Of a DNA stretch of 64,000 nucleotides, positions 1-64,000 are shown piece after piece. The translations under genes were made by a program, and so were the position numbers. This DNA is from Verrucomicrobium sp. BvORR106 (GTDB lineage: Bacteria > Verrucomicrobiota > Verrucomicrobiia > Verrucomicrobiales > Verrucomicrobiaceae), in NCBI RefSeq assembly GCF_000739655.1, contig NZ_BATR01000130.1, positions 62,001 to 126,000 of the forward strand, written 5' to 3'. Under the pieces are notes generated by a model. That model did no database searches. It was not told where the DNA came from and worked only from the letters and a program-made list of their open reading frames with translations. Within the stretch, counting starts at the first letter, position 1. Every line of letters starts with the position of its first letter.

Positions 1-1
1 T

Positions 2-721
2 GACGGCAGTCACGGTCGCTTCTTTTCCACGAACTTCGATCCCGAGATCAATCTGCGAGAGATCATCGAGGACGCCGGCTGTCTTGAGGACGGCGAATGG
101 CGCACCTTCCCCCACCACTCCCGCACCACCGACTACGACTTCCCCGAAGTGGGCGAGAAGAAGCTGTATCTGATGGGGCATGACGAGGTGCACTCCCTCT
201 CCAAGCACATCAAGGGGGTCGATACCGTGCGCTTCTGGATGGGCTTTGACGAGCACTACCTGCGCTGCCTGGAGGTTTTCGAGAAAACCGGGCTGCTCAA
301 CCACGAGAAGGTCACCACCTCCTGCGGTCAGAGTGTGGTCCCCCTCCGGGTGCTCAAGGCCTGCCTGCCCAACCCCGCCAGCCTCGCGCCGGACTACACG
401 GGCAAGACCTGCATCGGCACCCTCATCAAGGGCCACAGCAAGGGCGAGCATAAGGAAATCTTCATCTACAACCTCTGCAGCCACGAGGAGACCTTTGCCG
501 ATGTCGGTTCCCAGGCCATCGCTTTCACTGCGGGCGTGCCGCCTGTCGCCGCCGCCATGCTCGTAGCCCAGGGTGACTGGGATGTAAAAGGCATGGCCAA
601 CGTGGAGGAACTGCCCCCTCTTCCTTTCCTGAAATTGCTTTCGCGCCTCGGGCTCCCGACAGCCATCCGCAAGGACACGGCGGCAGACGCGCCCAAGCCC
701 GACGAGCTGATCTGCGCCTGA
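2..721 (+). CDS. Carboxynorspermidine dehydrogenase, C-terminal part (gene starts before the window)
   Basis: The reading frame is open from the first bases, so the N-terminal Rossmann part lies outside the window and about 239 residues are visible. They align by eye, from memory, with the C-terminal half of Vibrio carboxynorspermidine dehydrogenase of the saccharopine dehydrogenase superfamily. Shared stretches include TNFDPE, HDEVHSL, FWMGF, VLKACLP, SLAPDYTGKTCIGT and SQAIAFTAGVP. The family reductively condenses aspartate semialdehyde with diaminopropane or putrescine to carboxy(nor)spermidine. The stop is 16 bases before the MATE gene and a siderophore synthetase follows, so it may supply a polyamine backbone for a siderophore. 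A purely housekeeping spermidine role is the alternative. Confidence 0.88.
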   Translation, partial: DGSHGRFFSTNFDPEINLREIIEDAGCLEDGEWRTFPHHSRTTDYDFPEVGEKKLYLMGHDEVHSLSKHIKGVDTVRFWMGFDEHYLRCLEVFEKTGLLNHEKVTTSCGQSVVPLRVLKACLPNPASLAPDYTGKTCIGTLIKGHSKGEHKEIFIYNLCSHEETFADVGSQAIAFTAGVPPVAAAMLVAQGDWDVKGMANVEELPPLPFLKLLSRLGLPTAIRKDTAADAPKPDELICA

Positions 722-737
722 CACTTTCCTCGAACCG

Positions 738-2132
738 ATGACCTCCGAGAAAAACCCCGCGCTGAGCGGCGCGGTGCTGCCCACCTTTTTTTACTACGCG
801 ATCCCTTCAATGGTGGGATTGATCGCGCTTACCACGACGAGCCTGGTCGATGGCGTCTTCGTTGGCAACTATGTCGGTGCAGACGCCCTCGCCTCGGTGA
901 CGCTTCTTGTGCCGCTCCTCACCGTCCTCTATGCCCTCGCCTTGATGTTCTCCATCGGCGGTTCGGTGGCCGCGGGGACGCACATCGGCGCGAAAGATCC
1001 AGGCTCGGCCTCCTCCGTTTTCAGTCAGACCCTCATCGTCACCGTCGCGACCACCTCGCTCTTTGCCCTTGCCAGCCTTGTCTTCGAGCCCTGGCTGTTC
1101 CGGCTCCTCAATGTGCCGGCCGAGCTGGTGCCCATGGTCCGCGAGTATTTCGGCATCCTACGCTGGGGCCTCATCATCCAGCTCACGACGATGGTGCTGT
1201 ACTACTTCGTGCGTGCGGACGGCCATCCCATTCTTGCCACGGTCTCGCTTCTCGTCGGTTCGCTGGGGAACATCGCCCTCGACCTGTTCTTCGTCTGCCA
1301 ATGGGGATGGGGCCTCGCCGGTGCCGCATGGTCCACCGCTGTCGCCCAGGTGGCGCAGGCCGGTGTGCTCTGTGCCTATTTTTTCAGCCGCAAGCGGACG
1401 CTGCATTTCGTCTGGCGGCAGACCCGTTGGTCCCATTTTTTCAAGGCTTGCTACAACGGCGTTTCAGAGTTCATCAATGAAATTTCCGCCGGCTTCATAA
1501 TCTGGCTGCTGAACTTCCTCCTCATCGCCCGCCTGGGGGTTGATGGCGTCGCTGCTTTCAGTGTCGTCAGTTATTACATCTACCTCAGCTTGATGCTGAC
1601 CTATGGGCTTGCCGACGCCGTCCATCTGCTCGTCAGTCAGAATTTCGGTGCGGGAAACCATCAGCGGAGCCGGCAGTTCCTCTTCACGGCCCTCATCGGT
1701 TCAGGCGGCATCGGTCTCATCCTCTCCGTCTCCCTGCTGCTTTTCCGAGACCACCTCACCGGCTGGTTCCTGAGCGGCGAGGACACTGCCATCGTGGCCG
1801 AAGCGGGCCGCCTTGCCTATGCGGTCTGGCCGCTCTTCCTCGTCAACGGCGTCAATGTCATCTTAAGCTGCTATCTCACCGCCATCCACAAGCCGACCCC
1901 ATCAGCCATCGTTGCCACTCTGCGCGGCCTCGTGCTGCCCGCCTGCTTCCTGCTCGGCCTCGCCCACCTCTTCGGGCAAGCGCCCTTCCGGGACAACGTC
2001 TCGCAGTGGTCCTTCCTCTGGGCGCTGCCACTTGCCGAATGGATCACCCTGGCCGTCGCCATCGTCTTTTACCACCGCTTTCGCCCTGACGGGCTCGAAC
2101 CTGCATTCCCGCTCCAGCCCGTCGAGGACTGA
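738..2132 (+). CDS. MATE family efflux transporter, probable siderophore exporter
   Basis: This 464-residue protein is almost entirely hydrophobic, with about twelve membrane spans in two similar halves, as expected for the MATE (MatE) family; its length is typical. Early residues such as PSMVGLIALTTTSLVDGVFVGNYVG match the family's first helices. MATE proteins are inner-membrane antiporters driven by sodium or protons. The gene sits 16 bases after a carboxynorspermidine dehydrogenase and ends 11 bases before an IucA/IucC synthetase, so the three are very likely co-transcribed. Export of the siderophore made by this operon is inferred from context; the sequence alone cannot define the substrate. 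Confidence 0.9.
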   Translation: MTSEKNPALSGAVLPTFFYYAIPSMVGLIALTTTSLVDGVFVGNYVGADALASVTLLVPLLTVLYALALMFSIGGSVAAGTHIGAKDPGSASSVFSQTLIVTVATTSLFALASLVFEPWLFRLLNVPAELVPMVREYFGILRWGLIIQLTTMVLYYFVRADGHPILATVSLLVGSLGNIALDLFFVCQWGWGLAGAAWSTAVAQVAQAGVLCAYFFSRKRTLHFVWRQTRWSHFFKACYNGVSEFINEISAGFIIWLLNFLLIARLGVDGVAAFSVVSYYIYLSLMLTYGLADAVHLLVSQNFGAGNHQRSRQFLFTALIGSGGIGLILSVSLLLFRDHLTGWFLSGEDTAIVAEAGRLAYAVWPLFLVNGVNVILSCYLTAIHKPTPSAIVATLRGLVLPACFLLGLAHLFGQAPFRDNVSQWSFLWALPLAEWITLAVAIVFYHRFRPDGLEPAFPLQPVED

Positions 2133-2143
2133 TCTTTGCCCCC

Positions 2144-3976
2144 ATGCACCTCACCGCCGCCGACGCCTCGCTCCAGGCCTTCTGCAACTGCTACCTCCGT
2201 GAAGTTGACGAGGGTCTCTGGCACGACCCCGCATCCTTCGCCGCCCGCTTCGGACTCGACGCCAGAGCTGGGATCCGCGATGTCGTGGAGCTATCACTTC
2301 CGCACAGCGACACGACCCTCGCCCTCTTCGTCAGCTACCGTTCCCTCGTCGGACGACACGCCATCGCCGAAGTCCACGAACGCCCTACCGGTTCATCCGC
2401 TTGGCGGAAGCTCGACGCTCTTACCGTTCAGCTCCGGCTCATCGACGAAATCTACGCAAAAAATCCCGCCAGCCCCCAGCGCGTCGAGCTGCTCTCCCGC
2501 GTCGTTGAAAGCCATCAGGTCATGGACCGTTACCTGAGCCACCGAGTCTCCGGCATGGGTCTAGGAAATCCCGCACATCAGACCTCCTTCATCGAATCCG
2601 AGCAGGCCGTTGTCACTGGCCACTGGCTCCATCCCACACCCAAGTCACGCCAGGGCATGCATGCCTGGCAACACCCCGTTTACACTCCCGAACTCAACGC
2701 GCATTTCCGGCTGCAATTCTTCGCCGTCCGCCGCCAGCTTGTTATCCAGGACTCTCTTCTCGACTCACCCGCTGAGATCCTTGGCTTTGAAATCGCGTGC
2801 CACGGACTCGACGAAACCGGTCGGCAACGTCTCGCCGATCTCGCTGGCTCCGGCTACTCCCTGCTTCCCATCCATCCGCTCCAGGCCCACTGGCTTCACC
2901 ATCAGCCCCACGTTCGGGAATTGCTCGCCGCAGAGTCATTGATCGCCCTCGGCGAACTCGGTCCTTACTTCACCCCGACCTCCTCGGTCCGCACCGTCTA
3001 TTCCGCGGACCTCGACTGGATGCTCAAACTCTCCATTCCAGTCAAACTCACCAACTCCCTCCGCCTTAACCTCAAAAGCGAGCTCGGCGACAGCGTCTGG
3101 GTCAGCAAGCTCCTGCGGAGATGCCGCGTCGAGGAAGAGTTTCCGGGCTTCTTCGTCCTTGAAGACCCCGCCTATCTGGGCCTTGACCTTCCAGGCATGG
3201 AAGAAACAGGTTTCGAGGCCATCTTCCGCACCAATCCCTTTCGCGACTCGCGTCGCCACCAAGCCGTCCACTCCATCGCCGCCCTCACTGAGGATCCCCT
3301 TGATGACACGGGTCATTCACGCCTCTTCGACCTTGTCTGGCAGCTAGCCGAGCGGCATGGCCTGTCCCTCGCTCACGCCGCAAGCCGCTGGTTCGATGCC
3401 TATTGGACCGTCGCCATCGCCCCAGTTCTAGGTATCTACGAGCGCCACGGCATCGGCCTCGAAGCGCACCAGCAGAATGTCGTCCTCGGCTTTGCTGGCG
3501 ACGGAATACCCGAGGCCTCCTACTACCGCGACATCCAGGGCATCGCCCTGGCCGACAGCCATCGCGAGGCCCTCGTCGATCTAGTTCCCGAACTTAACGA
3601 CCTTCCCAAAGTCTTCGAACCCGACGAGATCGTCTGCAACGGCCTCGGCTATTATCTCATCTTCAACCACCTCTTTGCCATCGTTCACCGCTTTGGTGCG
3701 GATGGCTTGATCAACGAGCAGGACCTTCTCTGCCGCGTCGAAGCCAAACTCGCGGCCCTGCGCGCCACCATGGACGGCCCCGGTGCCACGCTCATCGACA
3801 TCCTCTTGCAAAGCGACTCCCTGCCCTGCAAGGCCAACCTGCTCACCCGCATTGAGGACCGGGATGAAATCGAGTCCGAATGCGAACTCGCCGTTTATGT
3901 ACCGATTGCCAATCCGCTGGCGCGAGGATTCGCAGGGGCGGAAACACTTGCATTGGAGATGGCGGGAGCAGTTTGA
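2144..3976 (+). CDS. IucA/IucC family NIS siderophore synthetase
   Basis: At 610 residues this has the usual length of an NRPS-independent siderophore synthetase, an ATP-dependent cytoplasmic enzyme that joins citrate or a similar carboxylate to an amine or alcohol. Family landmarks are visible: TGHWLHPTPKSRQGM near residue 156 (ATP-binding region), LPIHPLQ near 243, TSSVRTVYS near 280 and KLTNSLRLNLK near 300. The C-terminal half (from about residue 400) matches the FhuF-like domain that accompanies these enzymes, ending with CKANLLTR. It is third in an operon with carboxynorspermidine dehydrogenase and a MATE exporter. The amine substrate is unknown; norspermidine or spermidine is inferred from the neighbour. 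Only one synthetase is visible. Confidence 0.93.
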   Translation: MHLTAADASLQAFCNCYLREVDEGLWHDPASFAARFGLDARAGIRDVVELSLPHSDTTLALFVSYRSLVGRHAIAEVHERPTGSSAWRKLDALTVQLRLIDEIYAKNPASPQRVELLSRVVESHQVMDRYLSHRVSGMGLGNPAHQTSFIESEQAVVTGHWLHPTPKSRQGMHAWQHPVYTPELNAHFRLQFFAVRRQLVIQDSLLDSPAEILGFEIACHGLDETGRQRLADLAGSGYSLLPIHPLQAHWLHHQPHVRELLAAESLIALGELGPYFTPTSSVRTVYSADLDWMLKLSIPVKLTNSLRLNLKSELGDSVWVSKLLRRCRVEEEFPGFFVLEDPAYLGLDLPGMEETGFEAIFRTNPFRDSRRHQAVHSIAALTEDPLDDTGHSRLFDLVWQLAERHGLSLAHAASRWFDAYWTVAIAPVLGIYERHGIGLEAHQQNVVLGFAGDGIPEASYYRDIQGIALADSHREALVDLVPELNDLPKVFEPDEIVCNGLGYYLIFNHLFAIVHRFGADGLINEQDLLCRVEAKLAALRATMDGPGATLIDILLQSDSLPCKANLLTRIEDRDEIESECELAVYVPIANPLARGFAGAETLALEMAGAV

Positions 3977-4058
3977 CCCGGTCTCCTGGCGCCCCGAGTT
4001 GGTTCGTCTTGTCATGAAGAACCGAGAAGCCCCCTCCCGGGATCCTTTTTAAAGGAAC

Positions 4059-4970
4059 ATGAATGCTTTGCTAAGATCCAGCTTCTTGTTAGTCACCGTC
4101 TTGTTCGTTTCCACCTTCACCCTTGCCTCTGCGCAGGTGAGGGAGTTTGGCTGGCATGACAAGGGGGTGACTCCCTACATCGCCAGCCAGCTGGATCCCC
4201 GCTTCTCCTTCATGCTCTACATTCCCAAGGGCTACCAGGAGAACGGCACAGAAACCTGCCAACTCCTTGTCCTCGTCCACGGCACCGAGCGCCGTCCCGA
4301 TGTTTACGTCGAGCACATGCGGGAGTTCGCCGATAAGAACCGTGTCATCCTCCTCGCCCCGCTCTTCCCCCTCAACACCCACGGCCGCCAGGATCTGGAG
4401 AACTACAAGCTCATCGACTACAAGGGCACTCGTTACGATCTTGTCCTCCTCAGCATGGTCGATGAAGCGGCCTCGAAATACCGTCTCACGGGGAACACCT
4501 TCTTCATGCATGGGTTCTCCGGCGGTGGCCACTTCACTCACCGCTTCTTCTATCTCCATCCCCATCGCCTCCGTGCCGTTTCCATCGCAGCGCCCGGCTT
4601 GGTCACCCTTATTGACAACACCGCCGACTGGTGGATCGGCACGCGGGACCTCTACAGGCGCTTTAACGTGAAGCTAAACCTCGCCGCCATGCGCCGCGTA
4701 AGCGTCCACATGGTCGTCGGCGCTGAAGACACAGATGAATGGAACGAACCCATCACCCGCGATTCCGAATACTGGATGGGTGAAGGCGTGAAAGGAGCCG
4801 ACTACAACACGACTGGAAAAAACCGCATCGAGCGCCTTGCCACTCTCAAGAAGAACTATGAGCAGCACGGCATCCCGGTCGCCATGGACGTCGTCCCCGG
4901 CGCCTACCACGACGAAACGAAACTCTTCCCCTCAGTCCAGAAGTTCCTCGAAGCCGAACTCGTCAAGTGA
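4059..4970 (+). CDS. Secreted alpha/beta hydrolase (esterase-like)
   Basis: This is a 303-residue protein with a clear signal peptide (about residues 1-25, ending near LASAQ), so it probably acts in the periplasm or outside. The start is supported by AAAGGA just before ATG. The nucleophile elbow GFSGGG lies near residue 150, a strand with LLVLVHG precedes it, and a plausible catalytic histidine sits in GAYHDE near residue 280. This is the alpha/beta hydrolase layout. It follows the siderophore synthetase by 82 bases on the same strand. A role in releasing iron by cleaving a siderophore is possible but speculative, because NIS amide siderophores are not always hydrolysed. The substrate is unknown. 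Confidence 0.75.
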   Translation: MNALLRSSFLLVTVLFVSTFTLASAQVREFGWHDKGVTPYIASQLDPRFSFMLYIPKGYQENGTETCQLLVLVHGTERRPDVYVEHMREFADKNRVILLAPLFPLNTHGRQDLENYKLIDYKGTRYDLVLLSMVDEAASKYRLTGNTFFMHGFSGGGHFTHRFFYLHPHRLRAVSIAAPGLVTLIDNTADWWIGTRDLYRRFNVKLNLAAMRRVSVHMVVGAEDTDEWNEPITRDSEYWMGEGVKGADYNTTGKNRIERLATLKKNYEQHGIPVAMDVVPGAYHDETKLFPSVQKFLEAELVK

Positions 4971-5709
4971 GGAGAACTGACCAACCGTGCGCAGTTGGGG
5001 TGGCTGCCAAGAAACCACCTCGAGCGACCTGTCTCAGACCGAAGTTGATCCCAGTATGAGATCTGTAGCACAGCCCAAGGTTGGACCAGTCCCGCTCTGT
5101 GCATGCGCGTCAGGATAAGAGTCTGATGCGTTCATTCGCCGATTCAAGGCCGTGACGCCAAAGGGTCCAAGGAGCGACGGTTTGTGCTTGCACAACCGCC
5201 GGTGGTTGCCGGAGGAAGCATGCTTCCAAACAACAAGGCAGCGACAAGACCACATAACGTGGTGGCTGTTTGGCGATCGAGCACTCCGTTTTCCGTCGGC
5301 GGTTGTGCAAGCACAAACCGCCGCTCCTTGTGGCCGTCCGGTCTTGCCAAGCGGTGGAGTCAGTTGCCCGCCACTTCCTTAACCTGACGCACATGCGCTC
5401 TGCGGGACGAGTCAACCTTGGGTGCCGTCACACGAGATGGTCAGGTGGAAAAGCCGACAGCATCCGATTCCTCCCCACCGACATCAATACCTCCACGTCA
5501 GCCCCCGGAGGTTCCTTGGCAAGCAGTCACGAAAGCAGAAGCTGCTGCTTCCGGAACCGCCGTCTCGCACCTTTCCGTCCGGTGAAATTGACACTAGGGA
5601 GCCCGTCGGTCAGGATTGAAGCACTGAGCCAACACTGCTCTCTCACTGAGCGATGGTGGTTCTCGTTGCTCGATCCGGCAGGTGCCCTGCACGGCCCATC
5701 TTCCTCGTA
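4971..5709. other. Long non-coding stretch holding an inverted-repeat element
   Basis: No convincing gene is visible in these roughly 740 bases. Several open frames cross the region on both strands, but none resembles a known protein and they translate the inverted repeat at 5168-5330 in different frames. Apart from that element there are short palindromes, for example around 5530-5550, and no clear terminator or tRNA. The stretch separates the siderophore operon from a DUF3592 gene and may be an insertion-prone site. Confidence 0.6.
5168..5330. repeat. 163-bp inverted-repeat element, MITE- or REPIN-like
   Basis: The ends are a 33-base inverted repeat, 5168-5200 against 5298-5330, with a single mismatch (an A against a G at the ninth position of the 32-base core). 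The arm core reads GGTTTGTGCTTGCACAACC. The interior is itself structured: a perfect 14-base palindrome GGAAGCATGCTTCC at 5214-5227, CCAAACA at 5226-5232 facing TGTTTGG at 5267-5273, and a CCAC/GTGG hairpin near 5250-5262. The whole would fold into a branched cruciform or RNA. It carries no gene. A non-autonomous mobile repeat is the simplest reading; whether it recurs in the genome cannot be seen here. Confidence 0.7.
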
Positions 5710-6129
5710 ATGAATCTCCTCGCTCTTTGCGCTGCAGCGGTGGTTGCGACACCTGTGGTGATCATGGCGCGTAATTTCCTAAAGGTGCGCCGCTGGCAAC
5801 GCGTCCCGGGCGTGGTGCTCTCCACCGGGATGAGGCAGATGAACTTTCCGAGGAGTCCGGCCAGATCCCATCGGCCGGTCATCCGTTACAGCTACCTCGT
5901 TGACTGCACGGAGCACCTTGGCAGTGTGTATCTGCATGGGGCGCATGTCGGCGGAAGCAAGCGATGGGCGCAGCGCATCCTTGACCGCTATCCCCAGGGA
6001 ACATCCATCACGGTCCGGCATGACCCCGCTCTGCCCTCACGATGCTGCATCACGGTGGAGTTCGGGTTCTTTGGCTGGGTGCTGACGGTGCTGTCCCTGT
6101 TGCTGTTCATACTGGCGGCGTGCCTCTGA
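5710..6129 (+). CDS. DUF3592-type membrane protein
   Basis: This is a small protein of 139 residues with one membrane helix at the start (LLALCAAAVVATPVVIMA) and another at the end (FFGWVLTVLSLLLFILAA). A soluble stretch between them carries the DUF3592 pattern: RWQRVPGVVLS, VIRYSYLV, and later YPQGTSITVRHDPALPSRC. The function of the family is unknown. I chose the ATG at 5710 because it places the first helix at the N-terminus; an in-frame ATG at 5653 would add 19 residues of unlikely composition. A second protein of the same type lies at 62805-63194. It stands alone, with no operon partner. Confidence 0.65.
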   Translation: MNLLALCAAAVVATPVVIMARNFLKVRRWQRVPGVVLSTGMRQMNFPRSPARSHRPVIRYSYLVDCTEHLGSVYLHGAHVGGSKRWAQRILDRYPQGTSITVRHDPALPSRCCITVEFGFFGWVLTVLSLLLFILAACL

Positions 6130-6323
6130 AAGAGGGGGCGAACCGGGCGTGATGGCACAGGCGAGATGTCACTTCACGATCACCCCGCCCCCTTGCACTC
6201 GGCCCGATACCTTCGGTTGGCAACATGCTCTTGCCGTCCTCAGCTCTTCCGTGATTTTAAAATTGAGCATGTAGATTCCGATGCTGCACTATATTGGTAA
6301 CACAGTGGCTAAACAGTCGCATA

Positions 6324-6394
6324 ACTCAACCAACAGCGAACAAGCGGATGCAGGCAACCAGCGTTCCGCCGGTGCCTGATCCTTGAAGTTGGGC
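6324..6394 (+). other. attC-like recombination site upstream of the GNAT gene
   Basis: The segment runs from ACTCAAC (6324-6330, fits RYYYAAC) to GTTGGGC (6388-6394, fits GTTRRRY), the outer core boxes of an integron attC site. Between them CAGGCA (6351-6356) pairs with TGCCTG (6373-6378), and GGAT pairs with ATCC just outside, leaving an unpaired G as in attC folded strands. The right core box ends 5 bases before the GNAT start codon, where a cassette boundary would be expected. There is no integrase in the window, so the call rests on structure alone. Confidence 0.5.
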
Positions 6395-6399
6395 AAAAT

Positions 6400-6852
6400 A
6401 TGAACATCGCGAGAGCACGCGCCAAAGACGCCGAAGCGTTGACGAGAATTGCCATCGCGGCGAAACGTCACTGGGGCTACCCATCAACCTGGATGCAGCA
6501 GTGGAAGAACGCACTTACCGTCACTTCGGAGTATATCGCTGAGCATCCAACGTTCATCGCCAACACTGAAAGTGAAATCGTCGGGTTCTGCGCATTGCAG
6601 ATTAACGGTGTCGAAGCGTTCTTGGACCATTTGTGGGTTTTGCCGGCATCGATGAAAAAAGGCGTGGGGCGCGCGTTATTCGAACACGCCGAGAACCACG
6701 CACGGAAAGTCGGGGCGACTCACTTGACGATTGAAGGTGATCCTCACGCTGTGGAGTTCTACATGCGAATGGGCGCGAGAATCTACGGTCGTAGGCAAGC
6801 AGACATGGACGGGCAGGAACGATTTCTTCCTCTGCTTGAGAAAGCACTGTGA
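6400..6852 (+). CDS. GNAT family N-acetyltransferase in a cassette-like context
   Basis: This 150-residue protein has the length and order of a single-domain GNAT acetyltransferase, which moves an acetyl group from acetyl-CoA to an amine. The acetyl-CoA binding motif is seen as VLPASMKKGVGRALFEHA (about residues 82-99, with the K/RxxGxG core), followed by the beta-5/alpha-4 region AVEFYMRMGAR near residue 123. The acceptor is unknown. The gene is flanked by attC-like sequences at 6324-6394 and 6863-6908 and its base composition looks less GC-rich than its neighbours. That suggests it arrived as an integron-type gene cassette. Confidence 0.85.
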   Translation: MNIARARAKDAEALTRIAIAAKRHWGYPSTWMQQWKNALTVTSEYIAEHPTFIANTESEIVGFCALQINGVEAFLDHLWVLPASMKKGVGRALFEHAENHARKVGATHLTIEGDPHAVEFYMRMGARIYGRRQADMDGQERFLPLLEKAL

Positions 6853-6862
6853 ACCCCAAACA

Positions 6863-6908
6863 GCCCAACAAGGCGCTAGAGCCAACGCCACCTGAATTCG
6901 TTATGGGC
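6863..6908 (+). other. Degenerate attC-like site downstream of the GNAT gene
   Basis: Eleven bases after the GNAT stop, GCCCAAC (6863-6869) faces GTTATGGGC (6900-6908), which pair except for a two-base bulge. Inside, GGCG (6872-6875) can pair with CGCC (6886-6889). This is the short imperfect-palindrome architecture of an attC site, although the right box departs from GTTRRRY. With the upstream site it would delimit a cassette of about 0.5 kb (roughly 6389-6900). Confidence 0.45.
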
Positions 6909-6961
6909 ATCCTCTGGCTGTGTTTCTTGCCGTGGCAACTGTGTCCGGATCTCGATACATG

Positions 6962-8161
6962 CTATTCATTCCCACCTCGCCACAGCCGGAGCAGCGGCGC
7001 AGTCATGAAGGTGCTGAACAACGCCATCACCACCAGGGCGGAATAGATCTCCACGGAGATGATACGCGCCTCAAGCAGGATGTTGATCGCGACCAACTCC
7101 ATCAGCCCCTTGCACTGCATGAGGGTGCCGAGCAGGAAAGATCGCGACCAGGCGAGTCCGCCCAACCTCGCCGTGCAGGCCACCACCAGCATCTTCGTTG
7201 CCATGGCGGTAAAGGAGAACAGCGCCACCAGCCCCCAGAACCGCGTATCCCCCCATTCGATGTGCAGCCGCAGCCCGGTCGAGACGAAGAAGACCGGGAT
7301 AAGCAACCATTTGATGGTCTCCGAGACGTCGGAGCCCCACTGCAGCAAGGCCCGCTGCGGCAGGATGGCCCCGCCGATGAAAGCTCCCAGCATCGCGTGA
7401 ACCCCGAGCATGTCTGTCACCGCGGCGGATAGAAGAATCACGCACACGCCCAGCAGCGCGCCATCGTGTACGCGATCCACCTTCCGGTAGAGGAGATCGA
7501 GCAAGGGCCTGCCCACAAAGGCCATGGCCAGCGCAAACGCCGCTACCGGCAGCAGCGTGCCAAACGCACTGCCCGAGCGCACACCCGCCAGCGACAGCAC
7601 TGTGATAAGCCCCAGCCAGAGCCAAAGGTCGTCAAGCAACGCGCTCATCAGAGCGAGCCTGCCCACGCGGGTCTCCTGAAGTCCGGTCTCCTTGAGGATC
7701 GCCACCAGCACCGGCATGGCCGTCACGGCCAGACAGATGCCCACCGCCGCGCCGAACAGCATAGGGGTGCCACGCTCGCCAGCGAGCTGCGGCTGTGCCT
7801 GGACGAGGAACCATCCCAAGAGCCCACCAACGAGCAGGGTGACGCCGAAACCCGCGACGCTAATGGCGACAAAGCGCAGTGGGGCTTCACCACCCTCCGG
7901 CTTCGCATGCACACTGGAAAGAGCCACCAGGAGGACCACTCCCAGCCATCCAATGCCCTGCACTGATGAAGCCAGCGGACCGTCGAGCAGCTCCACACCC
8001 TGCGCGGACAGCCAGGCCTGGCCGCCGCTGAGCTGTAGAGCCACGCCAAATAGGAGCTGGATGAACACGAGAGGCAGCACCTTGCTCACGAGCGGCAACC
8101 TGCCGACCAAAGCGGGCACGGCCAGGAAGCCCGTGATCACGAGAAAGAAATGGGCAGACAT
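6962..8161 (-). CDS. CPA2-type cation:proton antiporter (Kef/NapA-like)
   Basis: This is a 399-residue integral membrane protein with about 11-13 helices and no soluble TrkA-N domain. It matches the monovalent cation:proton antiporter-2 family by TAMPVLVAIL (about residues 147-156), ALLDDLWLW (near 175, the paired aspartates of the ion site) and GVHAMLGAFIGGAILP (near 260). It would exchange sodium or potassium for protons across the inner membrane. It is the last of three minus-strand genes (flavin monooxygenase, DUF2218, antiporter) separated by 26 and 90 bases, so co-transcription is plausible. The transported ion is not evident. Confidence 0.87.
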   Translation of the reverse strand: MSAHFFLVITGFLAVPALVGRLPLVSKVLPLVFIQLLFGVALQLSGGQAWLSAQGVELLDGPLASSVQGIGWLGVVLLVALSSVHAKPEGGEAPLRFVAISVAGFGVTLLVGGLLGWFLVQAQPQLAGERGTPMLFGAAVGICLAVTAMPVLVAILKETGLQETRVGRLALMSALLDDLWLWLGLITVLSLAGVRSGSAFGTLLPVAAFALAMAFVGRPLLDLLYRKVDRVHDGALLGVCVILLSAAVTDMLGVHAMLGAFIGGAILPQRALLQWGSDVSETIKWLLIPVFFVSTGLRLHIEWGDTRFWGLVALFSFTAMATKMLVVACTARLGGLAWSRSFLLGTLMQCKGLMELVAINILLEARIISVEIYSALVVMALFSTFMTAPLLRLWRGGNE

Positions 8162-8251
8162 GCCAATGGATACAGGCGCATGGGGCGCGGCGAGGCCTCA
8201 GGGGCAGATTGCCACCCCTGCACCCCGCAGCGCCCCTGCCCTGCGCAAGCT

Positions 8252-8575
8252 TCAGGTTGTTTCCGGAACCAAGCGGAGGCCGCCCTCGCGAGCTGCGAAG
8301 CGGTCAAGGTGGCTGTCAATCGCGCCCCAGTAGGCGTCGAGCTGGGTGAGCGTGAACGCTGTGAGCTGGACGTCAAGCCGGGACTCTGTCGCGCGGAGGA
8401 TCGCGATGGCATCCTCTGGATAGTCGGGGTCATCATCTTCTTTTGGAAAGACGACCTTGGCACCTTCGTCATCGAGTTGGATGGCGAACTTGCGCGCCCA
8501 ATGCCTGCAGAGCGTATCGATGTAGCGCCGACCGTTTTGGACCTCGGCCGAGCCGTTGCGTGTGAGAGGTGTCAT
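8252..8575 (-). CDS. DUF2218 domain protein
   Basis: This is a protein of 107 residues matching the DUF2218 pattern: a residue run like YIDTLCRHWARKF near residue 18, an acidic middle, and a C-terminal helix DSHLDRFAAREG. The family is small, cytoplasmic and of unknown function; in other bacteria it is often found next to transport or iron-related genes. I chose the ATG at 8575, just after the flavin monooxygenase stop (26 bases apart), because upstream in-frame starts would overlap that gene and add residues unlike the family. The middle is unusually acidic (KEDDDPDYPED). Confidence 0.75.
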   Translation of the reverse strand: MTPLTRNGSAEVQNGRRYIDTLCRHWARKFAIQLDDEGAKVVFPKEDDDPDYPEDAIAILRATESRLDVQLTAFTLTQLDAYWGAIDSHLDRFAAREGGLRLVPETT

Positions 8576-8601
8576 GTGCTGGAGATTTCCTGAGGCTGTC
8601 A

Positions 8602-10308
8602 CTAGGGCATCATATGTTTTGGATGCACCGATGTGGGCATCATCCGCAGCACCGACATGTGGTAGCACATGTTCCCACGGTCCTCGACGGGCTCAGAATA
8701 CAGGTCAGCCAGGGCCGCCTTGGGGAAGCTGTGCGGCCCCACGATGCGATAGGCTGAGGGGTTGAAGCTTCCGAACCAGACCTGGACAAACAACTTGGGG
8801 TTGAGGAACAACTTGCGAAGCGGCAAGAGGCAGCCGATCTCCCGCGCGAGCGCATCAAGGTATAGAACTTGGGAAGGGTGGGATTCTGTGTGCCGGGGGC
8901 TTAGCTCGGTCCAGTACTCCTCCCAGCTCTTCTCCTCGGCAATAATCTCGGAAAGGTTTTTAGGCGGCTGCAGCTTCCCGCTGAGCACCCGTGCGAAGTA
9001 ACGGGCCTGCATTTCCGCGCAGATCGGGATGCCGCCCGAGAACGGACGAAGGAAGCCGATGAAGGCGACCTTGCCATCATGACCGGGATGCAGGAAGTGC
9101 CGGTAGAGGTTGCGGACGTTGCCTTCTTCGATGCTCAGGTCACCCAACGTCAGATCGCGCTCGTAGCCAGTGCACAGCACCACCGCGTCGTACTCGGCTG
9201 AGGCACCGTCCTTGAAGTGGACAGTGGCCCCCTCGGAACCGGCCAGCCCGGTGTCATTCACCACCACCTTGCCGTTCACAATGCTCGGGATGAAGCTGAC
9301 GTTCTTGCAGAAGATGCCGCGGGGGCTCCAGCTGCCTTCCGGGTGGGACTTCTCGTTCCACTGCTTGATCAGGTCCCAGTTCGCTTTCTCCTCCTCACAG
9401 CCCACGTCCATCTTGTAGGGCACCATGGGCTCACCCAGCAGGTTGACGTCCGCGTAGGTACGCGGTTTGATCCGCTCACGCAGCGCCTGCATGATACCCC
9501 CAATCGACGAGATCAGCCCCAGGCCCACGGACACGGCACCGAATGCCGTCTTGGCCAGCCGGCTACCGCCCCAGAAAGTCTTGTAAGGCACCGGGCGTTT
9601 AGTGGCGCGATCGTACATCTCATGGTGATGCGCGCGCACGGTGCGGCTGTCGGTGCTGCGGTGATCATCCACGATCCTCGCCAGCAGGAAAGTATAGGAA
9701 CGAATGGCCAGGGTGGTCTTGGCGGCGGTCTCGCCGATCTCCCTCACGATGTCGGCCCCGGACTCGGCCAGACCGACGATCAGTACACGTTTCCCACGGA
9801 AGCGCTCGGCGTTGCGATACCCCGCGGAGTGCACGATCTCGCCGGTGAAGTTGGCCAACTCCGGGAACTGGCGTTGGGGCGTCTTGAATGGGCCAGAGCA
9901 CATCGCAACCGCGTCAAAGTTCTCACTGGACTCGACTCCGTGGCAACGGGATGTGACGACATAACCTTGCGCGGTCTTCTTCACATCAGTGACCTCCGTG
10001 TGGGAGCGAATGCTGCCCAAAAGACCAAAGCGGTTGGCGTATTCGGTCAGGTAATCGAAGTACTCCTGCCGGGAATAGAATTTGCGGCCGCCCTTGAAGG
10101 GAAAGTCCGAGAAGGCCATCAACCGCATGGAGATGGTCAGCTTCAGGTGATCGAACGCCTTCGTCTTCGTGCCGTCGTCCCCATCACGGAGCCAGATCCC
10201 GCCGAGGCCGGAGTTCTTGTCGTAGCAAACGACCTCGTGTCCCTCATCGCGTAGCTGTTTGACCGTAGTCAGTCCACACGGACCTGCTCCAACAACACAA
10301 ACTCTCAT
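8602..10308 (-). CDS. Flavin-containing monooxygenase
   Basis: The 568-residue protein has the class B flavoprotein monooxygenase layout. GAGPCG at residues 7-12 is the FAD Rossmann loop, GLGGIW follows, FTGEIVHSAGY near residue 153 is the FMO identifying motif (FxGxxxHxxxY), and GLAESGADIV near 178 is the NADPH-binding loop. Such enzymes insert one oxygen atom at a nitrogen, sulphur or ketone using NADPH and O2. The substrate is unknown. It leads a probable three-gene minus-strand set with DUF2218 and the antiporter. The AT-rich region upstream (10309-10430) with ATCGAT-type repeats is the likely promoter. Confidence 0.9.
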   Translation of the reverse strand: MRVCVVGAGPCGLTTVKQLRDEGHEVVCYDKNSGLGGIWLRDGDDGTKTKAFDHLKLTISMRLMAFSDFPFKGGRKFYSRQEYFDYLTEYANRFGLLGSIRSHTEVTDVKKTAQGYVVTSRCHGVESSENFDAVAMCSGPFKTPQRQFPELANFTGEIVHSAGYRNAERFRGKRVLIVGLAESGADIVREIGETAAKTTLAIRSYTFLLARIVDDHRSTDSRTVRAHHHEMYDRATKRPVPYKTFWGGSRLAKTAFGAVSVGLGLISSIGGIMQALRERIKPRTYADVNLLGEPMVPYKMDVGCEEEKANWDLIKQWNEKSHPEGSWSPRGIFCKNVSFIPSIVNGKVVVNDTGLAGSEGATVHFKDGASAEYDAVVLCTGYERDLTLGDLSIEEGNVRNLYRHFLHPGHDGKVAFIGFLRPFSGGIPICAEMQARYFARVLSGKLQPPKNLSEIIAEEKSWEEYWTELSPRHTESHPSQVLYLDALAREIGCLLPLRKLFLNPKLFVQVWFGSFNPSAYRIVGPHSFPKAALADLYSEPVEDRGNMCYHMSVLRMMPTSVHPKHMMP

Positions 10309-10701
10309 CTACGAAATCTCCTTCTTTTATGTTTGGTGGTTCTTGCGATGCCATCGCCGATCGATCGTTTCGATTGCATGTGGCAGTTTTTCGAATCGAT
10401 CATCTGATATTGAGATTCATTAGCTATGTCAACATCAGAAAATGTGCTGGATTTGTTATAGCCCGTTTGGCAACTGCGGAACTTCGAACGGCAATGCGTT
10501 CAAGATGAGATCGACAGCCTGGCCTTCGGCAATCAGGGATGGTGGCCGTTGTTTCATCGAATGGGCTGATTCTCATCAGGGCGCTGCGCGTCGGAGCCAA
10601 TCGCGGTGTTCCCGCTTGTGATGGATTTGTTTTCGATGCTCCACTAATCGAGCACCGCCTGGCCGGGTTCGCCCGCAATGCAATGCTTTCACCTGCCTGC
10701 C
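10309..10701. other. Intergenic region with probable flavin monooxygenase promoter
   Basis: There is no recognisable gene. The half nearest the monooxygenase is AT-rich and contains GATCGATCG (10359-10367) facing GAATCGATC (10393-10401), a possible operator. The half nearest the metallophosphoesterase stop is GC-rich. It has open frames on both strands (for example 10424-10678 minus) that show no family resemblance. Confidence 0.4.
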
Positions 10702-11418
10702 CTAATACACCACCGTCTCCGCCCCTTCACTGCTGCACCAGCGCACGGTCCGGTTCTCCAGATCCACCCAGAGATGCGGTGGCGTGGAAGACATCTCGTA
10801 ACCTGCATTGAAGGCAAGTGCCGGCCCCACCCTGGCCTGCCAGGCCCCTTCTGCCTGAAACGGTGCTTGGTGGACGTGACCGCAGAATACCAGATCAGGC
10901 TTTAATTCCTCGATCCATCCCTGCAGTTCAGGAGAGCCAAAATGCACCTTGCCCGTCCAGCTCAGCGGCGTGGGTTCCGGCGGGCCATGATGGACCCAGA
11001 TCCACGTACCCTGCCGATTTGCATTCGCTTGGCGCAACTTGGCAAGCGCCGCCTCTTGTTGATCGGGATGCAGAGTCCAAGGGCAGATGCTCACGGTCAC
11101 GTCCTGTAGAGTCACCGTATCACCATCCACCTCAATCCCCGAGTCACGCAGATCCTGCATCCACGCGGCCGCATACGGAGCACCTTCTTCCGGCTGATCC
11201 ACATCGTGGTTGCCGGAAGAGGCCAGCACCCGGGTCTCCCGCACGAGTCTGGAGAGGTACTTCTCCACCACCTGACTCTGCACATCCACACTGACGTACG
11301 AGCCGATGTCCAGAAAATCACCCGCGAGGACCATAGCGTCCACCTCAGCCACCTGGCGCAGCAGCCAGTCGAACTGCTTCAGATTGTAATGCAGATCCGC
11401 GGTAACAAGAAGCTTCAT
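10702..11418 (-). CDS. Calcineurin-like metallophosphoesterase
   Basis: The protein has 238 residues with the full set of calcineurin-fold metal motifs in order: DLHYN (residues 8-12), LAGDFLD (near 33, GDxxD), SGNHD (near 71, GNHD), WVHHGPP (near 150) and FCGHVH (near 190). Members hydrolyse phosphomonoesters or diesters with a dinuclear metal centre. I chose the ATG at 11418 because MKLLVTADLH is the standard family start; an ATG 15 bases upstream adds a short extension. It is divergent from a methyltransferase at 11533, and about 115 bases separate them for two promoters. The substrate is unknown. Confidence 0.85.
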   Translation of the reverse strand: MKLLVTADLHYNLKQFDWLLRQVAEVDAMVLAGDFLDIGSYVSVDVQSQVVEKYLSRLVRETRVLASSGNHDVDQPEEGAPYAAAWMQDLRDSGIEVDGDTVTLQDVTVSICPWTLHPDQQEAALAKLRQANANRQGTWIWVHHGPPEPTPLSWTGKVHFGSPELQGWIEELKPDLVFCGHVHQAPFQAEGAWQARVGPALAFNAGYEMSSTPPHLWVDLENRTVRWCSSEGAETVVY

Positions 11419-11532
11419 GCGGTGGCAGGGCACAGGTGTAGATCAACTTCCTACCAGATCAAGACCGCATGAGCCAATCTTCATTGACATTGCAGCAGAC
11501 TGGCTTCTGCTGGAAAGCTCAATTTCCCAGGA

Positions 11533-12423
11533 ATGAAGTCTGCCAGCACGTCCCCTCCTCCGCACCAGTTGCTCACCGCCCAGTGGCCCGCCTACCGGTT
11601 GCTGGACACGGGGGCAGGCAGAAAGCTGGAGCAATGGGGCTCCCACATCATTCAAAGGGATGAACCCAAGGCCTGGTGGAAACCCACCCTGCCCAAGTCA
11701 GAGTGGCAGAAAGCCATCAACCAACTGGATGCGAAGACGGGCGTCACAGTCGGCGGGAAGGAAACCTCCTGGACCCTGCCGCTTCAGGATCTGCAGGTTC
11801 GTCTCCGGCTCACTCCCGGCTCTCGCCATGTGGGTGCGTTTCCGGAGATGGCCCCCCAGTGGCTCTGGCTTCAGCAGAAGATCCGGGCCATGAGAGATCC
11901 CAAACCCAAGGTGCTGAACCTCTTCGGCTACACAGGCATCGCCTCCGTGATGGCCGCGGCCGCCGGGGCAGAGGTGGTGCATGTGGATGCCTCCAGGCCG
12001 TCTCTAGACTGGGCGAGGGAAAACCTTGAACTGAATCCCAAGACCGCCCACAGCAGCACCGTCCGGTGGATGCTGGATGACGCCTTCGCCTTCGTGCAAC
12101 GGGAAGTGCGCCGCGGGAACCAGTACGCCGGGATCCTGCTCGACCCTCCCAGCTATGGCAAGGGACCCAAGGGCCAGATCTGGAAGGCCGAAGAGCAACT
12201 GCACGAGCTCCTCACCACCTGCAAGGCCCTCCTGCGGGAGAAGAATGCCCTTTTCATCCTGACTCTGTATAACCTCTCCATCTCCGCCTACTCCGTGCAC
12301 AATCTGTTGCGACAGGTCTTTGCCCTCCCCTCTCCTGATATCGAGATTGGCGAACTCAGCCTGGTGGATGAAGCGGCCGGCAATGTGCTGTCACTGGCCA
12401 ACTACGGTCGCTTTGCCCGCTGA
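11533..12423 (+). CDS. Class I SAM-dependent methyltransferase, RlmI/RlmK-like
   Basis: The protein has 296 residues. The SAM-binding core begins at VLNLFGYTGIASV (about residue 128), followed by VDASRPSLDWARENL and the catalytic-type motif ILLDPPSYGKGP near residue 202. The DPPSYG form and overall order match the RlmI/RlmK branch of 23S rRNA cytosine-5 or guanine methyltransferases. The N-terminal 60 residues could be a degenerate PUA-like part, shorter than in E. coli RlmI. An rRNA substrate is inferred from the family. The gene ends 11 bases from the convergent threonine aldolase. Confidence 0.8.
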   Translation: MKSASTSPPPHQLLTAQWPAYRLLDTGAGRKLEQWGSHIIQRDEPKAWWKPTLPKSEWQKAINQLDAKTGVTVGGKETSWTLPLQDLQVRLRLTPGSRHVGAFPEMAPQWLWLQQKIRAMRDPKPKVLNLFGYTGIASVMAAAAGAEVVHVDASRPSLDWARENLELNPKTAHSSTVRWMLDDAFAFVQREVRRGNQYAGILLDPPSYGKGPKGQIWKAEEQLHELLTTCKALLREKNALFILTLYNLSISAYSVHNLLRQVFALPSPDIEIGELSLVDEAAGNVLSLANYGRFAR

Positions 12424-12434
12424 GGCTGCCGGCA

Positions 12435-13457
12435 TCAGGCCGCATCGCGCAACACTGCCTCGACTTCTGCCGCCGTGGTCTTCCACGAGCACATGAACCG
12501 CGCTCCGCCACCGATGAAGCTGTAGTACTTCCATCCGGCCTTCTTGAGCTTCTGATCCACCGCCTCTGGCAGCTTGGCGAACACAGCATTCGCCTCCACC
12601 GGGTGGAGAATCTGCACCCCTTCAATCTTCCGCAGCCCTTCCGCCAGCGTCTGGGCATGCCCATTGGCTTGCCGCCCATAGTTCAACCAGACCCCGCCCT
12701 TGATCAGGCGACGCCATTGGGCAGAGATGAATCTCATCTTGCTGGCCAGCTGCCCGGCCTGCTTGCAGCGCCACGCAAAGTCACGGCTCAGGTTCTTGTC
12801 GAAGAAGACCACCGCCTCCGTCATCGCCATGCCGTTCTTAGTGCCGCCAAAGCACAGCACGTCCACTCCCGCCCGCCAGGTGACGTCGGCCGGGGCACAG
12901 TTCAAAGACGCCACTGCGTTGGAGAATCGCGCGCCATCCATGTGAATGGACACCCCCTTGCTGCGAGTGACGCCCCATAGTTCCTTCAGTTCCTCCTGCC
13001 GGTACACTGTGCCAAACTCGGTGCTCTGGCTGACACTGAGCGCCCTCGCCTTGGGATAGTGCAAATCCTGCCGGTGGGTGATGAGCCGGGACACGTCAGC
13101 GGGGTGACACTTCCCCATTTCACCCTGGGCCAGGAGGATCTTCGACCCGTTGGAGAAGAACTCCGGAGCCCCGCATTCGTCGGTTTCCACGTGGGCAACC
13201 TGATGGGCGATCACGCTGTGGTAGCTCTGGCAAAGAGAGGCCAGAGAGAGCGAGTTCGCGGCCGTGCCAGTGAAAACGAAGTACACGTCGCAGTCCGTCT
13301 CAAACAGTTCACGGAAAGCATCGCAGGCCTCCCGGGTCAGGTGATCGTCCCCATACGATGGCTGATGCCCTTCATTAGCCTCTTGGAGCGCTTCCCAAGC
13401 CTCGGGACAAATTCCTGCGGTGTTGTCACTCGCAAACTGGCATCCTGGTACGATCAT
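12435..13457 (-). CDS. Low-specificity L-threonine aldolase (PLP-dependent beta-eliminating lyase)
   Basis: The protein has 340 residues of the aldolase fold type I family that cleaves threonine or allo-threonine to glycine and acetaldehyde. The sequence begins FASDNTAGICPEAWEAL and shows PSYGDD near residue 32, SIHMDGARF (the PLP-nitrogen aspartate) near 180 and FGGTKNGM near 205 with the lysine that forms the Schiff base. The start at 13457 fits the family N-terminus. It lies only 6 bases from the divergent start of the ADP-ribosylglycohydrolase gene, so the ribosome-binding region of each gene falls within the other's coding sequence. Confidence 0.88.
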   Translation of the reverse strand: MIVPGCQFASDNTAGICPEAWEALQEANEGHQPSYGDDHLTREACDAFRELFETDCDVYFVFTGTAANSLSLASLCQSYHSVIAHQVAHVETDECGAPEFFSNGSKILLAQGEMGKCHPADVSRLITHRQDLHYPKARALSVSQSTEFGTVYRQEELKELWGVTRSKGVSIHMDGARFSNAVASLNCAPADVTWRAGVDVLCFGGTKNGMAMTEAVVFFDKNLSRDFAWRCKQAGQLASKMRFISAQWRRLIKGGVWLNYGRQANGHAQTLAEGLRKIEGVQILHPVEANAVFAKLPEAVDQKLKKAGWKYYSFIGGGARFMCSWKTTAAEVEAVLRDAA

Positions 13458-13463
13458 AAGAAC

Positions 13464-14432
13464 ATGATGGAGAAGACGCCAGGGTTGGAAAGTCAAATTG
13501 CGGGCTCCTTGTGGGGAGCCGTGGTGGGAGACGCCTTGGGAGTACCGGTTGAGTTCCGCAGCCGTGCAGAACTGGCCCTGCATCCGGTCGTGACCATGAC
13601 GGGCAATGGTACCCACCATCAGCCCCCCGGCACCTGGTCGGACGATTCCTCCCTGATCTTCTGCACGCTGGAGTCGCTCCTGGAATGCAATCATCTGGTG
13701 GCCCAGGACATGGCGGAACGCTTCCTGCGCTGGCTGCGCCGCGGCTACTGGACGCCCTACGGGGAAGTGTTTGATCTGGGCATTGCCACCCGTCAGGCCC
13801 TGGCGCGGTTTGCCGAGGGGCGCCCTCTCGCCCGCTGTGGTGGCCGGGAGGAGTTCGACAACGGGAACGGCTCACTCATGCGCCTGACCCCCGTCTCACT
13901 CTGGGTGTGCAATACCACTCCAGAGGAAGCCATCGCCTCCTCGCATCTGGCCTCGATCATCACCCACGCCCACCTGCGCTCTCAGCTGGTTTGCGGATTT
14001 TTCACCCTGATGGTGCGGGGCCTCTACCAGCAACTCTCGCCTCTCGAAGCCCTCAAGCAGGCCTGGTCACAGGCCGAGGCGCTCTACTCCACGGACGAGG
14101 AGTTTCACAAGGAGTGGCCCGCTCTGCACCAGATGCATCCCGATGTGCTTCCGCAGATGGGCGAGGCGGAGGTGCCCAGCAGCGGCTACTGCGTGCACAC
14201 CCTAGAGGCGGCGGTCTGGACGCTGCTCAAGAGTCAGAGTTTTGAGGAATGCGTCCTGCACGCCGTGAACTTGGGGGAAGACACGGACACCACCGGCTGC
14301 GTAGCGGGTGCCCTGGCGGGACTGGTTTACGGCGTAGAATCCATCCCACCGGCTTGGACCCAGGCGCTGGCAAGACACGAAGATGTCACAGAAATCATCG
14401 GTAAGTTCACCCAAAGGATAGCCCAGCGTTGA
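13464..14432 (+). CDS. ADP-ribosylglycohydrolase family protein
   Basis: The protein has 322 residues. The opening IAGSLWGAVVGDALGVPVEF is the typical family N-terminus. TWSDDSSL near residue 55 and NLGEDTDTTG near 270 are the two acidic clusters that hold the two magnesium ions, and NGNGSLMR lies between them. The family removes ADP-ribose from proteins or small molecules, or acts as DraG on nitrogenase reductase; no nitrogenase context exists here. The start could be 13464 or 13467 (two ATG in tandem). It is divergent from threonine aldolase with a 6-base gap. Confidence 0.85.
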   Translation: MMEKTPGLESQIAGSLWGAVVGDALGVPVEFRSRAELALHPVVTMTGNGTHHQPPGTWSDDSSLIFCTLESLLECNHLVAQDMAERFLRWLRRGYWTPYGEVFDLGIATRQALARFAEGRPLARCGGREEFDNGNGSLMRLTPVSLWVCNTTPEEAIASSHLASIITHAHLRSQLVCGFFTLMVRGLYQQLSPLEALKQAWSQAEALYSTDEEFHKEWPALHQMHPDVLPQMGEAEVPSSGYCVHTLEAAVWTLLKSQSFEECVLHAVNLGEDTDTTGCVAGALAGLVYGVESIPPAWTQALARHEDVTEIIGKFTQRIAQR

Positions 14433-14487
14433 CGAATCCATTTGCGCCCGTCATTCCCCATGACACACTCCGGAGAAACGAACCCTT

Positions 14488-14982
14488 ATGCGCTGCCCCA
14501 AGTGCGGAACTCTCGAAGACAAAGTCATCGATTCGCGTGAAGCGAAAGATGGTAGCTCGGTGCGCCGTCGCAGGGAGTGTCTTTCCTGCAACCATCGCTT
14601 CACCACCTATGAGCAGGTGGAGCACGAAGAATTGCGGGTCATCAAGCGCAACGAATCGCGACAGCCTTTCAGCCGGGACAAGCTGATCGACAGCATGAAG
14701 AAGGCCTGCGGTAAGCGACCCGTCGGCATTGAGCTGCTGGAGCACGCCGCCGACGGTATCATCACGGAGATCAGCGCCGCCGGTTACCGTGAGGTCCCCT
14801 CCCGCGTGCTTGGCGTGAAGGTGATGCAGCACCTGGAGGCCATCGACCACATCTCCTACGTGCGGTATGCCTCCATCTACCGCGAGTTCCAGGAACTGGG
14901 TGAGTTCATCAGTGAAATCAACTCCCTGGAAACCCGGGTGCCACGTGACGTGAAGCAACCGGAGCTCTTCCGCAAAATGTAG
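14488..14982 (+). CDS. nrdR: Transcriptional repressor NrdR
   Basis: The protein has 164 residues. The N-terminal zinc ribbon is complete: CPKCG at residues 3-7 and CLSCNHRFTTYE near 31. It is followed by an ATP-cone domain (about 49-139) starting VIKRNESRQPFSRDKL and including YVRYASIYREF. NrdR binds NrdR boxes upstream of ribonucleotide reductase genes and senses ATP/dATP. Length and order are standard apart from a slightly long C-terminal tail. The HIT protein gene follows within about 27 bases, suggesting an operon. Confidence 0.96.
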   Translation: MRCPKCGTLEDKVIDSREAKDGSSVRRRRECLSCNHRFTTYEQVEHEELRVIKRNESRQPFSRDKLIDSMKKACGKRPVGIELLEHAADGIITEISAAGYREVPSRVLGVKVMQHLEAIDHISYVRYASIYREFQELGEFISEINSLETRVPRDVKQPELFRKM

Positions 14983-15009
14983 GTGCGAGACCGTCCCTTC
15001 CCTGCTCCA

Positions 15010-15363
15010 ATGGCAGACATGACGCTGTTCCAAAAGATTCTGGCCCGCGAGATTCCCGCCACCATCATCTACGAAGACGACGACTGCTTCGCGATCAAGG
15101 ACATCAACCCTCAGGCACCCGTCCATGTGCTGGTGATCCCCAAGACGGTCATTCCCCGTGTGGGTGACGCCGTCCCAGCGGATCAGGCCACGCTGGGAGC
15201 CCTACTCCTTGCCGCTGGCAAGATCGCCGCCCAGCTGGGCGTCAATCCCACAGACAAGGGTTTCCGTCTGGTGATCAACCACGGGCGCGACGCTGGAGAG
15301 ACCGTGCCCCACATGCATGTCCACCTGCTGGCGGGCCGCGATCTGACCTGGCCTCCCGGTTAA
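15010..15363 (+). CDS. HIT family protein (HinT-like nucleoside phosphoramidase)
   Basis: The protein has 117 residues with the histidine-triad motif HMHVHLL near the C-terminus. The flow LFQKILAREIPATIIYEDDDCFAIKDINPQAP is typical of HinT/PKCI-like proteins that hydrolyse nucleoside 5'-phosphoramidates. I preferred ATG 15010. A GTG directly abutting the NrdR stop (14983) or an ATG at 15019 are alternatives. A strong intrinsic terminator follows at 15400. Confidence 0.93.
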   Translation: MADMTLFQKILAREIPATIIYEDDDCFAIKDINPQAPVHVLVIPKTVIPRVGDAVPADQATLGALLLAAGKIAAQLGVNPTDKGFRLVINHGRDAGETVPHMHVHLLAGRDLTWPPG

Positions 15364-15399
15364 TAGGCGGCGGTTCAGGAGACTATCCACTGCACAAAA

Positions 15400-15432
15400 A
15401 AGGGCGGTCGTGAAGACCGCCCTTTCTTATTG
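15400..15432. terminator. Bidirectional intrinsic terminator
   Basis: AAAGGGCGGTC (15400-15410) and GACCGCCCTTT (15416-15426) form a perfect 11-bp stem with a GTGAA loop, with an A-run before and T-rich bases after. It lies between the convergent HIT and cstA genes and can serve both. Confidence 0.88.
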
Positions 15433-15450
15433 GAACTCAGTTCAGCGCGC

Positions 15451-17523
15451 TCACACCGCGTCCGGAAGCCGGACATACGGACCTTCCTTGAGCACGGAAG
15501 GCTTCAACCCGCGAAGGATCTTCACCCACTCCAGCACGCAACCGATCACGATCGTCGTGACGAAGATCAAGAACATCGAGGTGATCCCGATGTCCACCTT
15601 GGCGTTGAAGACAGCGGTCTGCGCTTCCTTGATCTGCGCTGCGGTCAGCGGGACATTGTGGATGACACCCGCAGCGAGAATCGCCTCCTGCTTCACCACC
15701 TCAGGCAGGAATCCCGCCGCCTGCGGGGAGAAGATCTTCAGGTAGCCAGCGCTGAAGGTGACGCAGAGCAGGAACACCAGCGGCACCAGCGTGCACCAGG
15801 CGTACTTGGCGCGGCCCATCTTGATAATGATCGTCGTGCCCAGGCAGAACGCGATCACTGACAGGAGCTGATTCGCAATCCCGAAGATTGGCCAGAGGCT
15901 CTTGGCAATGCCGTAGGGATCGATGGCACCGTTGTACAGGAAATAACCCCAGGCTGCCACCAGCGCCGCACTGGCCACAATGTTGCCCAGCCAGGAACTC
16001 GTGTCCCCCAGCGGTTTATAGAATGTCCCCAGCAAGTCCTGCAGAATGAATCTTCCCACCCGGGTCCCTGCATCCAGGGTCGTCAGGATGAACAGCGCCT
16101 CAAACATGATGGCGAAGTGGTACCAGAGATCCAGCAGCCCGTGGCCCATGTTGAACTTCTTGAACACCTGGTCAAACATGGCGGCCATGCCGACGGCGAA
16201 GGTCGGAGCCGCCCCCACTTTCCCGATCAGCGTGGGTTCGCCCATGTCCCGGGAGAGGTCTTCCATCTCCTTCATGGTCACGGGGAAGCCGGCATCGTTC
16301 ACCTTCTGCACGGCAGCCACCATGGTCTCGGGCTTGGCGTAGTTGGCAGGCGTGTTAATGGCGAAGTACTGGCCGGGCTGGAGCGCGCAGGCGGCGATGA
16401 TCGCCATCAGGGCGACGAGCATTTCCGTCACCATGGCACCGTAACCAACCATGCGAATCTCCTTCTCCCGGCTCATCAGCTTGGGCGTGGTGCCCGAGGA
16501 AATAAGGGAGTGGAATCCGGAGATGGCCCCGCAGGCAATCGTGATACAGACAAACGGGAACACCGTGCCCGGCACCACCCAGCCGCCTCCGTTCACAAAC
16601 TTCGTCACCGGCGGCATGTGCAGGGGTGGCGCCACCAGCACGATGAAGATGCCCAGAAGAGCCACCGTGCCCAGCTTCATGAAGGTGCTGAGGTAGTCAC
16701 GCGGAGCGAGGAGCAGCCAGACCGGAAGCACCGAGGCGCAGAAACCGTAAATCATGATCGCCCAGGCCAGCGAAGTATCGCTCCAGGTCAGCATGGCGTT
16801 CATTTCCGGCGTGAGAAGGCGTCCACCCCACACGCACCCGAGCAGGCCAATCACCCCGAATGCGGAAACCGTCCCGACCTTCATGCCCGCCCGGATGGCC
16901 AGGCCCATGATCATGGCCAGAGGAATGGTCATTGCGATGGTGAACAGACCCCAAGGGCTGTGGGCGAGCGCCTTCACCACCACCAAGCCGAGTACGGCGA
17001 GGATGATAACCATGATCGCCAGCAGACTGATCATCGCCACCAGACCAATGAACGGGTTGATCTCATCCTTGAGCATCTGGCCGAGTGACTTGCCCTCGCG
17101 GCGCATCGAGCTGAACAAGACCACCGCGTCATGCACACCACCGCCGAGCGTGGCCCCGATCAGAATCCAGAGGGTGCCAGGAAGGTAGCCGAATTGCGCG
17201 GCAAGCACCGGACCCACCAGCGGGCCAGGACCGGCAATCGCCGCGAAGTGGTGACCGAACACCACCCACTTGTTGGTGGGGACAAAGTCTTTGCCATCGG
17301 CCTTCGTCACCGCAGGAGGAGCCCGATGATCATCCAAAACGAGCACCTTGGCCATCAGCCAGGCGCTGTAGAACCGGTAGCTCACCGCAAAGGCGCAAAC
17401 CCCGGCCACGACCAGCCACAGCGCATTTACCGGCTCTCCTTGCTGGAAAGCTGACACCGCCACGGCCACTGCACCCAGTACAGAAATGGCCAACCAAATG
17501 AGAATACGCCAGAGTTTTGACAT
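15451..17523 (-). CDS. cstA: Carbon starvation protein CstA (peptide/pyruvate permease family)
   Basis: This is a 690-residue integral membrane protein with about 16-18 helices. Characteristic CstA stretches include FGHHFAAIAGPGPLVGPVLAAQ near residue 90, GGGVHDAVVLF near 128, GAISGFHSLISSGTTPKL near 345 and FEALFILTTLDAGTR near 495. CstA proteins import peptides or pyruvate during carbon limitation. The length matches E. coli CstA. It is transcribed alone, ends at the shared terminator, and is divergent from a D-Ala-D-Ala dipeptidase gene. Confidence 0.95.
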   Translation of the reverse strand: MSKLWRILIWLAISVLGAVAVAVSAFQQGEPVNALWLVVAGVCAFAVSYRFYSAWLMAKVLVLDDHRAPPAVTKADGKDFVPTNKWVVFGHHFAAIAGPGPLVGPVLAAQFGYLPGTLWILIGATLGGGVHDAVVLFSSMRREGKSLGQMLKDEINPFIGLVAMISLLAIMVIILAVLGLVVVKALAHSPWGLFTIAMTIPLAMIMGLAIRAGMKVGTVSAFGVIGLLGCVWGGRLLTPEMNAMLTWSDTSLAWAIMIYGFCASVLPVWLLLAPRDYLSTFMKLGTVALLGIFIVLVAPPLHMPPVTKFVNGGGWVVPGTVFPFVCITIACGAISGFHSLISSGTTPKLMSREKEIRMVGYGAMVTEMLVALMAIIAACALQPGQYFAINTPANYAKPETMVAAVQKVNDAGFPVTMKEMEDLSRDMGEPTLIGKVGAAPTFAVGMAAMFDQVFKKFNMGHGLLDLWYHFAIMFEALFILTTLDAGTRVGRFILQDLLGTFYKPLGDTSSWLGNIVASAALVAAWGYFLYNGAIDPYGIAKSLWPIFGIANQLLSVIAFCLGTTIIIKMGRAKYAWCTLVPLVFLLCVTFSAGYLKIFSPQAAGFLPEVVKQEAILAAGVIHNVPLTAAQIKEAQTAVFNAKVDIGITSMFLIFVTTIVIGCVLEWVKILRGLKPSVLKEGPYVRLPDAV

Positions 17524-17634
17524 GTGGGATATGTATAGGAAGAGGAAGCGCGAGTGGCAAGACTCCGTGAATGCATTATTGCGTCCCGAGTTGAGCCTTC
17601 TGGCAAACGCCCGCCGTTGATGAATTATTGCAGC

Positions 17635-18294
17635 ATGAGGCCTTTCAACATCCTGCCTGCCCTATTGCTTGTCTTCACGACGGCATTCCTGCACAGGCTT
17701 CCCGCAGAAACGAAAGCTTCCGCCGCCCCCACCCAGCAAGACCTGGAGTTTGTGGAGGTCATCAAGATCATCCCCAATCTCGTGGTGGAACTCCCGTACG
17801 CATCCGAGCAAAACTTCTTCAAAAAGCGCTTCTATGCTGCCAATCGCTGCTTTCTCCGCCGGGGTGTCGCAGAGAAGCTCGCCCAGGTTCAAAAGGCGTT
17901 GAATGCAGATGGCCTGGGACTGAAGATATGGGATGGCTACCGGCCCCGCCGGGTCCAGTGGGAGTTTTGGAAGGTGTTGCCCGATTCGCGATACGTCGCC
18001 GATCCCAAAGAAGGTTCCCGACACAATCGCGGAGCTGCTGTGGATGTCACGCTGGTGGATCTGCGGACCGGGATTGAACTCCCCATGCCCACTGGGTTCG
18101 ATGATTTCAGTCCCAAGGCCGCCTCAGATTTCTCTCTCCTCCCGCCCCAAGCCCTGAAGAATCGCACCATCCTGCACCAGGCAATGAAGAAGCAGGGATT
18201 TACGCCCTTGCCCAGCGAATGGTGGCACTTTGACGCTCCTGGCTGGCAGCTCTATCCTCTGGAAGACCGGGACCTGTTGGCCGAACTTCCTTGA
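17635..18294 (+). CDS. D-alanyl-D-alanine dipeptidase, VanX/DdpX type, secreted
   Basis: The protein has about 219 residues with a signal peptide (MRPFNILPALLLVFTTAF). Zinc peptidase M15D motifs are in order: IWDGYRPRRVQW near 99 (transition-state arginine), SRHNRGAAVDVTLVD near 129 (SxHxxGxAxD zinc ligands) and EWWHFD near 197 (catalytic Glu and zinc His). Such enzymes hydrolyse free D-Ala-D-Ala; outside vancomycin-resistance clusters they recycle murein dipeptide. I chose ATG 17635 because it starts the signal peptide; ATG 17620 is also in frame. No van genes are nearby. Confidence 0.9.
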   Translation: MRPFNILPALLLVFTTAFLHRLPAETKASAAPTQQDLEFVEVIKIIPNLVVELPYASEQNFFKKRFYAANRCFLRRGVAEKLAQVQKALNADGLGLKIWDGYRPRRVQWEFWKVLPDSRYVADPKEGSRHNRGAAVDVTLVDLRTGIELPMPTGFDDFSPKAASDFSLLPPQALKNRTILHQAMKKQGFTPLPSEWWHFDAPGWQLYPLEDRDLLAELP

Positions 18295-18360
18295 CGTCCC
18301 AAGCCAACCCTCCCTTTTTTCCTTGTTCCTTTCTCAAATCTCGGGATAGTCCACCTTCCC

Positions 18361-19398
18361 ATGTTTGTAGATCAGATCCGAGTATTTGCCCGTGCCGGTA
18401 GAGGCGGCGACGGCAGCGCACACTTCCACCGCGGCAAGTTCCGCCCCAAAGGCGGCCCTGACGGCGGCGACGGAGGTAATGGCGGCAATGTGATCTTGCA
18501 AGTGGATCCCAGCACCGACAGCCTTCGCACCTTCTTCTTCAATGCCAAAATGACGGCAGAGGACGGCAAGCCCGGAGCCGGTGCCCAGTGCACAGGCCGT
18601 TCCGGATCCCACGGTGTTTACAAGGTCCCACCCGGACTCTTGGTCAGCCGGATCGAGGAGCGTTTTGATGAGGAAACCGGGGAAATGGTGGCTGAAACCA
18701 CCCCTGTGGCTGACCTCACGGAAACTGGACAAGAATACGTCCTGTGCAAAGGCGGCAAGGGCGGCAAGGGCAACGTGCACTTCAAGAGCCCGACCAACCA
18801 GGCTCCCAAGGAGTTCACTCCGGGAACAGAGGGAGAATCAGGCTTCTACCATTTCGAGCTCCGCAGCATCGCTGATGCGGGTCTGGTCGGCTTCCCCAAT
18901 GCGGGCAAGTCCACGCTTCTGACCAAACTCTCCCACGCCAAGCCCAAGATCGCGAACTACCCGTTCACCACCTTGCAGCCCCATGTGGGCGTGGTGCAAT
19001 TCACAGATACCCGCCGTGGCACGGTGGCAGACATCCCGGGGCTCATCGAGGGCGCGCACGCCAACGTCGGCCTGGGGCATGACTTCCTGCGCCACATCAT
19101 GCGCTGCCGCATCCTCCTCTTCGTGGTGGACACCCCGGGCAGTGAAGGACGCGATCCGGTCTCTGACATCTCGACTCTGCGTGAGGAGATCTCTCTGTAC
19201 AGCAGTGAGCTTGCCAAACGCCCCTGGTGCATCCTTGCCAACAAGATGGACCTTCCTGAGGCTGAGGAAAACCTCGCCCTCCTGAAGGATCGCTTCAAGC
19301 GGGTGAAGATCATCCCGATCTCCGCCAACGAAGGCGACGGGATGGACAAGCTCAATGCTTTTCTCTCCGAGAAAATCGGGCACGAGAAGCCATTTTGA
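18361..19398 (+). CDS. obgE: GTPase ObgE/CgtA
   Basis: The protein has 345 residues. The glycine-rich Obg domain occupies about 1-158 (GGDGSAHF, GGPDGGDGGNGGNV, GGKGGKGN) and the GTPase domain follows: GFPNAGKST (P-loop, near 167), NYPFTTLQP (switch I), DIPGLIEGAH (G3) and NKMDLP (G4). Obg binds the 50S subunit and takes part in ribosome assembly and the stringent response. The C-terminal domain of some homologues is absent, as is common. It stands alone, 66 bases after the dipeptidase gene. Confidence 0.97.
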   Translation: MFVDQIRVFARAGRGGDGSAHFHRGKFRPKGGPDGGDGGNGGNVILQVDPSTDSLRTFFFNAKMTAEDGKPGAGAQCTGRSGSHGVYKVPPGLLVSRIEERFDEETGEMVAETTPVADLTETGQEYVLCKGGKGGKGNVHFKSPTNQAPKEFTPGTEGESGFYHFELRSIADAGLVGFPNAGKSTLLTKLSHAKPKIANYPFTTLQPHVGVVQFTDTRRGTVADIPGLIEGAHANVGLGHDFLRHIMRCRILLFVVDTPGSEGRDPVSDISTLREEISLYSSELAKRPWCILANKMDLPEAEENLALLKDRFKRVKIIPISANEGDGMDKLNAFLSEKIGHEKPF

Positions 19399-19439
19399 TT
19401 TGCCGCAGGGAGCCCGGGCCCTGTCGTTTTTTTGGGGAT

Positions 19440-19459
19440 CGGGGTATTGCAATACCCCG
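19440..19459. repeat. Perfect 20-base palindrome downstream of obgE
   Basis: CGGGGTATTGCAATACCCCG is an exact palindrome in the 143 bases between obgE and the orphan transposase-domain gene. No T-run follows directly on either strand, so it is not a classical terminator. It could be a transcriptional stop of another kind or a protein-binding site. Confidence 0.6.
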
Positions 19460-19541
19460 ATTTCCATTCCAGTTATTTTTGCCAATATAAATCCAGACGC
19501 ATGTTGCTGGCGAAAATGCAGGGTGACTCCCCTCTTCGCCC

Positions 19542-20099
19542 ATGTGCCCCGCAGCTCCGCCTGAATCCAACTCACCGGTCACACTCTCCGAGACCCATCC
19601 ACTCAACGCTTCGGACCTTGCCTCCGATGTCCCGCCCTTGAGCGTTGAGGTGGTCACCGACGAGTATTGGAGCCAGGTGGAACCCATGCTGCCCACTGTG
19701 GCGCTGGACAATCTTCAGAAAATTGTCCACTCGGGCGCGGGTCGAGGTCGCAAGCCCGTGCACCCCCGGCATATCTTCCGAGCCATCATCCACGTCATCG
19801 TGAACCGGATCTCGTGGTACGAGCTGCCTGAAACCACTTTTGGACTCTCCTACGGCACAGCCGCCATCGCCTTCCGCCGCTGGAGCCGGGATGGCTTCTT
19901 TGCCCGCCTTCACAAAGCCGGCCTGGCTCCCCATGAACAATGGGAAGGAATTGCCTGGCAATGGAACAAGGCACAGGTACCTTGGGAACAAGTCACCCTG
20001 CCCGGCAGCACCCCCATCAAGCCGGTCAAGCCCCGGTCGAAAGGGACCTCCCGGGTGCCTTTCGCGATGCCCGTCCAAGACGCGGGCCGCGCGGCGTAG
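19542..20099 (+). CDS. Orphan IS5-type transposase N-terminal (DUF4096) domain protein
   Basis: Of the 185 residues, about 38-125 match the N-terminal DUF4096 domain of IS5/IS1182-group transposases: YWSQVEPMLPTV, GRKPVHPRHIFRAIIHVI, ISWYELPETTFGLSYGTAAIAFRRWSRDGFFARLHKAG. The protein then ends in about 60 residues without any DDE catalytic domain. The frame is intact, has host-like composition and ends before its own terminator (20131-20160), with no inverted repeats at the ends. It may therefore be a retained DNA-binding protein derived from a transposase, or simply a decayed remnant. Confidence 0.65.
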   Translation: MCPAAPPESNSPVTLSETHPLNASDLASDVPPLSVEVVTDEYWSQVEPMLPTVALDNLQKIVHSGAGRGRKPVHPRHIFRAIIHVIVNRISWYELPETTFGLSYGTAAIAFRRWSRDGFFARLHKAGLAPHEQWEGIAWQWNKAQVPWEQVTLPGSTPIKPVKPRSKGTSRVPFAMPVQDAGRAA

Positions 20100-20124
20100 T
20101 ATCGCCACCCACAGGTGGAAGCAG

Positions 20125-20160
20125 AAAAAAGGGGGCCTCAGGCCCCCTTTCTACTATTTT
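20125..20160 (+). terminator. Intrinsic terminator after the orphan transposase-domain gene
   Basis: GGGGGCC (20131-20137) and GGCCCCC (20141-20147) form a stem with a TCA loop, preceded by six A and followed by a T-rich stretch (TTTCTACTATTTT). Confidence 0.85.
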
Positions 20161-20282
20161 GCAATTGCATGATTTTATGTAATAGCTAGACTGTCGGTGG
20201 CTCGGTTGAAAAACCTTTTAGTTTCTCCGACAAGTTTGGGCCGACTCCTCGGGGGTAAACGCGCGATTCACTTCGCTCGATC

Positions 20283-20864
20283 ATGACGCCCCAACCCTCC
20301 ATTGTCGCAGACGAAGACCGGCAAATCCTCGCCGCAGTCGCTACCGGCAGTGAGGACGCCTTCGTTCAACTCTACGACCGGTTCTCCGCCCTCCTCTGGG
20401 CAGTGGCCATGCGCATCCTCCAGGATCCCGCAGAGACGGAGGATGTGGTCCAGGAGACCTTCCTGTACATCTGGAAGAAGGCATCGGCCTACAACCCAGA
20501 ACTGGCCCAACCCAGTACTTGGATGTGTCTGATCCTTCGGAACCGTTGCTTGGACCGCCTCCGCTCCCGGCATCGTCGGGAAAAGCTGATGACCGCGGTG
20601 AATGACTCCAATCCAGCCGCCAAAGAACCTCCGTCGGATGTCGTCGGGGCCTCGGTGCAGCTGCGGGAACTGGGGCAAAAGGCCAGAGAAGCCATGGCGG
20701 GCATCCCCGAGCTCCAGCGCAAGGCCCTGGAGCTCGCTTACTTTTCAGGACACAGCCATTCCGAAATCGCTCTCGCGATGCGGCTGCCTTTGGGGACCGT
20801 GAAAACGATGATCCGGCAGGGCTTGATCTTCTTGCGCGGTCACATGGAAGAAAAGTGGAGCTAG
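20283..20864 (+). CDS. ECF-type RNA polymerase sigma factor
   Basis: The protein has 193 residues with the two sigma domains of the extracytoplasmic-function group. Region 2 spans about 22-95 (YDRFSALLWAVAMRIL, EDVVQETFLYIWKKA, WMCLILRNRCLDRLRS). Region 4 spans about 130-185 (IPELQRKALELAYFSGHSHSEIA, LPLGTVKTMIRQGL). The order and spacing resemble the SigK/SigL-like group. No anti-sigma factor with a zinc-binding domain is visible next to it, so its control is not evident. A polysaccharide deacetylase lies downstream on the same strand and may be a target or simply a neighbour. Confidence 0.93.
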   Translation: MTPQPSIVADEDRQILAAVATGSEDAFVQLYDRFSALLWAVAMRILQDPAETEDVVQETFLYIWKKASAYNPELAQPSTWMCLILRNRCLDRLRSRHRREKLMTAVNDSNPAAKEPPSDVVGASVQLRELGQKAREAMAGIPELQRKALELAYFSGHSHSEIALAMRLPLGTVKTMIRQGLIFLRGHMEEKWS

Positions 20865-21006
20865 TTGACCGCGACCACTGGGCGAATGCCCAGATTTGTT
20901 TGCGTTCACAATGCGTTTCCGCGCTGGCAATGGGCACGATTGTGGCTATCTTGCGCCCCCGTCTCACGGAGGTTCCGTCGAGCGGCGCAGTCCCCCCAAA
21001 GCCCAC

Positions 21007-21990
21007 ATGATACCCTCTCTCTGGCTCGGCATCGTTCTCTCAGTTGGACTGAACGGAAACCCTGCCGTACGCCGGTTCCCGGACTTGGCCGAAGCCGCGC
21101 CAGCCTCCTCCTCTGCCGCCAGACCTTCCGCCATACTCCCTGGCGTGGAAATCTTCCCGGGCCTGAGGGATACCGACCATTTTGAGATTGCCAAGGTGCC
21201 GCCGCCTTCCGTGAAGGCGAGCTACTCGTCGGTGCCCATGACCCAGCCGTACATCGCGATCACTTTCGATGACGGTCCCCACGCTACCAATACCCCCCGG
21301 TTGTTGGATATCCTCGCTGAGCGCAACATCAAGGCGACGTTCTTCGTGGTGGGGCGCAACGTGCGTGAGTACCCGGCGATCCTGCGTCGTATCATCGCGG
21401 AGGGGCATGAGGTGGGGAACCATTCTTGGAGCCACATGGCCCTTTCCACCCTCACCCCGGATAAAGTGCGCCAGGAGCTGGGCAAGACGCACGATGCCGT
21501 GCTCCAGGCCGCGGGTTATCAGATGCGACTCATGCGCCCGCCCTACGGAGCCACCAATCTGCGCGTGAAGCAGATCTGCTTTCAGGAGTTCCATTATCCC
21601 AGCATCATCTGGACCGTGGACCCACTGGACTGGAAGCAACCTGGCTCTTCGGTTGTGGCCCAGCATATCGTGGCCGGGACCCGCTCCGGAGCCATCATCC
21701 TCGCTCACGACATCCATGCCGCGACCATTGATGCGATGCCGGACACCCTCGACACTCTTCTGGCCAAGGGCTACCACTTTGTGACGGTCAGCCAGCTCCT
21801 CAATCTGGGTGAGAAGTATCCCGTGACCTCCACTGTACCAGTGGCGATCCCCGTGCCGGAACCGGAGCCAACCCTGCCCATTCCCGCTGCTGCCACAGGA
21901 ACAGGTGCCACGCTGGATTCCCTGCCAGGTGCTGGCGACGTCCGGCCCGTGACCGGCTTCCCGGGTGACGCGCCGATCAGACGCAACTGA
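21007..21990 (+). CDS. Polysaccharide deacetylase (NodB domain), exported
   Basis: The protein has about 327 residues. The start at 21007 gives a short hydrophobic export signal (IPSLWLGIVLSVGLNG); an in-frame ATG at 20896 would bury it. The NodB homology domain shows all five motifs: TFDDGPH (about 83), HSWSH (about 139), RPPYGA (about 178), WTVDPLDWK (about 203) and ILAHDIH (about 232). These carry the metal ligands and catalytic residues of carbohydrate esterase family 4, which removes acetyl groups from chitin-like or peptidoglycan sugars. The C-terminal 70 residues are rich in Pro, Ala and Thr, like a linker. Confidence 0.9.
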   Translation: MIPSLWLGIVLSVGLNGNPAVRRFPDLAEAAPASSSAARPSAILPGVEIFPGLRDTDHFEIAKVPPPSVKASYSSVPMTQPYIAITFDDGPHATNTPRLLDILAERNIKATFFVVGRNVREYPAILRRIIAEGHEVGNHSWSHMALSTLTPDKVRQELGKTHDAVLQAAGYQMRLMRPPYGATNLRVKQICFQEFHYPSIIWTVDPLDWKQPGSSVVAQHIVAGTRSGAIILAHDIHAATIDAMPDTLDTLLAKGYHFVTVSQLLNLGEKYPVTSTVPVAIPVPEPEPTLPIPAAATGTGATLDSLPGAGDVRPVTGFPGDAPIRRN

Positions 21991-22017
21991 GCAACTGAGG
22001 GACGCTGCTGAAAGCAA

Positions 22018-22044
22018 AATCGGCGGACAAACGGTCCGCCGATT
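22018..22044 (-). terminator. Intrinsic terminator for the 58-codon minus-strand gene
   Basis: AATCGGCGGAC (22018-22028) and GTCCGCCGATT (22034-22044) form a perfect 11-bp stem with a 5-base loop. Read on the minus strand it is followed by TTTTGCTTT, so it works best as a terminator for the small gene at 22104-22280. It may also help stop transcription from the deacetylase. Confidence 0.75.
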
Positions 22045-22103
22045 CAGCGAGTCTTTGCGGAAGTCCCCTAGGGAGCCTCGATTGGCATCAGGTGGTCCCG
22101 ACC

Positions 22104-22280
22104 TCAGTGTTTCTTGTCCCGGCCTTTGTTGGCTGGAAGCTCGTGTCGGGCTTTGCCTTTCTCGAGCCCTTTGGCGATCTCGACCTGATGCTGACTCTGG
22201 TCCGACTGGTGAAGTTGATCCGCGTTGCGGAACTTCGCAGCCTGCTGTTCAAGTTCTGTCGTTGCGTAGCGTGACGGCAT
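22104..22280 (-). CDS. Small hydrophilic protein of 58 residues, unknown function
   Basis: Read on the minus strand, an ATG at 22280 is preceded by AAGGAGGTGATTAACC, nearly the full complement of the 16S rRNA tail, ending directly before the start. The frame encodes 58 residues starting MPSRYATTELEQQ and ending ANKGRDKKH. It has no Cys or Trp and is rich in Gln, Lys, Glu, Ala and His, probably soluble and helical or disordered. A perfect hairpin with a T-rich tail follows at 22018-22044. It lies between a deacetylase and a permease, both on the other strand. I recognise no family. Confidence 0.75.
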   Translation of the reverse strand: MPSRYATTELEQQAAKFRNADQLHQSDQSQHQVEIAKGLEKGKARHELPANKGRDKKH

Positions 22281-22412
22281 GGTTAATCACCTCCTTCCGT
22301 TTCAAGGTTAAACGAACCCCATCCCGCTGACGGACGCCTGAAAAGGAACATTCCCGGGTTGAATTGCGTACTCCAATCCACTTGTCACCTCGGCCGGAAA
22401 ACGCTTTACTCC

Positions 22413-23804
22413 GTGCCCGTGACGAAAATTCCCAACGCGTTTCAGCGTGCCACCCTTTGGGCCGCCATCACGGCGCTCTCGATAGCGGTGATTGGCAGCC
22501 TCTCCGTCGGACTCATCTGGTTGTTTACCCGGGTGATTTCCTTCCTACAGCCCCTCCTCATCCCGTTCGCGGTAGCTGGCGTGCTGGCCTACCTGCTAGA
22601 GCCTCTGGTCTCCCGCCTCATCAAGTGGGGCCTGAGCAGGCAGCGTGCGGTCATGCTCGTCTTTGTCCTCGCCACGGCGTCGATCGTGGGCGTGTCCTTG
22701 GTCATCGTCCCGGCCTTTGCCCGCCAGAGCGTTGACTTCGCCAAAGAAGTGCCCGCGTATGCCGAGAAGGTACGCACCCAGGTATTGGGCTGGGCCACCT
22801 CGCTCAACACGCGACTGATGAATGATTACGGCGTGGACATCCTCCACTGGAGCGTACCTCAGACGCATCCGACGTCCAACGATGCCGGCGCAGGCCTGCC
22901 CTCCCCAGCGACAACGCCTACCCTGCCCACCACCAATCCGGTCCCGCTGACTGTGGACGTCTCGACCTTGACCGAAGAACAGGCCCAAAACCTCGTGACT
23001 GGAACGACGACTCTTCGTGATGCGGCCACCACCGAATCCTACTTCACACTTCAAGACCTCCTCAGCGGGGATTGGCTGAAAAGCACCCTGCCCAAAGTCG
23101 GACAGAATGCATGGAACTTCATCCGTGCCGGCGTGGGTGGTTTCCTGGGAGGATTCGGCTTCCTCCTCTCACTCGTCATTGTTCCCTTGTACCTTTACTA
23201 TTTCCTCACGGAGAGCCCCAAGATCGCGGAAGGGTGGTCCCACTACATTCCGCTCAGGGCGTCCCAGTTCAAAGACGAAGTCGTCAGCACCCTCGCCGAG
23301 ATCAACGGTTACCTGATCGCGTTCTTCCGGGGACAGTTGGTGGTCAGCCTCATCAATGGTGTCGCCACGGGACTTGGCTTGGTCATCGTGGGTCTGAAGT
23401 TTGGCTGGCTGATCGGGCTGTCCCTCTGCGTCCTGGGCATCATCCCTTACCTGGGCATCGTGGTGTGCTGGATTCCAGCCGTCATCATCGCCTCGGTCCA
23501 GGGCGGCAGCTACCTGGTTCCTGCCTCCAGCCCCTGGTGGGTATACCCTCTCGTCGTCACTGCAATCTTTGCCATCGTCCAGCAGATTGACGGCCTGTTC
23601 ATCACCCCAAAAGTGGTGGGAGAATCTGTCGGTCTGCACCCCATGACGGTCATCGTGTCCGTGTTCGCCTGGTCCCTGGTGATGGGGGGGCTCCTCGGCG
23701 CGATTCTAGCTGTCCCAATGACTGCCGCCTTGAAAGTGCTGTTCCAGCGCTACGTCTGGCAGCGGGCGATGATTGCCGGGCGGGTGGAGCCAGAGGGGCT
23801 GTAA
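22413..23804 (+). CDS. AI-2E family transporter (PerM/YdiK-like permease)
   Basis: The protein has about 463 residues with around eight membrane helices. It shows the family's layout: a hydrophobic N-terminal pair (LIPFAVAGVLAYLLEPLVSRL), a long extracytoplasmic region and a C-terminal helix block (PLYLYYFLTESPKI, INGYLIAFFRGQLVVSLING, GIIPYLGIVVCWIPAVI, HPMTVIVSVFAWSLVMGGLLGAILAVPMTA). The non-membrane loop at about 120-215 is unusually long and rich in Pro and Thr. I prefer the GTG at 22413; an ATG at 22359 is in frame but adds residues without family character. The substrate is uncertain. Confidence 0.85.
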   Translation: MPVTKIPNAFQRATLWAAITALSIAVIGSLSVGLIWLFTRVISFLQPLLIPFAVAGVLAYLLEPLVSRLIKWGLSRQRAVMLVFVLATASIVGVSLVIVPAFARQSVDFAKEVPAYAEKVRTQVLGWATSLNTRLMNDYGVDILHWSVPQTHPTSNDAGAGLPSPATTPTLPTTNPVPLTVDVSTLTEEQAQNLVTGTTTLRDAATTESYFTLQDLLSGDWLKSTLPKVGQNAWNFIRAGVGGFLGGFGFLLSLVIVPLYLYYFLTESPKIAEGWSHYIPLRASQFKDEVVSTLAEINGYLIAFFRGQLVVSLINGVATGLGLVIVGLKFGWLIGLSLCVLGIIPYLGIVVCWIPAVIIASVQGGSYLVPASSPWWVYPLVVTAIFAIVQQIDGLFITPKVVGESVGLHPMTVIVSVFAWSLVMGGLLGAILAVPMTAALKVLFQRYVWQRAMIAGRVEPEGL

Positions 23805-23899
23805 AGTGCACATGCGCTTCAATTTCAGCAAATTCCTGCTCAATCTAAACTAACACTGGCGTTGGAGACGTTGTCTCACTAGCGTTCCTAAATTGTCAC

Positions 23900-24913
23900 A
23901 TGGATTCAGCCTCACTTTCTCCCGCTCCGTCCGAAAGCTCCGTTACCGCCGATGACATCCGCGCTGCATCCTCATGGGTGGAGCCGTTGCGGGAGGAGAT
24001 TGCCCGGGTTCTGGTAGGCCAGAATGACTTGGTGGACCGGCTCCTCATTGCGCTGCTGACCAACGGTCACGTGCTTCTCGAGGGTGTGCCCGGTCTGGCC
24101 AAGACGTTGACCGTCCGCACCCTGGCCTCCTGTTTGCACGCACGCTTTCAGCGCATTCAGTTCACACCAGACCTGCTTCCGGCCGATGTCGTGGGCACCA
24201 TGATCTTCAATCCACGGGAAGGCACCTTCTCCCCGCGGCTGGGTCCGGTGTTTGCGAACCTCGTCCTTGCGGATGAAATCAACCGTGCACCTGCCAAGGT
24301 GCAAAGTGCCCTGTTGGAAGCCATGCAGGAGCGGCAGGTCACCATCGGCGACACCACCTACAGCCTTCCGAATCCGTTCGTGGTTCTGGCCACCCAGAAC
24401 CCCATCGATCAGGAAGGGACCTACACCCTGCCGGAAGCACAGCTCGACCGCTTCCTGCTGAAGATCCGGGTGGACTATCCCACCATCGCTGAGGAGCGCC
24501 TGGTCTTGGATCGTATGGCGACCTCCAAGCCCAACCTGGAAGTCTCACCGGTCATTCAGATCCAGCAGATCGCCAACAGCCGGGCCCTGGTGAATGGCAT
24601 CCACATGGATGACAAGGTCAAGGATTACATCGTCGGCCTCATTTATGCCACGCGTCATCCAGAAGGGGTCATCAGCCACCTGCGCAATTTGATCCGCTGC
24701 GGGGCATCCCCGCGTGGCACCATCAACCTCGCGCTTGCTGCCAAGGCCAATGCCTTCCTCGCGGGGCGCGACTATGTGACGCCACACGACGTCAAGGCCC
24801 TCGCTCCCGACATTTTGCGCCACCGCATCCTGCTCACTTATGAAGCGGAGGCCGAAGGGGTCACCACAGAAGACATCGTTGCCCAGCTGCTGAGCAAATT
24901 GCCGGTGCCCTGA
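23900..24913 (+). CDS. MoxR family AAA+ ATPase
   Basis: The protein has 337 residues. Walker A is EGVPGLAKTLTVR (about 57), Walker B is LVLADEINRAPAKVQSALLEAMQERQVTI (about 116), and sensor and arginine-finger regions follow (LATQNPIDQEGTYTLPEAQLDRFLLKI). MoxR ATPases act as chaperones that activate partner proteins carrying von Willebrand A domains, and such partners are encoded directly downstream. It starts a seven-gene run (MoxR, DUF58, DUF4381, BatA, BatB/C, BatD, BatE) with 9-20 base gaps, a clear operon. Confidence 0.95.
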   Translation: MDSASLSPAPSESSVTADDIRAASSWVEPLREEIARVLVGQNDLVDRLLIALLTNGHVLLEGVPGLAKTLTVRTLASCLHARFQRIQFTPDLLPADVVGTMIFNPREGTFSPRLGPVFANLVLADEINRAPAKVQSALLEAMQERQVTIGDTTYSLPNPFVVLATQNPIDQEGTYTLPEAQLDRFLLKIRVDYPTIAEERLVLDRMATSKPNLEVSPVIQIQQIANSRALVNGIHMDDKVKDYIVGLIYATRHPEGVISHLRNLIRCGASPRGTINLALAAKANAFLAGRDYVTPHDVKALAPDILRHRILLTYEAEAEGVTTEDIVAQLLSKLPVP

Positions 24914-24933
24914 TTCCGGCCCAGTCCCCTGCC

Positions 24934-25842
24934 ATGCTTCCCCCCTCTGACAACGAAGCCCGCATCAACCGCATCCTCAAGAGGGTGCGGAAGATCGAGC
25001 TTATCACGAGGGGTCTGGTAAAAGAAACCCTCGGCGGGGCCTATCACAGCCGGTTCAAAGGCCAGGGCATTGAGTTCGACGACTTCCGGGAATACCAGCC
25101 GGGAGACGATGTGCGTTTCCTCGACTGGAACGTCACTGCCCGCCTGAATGAACCCTACGTCCGCAAGTACGTGGAAGAACGGGAGATGACCGTCCTCCTC
25201 CTCGTGGATGTCAGCCGGAGTGGTGACTATGGCAGTGGAGAAGACAGCAAACGGGAGCGCGCTGCGGAAGTGGCGGCTGTCTTTGCCTTCAGCGCCTTGC
25301 AGAACCAGGACAAGGTGGGGCTGGCGATGTTCTCCAGCGAGGTTGAGTTTTACCTCCCAGCCCGCAAGGGCACCGGACAGGCACTGCGCATCGTCCGGGA
25401 GATCCTCAACTTCCAGCCCACCCGGCGCGGTACTGACCTTGAACCCGCGCTGAACCTTGCTGTCCAGCGCATCCCTCACCGGGCATTGGTGTTTGTGATC
25501 TCAGATTTTATCGCTCCCGGCGGTCCCGCCCCGTGGGAGAAGGCCCTCCGTGCCGCCTCCAGCAAACATGATGTGGTGGCCGTGGAAGTGGTGGACCCGC
25601 GCGAGATGGAACTGCCCAGTGTGGGCCGGGTCTGCCTGGAGGATCCAGAGACCATGCAGCAGGTCATTGTTAATACATCAAACCCGCGCGTCCGTCGTGA
25701 ATTCGCCGCCCGTGCCCAGGCCATGCGGGAAAACCTGACGGGTATGTTCAACCGGAACAACATCGAGAACATCGTCATTCATACTGACTCGGACTACCTT
25801 CCGGCCCTCCGGAGTTATTTCCGTTCCCGGCGTCGCCGCTGA
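24934..25842 (+). CDS. DUF58 domain protein (MoxR partner)
   Basis: The protein has 302 residues. The DUF58 signature is visible at HSRFKGQGIEFDDFREYQPGDDVRFLDWNVTAR (about 42-74). It is followed by a VWA-like fold beginning with VLLLVDVSRSGDYG, a degenerate MIDAS, near 87. It is cytoplasmic, with no membrane helix. DUF58 proteins are almost always encoded next to MoxR and are thought to link the ATPase to Bat proteins. It lies 20 bases after moxR. Confidence 0.93.
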   Translation: MLPPSDNEARINRILKRVRKIELITRGLVKETLGGAYHSRFKGQGIEFDDFREYQPGDDVRFLDWNVTARLNEPYVRKYVEEREMTVLLLVDVSRSGDYGSGEDSKRERAAEVAAVFAFSALQNQDKVGLAMFSSEVEFYLPARKGTGQALRIVREILNFQPTRRGTDLEPALNLAVQRIPHRALVFVISDFIAPGGPAPWEKALRAASSKHDVVAVEVVDPREMELPSVGRVCLEDPETMQQVIVNTSNPRVRREFAARAQAMRENLTGMFNRNNIENIVIHTDSDYLPALRSYFRSRRRR

Positions 25843-25851
25843 TCCCGCCCC

Positions 25852-26580
25852 ATGAGCCACCGTCTTTCCAGCATGGCGATCCTGGGCGGGCTGCTTTCCG
25901 CAGCCTGGGGGGGCTCGGTGTTTGCCCAGCAACGGGAGCCGGTGAATCTCACCCCGCTGCCCTTTCCTGAGATCGATACCCCGCAGCTCCCGGTGCCCGG
26001 CCTTTCATGGTGGGTCATCGCTGGAGGCATCGTTCTCCTTACCGCTCTGATGGCCCTCCTGGTGCTTCTGCTCCTCCGGACCCGGGGCAACCGTCCCCCG
26101 GTGCCCCCGCCCCACCCACTGAAGCATGCCTTGCAGCGGCTGGAGACGCTGCGAGCGTCCGTAGGCTCCATGGATCCCGCTGAAACCGGGCATGAAGTTT
26201 CCGTGATCCTGCGGGACTACCAGCAGGCGCGATACCGGGTACCCGCCCCCTACCTGACCACCGAGGAGCTCTACGGTGGCACCGCGCTGGAGTCACGGGA
26301 AGACGTTCGGAGTCGATTCAGCCCTCTGGCGAGAATCTATGACCGCCTGTCCTTCGGCCGGATCCCCGCCACCCCGGCCGACGCCGGCAGACTGATCCAG
26401 GATGCCATCGCCGCCCTGCAGGAGGAACGTATCTACCTTCCGACAGCGGGTGCAGCAGCGCTTCCAGCGTTGGACGAGGACATCTCCCTCGCGCCAGAGC
26501 CCACCGCGCTGCAGCCCCCTCCCTTGCCAGCAGCTTCCCCCTTGCCAAATCACGTCGAAAAGCCAGCCAGTTTGAGTTGA
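25852..26580 (+). CDS. DUF4381-like membrane protein of the Bat operon
   Basis: The protein has 242 residues: a signal peptide (about 1-25, ending VFAQQ), a short periplasmic segment with PLPFPEIDTPQLPVPG, and one membrane helix (about 45-72, WWVIAGGIVLLTALMALLVLLLL). The cytoplasmic tail starts with a proline run and continues with a helical region including LRDYQQARYRVPAPYLTTEELYG. This order is typical of the DUF4381 proteins found between DUF58 and BatA genes. The tail may dock onto MoxR or DUF58; that is inference. The last 60 residues are low-complexity and proline-rich. Confidence 0.78.
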   Translation: MSHRLSSMAILGGLLSAAWGGSVFAQQREPVNLTPLPFPEIDTPQLPVPGLSWWVIAGGIVLLTALMALLVLLLLRTRGNRPPVPPPHPLKHALQRLETLRASVGSMDPAETGHEVSVILRDYQQARYRVPAPYLTTEELYGGTALESREDVRSRFSPLARIYDRLSFGRIPATPADAGRLIQDAIAALQEERIYLPTAGAAALPALDEDISLAPEPTALQPPPLPAASPLPNHVEKPASLS

Positions 26581-26598
26581 TCTCTTCCTCCCAGCGTC

Positions 26599-27618
26599 AT
26601 GCCCATTCCCTTCATGCCTGAACATCAGCTCGCCAATCCTTGGTGGCTGCTGTTGCTGCTGGCTCTGCCAGTTCTGGCCTGGCTGCGCGGGCGGGCCGGA
26701 GATGCACCCGCCATGTCGTTCCCCATGGCTGGGTTGCTCGTAGAATTGGGGTACCCTACTAGAAGCCGTTCCAAAGGGCTGGCCTTCAACCTTCTCCATC
26801 TGGCCCTGGTTCCCGCCATCTTCGCTCTCGCCAGGCCCCAGAAGGTCATTTCCTATGATGAACTGAAGTCCGAAGGCATCGGTATCGTGGTGGCCTTCGA
26901 CGTGTCCCTCTCCATGAGAATCCGGGACTTCTACATCGGCAACCGCCAGGTGGACCGCATGACTGCGGCCAAACGTGTACTGGTGGATTTCATCAAAGGG
27001 CGTCCGAATGACCGCATCGGCATTGTGGCGTTCGGCGGCGCTCCTTACAACCCCTGCCCGCCCACGCTGGATCACGACTGGCTGCTCAACAACATGGACC
27101 GGATCCAGACCGGGATCATGGAGGATGGCACCGCCATCGGGTCAGGTATCGCCGCAGCGGCCCGCCGATTGGACCAACTGGAGGTCAAGAGCAAGGTCAT
27201 CTTGCTGATGACCGACGGCGCCAACAACAGCGGCAAGCTGAGCCCCCAAGATGCGGCGCGGCTGGCCGCCACCCTCGGCATCCGCATCCACGCCATTTCC
27301 ATTGGCACCCCGGGCATGCACCCCATCTACATGCCCAATGGGCCGCCCATCAACTCGGGCCGCCAGGAGTTCGACCCCGAAACACTCCAGGAAGTCGCCA
27401 ACATTGGCAGCGGCAGCTTTTTCAGGGCGGAGGACCTCTCCACCCTGGAGCGCATCTTCAAGACGATTGACGAAATGGAACGTACCGAGATTGAGCGACG
27501 CAAAATTGTCGAAACCGAGGACGTCTATTTTTGGTTTCTTCTGGCAGCTGCCGTGCTGGGAGGAGTCTATCTTATCTGGAAGCAGTCGGCCGGTCACACT
27601 TCCCCGTCCATTGCCTGA
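26599..27618 (+). CDS. BatA-like von Willebrand factor A membrane protein
   Basis: The protein has 339 residues. An N-terminal helix (PWWLLLLLALPVLAWLRG) and a second one (LAFNLLHLALVPAIFALARP) anchor it. The VWA domain follows at about 92-290 with a MIDAS of DVSLSM (near 102), a Thr in DGTAIGSG (near 177) and LMTDGANN (near 202). A C-terminal helix (FWFLLAAAVLGGVYLIW) closes it. This is BatA order: the VWA faces the periplasm or cytoplasmic face between helices and depends on MoxR. It is 16-18 bases from both neighbours. Confidence 0.93.
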   Translation: MPIPFMPEHQLANPWWLLLLLALPVLAWLRGRAGDAPAMSFPMAGLLVELGYPTRSRSKGLAFNLLHLALVPAIFALARPQKVISYDELKSEGIGIVVAFDVSLSMRIRDFYIGNRQVDRMTAAKRVLVDFIKGRPNDRIGIVAFGGAPYNPCPPTLDHDWLLNNMDRIQTGIMEDGTAIGSGIAAAARRLDQLEVKSKVILLMTDGANNSGKLSPQDAARLAATLGIRIHAISIGTPGMHPIYMPNGPPINSGRQEFDPETLQEVANIGSGSFFRAEDLSTLERIFKTIDEMERTEIERRKIVETEDVYFWFLLAAAVLGGVYLIWKQSAGHTSPSIA

Positions 27619-27634
27619 GCCCCTCTAGCAAACC

Positions 27635-29590
27635 ATGAACTTCGGAGCGCCCAGTTTCGCCTACCTGCTCTTCCTGCTGCCATTGCTGGCGCTGCTGAAG
27701 ATCGTGGCAGACGCCAACGGGCTGAAGGCCATCCAGGCATTTGCCACCTCAGAACGGCTGCGAAACCAGCTGCTCGGGGGCGCGTCGCGTATGTGGTCCA
27801 GCCTGCACTTTGGCCTTCAGTTGCTGGGCCTTGGTTTCTTTGTCATCGCGCTCACTCGTCCGCAATACGGTCTGGAAACCCGCGTCGATGAACGGACGGG
27901 ACGAAACATCTTTATCGCCATCGACACCTCGAAGTCCATGCTCGCGGACGATGTGTCCCCCAATCGCCTTGGTCGCGCCAAGCTGGCCGCCCAGGACTTG
28001 CTGGAGAAGCTGCCCAATGATCGCGTGGGCATCATTGCCTTTGCCGGTCGCGCCTACCTTCAAGCCCCGCTCACCAATGACCACGAGGCGGTGGTCGAGT
28101 GCATTCAGTCACTGGATCACACGACTATTCCCCGCGGCGGCAGCAGCATTGCCTCGGCCATCCAGCTGGCTGTCGAAACCGTCGACAAGGTGAAGGGCCG
28201 TGAGCATGGCATGGTGCTCTTCACCGATGGCCAGGAAACCGATGAAGCCACTCTGACTGCCGCACGGATGGCGGCGCAGAAAGGCCTGATCGTCGTGCCA
28301 GTGGGCTTGGGCACCGCCGAAGGGGCCTTGATTCCAGATCCGGATGAACAGAGCAACGGGGGGTACTTGCGCGATGAAGCTGGGAACGTCATCAATACCC
28401 GGCTCGAGGCCCCTTTGCTCCAGGAAGTGGCCAAGATCACCGGGGGGGAGTATGTGCCGCTGGGCACCCAGGCGCTGACCCAGAGTCTTGTCGCACGCCT
28501 GTTGGGCCAGCTGGAACGACAGAAGCTGGACTCACAGAAGGATACCCGCCCCATCGAGCGTTACCAGTGGCCTCTGGCAATGGGAATCGCCTGCATCTGC
28601 CTTTCCCTGATGATGCGCCCCTCCTCGCGGCGTCGTATCAAGGCCGCACCTTTGCCCGTGGATCCCCAGGCCACCCTGCACCATCCCGTCACTCCTTCCC
28701 TTCCAGCCATGGCCTCTACCGCTGCTCCCACCGCCTTGCTGGCGGGATGCCTCCTGCTTTTGGGCGGCTCCCTGCACGGTGCCACCCCCATGGATCTGGA
28801 GCGCGCCCGGCGTGCCTATGAGAGTGGTCGCTATGAGGCTGCGCGAAACTCCTACCAGCAGCTGCTGGCCGATGAGAAACCTCCTGTGTCCAAGGAAGAC
28901 CTGTCCTATGGCCTGGGCGCTTCTGACTTCCAGCTTAAGGATTACGATCACTCGGTGAAGGCCTTTAGCGATGCGGCCAAGTCCCGGAACAAGGGGTTGC
29001 AGAAGCAGGCCCTGCGGGGACTGGCCACCGCTCTCTACAACCAGGGTGACCTGTCCCTCAGCAAACAGCCTGATTACACGGTTCGGGCATGGACGGATTC
29101 TCTGAATCACTTCGACACCGCGCTGGATCTCGACAAGGACAACGTCGAGCTCAAGACAAACCGCGACTTCGTGCAGGCTAGACTCGATGAACTGAAGAAG
29201 CAGATCGAGATGCAGAAGCAGCAGCCCAAACCCGACAAGGACAAACAGAACGGCAAGGGAAAGGGTGAAGGCGAGCCCAAGGAAGGTGAAGGCGAGGGTA
29301 AACCCGATGAGCCTCAGGACGGGAGCTCCGATCAGAAGAAGCAGACGGATGCCATGGAACAGAAGTCCGGAGACCTGCCGGAAGGCGAGCTTCGTGCCGG
29401 CGAATCAGGCAAGCCCGACGACAAAGGCCAAGGCGAGAAACAGGAGCCTGGCGATGAGAGCAAGGTGAATGACAAGACCGGTTTCAGCCCTCAAGAAGCT
29501 CGCAATCAGCTCCGGAATTACGCCAACGACCAACAGTCGGTCCAGTATCTGCAGCGTCGTGAACAGCCCCATGGCGGCAAGGACTACTAG
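27635..29590 (+). CDS. BatB-BatC fusion: VWA domain plus TPR protein
   Basis: The protein has 651 residues. The first half is BatB-like: membrane helices at about 5-25 and 55-75, then VWA at about 85-290 with DTSKSM, GGSSIASA and FTDGQETDE, then another helix at about 310-327. From residue 359 a stretch starting MASTAAPTALLAGCLLLLGGSLHGA looks like a complete signal peptide. TPR-type helices (RRAYESGRYEAARNSYQQL, then LNHFDTALDLDKDNVELKTNRD) and a long Lys/Glu/Gly/Pro-rich tail follow, as in BatC. BatB and BatC are usually separate genes, so this looks like a fusion. An internal start at 28709 is possible but has no clear ribosome-binding site. Confidence 0.9.
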   Translation: MNFGAPSFAYLLFLLPLLALLKIVADANGLKAIQAFATSERLRNQLLGGASRMWSSLHFGLQLLGLGFFVIALTRPQYGLETRVDERTGRNIFIAIDTSKSMLADDVSPNRLGRAKLAAQDLLEKLPNDRVGIIAFAGRAYLQAPLTNDHEAVVECIQSLDHTTIPRGGSSIASAIQLAVETVDKVKGREHGMVLFTDGQETDEATLTAARMAAQKGLIVVPVGLGTAEGALIPDPDEQSNGGYLRDEAGNVINTRLEAPLLQEVAKITGGEYVPLGTQALTQSLVARLLGQLERQKLDSQKDTRPIERYQWPLAMGIACICLSLMMRPSSRRRIKAAPLPVDPQATLHHPVTPSLPAMASTAAPTALLAGCLLLLGGSLHGATPMDLERARRAYESGRYEAARNSYQQLLADEKPPVSKEDLSYGLGASDFQLKDYDHSVKAFSDAAKSRNKGLQKQALRGLATALYNQGDLSLSKQPDYTVRAWTDSLNHFDTALDLDKDNVELKTNRDFVQARLDELKKQIEMQKQQPKPDKDKQNGKGKGEGEPKEGEGEGKPDEPQDGSSDQKKQTDAMEQKSGDLPEGELRAGESGKPDDKGQGEKQEPGDESKVNDKTGFSPQEARNQLRNYANDQQSVQYLQRREQPHGGKDY

Positions 29591-29606
29591 CCGTCGCATC
29601 GTCTCC

Positions 29607-31349
29607 ATGAATTTGAAGCCTACTCCTTACCGCCTGTCGGCCTTCTGCCTGTTGTTGGCGGGCCTCATGGCGTTTCTGGCCACGGGTGCCCTTGCCAAAG
29701 GGCCCAAGGTGAGCGCCACCGTCGAGCCTGACGCGATTCAGCCCGGCGGGTTTGCCCTTTTTGTGATCACCATTGAGGAGGGCAATGCTGACGAGGCCAC
29801 GCCCTTGGTGCTCCCCGCGAACGTGGAGCTGGCTCATCCCCTGCCCTCCACCGGCAGGCCCCAGAGCGGCGGCCGCTTCCAGTACGCTTCCACTATCACC
29901 TGGCAGATCACCTCAGACGTCCCGGGCACCCATACGATTCCCGCTCAGGAGTTGCACATCAACGGTGTCCCCTACAAGACCAACGCCACCAAACTGGTCG
30001 TCCGTGATGACCCGGATGCCGGAAATCAGCTGGAGCCCCTGATGACTCTGGAGACGGCCAAACGCCAGATCTATGTGGGTGAAGTGGTGCCAGTGACGGT
30101 CAACCTCTATGCCCACCGGCAGACCTTTGTCCGACGCATCGGGTTGATCGAACTGCCGAAGGACAACTTCGCCATTCAGCGTTTCCCCACGCAGCCGAAT
30201 GAGTCCGTCATCACCATCGGCAACGTCCCCTACCGGGCCTATGCCTACCAGAGCACGCTCTCCGCACTCAAGCCTGGAAAGTTCAAGCTCGGTCCGGCCA
30301 CCGCTGAAGTGATTCTGGACATTCCCTCCAGTGCCCGCGAGCCGTTCCTCCATCCTCTGCTGAACCAGATGGAGCCCCGCAAACTGCGCCCTTCCTGCAA
30401 TGAAATCGAGATCCAGGTGATTCCTCTTCCAGAAGAAGGACGGCCCAAGGATTTCAAAGGCGTGGTGGGCGATTTTGAGATCACCATGACGGCGGATCCC
30501 AAGAGCCTCAACGTGGGGGATCCCATCTCGGTGGATATCACCATCACTGGTACGGGGAACTTCGACGCCTTGATGATGCCTGCCATGGTGGAGCAAAACG
30601 ACTGGAAGCTCTATCCCCCGAAACGCTACAACACCGAGTCTCCAAACGAGCCATCGGACGCCTCAGGCCAGCACATCGGTTTCAGCCAGGTGATCGTTCC
30701 CAAGGGACCTTTGAAGAACATTCCTCCCTTTGAGTTCAGTTTCTTCAGCCCCATCAAAAAGCAGTATGTGACCCTTCGTACCAAGCCGGTGGCCATTCAG
30801 GTCAAAGGCGTTGCTCCATCTGCGCCAGCACCGGCTGCTGCAGCCTCCACGTCCACAGCGGGAACACCGTCGGTTGGGAAGCTGCCCGATGAATTGGAGA
30901 AAGTGCCCACGGTGCAACCAATCGTGACCGACATTCTGACAGTGATGCCCTCGCAGGCCAGCCTCCTGGCCTCCCGTCCCGCCCTCTGGCGCAGCCAGCG
31001 TTTCCTGGTGGCCAATGCGGCTGCGTTTGGCCTGCTGGCCGTCCTCATCGTGGGCAAGCTTCTCACCCACTGGCTCCGTGAGCGCCGCAACCTGAACGAC
31101 GCGGCGACTCGCAAACTCTGGCGCGACCTGAACGCCCGTGGTCTTTCCCGTGAGCAGTTCTACACTTTGGCTGCCCGCTATGCAGAATCCCGGCGACTCA
31201 CGGGTGAGCAGGTTCAACCCATTCTGGAGCACCACGAGAAGTACTCGTTCTCACCAGGTGCCGCAGAAGCCGGCCGCGAGCCTGTGCCCTCCGTGGAGAA
31301 GTCCTCTGTACTGGCCACCCTCCGCTCCGCCCCTGTCCTTCAGGCCTGA
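29607..31349 (+). CDS. BatD family protein (oxygen tolerance)
   Basis: The protein has about 580 residues: a signal peptide (about 1-33, ending ATGALA), a large periplasmic region of beta-rich repeats starting VSATVEPDAIQPGGFALFVI, and motifs such as RQIYVGEVVPVTVNLYA and DFEITMTADPKSLNVGDPISVDITITG. A proline/alanine linker, a single helix (about 490-510, FLVANAAAFGLLAVLIVGKLL) and a cytoplasmic tail complete it. This is the BatD layout. I chose ATG 29607, 16 bases after the previous stop. The longer frame open from 29469 overlaps the BatB/C tail and lacks a signal peptide at its start. Confidence 0.9.
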   Translation: MNLKPTPYRLSAFCLLLAGLMAFLATGALAKGPKVSATVEPDAIQPGGFALFVITIEEGNADEATPLVLPANVELAHPLPSTGRPQSGGRFQYASTITWQITSDVPGTHTIPAQELHINGVPYKTNATKLVVRDDPDAGNQLEPLMTLETAKRQIYVGEVVPVTVNLYAHRQTFVRRIGLIELPKDNFAIQRFPTQPNESVITIGNVPYRAYAYQSTLSALKPGKFKLGPATAEVILDIPSSAREPFLHPLLNQMEPRKLRPSCNEIEIQVIPLPEEGRPKDFKGVVGDFEITMTADPKSLNVGDPISVDITITGTGNFDALMMPAMVEQNDWKLYPPKRYNTESPNEPSDASGQHIGFSQVIVPKGPLKNIPPFEFSFFSPIKKQYVTLRTKPVAIQVKGVAPSAPAPAAAASTSTAGTPSVGKLPDELEKVPTVQPIVTDILTVMPSQASLLASRPALWRSQRFLVANAAAFGLLAVLIVGKLLTHWLRERRNLNDAATRKLWRDLNARGLSREQFYTLAARYAESRRLTGEQVQPILEHHEKYSFSPGAAEAGREPVPSVEKSSVLATLRSAPVLQA

Positions 31350-31366
31350 CGCTTTTCCTGTGTTCC

Positions 31367-32155
31367 ATGTTCCGTCATTTCCTCTTCCTCATTGCCACTT
31401 TCGTCCTCGCCTCCTCGGCCCCCGCCCAGGAGGAGTCGGTCCAGTCCCGCTATGCCGATGCCAAGGGGGCCTTTGACAAGGGTGACTTCGAGGGCGCTCG
31501 GAAAATGGCTGAGAAGATGGTCGCGCAGGGGCAGCTCAGTCGAGAGGCTTTTCAGTTGCTGGGGAATGCCCACTACCGTCTCGGTCATCTCGGCGAGGCT
31601 TCCCTCTATTTCCGACGAGCCAATCTGTTTCCGCCAGTCGAGCCGGAGGTGAGGCAGAATCTCGCCCATATCCGCGACCGGACCGGGCATGTCTCCTATC
31701 CTCGTAACGCCTTTCGGGAGCAGTACGCTGGGTTTCTCGGAAGAACGCAGTGGTTCGTCACCGCTGTCAGCGCTGCGTGGGTGGCGATCGGTTCGTTTGT
31801 TCTGGCCATCTTCCTCCGCCGGGGCAGTCCCCTTCGGGTCGGGCTTGCTTTCATTCGGGTGCTGGCGTTGATCGCAGCCGTGCTTGCGGGTCTCGGCTGG
31901 TATTGGAGACCCAGCTTTGAACGGATCGAGAAGGTGGCGATCGTGACCGTCCCAGACACCAAGGCCTACACGGCCGCCACGGTCACCGCGGGCACCGTTT
32001 CCGCCCTGCCGCCAGGCAGTGAAATCCGCCGTCTGGAAGACCGCGGCATCTGGAGCTATGTGGAGATCCCCGGCGACGACCAAAACCGGCGGGGCTGGGT
32101 GCAAAATGCCGCGTTCGAGCCTCTCTGGCCTTATCAGCGAGGCTATTTGGAGTAG
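31367..32155 (+). CDS. BatE-like TPR/SH3 membrane protein
   Basis: The protein has 262 residues: a signal peptide (about 1-21, SSAPA), TPR helices (YADAKGAFDKGDFEGARKMAEKM, AFQLLGNAHYRLGHLGEASLYFRRAN), two membrane helices (about 127-147 and 155-177), and a C-terminal SH3-like part (ALPPGSEIRRLEDRGIWSYVEI...RGWVQ). This is the BatE arrangement of TPR, two helices and an SH3-type domain. It ends the Bat operon; the next gene is 142 bases away with no visible terminator. Confidence 0.85.
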   Translation: MFRHFLFLIATFVLASSAPAQEESVQSRYADAKGAFDKGDFEGARKMAEKMVAQGQLSREAFQLLGNAHYRLGHLGEASLYFRRANLFPPVEPEVRQNLAHIRDRTGHVSYPRNAFREQYAGFLGRTQWFVTAVSAAWVAIGSFVLAIFLRRGSPLRVGLAFIRVLALIAAVLAGLGWYWRPSFERIEKVAIVTVPDTKAYTAATVTAGTVSALPPGSEIRRLEDRGIWSYVEIPGDDQNRRGWVQNAAFEPLWPYQRGYLE

Positions 32156-32297
32156 GCACTGGAAGGATTAAGCCTTAGCCACGCTACCGAAAGATCGTGT
32201 CGCTCTGAAGGGGCGGCCCAAATGGCGAGGCGAGTTCTCGTCTCTTGCGACTCTTTGCAGTTGCATCCGCCGTTCCCCCCGCCTTTGTTCCCGGCCA

Positions 32298-32771
32298 ATG
32301 GCCTCCCGCTACGTACACCGCGACATTGTTCAGTTCTCTGATACGGACATGGCGGGAATCATGCACTTCGCCAACTTTTTCCGCTTCATGGAGAGGGCGG
32401 AGCATGCGTTCTTCCGCTCCCTCGGCTACAGCATCATGGAGCGTCGGGAGCGATTCCCGGAAGACCAGCGTGTCGGCTGGCCCCGGGTGCACGCCTCCTG
32501 CGACTATGTTTCCCCCCTCCGGTTCGAGGATGAGGTGGAAGTGGAAGTGCTGGTGGACGAGATCCGCACCCGCTCCCTGAAGTACATCTTCCGCGTTCGC
32601 AAGACGGATGGCACCTTGGCTGCTGAAGGAAAGATCGCCGTCGTCTGTGTGCGGAAAGATCCCGAGACCCGCCAGATGAAAGCGGTGGCCATTCCCGCTC
32701 ATATTTTGGAAAAGATCGAAGTCGCTCCCGAAGAGGTGCGCAAAAGCATCCGTCCGCAAATTGCATCGTAA
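32298..32771 (+). CDS. Acyl-CoA thioesterase, 4-hydroxybenzoyl-CoA thioesterase type
   Basis: The protein has 157 residues of the single hot-dog fold. The signature is FSDTDMAGIMHFANFFRFMERAEHAF, with the catalytic aspartate in DTDMAG near residue 17, as in YbgC and 4-hydroxybenzoyl-CoA thioesterases. It hydrolyses an acyl-CoA thioester; the acyl group is unknown. It lies between the Bat operon and a DMT-type membrane protein plus a PaaK-like ligase. A shared role in aromatic or acyl-CoA metabolism is possible but weakly supported. Confidence 0.88.
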   Translation: MASRYVHRDIVQFSDTDMAGIMHFANFFRFMERAEHAFFRSLGYSIMERRERFPEDQRVGWPRVHASCDYVSPLRFEDEVEVEVLVDEIRTRSLKYIFRVRKTDGTLAAEGKIAVVCVRKDPETRQMKAVAIPAHILEKIEVAPEEVRKSIRPQIAS

Positions 32772-32886
32772 TACGAAGTTCTTGTCCAGAACTCGCCTTG
32801 GCTGACGTCTTTCTACCCCGCCCCCAACTCTTCAGTCAACGCATCACCAAAACCATCAAGTGAACGAGAAAGGCAGCAATAAACGC

Positions 32887-33438
32887 ATGAGCTGGCAGAT
32901 ATTCGCAGTGACGACAATGCTCTTCTGGGGCGTGTACGGAGTGTTACTTCACACCGGACGTCTGGGCATGATCGCGAGCGACGCAGGCAAGGCCGATGTG
33001 GCCAATGCCTCCATGAAGGCCTTCCTTCTGGTGGGCGCCGCATACTTTGTCGTGGCCGTCGTCGGGCCCCTCATTGTCCTCGCCAAGAACAACACCAACT
33101 GGAGCTTCACTGGCAAAGGGGTGACCTGGAGTTTCGTGGCCGGCACTGCCGGAGCCATCGGAGCTTTCACGCTCATTCTGGCGTTGGCCGCGGCCAACCG
33201 CGTGGGGTCCTCCCCGGCGGCGGTCATGTCCATCGTTTTTGGCGGTGCCCCGATCATCAACTCCATCGTGGCCCTCTCCATTCATCCGCCGGAAGGTGGA
33301 TTCAAGGCCATCCCGGTCCCCTTCTTCGTAGGCATCCTGATGGCTGCCTGTGGTGGCTTCTTGGTGGCCAAGTTCAGCCCCTCCAATGCCGCAGCGAAGA
33401 AACCCGCCGCCGCCGTGGCTCCCGGAGCCTCGCACTAG
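32887..33438 (+). CDS. DMT-superfamily-like membrane protein
   Basis: The protein has about 183 residues and five or six membrane helices, for example IFAVTTMLFWGVYGVLLHTG, AFLLVGAAYFVVAVVGPLIVLA, GVTWSFVAGTAGAIGAFTLILALAAA and FFVGILMAACGGFLVA, then a short Ala/Pro-rich tail. It resembles half of an EamA/DMT transporter, so it probably dimerises if it transports. ATG 32887 has a GAAAGG ribosome-binding sequence upstream; a GTG at 32860 is in frame but lacks one. The substrate is unknown. Confidence 0.7.
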   Translation: MSWQIFAVTTMLFWGVYGVLLHTGRLGMIASDAGKADVANASMKAFLLVGAAYFVVAVVGPLIVLAKNNTNWSFTGKGVTWSFVAGTAGAIGAFTLILALAAANRVGSSPAAVMSIVFGGAPIINSIVALSIHPPEGGFKAIPVPFFVGILMAACGGFLVAKFSPSNAAAKKPAAAVAPGASH

Positions 33439-33496
33439 ACTTTCTCAGCGGCGGTTGAGGTTTGAAATTTGAAGTTTGGATACTGGAGTTCTCCCC

Positions 33497-34792
33497 ATGT
33501 CGTCTCCACTGGATCAAACCATGCGCGTTCACCTTCCGGGGAACGCCATGAATTTGCGCCAGCGCCAGTGGGAGAAGCTGCGGACGCTGATGTACCGCAC
33601 GGCGAAAACGGAGAACTTTAACACCCGCCGTTTCAGGGAACACGGGATCGACCCCTTCTCGATTCATACCCTGGAGGACTACATTCGCAGGATCCCCTTC
33701 ACCGCAAAGGGCGACCTCCTGGACGACCGGCTGGCCCACCCGCCGTTTGGCTCGAATTTCACTGAACCGCTGGAGCGATACACCCGCTTCTGCCAGACCA
33801 CTGGCACCGCCACGGGGCAGCCCATGGCCGTGCTGGATACTCCCGCCAGCTGGGAGACCATGCTGGCTTGCTGGCGTCAGGTGTATCGGGCAGCCGGCAT
33901 CAAGGCGGGAGACCGCATCTTCTTTGCCTTCTCCTTTGGTCCGTTCCTCGGCTTCTGGACGGCGTTTGAAGCCGCCGCCCGTGACTGCCTCGTCCTGCCT
34001 GGCGGCGGACTGTCCAGTCAGGCCCGTCTGGAGATGATGGCCCGTTACAAGGCCACGGCCCTCTGCTGCACACCCACCTACGCCTTGCGCTTGGGAGAGA
34101 GCATCGGTGCCCCGAGCGGCGTCAATCTGAACCAGCTCTCGGTGAAACGCATCATCGTGGCAGGCGAGCCAGGCGGCTCCCTTCCCACCACTCGTGAGCG
34201 CATCCGTGAACTTTGGGGTGGCGCCAAGCTGTTCGACCACCACGGGATGTCGGAGGTGGGCCCAGTCAGCTTTGAAGACCCGGAGATGCCAGCCAATCTG
34301 TGCGTCATTGAGGATTCGTATTTTGCTGAAGTCGTCGACTCTTCGGGAAACGAAGTTCCAGACGGATCTGAAGGTGAGCTCATTCTCACCACTCTCGATC
34401 GGAGCGCCTGCCCCCTCTTCCGCTACCGCACCGGGGACTGGGTTTGCAAGAAGGTCATCAATGATCGCCTCTATTTGGAAGGCGGCGTGTTGAGCCGGTG
34501 CGACGACATGGTCGTCATTCGCGGAGTGAACATCTACCCGAGTGCCATCGAGAACATTGTGCTGCGGTATCCCGAGATCGCCGAGTTCCAGATCGAACAG
34601 CACAAGGTGGAGAACATGGACGAAGTCATCCTCACCGTGGAACTGGCGGCGGGGGTGGATGAATCCCTGCTTCATCGTCTGCAAGATCGCTTGCGTGACA
34701 CCTTCTCGCTCCGCATCCCTGTGAAGCTTGCCCCCCAAGGGTCCCTCCCGCGTTTTGAGTTCAAAGCCAAGCGTTGGAACAAGGTTCTTTAA
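33497..34792 (+). CDS. Phenylacetate-CoA ligase family protein (PaaK-like, AMP-forming)
   Basis: The protein has about 431 residues of the adenylate-forming superfamily. The phosphate-binding loop is TTGTATGQPMAVLDT (about 97-111). HHGMSEVGP (near 250) carries the A5-type Glu, FRYRTGDW (near 310) is the hinge region, and GVNIYPSAIENIVLR (near 345) is typical of PaaK-type C-terminal domains. It would activate an aryl or alkyl carboxylate with ATP and load it on CoA or a carrier. I chose ATG 33497 over a TTG at 33476. No paa genes flank it. Confidence 0.85.
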   Translation: MSSPLDQTMRVHLPGNAMNLRQRQWEKLRTLMYRTAKTENFNTRRFREHGIDPFSIHTLEDYIRRIPFTAKGDLLDDRLAHPPFGSNFTEPLERYTRFCQTTGTATGQPMAVLDTPASWETMLACWRQVYRAAGIKAGDRIFFAFSFGPFLGFWTAFEAAARDCLVLPGGGLSSQARLEMMARYKATALCCTPTYALRLGESIGAPSGVNLNQLSVKRIIVAGEPGGSLPTTRERIRELWGGAKLFDHHGMSEVGPVSFEDPEMPANLCVIEDSYFAEVVDSSGNEVPDGSEGELILTTLDRSACPLFRYRTGDWVCKKVINDRLYLEGGVLSRCDDMVVIRGVNIYPSAIENIVLRYPEIAEFQIEQHKVENMDEVILTVELAAGVDESLLHRLQDRLRDTFSLRIPVKLAPQGSLPRFEFKAKRWNKVL

Positions 34793-34796
34793 CCAA

Positions 34797-34826
34797 GAAC
34801 CGCTGCATCAAACGGCGGTTCGTTTT
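34797..34826 (+). terminator. Probable intrinsic terminator after the PaaK-like gene
   Basis: GAACCGC (34797-34803) pairs with GCGGTTC (34815-34821) across an 11-base loop and is followed by GTTTTCG. The T-run is short, so efficiency is uncertain. Confidence 0.6.
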
Positions 34827-34889
34827 CGTAACCGTTCAGGGGCCGGTCCACTGACTTGAGTCTCCTGATCATTTTCCCTTCCGCTCACC

Positions 34890-35573
34890 ATGCCCCTGAT
34901 TCAGCTCAACAACGTCTCCAAGGCTTACCGCGAACCGGTGAGCGGGCACTCCGTCCCTGTTCTCAAAGGCATCAACCTCCAGATCGAAGCGGGAGAGTCG
35001 GTTTCCATTGTGGGCCCCTCAGGCTGCGGCAAGAGCACCTTGCTCAACATCCTCGGCACGCTCGACGAGCCGGATGCAGGTGACTACCGCTTTGAAGGTG
35101 ACAGCCTGCAAGGGGCTGGCCCGCAGAAGTTGGGACAGCTCCGCAGCGCCAAGATTGGTTTCATCTTCCAGCTCCATCACCTCCTGCCCCAGTGCACGGT
35201 GCTGGAAAACGTCCTGCTCCCCACCCTGGCTCTCACCCCCAAGCCAGACCAAAAGGCCGCGCAAAACCGGGCCATGGACCTGCTCAAACAGGTCGGACTG
35301 GACCACCGGGCTAGCTACAAACCGGCCGAACTCTCGGGTGGCGAACGTCAACGAGCCGCCGTGGTGCGGGCGCTGATCAACTCTCCAAAACTGATTCTCG
35401 CCGATGAGCCGACGGGGGCCCTCGACGAGGCCAATGCCGATACTTTGACTAACTTGATGATCAACTTAGTGGAAAATTCCGGCATATCTTTAGTGCTAGT
35501 CTCTCACAATCCTGCTCAAGCTCAACGCATGAAGCGGGTGCTGCATTTGCACGAGGGCACCCTGTCCGTTTAA
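34890..35573 (+). CDS. ABC transporter ATP-binding protein (LolD/YbbA-like)
   Basis: The protein has 227 residues with all ABC motifs: Walker A GPSGCGKST (about 44), Q-loop IFQLHHLLPQCTVLENV, signature LSGGERQRAAVVRAL (about 150), Walker B LILADEPTGALDE and a switch histidine in LVLVSHN. The insertion pattern fits the MacB/LolD/YbbA group that works with FtsX-type permeases. The permease gene follows 19 bases later, so the two form one transporter. Confidence 0.94.
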   Translation: MPLIQLNNVSKAYREPVSGHSVPVLKGINLQIEAGESVSIVGPSGCGKSTLLNILGTLDEPDAGDYRFEGDSLQGAGPQKLGQLRSAKIGFIFQLHHLLPQCTVLENVLLPTLALTPKPDQKAAQNRAMDLLKQVGLDHRASYKPAELSGGERQRAAVVRALINSPKLILADEPTGALDEANADTLTNLMINLVENSGISLVLVSHNPAQAQRMKRVLHLHEGTLSV

Positions 35574-35592
35574 CCCGCTTTTCTCCATCACC

Positions 35593-38500
35593 ATGACCGC
35601 GGGAAAGCTCATCTTTGGGAGTCTCAAGCACTATTGGAAGGGCCACATCGGCCTGCTGTTCGGGGCATTCCTCGCCTCGGCCATCTTGAGCGGATCGCTC
35701 GTGGTGGGTGATTCCGTCCGCGCCAGTCTGCGCAAGGCTGCCGACCAACGCCTCGGCCAGGTCCAGACCGGGCTGTTGGGTGGCGACCGCTGGTTCACGG
35801 AAGCGCTGGCCACCAGCCAGGGTGCCGCCCCGGTCATTCTCATGCAGGGCTCTGTGAGCGCTGCCAATGGCGGGGTGCGAGCCAATGCGGTCCAAGTGCT
35901 GGGGGTCAACGATGCCTTCTGGAAACTCAGCCTCAGCGGAAAACCGGTGGCAATTGAGGCCAACGGCCTGGTGGTGAATGAAGCTTTGGGCAGGAAGCTC
36001 GGTGTGAAAGCGGGTGACACCGTCCTGGTGCGCATGGAACTCCCCAGTGTCATCTCCCGGGATGCGCCCCTGTCGGGCAGTACCAATCAGGAAGTGACTA
36101 TGCGGCGCAAGATCTCCGCCGTGGTGGGTGGAGAAGACTTTGGCAGCTTCCAGCTCGCGGCCTCCCAGACAGGCAGCGACACAGTCTATGTCCCTCTGGC
36201 AGACATGCAGGCGGAGCTGGAGAAATCCGGACGCATCAATGCCATCCTTGCAGGGAGCAGCGGCCTCAGTGCCGAGGCCACTGAGAAAGCCAAGTCCCTG
36301 GAGGACTTCTCCCTCAAGCTCGCGAAGGTCCAGGGAAGCTCCAGTGAATGGGAACTGGGCACCGACCGCGTCTTCATGGACGAGGTTCTGAGCAAGAAAC
36401 TGCTCGAAAAACAGACCAAAAGCTACGGTGTCATCACCTACCTCATCAATGGGTTCTCCTCGGCTAATGGCCGCACCCCCTACTCCATGGTCACAGGCCT
36501 GCCCAAGGCCGTCTTGGAGAGCAAGTTCAAGGCTCCCGCGGACCTGGTCGGCAATCCTCCACCCATTCTGATTTCCCAATGGCTCGCTGAGGACCACCAA
36601 CTGCAGGTTGGCGGAGAGATCTCGTTCCGTTTCTTCACCGTGGGACTCGGTCGCGACCTGAAAGAGCAAACGGCCACCTTCAAAGTCGCGGGCATCGTCC
36701 CCATGGACAATCCCGACCTGAAACGTGAGTGGACACCGAACTTCCCCGGGGTGTCTGACGTGGACAACTGCCGCGACTGGGAGCCCGGCATTCCCGTGAA
36801 ACTGGATGCCATCCGCGACAAGGACGAGAAATACTGGGACGACTATCGCGGCACTCCCAAAGCCTTCATCCCCCTGGCAGAAGGGCAGCAGCTCTGGAGC
36901 AATCGATTCGGCAGTCTCACTGCCATCCGCTTCCCTGATTCAGGTCAGAACGAAGCCGCCTTGAGGACGGAACTCCTGAAGGATCTGCAACTGGCGGATG
37001 TCGGCCTGGTCCCCCGTCAGTTCAAAGAAGAAGCTGGCGCGGCGGCCAAAGGCAGCGTGGACTTTGGCGGACTGTTCGTCGGGCTCAGCATGTTCCTCAT
37101 CGGCGCGGCTCTCATCTTTGCCGCGCTGCTATTCCTGTTCACGATCGAGAAACGCGCCCCGCAGGTGGGATTGCTGCTTTCGCTGGGTTGGACACAGCGC
37201 CAAGCGCGATGGGTGGTGTTGGCGGAAGCAGGCCTGGTCGCCCTAGCAGGTTCTGCCTTGGGTCTGCTTGGTGGCATGGCTTACACGAAGCTGGCGCTGG
37301 CCGGGCTTAACGGGGCCTGGAGCGGGGCGACCGTCGGATTCAAGCTCACTTACGACGCTCACCCTGCCACGCTCGCCATCGCATGGGTATCCAGCGCCTT
37401 GGCTGGCATTGGCACGCTCTGGTGGGCCAGCCGTCGCCTCTTCAAGACCGCGCCGAAAGACCTCCTTGTCGGCGAAGCCTGGACCAACTCCAAGGAGACG
37501 AAAAAAGCTGGCGGTGGGTGGAAGAAGTGGCTTCCTCTGGCCTGCCTGATCCTGGCGGCCGGCATATCGGTCATGGGCAGTCGCCTTGGTGATCCCCAAG
37601 CCGTCTCCGGGGCATTCTTTGGCGCCGGATTCCTCCTGCTCATGGCGGGCGCGACTTGGGTCAGTCGTTGGCTCCGTCGTCCGACGGAGGCAGGTCCTCC
37701 TGCAGGCTCATTGCTGCGGATCGGACTTCGCAACCTGACCCGCCGTCCCGGTCGGAGCGTGGCCGTCATCGCTATGATGGCCGGCGGCATCTTCCTGGTG
37801 ATTGCCGTAAACGCCTTTCGTCTGAGCGGCGCGGCCAATCCCTCTGAGCGCAAGGCAGGCACCGGTGGGTTTGTCCTGCTCGGAGAATCCAGCCTGCCGG
37901 TCTATGAAGACCTCAACAGTGAAGCTGCTTGGGACGCATTTGCACTGGACGAGAAACTCATGGCCAAGGCAAAGGTCGTCCCCTTCCGGATCCGCGAAGG
38001 CGATGACGCCAGTTGTTTGAACCTGAACCGGGCCCAACGTCCGGTTCTCACTGCGGTGAATCCCAAACTCCTGGAGGAGCGGGGATCCTTTACCTTCGCA
38101 GGCGGAGGCTGGAGCGCCCTCGCTCCCAGCATGGGTGGTGACGCGATTCCCGGAATTGCCGACCAGGCCACCGCCCTCTGGGGGCTGGGCAAAGGCATTG
38201 GCGACACCATCGCCTACACGGATGCCCAGGGACGCGAGTTCAACGTCAAACTGGTGGGGCTCGTCACGGGCTCCATTCTTCAGGGCAAGATCATCGTCAG
38301 TGAGGCTAACTTTCTCGCCAAGTTCCCTGATGCTGCCGGGTACAAGTACTTCCTCATCGATGCTCCGACCGACGAAGCAGCCAAAATCAGCAGCCATCTG
38401 ACGAAGCAACTCGAATCGCGCGGGTTGGCTATGGAAACCACTTCCGCGCGACTCGCCGCCTTCCAGGCGGTGCAAAACACCTACATCGGCATCTTCACGG

Positions 38501-38859
38501 TGCTGGGCGGTCTCGGTGTGTTGCTGGGCACGGCCGGACTGGGAGTGCTCGCAGCCCGTAATATCCTCGAACGACGGGGTGAGCTGGGGCTGATGCAAGC
38601 CTTGGGCTTCCAGCCTGGGGCCCTCCGCTCGCTGGTTGTGAGTGAGCATGCCGCTCTCCTCATCACAGGCTTGTTCCTTGGACTGATCAGCGCCGCCATT
38701 GCCGTGTGGCCCAACATCCGGCAGAGCGGCGGTGCCCTGCCCGTGGGCTTCCTGGCGTGGTTGAATCTGGGGATTGTCGCCTTCGGCCTGGTCGTCTGTT
38801 TCGTGGCAACGCTCCTGGCCCTGCGTGGCAAGTTGCTGGATGCCGTAAGGCGCGAGTAG
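35593..38859 (+). CDS. Large FtsX-family ABC permease (YbbP-like, two FtsX domains)
   Basis: The protein has 1088 residues. One N-terminal helix (GLLFGAFLASAILSGSLVVG) is followed by a large extracytoplasmic domain to about residue 490. The first FtsX core lies at about 495-620 (LSMFLIGAALIFAALLFLFTIEKR, VGLLLSLGWTQRQARWVVLAEAGLVALAG). Further helices follow near 660 and 725, a second extracytoplasmic domain at about 750-955, and the second FtsX core at about 965-1088 (RNILERRGELGLMQALGFQPGALRSLVVSEHAALL). Duplicated FtsX cores in one chain match YbbP-like permeases. It pairs with the upstream ATPase. The cargo is unknown. Confidence 0.92.
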   Translation: MTAGKLIFGSLKHYWKGHIGLLFGAFLASAILSGSLVVGDSVRASLRKAADQRLGQVQTGLLGGDRWFTEALATSQGAAPVILMQGSVSAANGGVRANAVQVLGVNDAFWKLSLSGKPVAIEANGLVVNEALGRKLGVKAGDTVLVRMELPSVISRDAPLSGSTNQEVTMRRKISAVVGGEDFGSFQLAASQTGSDTVYVPLADMQAELEKSGRINAILAGSSGLSAEATEKAKSLEDFSLKLAKVQGSSSEWELGTDRVFMDEVLSKKLLEKQTKSYGVITYLINGFSSANGRTPYSMVTGLPKAVLESKFKAPADLVGNPPPILISQWLAEDHQLQVGGEISFRFFTVGLGRDLKEQTATFKVAGIVPMDNPDLKREWTPNFPGVSDVDNCRDWEPGIPVKLDAIRDKDEKYWDDYRGTPKAFIPLAEGQQLWSNRFGSLTAIRFPDSGQNEAALRTELLKDLQLADVGLVPRQFKEEAGAAAKGSVDFGGLFVGLSMFLIGAALIFAALLFLFTIEKRAPQVGLLLSLGWTQRQARWVVLAEAGLVALAGSALGLLGGMAYTKLALAGLNGAWSGATVGFKLTYDAHPATLAIAWVSSALAGIGTLWWASRRLFKTAPKDLLVGEAWTNSKETKKAGGGWKKWLPLACLILAAGISVMGSRLGDPQAVSGAFFGAGFLLLMAGATWVSRWLRRPTEAGPPAGSLLRIGLRNLTRRPGRSVAVIAMMAGGIFLVIAVNAFRLSGAANPSERKAGTGGFVLLGESSLPVYEDLNSEAAWDAFALDEKLMAKAKVVPFRIREGDDASCLNLNRAQRPVLTAVNPKLLEERGSFTFAGGGWSALAPSMGGDAIPGIADQATALWGLGKGIGDTIAYTDAQGREFNVKLVGLVTGSILQGKIIVSEANFLAKFPDAAGYKYFLIDAPTDEAAKISSHLTKQLESRGLAMETTSARLAAFQAVQNTYIGIFTVLGGLGVLLGTAGLGVLAARNILERRGELGLMQALGFQPGALRSLVVSEHAALLITGLFLGLISAAIAVWPNIRQSGGALPVGFLAWLNLGIVAFGLVVCFVATLLALRGKLLDAVRRE

Positions 38860-38880
38860 CGTTGCCCCGGCCATCCCTGA

Positions 38881-39756
38881 CTACTTGAACAGAGGGCGCA
38901 GATGGGCGTAGCACCAGGCTCCGAGCGAGGTCGGTGTCGTGGATGCGTAGCTCCGCCCCAGTTCCTCCGGTTTGATGTTGGCGATGGTACGGGACAACTC
39001 GACCAGAGCCTCCGCAACAGGTACAGGCAGACCAGCGCCCAACAGATTCTGCCGATGCTCATCCTCTGAGATCTGAACTGCTTGAATGGGGCGTTCAATC
39101 GCTTCTCCCACCAGAGCGGCGACTTCGCGGTAGCTCAGATCTGCAGGGCCGCCGATCGGCTGGACCTGCTGGCCTGACCAGGAGTCTGAAAGCAACCGGG
39201 CGGCGGCAATCTCACCAATGTCGCGGGGGTCGTTCCAACCCGCACGGTGGTCCAGCGAGGTCGTGGTGGTCAGCACTCCCGCGCGCAACTCTTCCACCAC
39301 CGTAAACAGGTTGGTGAAGAGATACCCAGGACGCAGATGCACCACGTTTTGCCCTGTGGCATTGAGGAGATCCTCGACCAGGCCCAGAGTGCCCAGAAGA
39401 TGGTTCCCCCGCTGTTCCGCGCCTGAACTGCTGAGGAATACCGTGCGGGTAATCTGATTGGACTGGACCGCCGCCGCGGCAACGGTACCGAGACGAAGCA
39501 CATCCGCCACCGGATCGGCAGCACTGTAGTTCGTTGGAATCAGCCAGAACAAGGCGTCCGCGCCTCGCGTGGCCTCGATCACGAAGTCTTGGTCAGAGAG
39601 ATCCCCCTGACGGATCTCACACGCACTTCGGACAGTCTCGCTGAGACGGCCGGGATCTCGCACCAACAAAGTGGGCCGGGCTCCGGCCTGAATCAGAAGC
39701 TGAACGACGCGTGATCCGATATTGCCAGTGGGGGTGGTAACGACGATCTTTTTCAT
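38881..39756 (-). CDS. NmrA-family NAD(P)H-binding reductase
   Basis: The protein has 291 residues. It begins MKKIVVTTPTGNIGSRVVQLL, the TGxxGxxG-type loop of an atypical short-chain dehydrogenase, and continues as the NmrA/NAD(P)H azoreductase-like group (LVRDPGRL, GADALFWLIPTNY, FLSSSGAEQ). The catalytic YxxxK is not evident, which is normal for NmrA-type redox sensors or quinone reductases. I chose ATG 39756. It is divergent from the AraC-type regulator at 39895, the typical arrangement for a regulator and its target. Confidence 0.85.
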   Translation of the reverse strand: MKKIVVTTPTGNIGSRVVQLLIQAGARPTLLVRDPGRLSETVRSACEIRQGDLSDQDFVIEATRGADALFWLIPTNYSAADPVADVLRLGTVAAAAVQSNQITRTVFLSSSGAEQRGNHLLGTLGLVEDLLNATGQNVVHLRPGYLFTNLFTVVEELRAGVLTTTTSLDHRAGWNDPRDIGEIAAARLLSDSWSGQQVQPIGGPADLSYREVAALVGEAIERPIQAVQISEDEHRQNLLGAGLPVPVAEALVELSRTIANIKPEELGRSYASTTPTSLGAWCYAHLRPLFK

Positions 39757-39894
39757 GATGATTTCAGGTTGGATTTTGATGTGGGAACGCTGGTGCTCCC
39801 TTGCGATTCCAACATGCTTCCCCCGACCGAAAATCACCATGCCCGGGTATCCGGCAGGCATGTCCGATCGTCCTGAACCTGTGCCCATCAGACC
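39757..39894. promoter_or_regulatory. Divergent promoter region between NmrA-family and AraC genes
   Basis: These 138 bases separate two divergent start codons. No exact operator is obvious; GGCATGTCCGATCGTCCTGA and nearby short palindromes near 39857-39880 are candidate sites. Control of the reductase by the adjacent AraC regulator is inferred from position. Confidence 0.4.
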
Positions 39895-40836
39895 ATGAAG
39901 TCGCTCGACAGTCTGCTCTCGACACTACGCCTCCGGAGTGCCCTTCAAAACCGGGTGGTGCTGGGAGAGCCTTGGGGCGTGCGCTTCCCAGTGCGTCCTC
40001 AATCAGGAAAGTTTCACTTCATGGAACAGGGCAGCGGGCAGTTGTGCGTTCCAGAGTGCCCGCCCACTATCATGAGGCAAGGTGACTTTGCCATCGTGAT
40101 GACGGACCGGGAACACACGGTTCAAGACCTCACAGGAAGCCGCCCCACTCCCCTTCCCGAACTCCTGAGCAAGTCCGACACTTTGTGCGCCAGCGGGATC
40201 ACCCTGCGCTTCGGCGGTGCAGGAGCAGAAACATCCGTGATTTCCGGAGACTTCGACTTTGCAGAGAGTGCGCACCATCCCCTGCTCCGCCTGTTGCCGC
40301 CCTGCCTCATCCTCCGGGGAAATGGGGAGATCGGGGCTCCGGGACTGGATGCGGTGCTCAAAGTCTTGACCACTGAATCGATGGCCGCCCAACCCGGTGC
40401 GACAGCGTTGCTGGACCGTCTGTGTGATGTGCTCTTCATCCAAGCCATCCGGGGCTGGCTCCATACGGGCGACAGCGGCACGGGCTTGCCCGCAGCCGTG
40501 CAAAATGCCGCCATCGATGGAGCCCTGCACCTCATCCAGAGTGAACCGGCCAACTCCTGGACCGTAGAGTACCTCGCTCGCGAAGTCGCCCTTTCCCGGT
40601 CGGTGTTTGCAGAGCGGTTTCGCAGGCTCACCGGCGATACGCCCATGGGGTACTTGGCGCGATGGAGAGCGCATTGCGCGACGCGCCTCCTCCAGGACGA
40701 ACAACTGGGAATGATGGAAGTCGCCTCCCGGGTGGGTTACGAGAGTGAGTTTGCGTTCGCCAAGGCCTTCAAACGCATCACCGGAATCGCCCCAGGTGCT
40801 TATCGCAGATCGAAGAGTGGCGTAAGGGTAGCTTGA
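39895..40836 (+). CDS. AraC family transcriptional regulator with cupin domain
   Basis: The protein has 313 residues. The N-terminal 190 residues match the AraC-associated cupin type (cupin_6: LRLRSALQNRVVLGEPWGVRFP, LPPCLILRG). The two helix-turn-helix motifs lie at about 225-305: WTVEYLAREVALSRSVFAERFRRLTG and MMEVASRVGYESEFAFAKAFKRITGIAPGAYR. It is encoded divergently from an NmrA-type reductase, which it probably controls in response to a small compound. Confidence 0.93.
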   Translation: MKSLDSLLSTLRLRSALQNRVVLGEPWGVRFPVRPQSGKFHFMEQGSGQLCVPECPPTIMRQGDFAIVMTDREHTVQDLTGSRPTPLPELLSKSDTLCASGITLRFGGAGAETSVISGDFDFAESAHHPLLRLLPPCLILRGNGEIGAPGLDAVLKVLTTESMAAQPGATALLDRLCDVLFIQAIRGWLHTGDSGTGLPAAVQNAAIDGALHLIQSEPANSWTVEYLAREVALSRSVFAERFRRLTGDTPMGYLARWRAHCATRLLQDEQLGMMEVASRVGYESEFAFAKAFKRITGIAPGAYRRSKSGVRVA

Positions 40837-40960
40837 AGAGTTCCGCTTCGCTGCCCCATCGAACTCGAAAACGCTTCATTACCAGCGCTCACAACCAGAC
40901 TCCAGGGCAGACGCGATTTCCCGATGCCGGAGGGAGCCATCCACACCTTTTGGCCGTCCC

Positions 40961-42820
40961 ATGCCGGTTGACTCCCCGCCTGTTTCTGAACGATCCCGCA
41001 TGCCATGGCCCCGGCGGCTCTCCCGCCTTTGGCCGTGGTTGGTGATCATTGCCCCAGCCGTCATCTTGCTGGTGGAGATGATACCCCTCCTTGTATCCGT
41101 ACCCTGTCTGGATGCCTGGTCCTTCGTCCAACAGTACCAACACCTGGTGGAGGATCGCTACTCTTGGGAGGCTTTCTTGGCGCCGCATTACGTCCACCCA
41201 TCCATCGTGGGGAAGCTGATCTACTTCGCGGTGCTGCACTTCCTCGGAGGCAACGTGGCGGTCCTTCCGATTCTGAGCTGGCTGTTCTCTGCTTTGATCG
41301 CCTTCTCGGTGTACCGGTTGGCGGGGCCTCTGTGGCGTTCCGATGGAGAGCGCCCAGCCCTCTCACGCTGGCATGCCACCGTGCTGCTGACCTGCGTCAC
41401 GGCGGTGATCTTCACCGCGGCTCAAGGAGAGGTTTGGATCTGGGATTTTGTCTTCCAGAACTTCATTCCCGGCACCTGTCTGGCCCTGGGCACCTGGCTT
41501 TTGCATCGAGAAGGTCAGGTGCGCTTTCATGATCTGGCGCTGGCGAGCGCGCTATCGCTCCTCGCGATCTGCTCCTTTGGCACAGGCTTCTTTGTTCCAG
41601 CATTCCTCGGACTGATCCTGATCTGGAGATTGCATGGTACCGGCAGCCCCTGGGGCAAAATTGGCCTCATCGCCGCTGCTTGGTGGTTGGCACATGGCGT
41701 CGTAGCCTGGCTTGCCCTGACGGCGCACGGTGGCGAGGATTCAGGCCTCGAGGCAGGGACCATTTTCGAACGCCCTCTGATGAGGCTCCAGTTCGTGTTG
41801 ATCGTTCTGGGGAACATCTTGGGCAAAGGCACCACGTTCGAACCTGAAACTCTCTGTGCCATCGCCGGTGCCGTGCTGCTGGCCACCTTTCTGGCCAGTT
41901 TGTTCTACCTTTGGCGCCGTCGTCAAGACTGCCGCCTGATTCAGGCAGCCTTCCCTTGGATCATTTTTGGCCTCTACGGTCTCTCGTCCGCCGTGCTCAT
42001 CAGCCTGGGCCGCATGCACAACTCTCTGGACAACGCCTTGGACGAGCGCTTCGCGACCTTTGACGTGTTTTTCGTTTTTGGAACGTTGCTGCTGGTCGCT
42101 GTCGTGCTGAGACACGCCTGCGTTCATCGGGCGCCCTTCGCCTCATCCCTGCCAGCACTGGTTCCCGCCGCCGTGACACTCTTTGTCGCCCTGCTCGCCG
42201 TGAACTGGGCTAACGGGCACAATCTCATGAAGGTAAAGTTCAGCCGCATGAATCAAGAGAGGGCCCTCTTGATGTTCGCCCGGGTCATGCCGCTGAATGA
42301 AGAGTGGATGGATGCCCGCGTCACCCGCAAATCCGCCTTCCGGCTCGCCGCTTTCCTCGCGGATCGCGGGAAGTTGCGCGACGTCGTCTTCGCTAAAGAT
42401 CGTAACATCAAATCGTTCAAACAGGGCAAAGAGACAGGTGGAAAGTGGGCCCGTCTCGATCCGCCCGTGGCGCTTGAAGAAGGCGGCTGGCGACTGTCTG
42501 GATTAGGCGGCCTGGCGGTTGATAATGCTGCCGATCTTATTCTCGTCACCGCCCAGCCCGCCGAAGGTTCAGGGATCGAGGAAATCGCCGCCCTCACGGC
42601 CCCTCAGCTGCAGCAACATTTTTACGAACGGGCAAAACTGGTTCGCATGCACCCCGAATATTACCTTGGGTGGGAGCAAACTTTGCATGACGAAATGCTT
42701 CCGCCCGGCCCGGTCACGTTGAAGGCCTACGTGCTGGACCAGGACAAACAGACGGTGCACCCCATCAAGGGCGTTTATCGTCTGGAGCGAGATCATCCCC
42801 ACGCAGTATCGGAGGGGTGA
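40961..42820 (+). CDS. Large multi-spanning membrane protein of unknown function
   Basis: The protein has 619 residues with about ten membrane helices in the first 440 (for example LWPWLVIIAPAVILLVEMIPLLV, LPILSWLFSALIAFSVYRLAG, FFVPAFLGLILIW), followed by a soluble C-terminal domain of about 180 residues. An early acidic motif VPCLDAW after the first helix recalls the first loop of GT-C glycosyltransferases, but no family is clear to me. Its last 56 bases overlap the convergent L,D-transpeptidase-like gene. Confidence 0.65.
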   Translation: MPVDSPPVSERSRMPWPRRLSRLWPWLVIIAPAVILLVEMIPLLVSVPCLDAWSFVQQYQHLVEDRYSWEAFLAPHYVHPSIVGKLIYFAVLHFLGGNVAVLPILSWLFSALIAFSVYRLAGPLWRSDGERPALSRWHATVLLTCVTAVIFTAAQGEVWIWDFVFQNFIPGTCLALGTWLLHREGQVRFHDLALASALSLLAICSFGTGFFVPAFLGLILIWRLHGTGSPWGKIGLIAAAWWLAHGVVAWLALTAHGGEDSGLEAGTIFERPLMRLQFVLIVLGNILGKGTTFEPETLCAIAGAVLLATFLASLFYLWRRRQDCRLIQAAFPWIIFGLYGLSSAVLISLGRMHNSLDNALDERFATFDVFFVFGTLLLVAVVLRHACVHRAPFASSLPALVPAAVTLFVALLAVNWANGHNLMKVKFSRMNQERALLMFARVMPLNEEWMDARVTRKSAFRLAAFLADRGKLRDVVFAKDRNIKSFKQGKETGGKWARLDPPVALEEGGWRLSGLGGLAVDNAADLILVTAQPAEGSGIEEIAALTAPQLQQHFYERAKLVRMHPEYYLGWEQTLHDEMLPPGPVTLKAYVLDQDKQTVHPIKGVYRLERDHPHAVSEG

Positions 42821-43676
42821 CGGTCGAGTCGATGGAAGGTGCTTGCCAAGCCTTGATTCCCTGCACCAGCCGGGGCTCCTTGGCGGGGTCCAGCCAGGTC
42901 AGCACACGCACCACATCAGCATCCGCCATGCCCGTGCAACCCGCCGTGGGTTCCCCGGGACCGGGCCAGATATGGATGAAGATGCACGAGCCCAGATTGG
43001 GCACTCCTTCCGGATTGTGCGCGATGAAAGCGCCCCACCGGTACAAGACCTTGAAGCGGTTCATCGGTTCGTGGCTGTTCCAATCCCGGGGTACCAAGTT
43101 TGAGTCCACCACTTGGTTGTAGTACTGGGATTCCGGATCATCCACGCCGATGATGCTGTCTCCCAGATGCGTGTAAGGCAGGCTCAGCGCGGGTGCCTCT
43201 CCCTTGGCGTCTGCCTCAGGTGCCATGCCAAAGACGAACGGCACCCGGAAGATGCCCGCAGGACTGCACCCGTCTCCTTCGCGCTTCTCGCGGAACCCTT
43301 CTGGTCGAGGGGCATGATGTTCCCCGACTCCCCAGGCGAGGCCACTCCGACCGAGGGTCACAGGAATCGGTCCCTGATCGATGCTCCATGGCGAATGCCC
43401 GTCTTTCCGCACCAGCAGAAACAGCTCCGCCATCACCGACACGTCTTCCGGTGAGATGACCAGAGCGACCTGTCGGCAGGACTCCGGCAGATCCTTGGCA
43501 AACATCGCCGGGATGGGTGATGCGGCGTCAGTGGTCATCTCAGGAGTTGGGGCAGGAGGACTCTTCGGTTGCCGCAACTTCAGCACCAGCCACGCCCCTC
43601 CCCCCAGCAAAGCCAGGATCAGGATCAGCAGGACCAGCACGAGGCTGCCAGACAAAACGCGGGGGGATCGCTTCAT
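42765..43676 (-). CDS. L,D-transpeptidase (YkuD-like) family protein
   Basis: The protein has about 303 residues: one N-terminal membrane helix (about 9-30), a Pro-rich linker, then a YkuD-like domain. It shows GDGCSPAGIF near 140, LPYTHLGDSIIGVDDP, and IFIHIWPGPGEPTAGCTGM (about 240-258), where the His and Cys fit the HxG...GC catalytic arrangement of L,D-transpeptidases. I chose ATG 43676 so the membrane helix is at the N-terminus. It probably acts on peptidoglycan peptides in the periplasm. Its 3' end overlaps the convergent membrane-protein gene by 56 bases. Confidence 0.8.
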   Translation of the reverse strand: MKRSPRVLSGSLVLVLLILILALLGGGAWLVLKLRQPKSPPAPTPEMTTDAASPIPAMFAKDLPESCRQVALVISPEDVSVMAELFLLVRKDGHSPWSIDQGPIPVTLGRSGLAWGVGEHHAPRPEGFREKREGDGCSPAGIFRVPFVFGMAPEADAKGEAPALSLPYTHLGDSIIGVDDPESQYYNQVVDSNLVPRDWNSHEPMNRFKVLYRWGAFIAHNPEGVPNLGSCIFIHIWPGPGEPTAGCTGMADADVVRVLTWLDPAKEPRLVQGIKAWQAPSIDSTVTPPILRGDDLAPDDKRP

Positions 43677-43919
43677 GGTGGCTTCGGGTCTTCTCAAAAA
43701 GACCTGTGATATCGAAGACGAGAAGCCTCTGCGGGACAACCGGAAAAAGGGCGAACTGAGGGCGGAACGCCTGCCACGTGCACACGGGACAAGGTTGTCG
43801 GCGACTCGCCAGCCAATCGCTCCCAAGATGGGGGCGTCGCCCCCCAGTTTTCGATTTTTACCTTTTTACTTTTCGCCTCACCCGCCCACTCTACCCCCTC
43901 ATTTTTTCGCCGCCACGCC

Positions 43920-45893
43920 ATGCAAAGCCTTTGGAACGATCAAGAAGCCGCTAGTTTCGGAACTGACCTCCTCGGTCAGCGTGTCTACACCTCCCGTCTC
44001 CTGGGTCGCAATCCAGAGCTGGTTCTTCACGGCGGTGGCAACACGTCAGTGAAAGTGGAGGAGAAGGACTTCTTCGGCGAACCCGTCAGTCTCTGTTACG
44101 TGAAAGGGTCCGGCTGGGATCTCGCCACCATCGAGCGCGGTGGCTTTGCCCCGGTGCGCATGAGCGCCCTCCTCAAGATGGCAGAACTGCCCACGATGAC
44201 GGATGAGGACATGGTCCTGCAGCAGCGGGCCGCCATGACGAACCCCAACGCCCCGGCCGCCTCCATCGAGGCGATCTTGCATGCCATACTGCCGTTCCGT
44301 TTTGTGGATCACACGCATGCCAATGCGATCTCCGCCCTCACTTGCAATGCCGATGGTGAAGCACGCGTCAGCGAGGTCTTCGGCAGCCGCGTGCTCACGG
44401 TTCCGTACGTCATGCCGGGCTTCATCCTGGCCAAGACCGTCTATGACCTCATCAAAGGTCGCGACCTGAAGGCTGAAGGCATTGAGGGCATTGTGCTCCT
44501 GAAACACGGCCTCTTCACCTTCCACGACGACGCCCGCCGCAGCTACGAGCTCATGATCGAGATGGTCACGCAGGCGGAAGAATATTTGGCCAAGAAAGCC
44601 GGAGCAGCCGCAGGTGCCTCCGCAGAGGCCCAAGAAGATCTGGTCGGTCTGGCCAAACTGCGCAAGGCCGTCTCCAAAAAACGTGGTCACGCTCAGCTCG
44701 CCAAGCTTGATGCCAGCGCCGTCGCCGTCGGCTATGCGAATCAGCCTGATGTCGCCACCTTTGGCACCCGTGGCCCCCTCACCCCCGACCATAGCATTCG
44801 CACGAAGCGGACCCCAGGGTTCGTGGGCGAAGATATCGACGCCGCCATCCAGAAGTTCTCGGATGACTACACGTCGTATTTCACCCGTCATGCCAACGGC
44901 CAGACCATGCTCGACACCGCACCACGCTTTGTCATCTGGCAGGGCAAAGGGCTCGTGAGCTTTGGCGATACGCTCAAGGATGCTGGGATTGTCGCCGATA
45001 TCGCCCAGCACACTGCCGCTACCGTGCAACTCGGACAGGCGGTCGGCGGCTGGGAACCGCTTCCCGAGAAGGACATCTTCGAGATCGAGTATTGGGATCT
45101 GGAGCAGGCCAAGCTGCGCAAAGGACCAGCTCGCAAGGTGCATCAGGGCAAGGTGGCCATCGTCACCGGCTCTGCTGCCGGCATTGGCTTCGCCTGTGCG
45201 GAAAGCCTCGCCGAACAAGGTGCCACCGTGGTCGGCCTGGACCTCAACCCTGATATCGTGGAAGGCATGGCCCGCATCGGTGCCGTGGGCAAAGTCGTCA
45301 ACCTGACCGATGACGCCGCCGTGCAGGCCGCCATCGCCGAAACCGTACGCAACTACGGTGGGATCGACATCGTGGTCTCCAACGCCGGGATCTTCACGGC
45401 TGGCCAGTATCTCGAAGACCTGGAGTCCTCCAACTGGGACAAGGCCCTGGCGGTGAACCTCACCAGCCACCAGCGTCTGCTGAAGTTCACCATCCCCTAC
45501 CTGAAGCAGGGCATTGATTCCAGCATCATCTTGGTCGGTTCGAGGAACGTGAAGGCCCCGGGCCCCGGAGCCGCCAGCTATTCCTGCTCCAAGGCCGCCC
45601 TCACGCAGCTCTGCCGCGTCGCCGCCCTGGAACTCGCCCCTGTCGGCGTGCGCTGCAACATCATCCATCCCGACGCGGTCTTCGACACCAAGCTGTGGAC
45701 TCCTGAAGCCCTGCAACGCAGCGCCGAGCGCTACAACATGACCGTGGAGGAGTACAAGACCCGCAACCTCCTGAAGGCAGAGATCAAGAGCAAAGACATC
45801 GGCAACATGGTCTCCGCCATGGCCTCCCCGCTCTTCGCCAAAACCACCGGTGCCCAAATCCCGGTGGATGGCGGCAATGATCGCGTGATTTAG
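43920..45893 (+). CDS. Bifunctional class II aldolase / short-chain dehydrogenase (RhaD-like)
   Basis: The protein has 657 residues. Residues about 1-400 form a class II aldolase with the zinc-site HTHANAISAL (about 129) and LKHGLFTFHDDARRSYE (about 196). Residues about 405-657 form a short-chain dehydrogenase with VTGSAAGIGFACAESLA (about 415), VSNAGIF (about 487) and YSCSKAAL (about 556). This fusion is known from rhamnose/fucose-type pathways, where rhamnulose-1-phosphate is split and lactaldehyde oxidised. It ends at a strong terminator. AraB and AraD lie downstream; the sugar it serves is uncertain. Confidence 0.9.
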   Translation: MQSLWNDQEAASFGTDLLGQRVYTSRLLGRNPELVLHGGGNTSVKVEEKDFFGEPVSLCYVKGSGWDLATIERGGFAPVRMSALLKMAELPTMTDEDMVLQQRAAMTNPNAPAASIEAILHAILPFRFVDHTHANAISALTCNADGEARVSEVFGSRVLTVPYVMPGFILAKTVYDLIKGRDLKAEGIEGIVLLKHGLFTFHDDARRSYELMIEMVTQAEEYLAKKAGAAAGASAEAQEDLVGLAKLRKAVSKKRGHAQLAKLDASAVAVGYANQPDVATFGTRGPLTPDHSIRTKRTPGFVGEDIDAAIQKFSDDYTSYFTRHANGQTMLDTAPRFVIWQGKGLVSFGDTLKDAGIVADIAQHTAATVQLGQAVGGWEPLPEKDIFEIEYWDLEQAKLRKGPARKVHQGKVAIVTGSAAGIGFACAESLAEQGATVVGLDLNPDIVEGMARIGAVGKVVNLTDDAAVQAAIAETVRNYGGIDIVVSNAGIFTAGQYLEDLESSNWDKALAVNLTSHQRLLKFTIPYLKQGIDSSIILVGSRNVKAPGPGAASYSCSKAALTQLCRVAALELAPVGVRCNIIHPDAVFDTKLWTPEALQRSAERYNMTVEEYKTRNLLKAEIKSKDIGNMVSAMASPLFAKTTGAQIPVDGGNDRVI

Positions 45894-45924
45894 TCCGAGC
45901 GTGATGTCGGTTTAGTACCATTTG

Positions 45925-45957
45925 AGAACCCCGCAGCAATGCGGGGTTCTTTTTTTG
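45925..45957 (+). terminator. Strong intrinsic terminator after the aldolase/dehydrogenase gene
   Basis: AGAACCCCGC (45925-45934) and GCGGGGTTCT (45941-45950) form a perfect 10-bp stem with a 6-base loop, followed by a run of seven T. Confidence 0.93.
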
Positions 45958-46071
45958 GAGCGCCTGCGTCACAACCATTTCCTGCATGCTGCGACAGGCC
46001 ACATTGCCGTCGCCATTTCAATTTCCCCGAAGGGGATCCTTAACCAGCGAAGCGTCTCAACTTCCCTCCCC

Positions 46072-46422
46072 TCACCCCTTCCCCATCAAATACATGCCCC
46101 CCACCAGCAACGCCATGCCAGCGACGTTGGCCAACTTGATGGGCTGACCGTCCACCCACAACGCAATCAGCGCCGCCCAGATGAATGTACTGGCGTAAAC
46201 GGGGTACAACACCGTCAAGGACCCGCCCTTTTTGAAGGCGGCCACAAACAGGGTCATCACTCCAACGTAGCAGGCCACGCCCACAAGGATTCTCCCATTC
46301 ATGAGATATCCCATCAGACCTCCCGTGGCCCGACGGGCCCCTTCCCGGTAGAAGAACTGTCCGGCTGCTCCCAAGAGCGAAGCCAGCAGGAAGAAGACGA
46401 TGGAAATGACAGGTGTTTTCAT
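46072..46422 (-). CDS. Small DMT/EamA-type membrane protein (SMR-sized)
   Basis: The protein has about 116 residues with four membrane helices (VISIVFFLLASLLGAAGQFFYR, GRILVGVACYVGVMTLFVAAF, SLTVLYPVYASTFIWAALIALWV, ANVAGMALLVGGMYLM). It resembles the small EamA-type proteins such as ArnE/ArnF or SMR pumps; LYPVYASTFIWAAL is the helix-3 pattern. I chose ATG 46422. It stands alone between the aldolase gene and araB, on the opposite strand. The substrate is unknown. Confidence 0.75.
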   Translation of the reverse strand: MKTPVISIVFFLLASLLGAAGQFFYREGARRATGGLMGYLMNGRILVGVACYVGVMTLFVAAFKKGGSLTVLYPVYASTFIWAALIALWVDGQPIKLANVAGMALLVGGMYLMGKG

Positions 46423-46636
46423 GACGGAAGTATCGGCAGCAGGACCACCGCCAGATTGTGCGGATTCGTCCGATTTATGCCAGAGATTTCCCTTTGCGCC
46501 TCCGGTCGGGTCCGACAAAATGCGACACTTCCCAACCGGAGAAACATTTGCCTGCGTGATGTCTCAACCACATCCCCTCCCGCTATCTTCTCCTCTCACC
46601 TTTCCCGCTGCACGCCCCGCCTCGCATCCCTGACTC

Positions 46637-48322
46637 ATGAGTACCCGCTACGCACTCGGCATTGACTACGGCACCAACTCCTGCCGCTCCCTTCTGGTGG
46701 ACCTGAATGATGGAACCGAAGTCGGTTCCACCGTATTCAACTATCCCAGCGGGGACATGGGTGTGCTGACCGATCCCCGTGATCCCAACGTGGCCCGGCA
46801 GAATCCTCAGGATTACCTCGACGGTCTCGAAGCCGTGATTCGTGGGGCCTTGTCTCAAGCCAGTGACAAGATCTCCGGTTTCGATCCCAGCTCGGTCGTG
46901 GGCATTGGCATCGACACCACCGGCAGCACGCCGATTCCCGTGAACCAACAGGGCATCCCCCTCGGACTCCTCCCTGAGTTCAAGGGCGTGCTCAACGCCA
47001 TGGTGTGGCTGTGGAAGGATCACACCAGCCACGAGGAAGCCGCCGAGATCACCCGCCTGGGCCACGAGATCCGGCCCAACATCATCGCCAAGTGCGGCGG
47101 CATTTATTCCAGCGAATGGTGGTGGAGCAAGATCCTCCACCTTCGTCGGACCGACCCGGCCGTCTTCCAGGCAGCCTACTCCTGGGTGGAGCACTGCGAC
47201 TGGATCCCCGCCGTGCTCGCGGGCGATACGAATCCGCTCACCCTCAAGCGCAGCGTCTGCGCCGCAGGTCACAAGGCCCTGTTCAGCACCGAGTGGGGCG
47301 GCCTGCCCGACAAGGAATTCCTCACCCGCCTGGATCCCGCCCTGGCGGACCTGCGTGACCGTTTGTACTCCGAAGCTCATGTGGCCGACACCGCAGCCGG
47401 CACGCTCTGCGCCGAGTGGGCCGAGCGTCTGGGTCTCAAAGAAGGCATCGCCATCTCCGTGGGCGCTTTCGACGCACACATGGGTGCCGTCGGAGCAGGC
47501 ATCAAAGAAGGCACGCTGGTCAAGATTCTGGGCACCAGCACTTGCGATCTCATGATCGCCCCCAATGACCAACCCCTGGCAGACATTCCCGGAGTATGCG
47601 GCATCGTGAACGGCTCGGTCATGGGCGGCTACTTCGGCATCGAGGCTGGCCAGAGCGCCGTGGGCGACATCTTCCTGTGGTTCGTGAATCAGTTAGTTCC
47701 TGAAACTTACGGTGTCACCGTGGGTGAGAAGTTCCAGAACATGGAGAAGGCTCTGGCTGGTCACAAGCCGGGCGCCTCCGGCCTGCTTGCCCTGGACTGG
47801 AACAATGGCAACCGCACGATCCTGGTGGACGCCCGTCTCACTGGCCTGCTCCTGGGACAAACTCTGCACACCAAGGCTCACGAGATCTATCGCGCCTACA
47901 TTGAGGCCACCGCGTTCGGCGCCCTTACCATCATCAAGCGGATCGAGGAATACGGCGTACCGGTCAAGGAAGTCATCAACACCGGCGGACTCAGCATCAA
48001 GAACGAGACCTTGATGCAGATCTACGCGGATGCGATCGGCCGCCCCATGAAGGTCAGCCGCAGCGAGCAGACTTGCGCCTTGGGAGCCGCCATCTTCGGC
48101 GCAGCGGTGGCAGGCGTCGGCACTGTGGCCGAGATTCAACTCAAGGTCACCGCCACCCGTGAGAAGGTCTACTACCCCATTCCAGAGAATCAGGCCATCT
48201 ACGAGGAGCTCTACACCCTCTACCGAACCCTTCATGACGCCTTCGGCACCGCCGAGTGGAACGGCCGCCTCCACCACGTCATGAAGCGGCTCCTGGAACT
48301 CCGCGCCCAACAAAGGAAGTAA
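46637..48322 (+). CDS. araB: Ribulokinase AraB (FGGY family)
   Basis: The protein has 561 residues, the usual AraB length. It opens YALGIDYGTNSCRSLLVDL (ATP phosphate loop of FGGY kinases). GIDTTGSTPIPVN, WLWKDHTSHEEA, GGIYSSEWWWSKILH and WVEHCDWIPAVLAG match ribulokinases; the kinase signature GGLSIKNETLMQIYAD lies near residue 450. It phosphorylates L-ribulose to L-ribulose-5-phosphate. AraD is 214 bases downstream on the same strand. No arabinose isomerase is visible in the window. Confidence 0.95.
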   Translation: MSTRYALGIDYGTNSCRSLLVDLNDGTEVGSTVFNYPSGDMGVLTDPRDPNVARQNPQDYLDGLEAVIRGALSQASDKISGFDPSSVVGIGIDTTGSTPIPVNQQGIPLGLLPEFKGVLNAMVWLWKDHTSHEEAAEITRLGHEIRPNIIAKCGGIYSSEWWWSKILHLRRTDPAVFQAAYSWVEHCDWIPAVLAGDTNPLTLKRSVCAAGHKALFSTEWGGLPDKEFLTRLDPALADLRDRLYSEAHVADTAAGTLCAEWAERLGLKEGIAISVGAFDAHMGAVGAGIKEGTLVKILGTSTCDLMIAPNDQPLADIPGVCGIVNGSVMGGYFGIEAGQSAVGDIFLWFVNQLVPETYGVTVGEKFQNMEKALAGHKPGASGLLALDWNNGNRTILVDARLTGLLLGQTLHTKAHEIYRAYIEATAFGALTIIKRIEEYGVPVKEVINTGGLSIKNETLMQIYADAIGRPMKVSRSEQTCALGAAIFGAAVAGVGTVAEIQLKVTATREKVYYPIPENQAIYEELYTLYRTLHDAFGTAEWNGRLHHVMKRLLELRAQQRK

Positions 48323-48344
48323 ATCTACACCCACAAGTTTCTTA

Positions 48345-48503
48345 TCGGATTAACCACAGAGTCACCGAGAACACAGAGAGAAGCTTCGAAATTCCAATTC
48401 TGTAAATTCCGCTAATTCTGTCCAGAAAGTCAGTCGCATTTTCCGCTATCACCCGCTTCGCATCCCATCTTGTTAATCCTTCAAAAATCTTGTTAATCCT
48501 GTC
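48345..48503. repeat. Dispersed intergenic repeat between araB and araD
   Basis: The segment starts GGATTAACCACAGAGTCACC and ends TCTTGTTAATCCTGTC. It includes an internal near-duplicate, with the words CTTGTTAATCCT appearing twice about 19 bases apart. I recognise this style of sequence (CACAGAG runs, CAGGATTAACAAGAT on the other strand) as a repeat scattered through intergenic regions of Verrucomicrobiota, Planctomycetota and similar genomes; that recognition comes from memory. Its AT content is higher than the neighbouring genes. Confidence 0.6.
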
Positions 48504-48536
48504 TCCACCAGCCCCAAGCCCCCCTCCTCGTCCTCG

Positions 48537-49235
48537 ATGTCCCTCGCCTCCCTCAAAGAAGAAGTCTGCGCCGCCAATCGAGCCCTCGAACCCAGCGGAT
48601 TGGTGAAGCTCACTTGGGGAAACGTCAGCGGCATTGACCGGGCCCTGGGCCTCTGGTGCATCAAGCCCAGCGGAGTGGCTTACGGTGACTTGAAGCCAGA
48701 GGATCTGGTGGTGCTGGATTTGGAGGGCAACGTTGTGGAGGGCAAACTCCGACCCTCCTCGGATACCAAGACCCATCTGCACCTGTACCGCGAGTTCACA
48801 GAAATCGGCGGGGTGACTCACACCCACTCTCCATACGCCACCATGTTCTCCCAAGCCGGGCGGGCGCTGCCCTGCTATGGCACCACTCATGCCGACCACT
48901 TCTTCGGGACCGTGCCTGTGGCCCGGGCCCTTACCCCGGAGGAGATCGCTTCCGACTACGAACACCACACGGGTGTGGCCATCGTGGAGCGGCTTCATGA
49001 ACTTGGCTTGAACCCCGTGGAGATGCCCGCTGTCCTTCAGGTCCATCACGCGCCCTTCACTTGGGGCAAGAGCGCCATGGACTCACTGAACAACAGCATC
49101 GCGCTTGAGATGTGCGCCCAAATGGCGCTGGGGAGCCTCTCGCTTAATCCAGAGCTGGCGAGCATCCCCGACCATATTCTCAACAAACACCATTCCCGCA
49201 AGCATGGGCCGGCAGCCTACTACGGGCAGAAGTGA
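48537..49235 (+). CDS. araD: L-ribulose-5-phosphate 4-epimerase AraD
   Basis: The protein has 232 residues of the class II aldolase/epimerase family. It shows LTWGNVSGID, IKPSGVAYGDL, SSDTKTHLHLYREF, GVTHTHSPYATMF (zinc histidines, about 90-102) and VHHAPFTWG (about 168, third zinc histidine and the loop typical of AraD). It converts L-ribulose-5-phosphate to D-xylulose-5-phosphate for the pentose phosphate pathway. It follows araB, separated by a dispersed repeat. Confidence 0.94.
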   Translation: MSLASLKEEVCAANRALEPSGLVKLTWGNVSGIDRALGLWCIKPSGVAYGDLKPEDLVVLDLEGNVVEGKLRPSSDTKTHLHLYREFTEIGGVTHTHSPYATMFSQAGRALPCYGTTHADHFFGTVPVARALTPEEIASDYEHHTGVAIVERLHELGLNPVEMPAVLQVHHAPFTWGKSAMDSLNNSIALEMCAQMALGSLSLNPELASIPDHILNKHHSRKHGPAAYYGQK

Positions 49236-49415
49236 TTGAGTTTCAGGACCATCCACCCGGGATTTCAAAACTTCCCAACATTCGGCGCGGCAGGGAGTCG
49301 GACATAGTCCCCCTCTTAGGGTACCCTTGACCCCAATTCCGAATTTCCCCTTGCCCCACCTTTCAAACCGTGGCTAATCGGGGTGCACCAACCTTCCTAT
49401 TCTACACATTCCCTC

Positions 49416-50660
49416 ATGACAGACCGTCGTATCGTCATCACCGGCATTGGCGTTGTTTCCCCTCTCGGGAACAACAAGGATGACTTCTGGAAGAATCTCG
49501 TCGCCGGCAAGAGCGGGATCCGTTTTATCAAGGCTTTCGATACGGAGCAGTATGACACGAAGTTCGGTGGCGAAGTCGTGGACTTTGATCCCAAGGCATA
49601 CTTCAAAGATTTCAAAGACGCCCGTAGGGCCGACCGCTTCACCCAGCTTTCCGTAGGCGCCGCCAAAATGGCGGTGGCAGAGAGCGGTATCGACTCCTCC
49701 GACACCCCGCCGGAGCGCATCGGCGTGATGCTCGGCAGCGGCATTGGCGGCCTGATCACGCTGGAGAACAACCACACCCTTCTCATCACCAAGAGCCCCG
49801 CCCGTGTTTCCCCGTTCACCATTCCGATGATGATTGGGAACATCGCCAGCGGCATGCTGTCGATGGAGTACGGCTTCCTCGGGCCGAACATGTGCATTAC
49901 CACCGCATGTGCCACCTCCAACCACTGTATTGGCGAAGCCTGGCGCATCCTTAAATTCGGCGATGCCGACGTGATCGTCGCGGGTGGATCTGAAGCATCC
50001 ATCGCCCCCATGGGATTGTCTGGATTCGGCAACATGAGAGCGCTGAGCACCCGCAACGACGCTCCTGAAAAGGCCAGCCGTCCGTTTGACCGTGACCGTG
50101 ACGGTTTCGTCATGGGTGAAGGTGCTGGCGTGGTGGTGCTTGAGGAGTATGAGCACGCCAAGAAGCGCGGCGCCCACATCTATTGTGAGCTCGTCGGTTA
50201 CGGCCTGAGTGCTGATGCCTACCACCTCTCCGCCCCTCTTCCCGATGGCTCCGGTGCGGCCCGCTGCATGAACATGGCCCTCAAGCATGCGAAGATGAAT
50301 GCGAACGAGGTCAGCTACGTGAACGCCCACGCCACCAGCACCCCGGTGGGTGACATCTGCGAGGTGCAGGCGATCAAGCGCACCTTCGGTGACTACGCCA
50401 AGAACGGTCTCCTCGTCAGCGCTACCAAATCCATGACCGGCCACCTCCTCGGTGCAGCCGGCGGGATTGAGCTTGCTGCCAGCATCCTTTCCATCCGCGA
50501 CCAGGTCATCCCTCCCACGATCAACGTGGAGAATCAGGATCCGGAATGCGATCTCGATGTGGTGCCTAACGTGGCCCGCGAAGCCAAGGTCAACGCGGCC
50601 CTCAGCAACTCGTTTGGATTCGGTGGTCACAACGCCGCCCTCCTAGTGAGAAAGCTCTAG
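49416..50660 (+). CDS. fabF: Beta-ketoacyl-ACP synthase II (FabF)
   Basis: The protein has 414 residues with the complete condensing-enzyme triad: the active cysteine in TTACATSNHCIGEA (about 164), histidines in VNAHATSTPVGD (about 304) and KSMTGHLLGAAGG (about 340), and the final GFGGHNAALLVRKL. It extends acyl-ACP with malonyl-ACP in fatty acid synthesis. I chose ATG 49416, giving MTDRRIVITGIGVVSPLG. It stands alone, without acpP or fabD, and is followed by a terminator at 50692. Confidence 0.95.
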   Translation: MTDRRIVITGIGVVSPLGNNKDDFWKNLVAGKSGIRFIKAFDTEQYDTKFGGEVVDFDPKAYFKDFKDARRADRFTQLSVGAAKMAVAESGIDSSDTPPERIGVMLGSGIGGLITLENNHTLLITKSPARVSPFTIPMMIGNIASGMLSMEYGFLGPNMCITTACATSNHCIGEAWRILKFGDADVIVAGGSEASIAPMGLSGFGNMRALSTRNDAPEKASRPFDRDRDGFVMGEGAGVVVLEEYEHAKKRGAHIYCELVGYGLSADAYHLSAPLPDGSGAARCMNMALKHAKMNANEVSYVNAHATSTPVGDICEVQAIKRTFGDYAKNGLLVSATKSMTGHLLGAAGGIELAASILSIRDQVIPPTINVENQDPECDLDVVPNVAREAKVNAALSNSFGFGGHNAALLVRKL

Positions 50661-50982
50661 GTTCCCACGCCCAACTACTTCTCTGAAGACGAAGCATCAC
50701 TTGCCCCGCAAGTGGTGCTTTTTTGTCGCGCTCAGCAGAGGGCTCCTGAACCAGAGCCCGGGGCGAACGGAACGCCATCACAAAAAACTAAGATCAGTGA
50801 AGTCCAAAAAATCGAACGAATGCGATATGAGAAAGGTCACCCCATCTGAAAGACTGGAGTTCTGACGGCGGTGCCCGCCATTTTTCATTCGATTTGATGC
50901 AAGTTTTCCATCATACTGTATCGAACATTAGGTTTGCGTGGCGGAACGACCCTCAGACCTTCTGATAGCGAGACCGCACCGC
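50661..50982. other. Intergenic region after fabF
   Basis: It holds the fabF terminator (50692-50724) and then about 250 bases with no recognisable gene. The last 140 bases are AT-richer (TTTTTCATTCGATTTGATGC and following) and probably contain the promoter of the macrodomain gene. Confidence 0.4.
50692..50724 (+). terminator. Intrinsic terminator of fabF
   Basis: AAGCATCACTTGC (50692-50704) pairs with GCAAGTGGTGCTT (50708-50720), with one G-U pair and a 3-base loop, followed by a T-run. Confidence 0.88.
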
Positions 50983-51525
50983 ATGAGCCTCAATCTACGC
51001 GCCCTACAGGCAGACATCACCTCCCTCAAGGTGGATGCCATTGTCAATGCGGCTAACTCCTCTTTGCTTGGTGGCGGAGGAGTGGATGGAGCGATTCATC
51101 GCGCAGCAGGCCCAGGGCTGCTTCACGAATGCCGCCTTCTTGGTGGCTGCAAGACAGGCGATGCCAAGCTGACAAAGGGGCACCAGCTCCCGGCAAAGTT
51201 CATCATTCACACCGTCGGACCTGTGTGGCGCGGCGGTCAGAACGGTGAACCGGCCCTCCTGGCCTCCTGCTACCGGCGGTCGATTGAGATCGCGGCTGAG
51301 AGCGGAGTGCGCACGATCGCCTTCCCTTGTATCAGCACCGGCATCTACGGCTACCCCATCCAGCTCGCGGCGGAGACAGCCATCCGCACAGTGCAGGAGG
51401 AAGCTGAACGAAGCCCCGGTCTGGTAGAAATCACCTTTTGTTGCTTTTCAACCGGGGACTTGAAGGTCTATCTCTCCCTCTTGGAAGCCCCGGTTGCCAC
51501 CCCCTCTTTGAAACTCGCAAGCTGA
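50983..51525 (+). CDS. Macrodomain protein (O-acetyl-ADP-ribose deacetylase, YmdB type)
   Basis: The protein has about 180 residues. The macrodomain motifs are [27 protein letters not shown] (about 17-43), [24 protein letters not shown] and [12 protein letters not shown] (about 122-133), which line the ADP-ribose pocket. Family members remove ADP-ribose from acidic side chains or hydrolyse O-acetyl-ADP-ribose. I prefer ATG 50983; a GTG at 50938 would add 15 residues. The next gene starts 7 bases after its stop. Confidence 0.92.
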
Positions 51526-51532
51526 CTCCGCC

Positions 51533-52018
51533 ATGCGGTCACGTCTCTACTGCCTCTTTCTCATAGTGTCCTCCCTCTTCGTGCTGATGACGATGATCTT
51601 ACCCGTCCTCAGCATGGCGGCCAAACATGGCGTCAACGACGAAGAATGGACGAATATCCAGAGGCGCGGCCTGCCGAGCAATGCCCCGTTCTTGACCTGG
51701 ACATCCTGGGAACCGGCTAACAGTGCCATCGCCACCATCCCGGCGGAGAACTCCGACGGCCCTCCAGCGCCTCTCATCGAGTATCGTATTGGCACCGGGC
51801 AAACCTGGCTGTTTGACTTCAACTTCTACCAAGGCCGCTATAAGAAATCCAACGGGCAGTGGGAAGTGGTACCGGCACATGGCCCTTTGTGGGGCGTGCA
51901 GATCCACTGGCACTGGACCTGGATCGCCTTGGGCCTGACCGTCCTCACGATCCCCATTTTTGTCCTGCTCAAGCCCGCCATTGAACCTTCGATGGGTGAG
52001 CTGCAGCTTCACACCTGA
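51533..52018 (+). CDS. Small two-helix membrane protein, unknown
   Basis: The protein has 161 residues: an N-terminal helix (LYCLFLIVSSLFVLMTMILPVLS), an extracytoplasmic domain of about 90 residues containing WTSWEPANSA and FDFNFYQGRYKK, and a C-terminal helix (WTWIALGLTVLTIPIFVLL). I do not recognise a family. It begins 7 bases after the macrodomain gene, so the two are probably co-transcribed. Its last 10 bases overlap the convergent isomerase gene. Confidence 0.6.
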   Translation: MRSRLYCLFLIVSSLFVLMTMILPVLSMAAKHGVNDEEWTNIQRRGLPSNAPFLTWTSWEPANSAIATIPAENSDGPPAPLIEYRIGTGQTWLFDFNFYQGRYKKSNGQWEVVPAHGPLWGVQIHWHWTWIALGLTVLTIPIFVLLKPAIEPSMGELQLHT

Positions 52019-52941
52019 CCGAAGGCCTTCTGCAGCAAGGCCAAGCTCTTGGGGATGGCCGTCAGAGGATCTTCCTTCCCCTCAAACTCCAGGGAGACAT
52101 AACCGGCAAATCCGGCCTTTCTCATGATGTTGGCGATCCGGTCGTAGTCCAGGTCCAGCGTGTACCAGGTGCCTCCGCCATAGTACGTCTTGGCCTGGAG
52201 CAGCACGGTGTCAGGAGCCAGCATCGCCAGCCGGTCATACGGATCCTCCAGGAAACAACCCGTATCGAGCGTCACTTTGAGCCAGGGGGAATTGACCGCA
52301 TCCACCACTCGCTTCACTCCTTGCGGAGTTCGACCCAGGCCCCAGTGGTTCTCCAGCCCCATGATCACGCCTCGCTTCCCAGCTTCGGCAGCAAGACCGG
52401 CATACGCTTCGATCACCCACTCAAAGGCGTTCTCTTCCGTGTAGCCAGGCAGTGGGTCATCAGCTCCGCGCTTGGCCATCAGCTCATCAAAATCTTTCGT
52501 CGTCCCCCAGGTGCCGGAGTTCACCCGCATGGTGGGAATCCCCAGCTGATACGCCTGCTCCAGGCAGTCCACCGTCTGGTCGTAGTTCTTCTTTCGCTTC
52601 TCCTTGTCTGGCGAGAGAAAGCCCTGGTGGGTGGAATAGCCCATGAGGTCGAGGCCAAGAACAAACGCATGCCGCTTGATCTTGAACAGCTCTGTGGGCT
52701 CGTAGGAAGTCAACTGTCTCTGAAGCACTTCAAATCCGTCAAACCCCATCCGCGCCGCATGCTCCAGACAAACATCCATCGGGCGCAGCGCCTCCCGATT
52801 GAAGCCCCAGAAGGAATAGGAAGAAACGCCGATCCGGTTGGGGCGCAGATTGGGTGAGACTTCCGCCGCCGAGGAAAGGCTTCCCACTGTGGCGAGTGAA
52901 CCAAGCGCAGCACTCGAAGCAACAAATTGACGGCGATTCAT
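52009..52941 (-). CDS. Secreted sugar phosphate isomerase/epimerase-like TIM-barrel protein
   Basis: The protein has 310 residues. It begins MNRRQFVASSAALGSLATVG, a twin-arginine signal (RRQF), so it is probably exported folded. The rest is an AP endonuclease 2/xylose-isomerase-like TIM barrel: IGVSSYSFWG, ARMGFDGFEVLQ, GVIMGLENHWGLG (a Glu metal ligand), VTLDTGCF and YVSLEFEGKED near the C-terminus. These positions fit the usual metal-binding acidic residues. The substrate is unknown; exported proteins of this type are frequent in Verrucomicrobiota and Planctomycetota. Confidence 0.85.
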   Translation of the reverse strand: MNRRQFVASSAALGSLATVGSLSSAAEVSPNLRPNRIGVSSYSFWGFNREALRPMDVCLEHAARMGFDGFEVLQRQLTSYEPTELFKIKRHAFVLGLDLMGYSTHQGFLSPDKEKRKKNYDQTVDCLEQAYQLGIPTMRVNSGTWGTTKDFDELMAKRGADDPLPGYTEENAFEWVIEAYAGLAAEAGKRGVIMGLENHWGLGRTPQGVKRVVDAVNSPWLKVTLDTGCFLEDPYDRLAMLAPDTVLLQAKTYYGGGTWYTLDLDYDRIANIMRKAGFAGYVSLEFEGKEDPLTAIPKSLALLQKAFGQV

Positions 52942-53104
52942 TCCCTCGAGAGTAAACACATCTTGTCGGGTGGAATCAATCCTTGAACGAAATTGACCGT
53001 TTTTGTCAGCATGGAAGCATTGACGTGCCATCGCGGCCATCCTACCTCTTATCGTCTTCAGAGGGTTTCGCTTCGGACGCCCTCCCCCCTCTCTCCATCT
53101 CCCC

Positions 53105-53548
53105 ATGCCCAGCGCCTTTAGCGGAATTGGATCGATCTACTACGGCCAGCGTTATTTTCGACCTGACGGCTCATACGTCACGACGGAATGGCTGATCTTT
53201 TTCTACTTTCCTGTCTTCCCCATACGGAGCCTCAGGGTTCTCAGAAATCCACAGGCCGACCGCCATTCACTGATCGACAACGGCATAGGTTACCGTGTCC
53301 TGGCCCAAAAGCGCCTCTGCTGGTCTCAGGTTATTTCAACCTATGGATTTGTCATTGGAAGCCAGATTTGGATGGTATTCGTCATCGGAGTGTTAGCAGC
53401 GTCTTCAGAAGTCTGGAAAGAGTATGAACTTGCAGCGGTGTTTGCTGCAGCCCTTGTGGTAGCTATTCCCTTTCTCCTGGTACTTTGGTTTCGCATTAAG
53501 AACAAGAACGCTGCCATGGCCGACCCGCAATTCGACTCACAGAGTTAG
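53105..53548 (+). CDS. Small membrane protein with an N-terminal FRPDGSYVTTEW motif, unknown
   Basis: The protein has 147 residues. The opening SGIGSIYYGQRYFRPDGSYVTTEWLIFFYFPVFPIRSLRVL is a recurrent layout of small bacterial membrane proteins of unknown function: a short conserved soluble start leading straight into a helix. Two more helices follow (VIGSQIWMVFVIGVLAASS and LAAVFAAALVVAIPFLLVLW). It is isolated between divergent minus-strand genes. I cannot assign a function. Confidence 0.65.
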   Translation: MPSAFSGIGSIYYGQRYFRPDGSYVTTEWLIFFYFPVFPIRSLRVLRNPQADRHSLIDNGIGYRVLAQKRLCWSQVISTYGFVIGSQIWMVFVIGVLAASSEVWKEYELAAVFAAALVVAIPFLLVLWFRIKNKNAAMADPQFDSQS

Positions 53549-53655
53549 GGGTTTCGGATATACTTCAGATGCCCCTCCACACACAGCGCTTGGAGTCGCT
53601 ACAAGACAGCCCAATTCATTCCATTGCGGGATCCCATTGACAGGCCAGCTCAACT

Positions 53656-55044
53656 TTACTTGAGGACATCCCGCACGTACAACTCAGACACGGGCTGGCT
53701 CATGTAGTCTTCACCCAGCAACTTCTTCAGCTTGGCCGCCGCCGTTTTCCGGTCGTCGCCCGTGTCCTTCTCATGGCGGGCCCAGAACTCGTCCCACCAA
53801 CCTTCGGGCTGCACCTTCGCTCCGGCATATTCCGTCACGCGACCCGTCTCCCCGCCTGTGACCAAACTTCCTACATAGCTGCTCTGGGCATACACCCGCT
53901 CAATTTGAGCCTTGATCGCGGCCACATCGGCTTCCGAGACCACCCCGTTGGAGGTGGCTTTGTAGAACTGCACGGTGACTCGCACCGGATAGTCAGGATC
54001 CCGGCGAATCGGAAGGTTGTCGATCTCTGTGAAAGGACCTTCCATTTCCCCGTGGCCGATGACGGCATTCTCCACGTCACTGGTGCGTGTCCGCGCTGCA
54101 CTTGCCGGAGCCGCGGGCATCGCCCCTTCGGACGCCCCGAGTGAGAAGCGACGAGGCCGTTCCTTTTGTTTAAGGGGCACCTGGATGAGAAGCACCATGT
54201 TCAGCCCGGTTTCCGCTCCCAGTTTAGGAGCCTGGCCTTCGGGACCAGCCTCCTTGCCGACTTTGGAATCGGACTCCCGTTCACCGGTGAGACTTGCCCG
54301 CTGACCATTCGCATTGAAGAACAGGCGTTGGCCCCAGGCGCTGCCGCTGGCAAAGGCATCGCGTTTGTTGTCGATCACCGTCACACTCGTGCCTTCCCTG
54401 GTGCACAAAATGGTCAACACCGCGGGATCTCCGCTGATGGACTGGTAGTTGAACAACACCGGGTTGAAGGTTGCCTTGCCTTCTTTGGGGATCGGGAGGA
54501 AGCACGCCTGGGCGCTCACCAGCACCTTCGAATCGCGCGCCGCAAGCAGGGACAGGGCTTGACCGTCGTTTTTCCACGAACTTGGCTGACTGAGGAAGTC
54601 CAGAGGGCTGGAAAGGAAATCCTTCAGAGAGACGCGTTGCAGACCACGCCCGCGTTCATTGCCCACCAGCAGAGTGAAGGCGGCTGGATCAATGTCGCAC
54701 GACTTGTCGTCAAAGTTGGGAAAGCGAATGACGGGCATGCAGGTGGCCTTGAATCCACCTTTGGTCTCGCGTCCCACCTGGATGGTCATGTCACTGATGT
54801 TGGGGCCCACCGATGAGCCCTTAAAGCGTCCCGTGTCCTCCCAAGTAAGGTCCAGCACTTGCAAGCCACGAGCGCGGGCCAGTTCTTGAGCCTCTGCATC
54901 GCGCGACATGGTGGCGGTGCGCTCAATGGCCTTCTCATAGGGATCGCCAAACAAAGACAGGGCAGGTGCCGGAGGTGTCATGGTCAGGAGTGCGGCAAGG
55001 CCCAGCGTCAGACTGGTGCCCTTCTTGGTGGAAAGCATTTTCAT
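53656..55044 (-). CDS. Secreted protein of unknown function
   Basis: The protein has about 462 residues. A signal peptide lies at about 8-30 (LTLGLAALLTMTPPAPA), then a beta-rich region (LQVLDLTWEDTGRF...SDMTIQVGRE, CMPVIRFPNFDDKSCDID), a charged linker near 260-320 and a C-terminal domain with TVQFYKATSNGVVSEADVAAIKAQIERVY and KLKKLLGEDYMSQ. I chose ATG 55044, which puts the signal peptide close to the start. No family is recognised. It stands alone and is divergent from the CrtI-like gene. Confidence 0.6.
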   Translation of the reverse strand: MKMLSTKKGTSLTLGLAALLTMTPPAPALSLFGDPYEKAIERTATMSRDAEAQELARARGLQVLDLTWEDTGRFKGSSVGPNISDMTIQVGRETKGGFKATCMPVIRFPNFDDKSCDIDPAAFTLLVGNERGRGLQRVSLKDFLSSPLDFLSQPSSWKNDGQALSLLAARDSKVLVSAQACFLPIPKEGKATFNPVLFNYQSISGDPAVLTILCTREGTSVTVIDNKRDAFASGSAWGQRLFFNANGQRASLTGERESDSKVGKEAGPEGQAPKLGAETGLNMVLLIQVPLKQKERPRRFSLGASEGAMPAAPASAARTRTSDVENAVIGHGEMEGPFTEIDNLPIRRDPDYPVRVTVQFYKATSNGVVSEADVAAIKAQIERVYAQSSYVGSLVTGGETGRVTEYAGAKVQPEGWWDEFWARHEKDTGDDRKTAAAKLKKLLGEDYMSQPVSELYVRDVLK

Positions 55045-55189
55045 GGTCAAGGGGGGGGAAACTCTCTCAAGAGGCATGACGGCCTCCCTCAGGATTTCTT
55101 GTCAGATTCCCCTTCCCTGTGACGCACGCGCTACCGCGCCACATTGACACTGGCGCTTCCCCCGCATCCTCCTATGCTGAGCCCTACGC

Positions 55190-56608
55190 ATGCCTCAGTA
55201 CGACGCCATCATCATTGGTTCCGGCCCAAACGGTCTGGCCGCCGCCATTCGCCTGGCTCAGCAGGGATGGAAACCCCTGGTCTTGGAAGGTGCAGACACC
55301 GTGGGCGGCGGCATGCGCACCAAGGAGCTGACCAAGCCCTTCCATCTGCACGACGTCTGCTCTGCCATTCACCCCATGGGGGTGGCCTCCCCTTACCTCC
55401 GATCCCTCGATCTGGAATCTCACGGACTACGCTGGATTCACCCTGACCTCCCGCTGGCCCACCCGCTAGACGGTGGACGCGCCGTGCTACTGCACCGTTC
55501 CCTGGAAGAAACCGCCGCCGGACTTGGACGGGATGGCGGGCGATATCGCTTCTTTTTCAAAACACTGGCCGAGCATGCCCCGGCACTTTTCGGGGATCTT
55601 CTCGCACCCGCCAGACTGCCCCGGCACCCGCTGCTGATGACGCGGTTCGGCATGGGTGCAGGTTTACCTGCCAGCGTCTTCGCCCGTTATTTCTCCACAC
55701 CTGAGGCCCGCGCCTTGTTCGCAGGAAATGCTGGTCACTCGGTCATGCCCTTCCACCTGCCGCTGACCTCGGCCATTGGTCTCGTCTTGCAAACGGCCGC
55801 CCACGCAGGTGGTTGGCCCATTCCTGAAGGTGGCTCACAAAGCATCGCGAATGCCATGGTCAGCCTGCTGACTTCGCTCGGCGGTGAAGTGCGCTGCAAC
55901 ACTCCAGTGAAATCCCTGGGCGACCTGCCAGACGCCCGAGCCTACCTCTTCGACATCAGTCCGCGGCATCTGGCCAGAATCTGCGGCCGTGAGCTGCCCC
56001 AGGCCTATCGCTACAAGCTGGAACGCTTCCGCCACGGGCCGGGCGTCTTCAAGGTGGACTACGCTCTGAACCACCCCATTCCGTGGGCCAACCCCGACTG
56101 CAGCCGGGCTGGCACGGTGCATCTGGGCGGCACCCTTGAGGAAATAACTATCAGCGAGCGGGATGCCTGGCAGGGGCGGCATTCGGACAATCCCTTTGTC
56201 CTGGTTTCCCAGCCCTCCATGTTGGATCCGACCCGCGCGCCTGCCGGCAGACACGTGGCCTGGGCCTACTGCCACGTCCCGCATGGTTCCACGGAGGATC
56301 GTCTGGAGACCATCACCCGTCAGATCGAGCGCTTTGCCCCCGGGTTCCGCGATTGCATCGTCGCCACCTCCACGCTCAACACCAGCCAGATGGAGAGCTA
56401 CAACCCCAACTACATCGGAGGCGATGTGGTGGGCGGCATCACGGACTGGCGACAACTCTTCACCCGGCCCGCAGGTTTGTTCCAGCCCTACGCCACCCCC
56501 AACCCAAAAGTCTATCTCTGCTCGGCTTCGACCCCTCCCGGCGGTGGTGTGCACGGCATGTGCGGTTATTGGGCGGCGGAATGTGTTTTGAAGCGCGGTC
56601 GCAAGTAA
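55190..56608 (+). CDS. Phytoene desaturase-like FAD oxidoreductase (CrtI family)
   Basis: The protein has 472 residues. AIIIGSGPNGLAAAIRLAQQG (residues 6-26) is the FAD Rossmann loop. The C-terminal region YLCSASTPPGGGVHGMCGYWAAE (about 443-465) is the FAD-binding end typical of CrtI-type amine oxidase-superfamily proteins. It belongs to the broad NAD(P)/FAD-dependent group annotated as phytoene dehydrogenase-related; no carotenoid genes are nearby, so the substrate is unknown. The cupredoxin gene follows 48 bases later on the same strand. Confidence 0.87.
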   Translation: MPQYDAIIIGSGPNGLAAAIRLAQQGWKPLVLEGADTVGGGMRTKELTKPFHLHDVCSAIHPMGVASPYLRSLDLESHGLRWIHPDLPLAHPLDGGRAVLLHRSLEETAAGLGRDGGRYRFFFKTLAEHAPALFGDLLAPARLPRHPLLMTRFGMGAGLPASVFARYFSTPEARALFAGNAGHSVMPFHLPLTSAIGLVLQTAAHAGGWPIPEGGSQSIANAMVSLLTSLGGEVRCNTPVKSLGDLPDARAYLFDISPRHLARICGRELPQAYRYKLERFRHGPGVFKVDYALNHPIPWANPDCSRAGTVHLGGTLEEITISERDAWQGRHSDNPFVLVSQPSMLDPTRAPAGRHVAWAYCHVPHGSTEDRLETITRQIERFAPGFRDCIVATSTLNTSQMESYNPNYIGGDVVGGITDWRQLFTRPAGLFQPYATPNPKVYLCSASTPPGGGVHGMCGYWAAECVLKRGRK

Positions 56609-56656
56609 TGGCCGGAGCTGGTGCGACCGCTTGCGTGGGGAGGTTTCGCCAGTAGG

Positions 56657-57328
56657 ATGCCGGACATGAGATCCCTGCACTGGCCATCCTGGTTGCTTGG
56701 CAGCCTCGTCCTTGCCCTGGCAGCATCTTCCGTCTGCCACGGACAGGCCATCGTCGAGGGACAAGTGAGCACCATCCCCCAGCCGCCACCCGCTCCGATG
56801 GGGCGCTACCAGTTGAAGGCTGGCCAACTTGCGGCTCCCGCCAAGCCCGTTGCGGTCATCTACCTGGAAGGTGCCCCTTCAGCACGGGCTGGAAACACGG
56901 TCAGCATCATGGGACAGCGCGGCTATCAATTCGAGCACCATGTGTTGCCCATTCAGACCGGTACCCGCGTTGAGTTCCCCAACCATGACGAGGATTATCA
57001 CAACGTCTTCTCCCTCTCCAAGACGAAGCGGTTTGACCTTGGGCGCTACCGCATGGGGGAGAATCCCCCAGCCCTGACCTTCGACAAACCTGGGGTCGTC
57101 CGCCTGTACTGCGAGATTCACCAGCACATGCGTGGGGTCATACTGGTCCTGGACACGCCCTACTTCACGACCACCACTGCGGACGGCAAGTTTCGCCTCA
57201 AAGGTCTTCCCGCTGGTTCTTACAATCTGAAGGCCTGGCTGGACGAGAAGACGATCCTCTCCGCCCCCGTCACCTTGAAAGCTGGACAAACCGTCCGGCT
57301 CAACTTCGATAGCAGCAATCGCAAGTAG
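56657..57328 (+). CDS. Secreted cupredoxin-domain protein
   Basis: The protein has about 223 residues with a signal peptide (WLLGSLVLALAASSVCHG). A cupredoxin fold at about 75-175 keeps a complete type 1 copper set: His in EDYHNVF, then Cys, His and Met in LYCEIHQHMRGV. A carboxypeptidase regulatory-like beta-sandwich follows (FRLKGLPAGSYNLKAW, about 184-199). Such proteins are often labelled methylamine utilisation proteins but probably serve as copper or electron carriers. The start may be 56657 or 56666. It is first in a run with a cyclase and an outer-membrane barrel. Confidence 0.85.
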   Translation: MPDMRSLHWPSWLLGSLVLALAASSVCHGQAIVEGQVSTIPQPPPAPMGRYQLKAGQLAAPAKPVAVIYLEGAPSARAGNTVSIMGQRGYQFEHHVLPIQTGTRVEFPNHDEDYHNVFSLSKTKRFDLGRYRMGENPPALTFDKPGVVRLYCEIHQHMRGVILVLDTPYFTTTTADGKFRLKGLPAGSYNLKAWLDEKTILSAPVTLKAGQTVRLNFDSSNRK

Positions 57329-57380
57329 GCCGCGCCGCCCCCCGTCTAAACCTCGGCGAGTTCCAACCAACCCATGCCCC

Positions 57381-59249
57381 GTGCCTGCCCTTTCCTACCG
57401 CACCAAGCTTGTTCTGGCGATGTCCCTCGTGGTGGCCGCGGTGACGGGGTCCACCATCTTTGTGACAGAGCGGCAGGTGCAGACCGGCTATCAGCGGTTG
57501 TTTGAGGAACAGTTCCACCACCAGACGCAGGCCTTCGCTGAGCACCGGGCCCGTCAGCTTCAGGAGCTATCTACGCTCTGCAAGACCACGGCAGAAAAGG
57601 TGCGAGTAGTCTCCGCCATGGAGGAAGCCCTCGCTTCCAATGATCCGGACCTTCTCTACGACAACCTCGATGTCGAAGGCCTGTCCCTGATCAACCGACA
57701 GGCCGAGGTCGCTGCCGCGGAGCAGTCCATCAGCACCTCCCAGGCACCTGCGGATGAAACGGATGGCGCCACGGCCATGGTGGTGGATGCCAGCGGTCAT
57801 CCGCTCGTTCCTACCAAGCCGCGCAGCTACTTCCCCACCTTTCTGGATGTGCAGCAGGGCAAGCCCGTGGCTCTCTTCAAGAAGCGCCTCACCACCGCCG
57901 ACCTCCAGCGCCAGGAAATCGGCTATCTGGCCGTGAAACAAGCTCGCCCCAAGTCAGGCTCCCCTGCGGACTTTCACCTGCGCGAGTTCATCGTCACCCC
58001 GTTGATCATCGAGCCCACCAACGAGCTCCTCGGAGCCATCGTGGTGAGTTATCCCGTCTCTGATCTTACTTCTCAAACGCTTCCGGAAGGCATGCAGGAA
58101 CTGATGAGCGGCATCTGGCTGGACGGTCAGATCTACGGCCCGGCCATGCCATCATCCCTGCACCCCTCCATCAACAGCCGGGTCTCCAGCATGATGCGCC
58201 ACCTCCCTCAGTCCACGGGGCCCCACAGCGATCTCAATCCGCTGTACGACGGGAAGAAGCCGCACCGGCTGTTCATCAAAGAGATCCCTCACAACCCGCT
58301 CTTCCCGGCTGCCGCCCAGGTGGGGCTCTACTCTCTGCACGAGGCGATGAAGGAACAGCGGGGCTTGCGCCTCGTCATCCTTGGTTTCGGCCTCTTTGCT
58401 CTCGTCGTCGGCATCGGCTTCGTGATGCTCATCTCGCATGGTTTCAGCAAGCCCATCGAGCAACTCGTGCAGGGCACGAACCGCGTGCGGCAGGGTGACT
58501 TCGAAACACCGGTGGAGGTGAAGACACGGGACGAACTGGGAACGCTCGCCGCATCGTTCAACGAGATGACCAAGGACCTCGCTCTCAAGGAACGCTACCG
58601 CGCGGTGCTGTCGCAGGTCACCGACCGTGAAGTCGCCTCACAGATGATCAGCGGTCAGATCCGTCTGGGTGGGGAAATCCGGTCCTGCAGTGTCGTCTTC
58701 TGCGACATCCGGGGCTTCACCTCACTGACGGAAAACATGCCCCCGGCGGAGGTGATCGCCCTGCTCAACGAGCACATGACGGCCCTCAACCGAGTGGTGC
58801 ACAAACACCACGGCGTGGTGGACAAGTTTGTGGGAGATCTGATCATGGCCATCTTCGGTGCCCCCATGAGCTACGGGCACGACGCCCTCAATGCCGCCCG
58901 TTGTGCCCTGGAGATGCTACAAGTGCGGACGGCATTGAATGAGACGTCCACCCACCGCATCGAAATGGGCATCGGCCTCGCCACGGGCGAGATGCTCGCC
59001 GGCTGCATGGGATCGGCCGACCGGTTGAACTACACCGTCCTTGGGGAACGGGTAAACTTGGCCTCCCGCCTCTGCTCCAGCGCTGGCCGGATGGAGTTGC
59101 TCATTGATCGCAACACCTACGATGCCCTCCCCCCAGATACCATCGTCGAGCCCACCGCTCCCCTTGAGTTGAAAGGGTTCAGCGATCCCATTCCCGCCTA
59201 CCGGCTGCTGGCCCTACCCGCACCTCAACCCATTCCGGCCCCCGTATGA
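57381..59249 (+). CDS. Transmembrane adenylate/guanylate cyclase with HAMP domain
   Basis: The protein has 622 residues. The first helix (about 9-28) and second helix (about 329-352) enclose a 300-residue periplasmic sensor. A HAMP domain (about 353-406, SKPIEQLVQGTNRVRQGDFETPV) and a class III cyclase domain (about 425-600) follow. Catalytic positions are present: Asp in VFCDIRGFTSL, Asp in KFVGDLIMAIFG, and the Asn/Arg pair in GERVNLASRL. It should make cAMP or cGMP in response to a periplasmic signal. The start is GTG 57381. Its stop overlaps the next start (ATGA). Confidence 0.92.
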   Translation: MPALSYRTKLVLAMSLVVAAVTGSTIFVTERQVQTGYQRLFEEQFHHQTQAFAEHRARQLQELSTLCKTTAEKVRVVSAMEEALASNDPDLLYDNLDVEGLSLINRQAEVAAAEQSISTSQAPADETDGATAMVVDASGHPLVPTKPRSYFPTFLDVQQGKPVALFKKRLTTADLQRQEIGYLAVKQARPKSGSPADFHLREFIVTPLIIEPTNELLGAIVVSYPVSDLTSQTLPEGMQELMSGIWLDGQIYGPAMPSSLHPSINSRVSSMMRHLPQSTGPHSDLNPLYDGKKPHRLFIKEIPHNPLFPAAAQVGLYSLHEAMKEQRGLRLVILGFGLFALVVGIGFVMLISHGFSKPIEQLVQGTNRVRQGDFETPVEVKTRDELGTLAASFNEMTKDLALKERYRAVLSQVTDREVASQMISGQIRLGGEIRSCSVVFCDIRGFTSLTENMPPAEVIALLNEHMTALNRVVHKHHGVVDKFVGDLIMAIFGAPMSYGHDALNAARCALEMLQVRTALNETSTHRIEMGIGLATGEMLAGCMGSADRLNYTVLGERVNLASRLCSSAGRMELLIDRNTYDALPPDTIVEPTAPLELKGFSDPIPAYRLLALPAPQPIPAPV

Positions 59250-60475
59250 CCCCAGTGCTCCTTCTTTCGCGAACCCAGCAAGTCAGGCTGGCCTGCACCT
59301 TGGGCACGGCCATCCTGTTGCTAGGCGGCACCACCCAGGCCATCACGCTGCTTCCGCCAGATTCTCCAGTCGACGCCACCCTGACGGGCTCGATCGACCT
59401 GGAAACCTACTCCATCGATCAACCAGCCCCCGGCCTGCTTTTCACCGATGACGACACTTACCTAGAACCTCGTCTCTCCCTCCTGTTGGATCTGCAGTGG
59501 GGTCCACACTGGAGCGCCTTCGTCCAGGCCCGGCTTGATCGCGGTTTTGATCCCGGCGCGAGATCAGACGGCGACATTCGACTGGATGAATACGCGATTC
59601 GGTGGAGTCCTTGGGGTGACTCGATGTTGAACGTTCAAGTGGGCAAATTTGCCTCCGTCTTTGGCAACTGGATCCCTCGCCATCTCAGCACCCAAAATCC
59701 CTTCGTCACCGCGCCAGCGCCCTACGAGAATGTGTTCGGCATCACCGATGCCGCCGTCCCTCTCAGTCGGGAGGCCTTTCTAGGTCGCAAAACGCAGGCT
59801 GACAAGAAGCGGGACTGGCTGACTCAGATCTGGGGCCCCTCCTATGCCCACGGAGCTTCTTTGTCGGGCAGGTTGGACCAGTTTGAGTATGCCTTTGAGA
59901 TCAAGAGCAATGCCCTCTCATCCCGCCCCAGTGCCTGGGAAGCAAGGGAACTCGTGTGGTACCACCCCACCATCACGGGACGCCTGGGATGGAAGCCCGA
60001 TCCCGCTTTTGCGCTGGGCATCTCGGGGAGCACGGGTGCCTATCTGCTGGAGACTGCCGACGCCACCCTTCCCACTGGAAGCGACCGGGATGACTTCAAG
60101 CAGGATACCGTTGGGATTGACCTGCGGTACTCAATCCGCCATTTCGAACTCTGGAGCGAGTTCATTTTCACCCGTTTCGAAGTGCCTGGCGTTGGCTATG
60201 CCGACCTGGCTTCGTTCTATGTGGAGGGGCGTTACAAGATCACCCCCAGCCTCTATGCCGCCCTGCGCTGGAATCAGCAGTGGTTTGACGATATCTCAGA
60301 CGGACACGGCGGCTCCCCCAGCTGGGACCGGGATCTCTACCGGGTGGATGTGGCGCTGGGATACCGTTTTGCCCGGAATCTGCAAGGCAAGGTGCAGTAC
60401 AGTTATGGACACGAACCCGGTCTGAACGCCAATGGCAGCCACCTGCTGGCCACACAGATCACCTGGACGTTCTGA
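59246..60475 (+). CDS. Outer-membrane beta-barrel (porin-like) protein
   Basis: The protein has 409 residues with an N-terminal signal (LACTLGTAILLLGGTTQA) and alternating amphipathic strands throughout, for example LSLLLDLQWGPHWSAFVQARLDRG and FYVEGRYKITPSLYAALRWNQQW. It ends in ITWTF, the terminal phenylalanine that directs barrel assembly. No TonB box or plug is seen. The ATG overlaps the cyclase stop, so translation is coupled. It may act as the outer-membrane partner of the cyclase sensor or cupredoxin protein; that is inferred from position. Confidence 0.85.
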   Translation: MTPVLLLSRTQQVRLACTLGTAILLLGGTTQAITLLPPDSPVDATLTGSIDLETYSIDQPAPGLLFTDDDTYLEPRLSLLLDLQWGPHWSAFVQARLDRGFDPGARSDGDIRLDEYAIRWSPWGDSMLNVQVGKFASVFGNWIPRHLSTQNPFVTAPAPYENVFGITDAAVPLSREAFLGRKTQADKKRDWLTQIWGPSYAHGASLSGRLDQFEYAFEIKSNALSSRPSAWEARELVWYHPTITGRLGWKPDPAFALGISGSTGAYLLETADATLPTGSDRDDFKQDTVGIDLRYSIRHFELWSEFIFTRFEVPGVGYADLASFYVEGRYKITPSLYAALRWNQQWFDDISDGHGGSPSWDRDLYRVDVALGYRFARNLQGKVQYSYGHEPGLNANGSHLLATQITWTF

Positions 60476-60498
60476 CCGGGAACCGGGAGCAGGAAGAA

Positions 60499-61941
60499 TC
60501 AAGCCCGCAGACCAAGCTGGCGGAGTTTTTCCTCGCTCTCCTTCCAGTTCACCTCGTGCGGCAGTCGCTGGGACTTCGCCGCCAGCGCCCCGGTGACACC
60601 AGCCGCCTCGCCCATGGCCACGGCGTTCCCAGTCACCCGGTAGCTGGCATGGGAGATGAAGTCGCCGCTGATACACCGACCGGCCATCATGAGCCCATCC
60701 ACATCTCTGGCGATCAAGGCGCGCAGAGGAATGTCATACGGCTTCACCTTGATGCCCGTGGCATGAATGGCCGCCGTCTTGTTGTGATCCGCGCTCGTCG
60801 CATGAATGTCCACTCCGAACGTAACCCGGGCGACGCCGTCCTCGTGGCGGACACCCTGGATGAGGTCATCCTTTTGCACCGTAAATCTGCCTGAGATGCG
60901 TCGTCCATCACGCACACCGATCTGCTCTGCCGTGGCCACGAGTTGCAGCCCTTCCCACGGGCCACCCAGACCGCGCAGGCCGTTCACCATCTTCGTCATT
61001 TCCGCCCGTGCCCGCACCGTGGCAGTGGTGATGCCCGCAGCGTCAAAGGGCTTCACACCATACTCGTGATTCATCATCGCAAACAGCAAGTTCCCTCTCA
61101 CATGCCAGAGAGTCGGTTTGCTGTAGGACGGGAAGTGTCCGAATTTTTCAATCTCCGCCCGGATGCGGTTCTTCTTCTCGTCGTTGGTGTTCTCGCCGGG
61201 CAAAGCCTTGCCAAAGCGCACGAACTCCCGCAAGGCCTCCACATCTTTCACCACCAGCAGGGCATTGAGCGACATGGGCTGACAGGGGCAATCCTTCGCC
61301 TCGCCAAGCTCAAAGCCACATCCCGCCAGGGCCCCGAGATCGCCATCTCCGGTGGTGTCGATGAAGACCGGCGCACGCCAGGCCTCGCGCCCGGACTTCG
61401 AGTCCGTGACAATGGTGGTCAGGCGGCGTCCTTCCTTGAAGGCTGCAGCGACTCGGGTGTGATACTGGAACTGCACACCGGCTTCCACGCACAGATCTTC
61501 CAGCAGCAACTTTAGGGCTTCGGGGTCATAGCAGAAAGCCTTCTCGCCACTTCCAGTCTTGGCTCCACGCTCATCCAGTTTCACCTTAAGCTCCTTGGCG
61601 AGACCAGGCTTGTCGAAGTCGAGCAGATAGCCCAGCAGCCCTGCGGTCCACACCCCACCCAAACAACCACGCCATTCAAAAAGTCGAACCTTGGCACCTG
61701 CCCGCGCCGCAGCGATCGCGGCCGCCACACCGGCCGGCCCAGCCCCGCACACGATCACGTCCGCGTCATTCACCAACGGCACCGCTTCACCGGGAATGGA
61801 AAATTTGCCAGCCTCTGAGGCCTCACCTTTTTTTGGAGTCGGTGTCGCATCAGCTGCGGACAACGTCGGCACCACGGCACCACCCAGCGCCGCATGGAGA
61901 AAGTGCCGCCGGGAAAAAGGATTAGCAGGTTCAGGATTCAT
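60499..61941 (-). CDS. Exported FAD-dependent oxidoreductase (FAD_oxidored type)
   Basis: The protein has 480 residues. The start NPFSRRHFLHAALGGAVVP is a twin-arginine signal. ADVIVCGAGPAGVAAAIAAARAGAKVRLFEWRG (about 60-92) is the FAD loop, and the remainder follows the FAD-dependent oxidoreductase group common in Verrucomicrobiota and Planctomycetota (VFIDTTGDGDLGALAGC, CISGDFISHASYRVTGNAVAMGEAAG near the C-terminus). It probably oxidises a small organic substrate, perhaps a sugar, in the periplasm. It converges on the porin gene with a 23-base gap. Confidence 0.87.
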   Translation of the reverse strand: MNPEPANPFSRRHFLHAALGGAVVPTLSAADATPTPKKGEASEAGKFSIPGEAVPLVNDADVIVCGAGPAGVAAAIAAARAGAKVRLFEWRGCLGGVWTAGLLGYLLDFDKPGLAKELKVKLDERGAKTGSGEKAFCYDPEALKLLLEDLCVEAGVQFQYHTRVAAAFKEGRRLTTIVTDSKSGREAWRAPVFIDTTGDGDLGALAGCGFELGEAKDCPCQPMSLNALLVVKDVEALREFVRFGKALPGENTNDEKKNRIRAEIEKFGHFPSYSKPTLWHVRGNLLFAMMNHEYGVKPFDAAGITTATVRARAEMTKMVNGLRGLGGPWEGLQLVATAEQIGVRDGRRISGRFTVQKDDLIQGVRHEDGVARVTFGVDIHATSADHNKTAAIHATGIKVKPYDIPLRALIARDVDGLMMAGRCISGDFISHASYRVTGNAVAMGEAAGVTGALAAKSQRLPHEVNWKESEEKLRQLGLRA

Positions 61942-62150
61942 GCAGTCCCCAAGACGTTCTGAAACGACTCAACATTTCAACGATGGCACACCGTCAGGTC
62001 GGACCAGGACCACGGTCCAGACAAATCGCCGCCATCCCCGGCGCCTTGTTTCCCCCTAGAACACATTGACCAGAAACACCAATCCATGGAAAATCCCCAC
62101 GGCGGCACGCGACTCACGTCCGCACCATTGCCAGAAACCCACCTCAGAAT

Positions 62151-62792
62151 ATGAACTGGAAACTGAGCTGCACCGTATTGGGAGGCCTCGTCCTCACCGT
62201 GGCCCATGCAAGCGACCTCAGCGATGCTTTACGAAAGCTCTCTGACAACGGCCCCACCTACTATCAGCCGCCACCCACCTACAACGACAGTCCCGGCTAC
62301 TATCCGTACGCGCCACCTCCTCCGAACATCCCGCCGCCGCAGCGCGCCCAACATGCCTACGATGTTGGCTACCGGGTCGGTCAGGATGACTTCCTCCAGG
62401 GGCACTCCAAGCACTTCGTCCGTCATGTGGATCTGTTTGACGATGCCACCCGCGACGCATTCTCCCACGGCTATGACACCGGTTACGACGTTGCACGTGA
62501 GGCAGCCGCCCGTCGGGATCAGGAGTACTATCGCGCTCGGGTATCTCCTCAACCGCCCGTGCCCAGTGAGCACTACAAATCCGGCTACTACCCGTACACC
62601 CCGCCCCCCAAGGAAGCTCCCAATGTGGACCGGCAGCGTCACGCTTATGACATAGGATACCGCGTGGGTCAGGATGACGCCCAGAAGGGGCTCTCAAAAC
62701 ACTTTACCCGTCACGACAAACTCTTCGACAAGGACACGCACGATAGCTTCTCCGCGGGGTACGACAAAGGCTTTGACCGGGCTCGCAAGTAG
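62151..62792 (+). CDS. Secreted protein made of two 68-residue tandem repeats
   Basis: The protein has 213 residues with a signal peptide (about 1-22, VLTVAHA). It then contains two ungapped copies of one unit, residues 49-116 and 145-212, identical at about 43 of 68 positions. Each starts GYYPY and a proline run, then HAYD-GYRVGQDD, SKHF-RH, LFD, F-S-GYD and ends in AR. The Asp/His/Tyr-rich pattern could bind metal or sugar, but I recognise no family. It is not preceded by an operon partner. Confidence 0.7.
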   Translation: MNWKLSCTVLGGLVLTVAHASDLSDALRKLSDNGPTYYQPPPTYNDSPGYYPYAPPPPNIPPPQRAQHAYDVGYRVGQDDFLQGHSKHFVRHVDLFDDATRDAFSHGYDTGYDVAREAAARRDQEYYRARVSPQPPVPSEHYKSGYYPYTPPPKEAPNVDRQRHAYDIGYRVGQDDAQKGLSKHFTRHDKLFDKDTHDSFSAGYDKGFDRARK

Positions 62793-62804
62793 GCTCTCCA
62801 AACA

Positions 62805-63194
62805 TTGGTGCCCCCACTATCCATCATTGCCACCTGGGCAGGTCTGTTTTTTCTCCTTTGGGGAGTGATCCAGGCCTGCCAGCTGATTTCCTATTACCGC
62901 CGCTCCGTGACCACCATCGGCACGGTCAAGGCCTACCGTCGCCACACCGTGACGCGTGGCCGCCGATTTCCGGTGGTGCAGTTCAAACCGGATCCAGGGC
63001 CCCGCGTCGAGTTTGAATCGAAGTTCGGCCGCAACTGGGAGAAGTACCCCGTGGGATCACAGGTGCCGGTGCGCTACCTCCCCGGTACCCCGGAGTCGGC
63101 AAAGATCGATTCCGCGTTCGAGATCTGGTGGGATATCCCCTGGTTCATCGCTCTCGGTCTGGGGCTGATCGCCTTTGGGAGTCAAGCGACGTGA
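62805..63194 (+). CDS. DUF3592-type membrane protein
   Basis: The protein has about 129 residues: an N-terminal helix (IIATWAGLFFLLWGVIQACQLI), a soluble domain with the DUF3592 pattern (SVTTIGTVKAYRRH, FPVVQFKPD, YPVGSQVPVRYLPGTPESAKID) and a C-terminal helix (IPWFIALGLGLIAFG). The start is TTG 62805 or GTG 62808. It begins 12 bases after the tandem-repeat gene and is probably co-transcribed with it. The function of the family is unknown. Confidence 0.75.
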   Translation: MVPPLSIIATWAGLFFLLWGVIQACQLISYYRRSVTTIGTVKAYRRHTVTRGRRFPVVQFKPDPGPRVEFESKFGRNWEKYPVGSQVPVRYLPGTPESAKIDSAFEIWWDIPWFIALGLGLIAFGSQAT

Positions 63195-63215
63195 GGTCCG
63201 CCCCCAAGCCATCTG

Positions 63216-63788
63216 TCAGCCATTCTCCTCAGGCGGCTGGGATCCCAGGATCGCCTGCCACTTCGCGCCGAGGGTCGTAATGACCGTCATGGGCGGATGC
63301 TGCGCCGCGAAATAGAGACGGGCGGACTCAAGCTGGGGAGGCTCGCCGTAAAGCCTCACCTTGCTAGCGGACGGATAGACGTCGAGCACACACACCTGAA
63401 TTCCCGCCTCGGAAAGCGTTCGTTCCAGCTCCAGAAGAGGGTCCAGTTTCTTTCGGGGCGCAGATCCCGGACGCCCCTCGAGACCAGAAGGGTCGGCGGA
63501 CAAAATGGACTCGTGCAAGCCTCGAAAATCGGCGAGATCAATGCCGGTGTCTCCCATGAGATAGAGAGTGCCAAACGCCGTCTCGTAAGACGCCTGCCGC
63601 CAAAGCAATGCCAGATCACGTCGGTCTGCCCCAAGGGCAAGAAGACGTTGCAGCGCAGCTCCGGTGTCGGCAAACGGAGCATCGGGATGTTGCTCCGAGT
63701 GTCTGATGCAGCCATCAATCCAGCGTTCCTCCATTGCCGCATTGATGTCGGACCAGAGTTGCTGCAGAAGTTGCTCACGCGGGGTCAT
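63216..63788 (-). CDS. Conserved-looking protein of unknown function
   Basis: The protein has 190 residues, with no membrane helix or signal peptide. The first half is helical (LLQQLWSDINAAMEERWIDGCIRHS, RDLALLWRQASYETAFGTLYLM). The second half is mixed, with ICVCVLD-like strands and LYGEPPQLESARLYFAAQ. Good codon use and a clean frame support a real gene, but I recognise no family. It converges on the DUF3592 gene and ends 21 bases away. Confidence 0.6.
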   Translation of the reverse strand: MTPREQLLQQLWSDINAAMEERWIDGCIRHSEQHPDAPFADTGAALQRLLALGADRRDLALLWRQASYETAFGTLYLMGDTGIDLADFRGLHESILSADPSGLEGRPGSAPRKKLDPLLELERTLSEAGIQVCVLDVYPSASKVRLYGEPPQLESARLYFAAQHPPMTVITTLGAKWQAILGSQPPEENG

Positions 63789-64000
63789 TCTAATCGAAAT
63801 GTTGGTGCCGTGGGACGATCCATCCGTGATGGCAAATCAGGTGACTAATCAAGGTGGAGTTTGGGATCAGATGCAACACAGCGCCACCATTCATCAGCGC
63901 CGAATTCATTGTTCTTGGACTCAGGAACCCGAAGGACATGCAGATCGCAGCCTTGTATCCATTCGCATGCCCGCGAGTTTTCGCTAGCCTCTTTTACACA

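Follow-up and report, generated by a model that had tools for sequence, protein, structure and literature searches.

Three consecutive genes in the window, the whole stretch of 64,000 nucleotides of Verrucomicrobium sp. BvORR106 DNA that was analysed, encode an apparently secreted cupredoxin-like protein (CUP), a transmembrane sensor with a nucleotide cyclase domain (CYC), and a porin-like barrel (BAR). Genes for signalling members of the outer membrane, periplasm, and inner membrane thus lie next to one another, and the question raised by this gene set and order is whether the three products work as a single system and, if so, what CUP contributes to it.

The locus and its three products

A sequence-only reading of the locus had proposed the order of cupredoxin-like, cyclase, and barrel genes with an ATGA overlap of the last two, and the coordinates bear this out (Table 1). 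CUP and CYC were separated by a gap of 52 bp, while CYC and BAR shared the 4-bp ATGA at 59246-59249. A promoter/terminator scan of the locus gave no signal exceeding chance. The CUP frame was taken from the ATG at 56657; the ATG at 56666 is a possible alternative start.

Table 1. Positions of the three genes and their features in the window
Feature	Position	Strand	Detail or basis
CUP, cupredoxin-like, 223 aa	56657..57328	+	ORF and sequence
CUP ligand codons H115/C152/H155/M158	56999..57130	+	56999-57001, 57110-57112, 57119-57121, 57128-57130
CUP CarboxypepD_reg-like C-terminal domain	57152..57310	+	PF13620, E 4.6e-9, above cut-off
CYC, membrane-spanning sensor carrying a class III nucleotide cyclase, 622 aa	57381..59249	+	GTG start
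CYC predicted periplasmic double-Cache domain, residues ~31-327	57471..58361	+	AF2, Foldseek, VIA
CYC HAMP domain, residues 351-399	58431..58577	+	PF00672, E 8.8e-15, above cut-off
CYC class III catalytic domain, residues 434-603	58680..59189	+	PF00211, E 1.9e-27
BAR, outer-membrane 16-strand porin-like barrel (model), 409 aa, C-terminal Phe	59246..60475	+	alignment A1, AF2, structure matches

CUP is a cupredoxin-like protein with a predicted type 1 copper site. Its N-terminus resembles a signal peptide as judged by eye, and its ligands H115, C152, H155, and M158 follow the cupredoxin order of His, Cys, His, and Met and make up the complete type 1 set that had been claimed for it. The copper loop, C-E-I-H-Q-H-M (57110-57130), has the spacing C-x2-H-x2-M, which we take to equal that of amicyanin. 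This likeness to amicyanin and the small cupredoxins was accompanied by weak PDB matches to the cupredoxin domain of nitrite reductase, plastocyanin, and amicyanin; CUP differs from these proteins, however, in its additional C-terminal domain and in a score of 13 bits in the amicyanin model against a cut-off of 110.2. The name 'cupredoxin-like' was adopted because the cupredoxin family models all remained under their cut-offs, with Cupredoxin_1 (PF13473) at 17.4 of 27 bits and Copper-bind (PF00127) at 17.4 of 21.2 bits (E 0.0045 and 0.006). Homologues were found to keep the copper site, the ligands being invariant in 17 of 17 sequences of a smaller alignment and in every one of 112 aligned homologues; this larger set contains a few near-duplicates and was gathered in part with a pattern that includes C..H..M. 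A further conserved stretch of CUP, R125-F-D-L-G-R, is a possible contact surface for the sensor. Ligand conservation among the loci of the genome scan described below is likewise partly selected, as one of its two peptide patterns is the copper loop; relatives obtained by whole-protein comparison are free of this selection. A phage origin of CUP was rejected, as CUP had no match among phage records.

The proposed transmembrane cyclase with a periplasmic part of about 300 residues was upheld by HAMP and PF00211 matches above cut-off (the latter at 96.5 bits versus 21.9) and by the extent of the periplasmic domain. This domain models as a double Cache: the AF2 model (pLDDT 86.5) shows a long N-terminal helix bearing two PAS-like lobes, its Foldseek matches include 2p7j and 3lid, and by VIA it scored Z 13.1 to LuxQ (3c38) and 11.9 to PctD (7prq), with DctB and other small-ligand sensors also among the structure matches listed. 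None of the Pfam dCache models matched CYC; dCache_3 was detected in its relatives L153 and L154 (above cut-off) and L165 (below cut-off). All of the catalytic residues were present in CYC, with D442 and D486 kept in 40 of 40 cyclases, N559 and R563 in 39 (one gap), K482 in 34 (Q in six), and T552 in 35 (S in four, one gap). We take these to be, respectively, the two metal Asp, the transition-state Asn and Arg, and the Lys/Thr positions that specify adenine. With respect to whether cAMP or cGMP is made, K482 and T552 on this assignment point to ATP as the predicted substrate, and 11 cNMP-binding matches in the source genome could represent potential cAMP readers.

BAR had been described as porin-like, and its AF2 model is a 16-strand barrel that resembles porins in structure. 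By VIA the model scored Z 28.6 and 28.3 to OprP/OprO versus about 24 for general porins, and among the structure matches listed DcaP came next. At the sequence level, no Pfam family exceeded its cut-off for BAR, a profile search of the PDB returned no porin, and phmmer gave a single weak porin match (OmpC, E 0.094). BAR thus models as a 16-strand porin-like barrel closest to OprP/OprO, which shares the barrel fold of these phosphate porins but not a sequence family match.

Recurrence of the gene set and exchange of its output

Recurrence outside close relatives had been set beforehand as a test of the proposed system, and the trio was found far beyond them. Two samples were used: (i) a genome scan of the best 80 of 227 confirmed relatives, found by two peptide patterns and including L083 and L130, which are contigs identical to L039 and L042; and (ii) a phylum sample of 387 evenly drawn genomes, which overlaps the other data (G000, G001, G012, and G017 are alignment rows, and G261:C9 is the L073 contig). 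Neighbours were assigned by longest-ORF rules. In the genome scan, where loci were found via CUP, a homologous sensor lay beside CUP in 79 of the 80 loci and a barrel was present in 65 (54 of the 58 with 3.5 kb of room). In the phylum sample, every strong CUP locus (16/16, at least 187 bits) had a BAR of at least 300 bits no more than 3 kb away, and 16 of 17 BAR loci of at least 300 bits adjoined a CUP of at least 187 bits, with both thresholds chosen post hoc (next lower scores, 161 and 79 bits). CUP-BAR proximity across the phylum sample is beyond chance. ATGA was found at the sensor/barrel junction of 56 of 76 loci. NTGA, a possible 4-bp overlap, occurred at the CUP/sensor junction of 49/51 kinase, 12/39 cyclase, and 5/12 hybrid loci; these counts are weak evidence because any TGA stop is preceded by A, G, or T three times in four, and the argument for gene coupling therefore rests on ATGA.

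That the three genes are ordinary neighbours kept through shared ancestry, with no common function, is barely credible. Close relatives can retain gene order, and an upstream phytoene-desaturase-like gene was kept in three related loci, but the unit is retained at protein identities of about 40-60%, in differing genomic contexts where no other neighbour is widely conserved, and the counts of both samples contradict this reading. No other gene family of at least 100 aa recurred at the cassette; the most frequent was seen at 11 of 112 loci, and many of the loci have short flanks. This speaks against a metabolic pathway, and a methylamine or electron-transport operon was rejected on the same basis. 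A quick CUP tree without bootstrap covered 74 of 131 CUP loci; duplicates at >80% identity were dropped, as were four named duplicates and 13 loci without an output class, and the distant relatives L052-L054 and L139-L141, at which HMMs built during the analysis found no cassette, were excluded.

The output of the sensor had been suggested to be exchangeable, and three outputs were indeed found attached to sensors of this family: a PF00211 cyclase, a HisKA/HATPase_c kinase with an OmpR-type regulator, and a hybrid kinase. Classes were assigned with HMMs built from the sequences gathered in the analysis and were set by hand for L159, for L102, whose sensor is divided between two reading frames, and for L072 and L148-L150, which have no adjacent sensor. 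Comparison of the periplasmic parts of the cyclase and kinase sensors showed homology over 244 columns (prob 100, E 3.7e-56; E 0.12 for the reversed control). A same-strand gene for a matching response regulator was present at 38 of 46 kinase loci versus 0 of 24 cyclase loci; thus, the output partner tracks the output domain. The periplasmic half is kept and the output domain is swapped. At six hybrid-kinase loci a gene of about 450 aa precedes CUP, and profile comparison identifies these genes, as a group, as BAR homologues (prob 98.3, E 1.1e-14; 0.38 when reversed).

Incomplete sets were also found. In the phylum sample, 7 of 20 sensors of the CYC family had no adjacent CUP, and three genomes with such sensors (G021, G321, and G363) had no CUP match at E 1e-10, which indicates that the sensor can occur in the absence of CUP. 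Three of 16 CUP-BAR pairs had no intervening sensor (L148-L150), four cyclase loci lacked BAR despite having room for it (L061, L067, L075, and L084), and five weaker CUP-cyclase loci (L160-L163 and L165) gave no BAR match. An obligate trio was rejected on account of the CUP-less sensors and the sensor-free pairs. The existence of sensors without CUP, together with the common joining of a sensor with its targets in operons, would suit a reading in which a small ligand is bound by the double-Cache sensor itself, which would control CUP and BAR as its regulated targets, a copper electron carrier and an uptake porin. We consider this rather unlikely, as CUP directly precedes the sensor whichever output the latter carries, and the lack of a further recurrent gene family leaves no visible pathway for CUP to serve. 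It is improbable, too, that BAR admits a specific (perhaps anionic) Cache ligand that CUP modifies or oxidises, or whose site CUP protects from copper. The closeness of BAR to OprP/OprO and then DcaP, which are substrate-selective channels, the seven arginines among its invariant columns (alignment A1), and the matches of the sensor fold to PctD, DctB, and other small-ligand sensors favour such a role; however, the nearest fold reveals no substrate, BAR is missing from the four roomy cyclase cassettes, and the sensor is near-constant beside CUP among the best 80 of 227 relatives. The pairing of a copper protein with a neighbouring barrel gene at nearly every locus, sensor-less pairs included, could further be read as a sign that porin and cupredoxin form an electron conduit or docking port in the outer membrane, with the sensor reporting extracellular redox or metal reduction. 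We regard this as highly improbable, since a 16-strand barrel, unlike the large barrels of porin-cytochrome systems, is probably too narrow for a cupredoxin, and no further gene family recurs.

A candidate envelope-spanning cassette and its counterparts

Overall, the neighbouring CUP, sensor, and BAR have the appearance of a single prefabricated unit that senses conditions outside the cell. Our preferred reading, which we hold to be probable though with considerable reserve, is an envelope-spanning signalling cassette in which CUP is the periplasmic input subunit. In this cassette, BAR would pass small solutes across the outer membrane, and CUP would act as the periplasmic input, with copper occupancy, redox state, or a bound partner as the presumed signal. 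CUP would dock onto the double-Cache domain of the sensor, and the resulting change would be relayed via TM2 and HAMP to the class III domain and alter cAMP synthesis, with control presumably running in this direction. In relatives, the same input half would instead drive a kinase with its regulator or a hybrid kinase. The input-subunit model is supported by (i) the recurrence of the set in both samples, the homologous periplasmic parts with swapped outputs and matching output partners, the ATGA junctions, and the lack of another recurrent gene family; (ii) the presence among the top sensor fold matches of LuxQ, which is read via a separate periplasmic protein; and (iii) the parallel YfiR cassettes of the source genome and its relatives and the cNMP-binding matches in the source genome. 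By analogy, the best explanation is that the cassette may work in the manner of YfiR-YfiN-YfiB or LuxP-LuxQ. No description of the cassette was found in the open-access papers that the search covered.

In the YfiBNR design, a redox-responsive periplasmic protein controls a membrane diguanylate cyclase. YfiR-YfiN-YfiB and HmsC-HmsD resemble the cassette in combining a periplasmic protein, a HAMP-containing inner-membrane sensor with a periplasmic domain, and an outer-membrane partner, and in having an exchangeable output. They differ in that CUP is cupredoxin-like and has no DUF4154 (PF13689) match, CYC models as a double Cache with no CHASE8 match, and BAR models as a 16-strand porin that is neither a TonB receptor nor YfiB. 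YfiR genes were detected in the source genome and seven relatives, and where fetched formed a barrel-YfiR-sensor cassette; a version with YfiR, a TonB receptor, and a CHASE8 sensor was located elsewhere in the source genome and relatives, and the DUF4154 gene of the source genome was on a different contig. HmsC is described as redox-dependent in PMC8846402.

For LuxP-LuxQ, the LuxQ periplasmic domain is among the top matches of the CYC model (3c38, with others within 1 Z), and the structure of LuxQ in complex with a second, distinct periplasmic protein is available (2hj9, Z 11.9 to the CYC model). The LuxQ-periplasm family has no Pfam match to CYC, however, and what is shared is the fold only. 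LuxP has a sugar-binding-protein fold for AI-2, and LuxQ is a kinase with no known paired porin; CUP, in contrast, has no LuxP-type binding-protein match and is copper-protein-like. Cache-based envelope sensing with a redox/NO-active metal cofactor is described for sCache_heme (DUF3365) domains in PMC12889525. The heme of these domains lies inside the Cache domain, whereas the predicted metal site of the cassette is in a separate protein, CUP.

GGDEF-EAL loci and a possible wider receptor class

Similar neighbours with GGDEF-type sensors had been suggested in the sequence-only reading, and this was borne out for CUP homologues in Pseudomonadota. Of nine fetched loci (Burkholderiales and Novosphingobium plasmids), eight had a CUP homologue immediately followed by a GGDEF-EAL sensor, and a scan of one such sensor (L136) identified dCache_3, HAMP, GGDEF, and EAL. 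Homology of the sensor and barrel was unproven. The periplasmic parts of the CYC family and the Pseudomonadota GGDEF-EAL sensors scored prob 25.6 (E 7e-4), versus 97.3 for the full-length proteins and 95.8 for the TM/HAMP part alone; one sensor family across all phyla is therefore not claimed. Homology of DUF3034 to BAR was unsupported by profile comparison (prob 0.7). The CUP homologue of these loci, annotated 'methylamine utilization protein', has all copper ligands, but 8 of 9 loci differ from the cassette in having DUF3034 and group 1 truncated hemoglobin neighbours. No further methylamine genes were listed in seven annotated Burkholderiales and Novosphingobium regions, and the open-access papers covered gave no function for the loci.

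The textbook role of cupredoxins is that of electron carriers. We tentatively raise, as a possibility that we would not yet call probable, a general class of envelope receptors whose transmembrane sensors take a blue copper protein as detachable input subunit, read copper or periplasmic/extracellular redox, and have a dedicated porin, with one input module serving cAMP, phosphorelay, and c-di-GMP outputs in Verrucomicrobiota, Acidobacteriota (putative), and Pseudomonadota. A cassette with a cupredoxin as the apparent sensor input, and with output domains exchanged over evolution, would give bacteria a sense of redox or copper across both membranes, assign a role to genes annotated 'methylamine utilization protein', and set a metalloprotein counterpart beside the YfiR-type design within the same cells. 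It would also provide a natural chimera series, in which one double-Cache input drives cyclase versus kinase outputs.

Cassette genes and their neighbors

The genes for a secreted cupredoxin-like protein (CUP), a transmembrane sensor with a class III cyclase domain (CYC) and a porin-like outer-membrane barrel (BAR) were found to form a genuine, modular envelope-sensing cassette that is widely conserved and includes a cupredoxin-like protein. The sequence-only reading had proposed an ordered trio with an ATGA overlap and a copper site in CUP; both were borne out by direct observation, as the three open reading frames follow each other on one strand, the ATGA is common to the end of CYC and the start of BAR, and the full ligand set (H115, C152, H155 and M158) is readable from the DNA. 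The N-terminus of CUP resembles a signal peptide by eye, the protein has a cupredoxin-like domain (Pfam matches below cut-off) and a C-terminal CarboxypepD_reg-like domain, and its counterpart in the closely related strain BvORR034 is 92% identical. CYC is composed of a ~300-residue periplasmic part, a HAMP domain and the cyclase domain (domains by Pfam), while BAR gave no Pfam family over cut-off and was modeled as a 16-strand barrel with Phe as its final residue. The CrtO-like gene upstream of CUP was kept in only three (L036-L038) of 20 regions compared and therefore probably lies outside the cassette.

Cassette genes and neighboring features of the window
Feature	Coordinates	Strand	Observation
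473-aa protein	53656-55077	-	unmatched in Pfam and NCBIfam at E 0.1
Phytoene-desaturase/CrtO-like FAD gene	55190-56608	+	48 bp upstream of CUP
CUP	56657-57328	+	ORF
CYC	57381-59249	+	ORF
ATGA	59246-59249		CYC/BAR overlap
BAR	59246-60475	+	ORF
Small secreted-looking protein	62151-62792	+	internal duplication (AYDVGYRVGQDD / AYDIGYRVGQDD); no Pfam or NCBIfam family over cut-off

Recurrence and separability of the parts

CUP matches were detected in 31 of 57 relative genomes, with 17 strong loci (at least 159 bits and at least 44% identity, own genome counted) and the remainder weak. Of the 20 regions fetched (16 strong besides the window, 3 weak and 1 contig-edge partial), all 16 strong ones had a homologous sensor adjoining CUP and BAR nearby, BAR was also near CUP in the partial region, and an HMM search of the three weak regions found neither sensor nor BAR alongside. 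When the CUP alignment was scanned against genomes of 84,980 species, 227 relatives were confirmed and the best 80, mostly Verrucomicrobiota by record title, were kept. The cassette unit recurs in this set: an ORF homologous to the sensor adjoins CUP in 79 of the best 80 loci and BAR is present in 65 (54 of the 58 having at least 3.5 kb downstream). At the sole locus without an adjacent sensor (L072), CUP directly precedes BAR, and a hybrid kinase whose sensor part is homologous lies ~3.4 kb off on the opposite strand. Five records that bear the name Akkermansia muciniphila or Klebsiella pneumoniae in their titles (L057, L059, L061, L065 and L076) carry a whole or partial cassette and look like mislabelled metagenome bins.

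An evenly drawn sample of 387 genomes of the phylum, 4 of which also gave rows to the search alignments, yielded matches to CUP in 40 genomes and to BAR in 17. At thresholds of 187 bits (CUP) and 300 bits (BAR), chosen after the scores were seen (next lower scores, 161 and 79 bits), all 16 CUP loci (15 genomes) were within 3 kb of BAR, and 16 of 17 BAR loci adjoined CUP. The exception, L151 (G068:C3), has a strong BAR homologue in a genome without a CUP match at E 1e-10. In most of the weaker CUP branches a sensor also follows CUP, including (i) seven loci with hybrid-kinase sensors (L153-L159; 4 checked by Pfam scan); and (ii) five with cyclase sensors (L160-L163 and L165; 2 checked by Pfam scan), where no BAR match was found. 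The gene directly upstream of CUP in six of these hybrid loci, tested as a group, was a BAR homologue; at L164 a hybrid kinase is 2 kb from CUP.

This sample held 20 sensors of the cassette family. A strong CUP adjoins 13 of them; for the other 7 (L174-L180; five cyclases and two kinases by output) an HMM search of the surroundings found no adjacent CUP. The sensor in L174 lies ~4 kb past the barrel of a complete cassette, and near the one in L175 is a BAR remnant interrupted by a stop; G021, G321 and G363 have a family sensor but lack any CUP match at E 1e-10. In addition, CUP directly precedes a divergent BAR at L148, L149 and L150, where no sensor was matched between the two genes or close by. 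CUP, sensor and BAR are therefore separable parts, and we retain the less likely alternative that the Cache domain of the sensor may bind a small ligand itself.

Exchangeable output of the sensor

For the best 80 loci, HMMs built for this analysis assigned kinase output to the sensor at 46, cyclase output at 24 and hybrid-kinase output at 4, the remaining six being cut by contig ends (five) or without an adjacent sensor (L072). Pfam agreed with the assigned type in seven kinase sensors from the set of relatives, hybrids L126, L099 and L072, and cyclase L091. The periplasmic part alone was homologous between cyclase and kinase sensors (probability 100, E 3.7e-56, against E 0.12 for the reversed control). 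The output swap is shown, and the sequence-only reading had suggested a modular unit with exchangeable output. A same-strand matching response-regulator gene was present at 38 of 46 kinase loci vs 0 of 24 cyclase loci. When mapped onto a 74-protein CUP tree, the five output states required 9 changes compared with a minimum of 4 and a shuffle mean of 36.8; thus, output swaps were few, and one supported group united 29 kinases and 3 hybrids. ATGA was found at the sensor/BAR junction of 56 of 76 loci (kinase 41/44, cyclase 11/27 and hybrid 4/5).

Among 40 cassette-family cyclases, the metal Asp residues were kept in all and the Asn/Arg in 39 (1 gap); 34 have Lys482 (6 Gln) and 35 have Thr552 (4 Ser, 1 gap). 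The latter two we take to be the substrate-specifying positions by class III rules, and on this reading most of the 40 are taken as ATP specific. The window's genome has 5 PF00211 cyclases and 11 cNMP-binding matches.

Proposed mechanism and related systems

The periplasmic part of CYC was modeled (pLDDT 86.5) as a double Cache, with 2p7j and 3lid among the top Foldseek rows. By VIA-align, where Z-scores within 1 are a tie, it matched LuxQ (Z 13.1, rmsd 4.5, 204 aligned), LuxQ in the LuxP complex and PctD (both 11.9), and DctB (10.9). The BAR model (pLDDT 79) matched OprP (Z 28.6), OprO (28.3), DcaP (25.0) and general porins (~24). These predicted double-Cache and OprP-like matches speak of fold only.

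A mechanism with CUP as the input is plausible by analogy with LuxQ and HmsC-type systems: CUP would dock on the Cache dimer of the sensor, copper or redox state would be the stimulus, and the barrel would let in whatever CUP or the sensor meets. LuxQ is read via a separate periplasmic protein, a likeness based here on the fold match and the complex structure entry; in HmsC-type systems (PMC8846402), a membrane enzyme is coupled to a periplasmic protein that responds to redox, comparable to CUP and its sensor. Classification of the cassette as YfiBNR or LuxPQ was rejected because Pfam searches for their defining DUF4154/LuxP-type periplasmic proteins and CHASE8 found none in CUP and CYC. No description of the cassette was found in the literature searched, including parts of PMC3770913, PMC4320434, PMC3817396, PMC4822843, PMC8846402 and PMC12889525.

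Of the 57 genomes, 8 had a DUF4154 (YfiR/HmsC-like) match, the window's genome being one of them (G000:C118:218249-218683). At each of the six loci fetched (L168-L173) the DUF4154 gene adjoins a barrel-sized gene, and at five it also adjoins a membrane sensor; the three scanned have a TonB-receptor-type barrel and a CHASE8-HAMP sensor with MCP (own genome), hybrid-kinase or kinase output. These loci are a second exchangeable-output envelope cassette within the same group.

By record title, CUP, cyclase and BAR also occur together in Acidobacteria (L071, L091 and L107) and Proteobacteria (L066 and L068). Among plasmid records, 53 had a CUP match, 33 of them Sinorhizobium; an HMM search found no cassette around CUP in Sinorhizobium L140 and L141 or Rhizobium L139. 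The GGDEF-type versions mentioned in the sequence-only reading are borne out with two reservations: CUP, annotated 'methylamine utilization protein' or 'carboxypeptidase regulatory-like', directly precedes a GGDEF-EAL sensor in eight of nine Burkholderiales and Novosphingobium loci fetched (L143 and L147 by HMM alone), but comparisons did not establish homology of the periplasmic domains with those of cassette sensors, nor did profile comparison relate DUF3034 to BAR. The ninth locus, L144 (Caballeronia sp. SBC1 pSBC1_4), has a short 'cache domain' gene after CUP and no match to the GGDEF-EAL part, with DUF3034, hemoglobin and CUP kept. In Comamonas L136, the sensor comprises dCache_3, HAMP, GGDEF and EAL domains (Pfam scan), and neither DUF3034 nor truncated hemoglobin is beside CUP. 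DUF3034 and group 1 truncated hemoglobin genes adjoin CUP at the other eight loci (L137, L138 and L142-L147), on the opposite strand in both Novosphingobium loci; their presence beside CUP hints that oxygen or NO may be a common theme.
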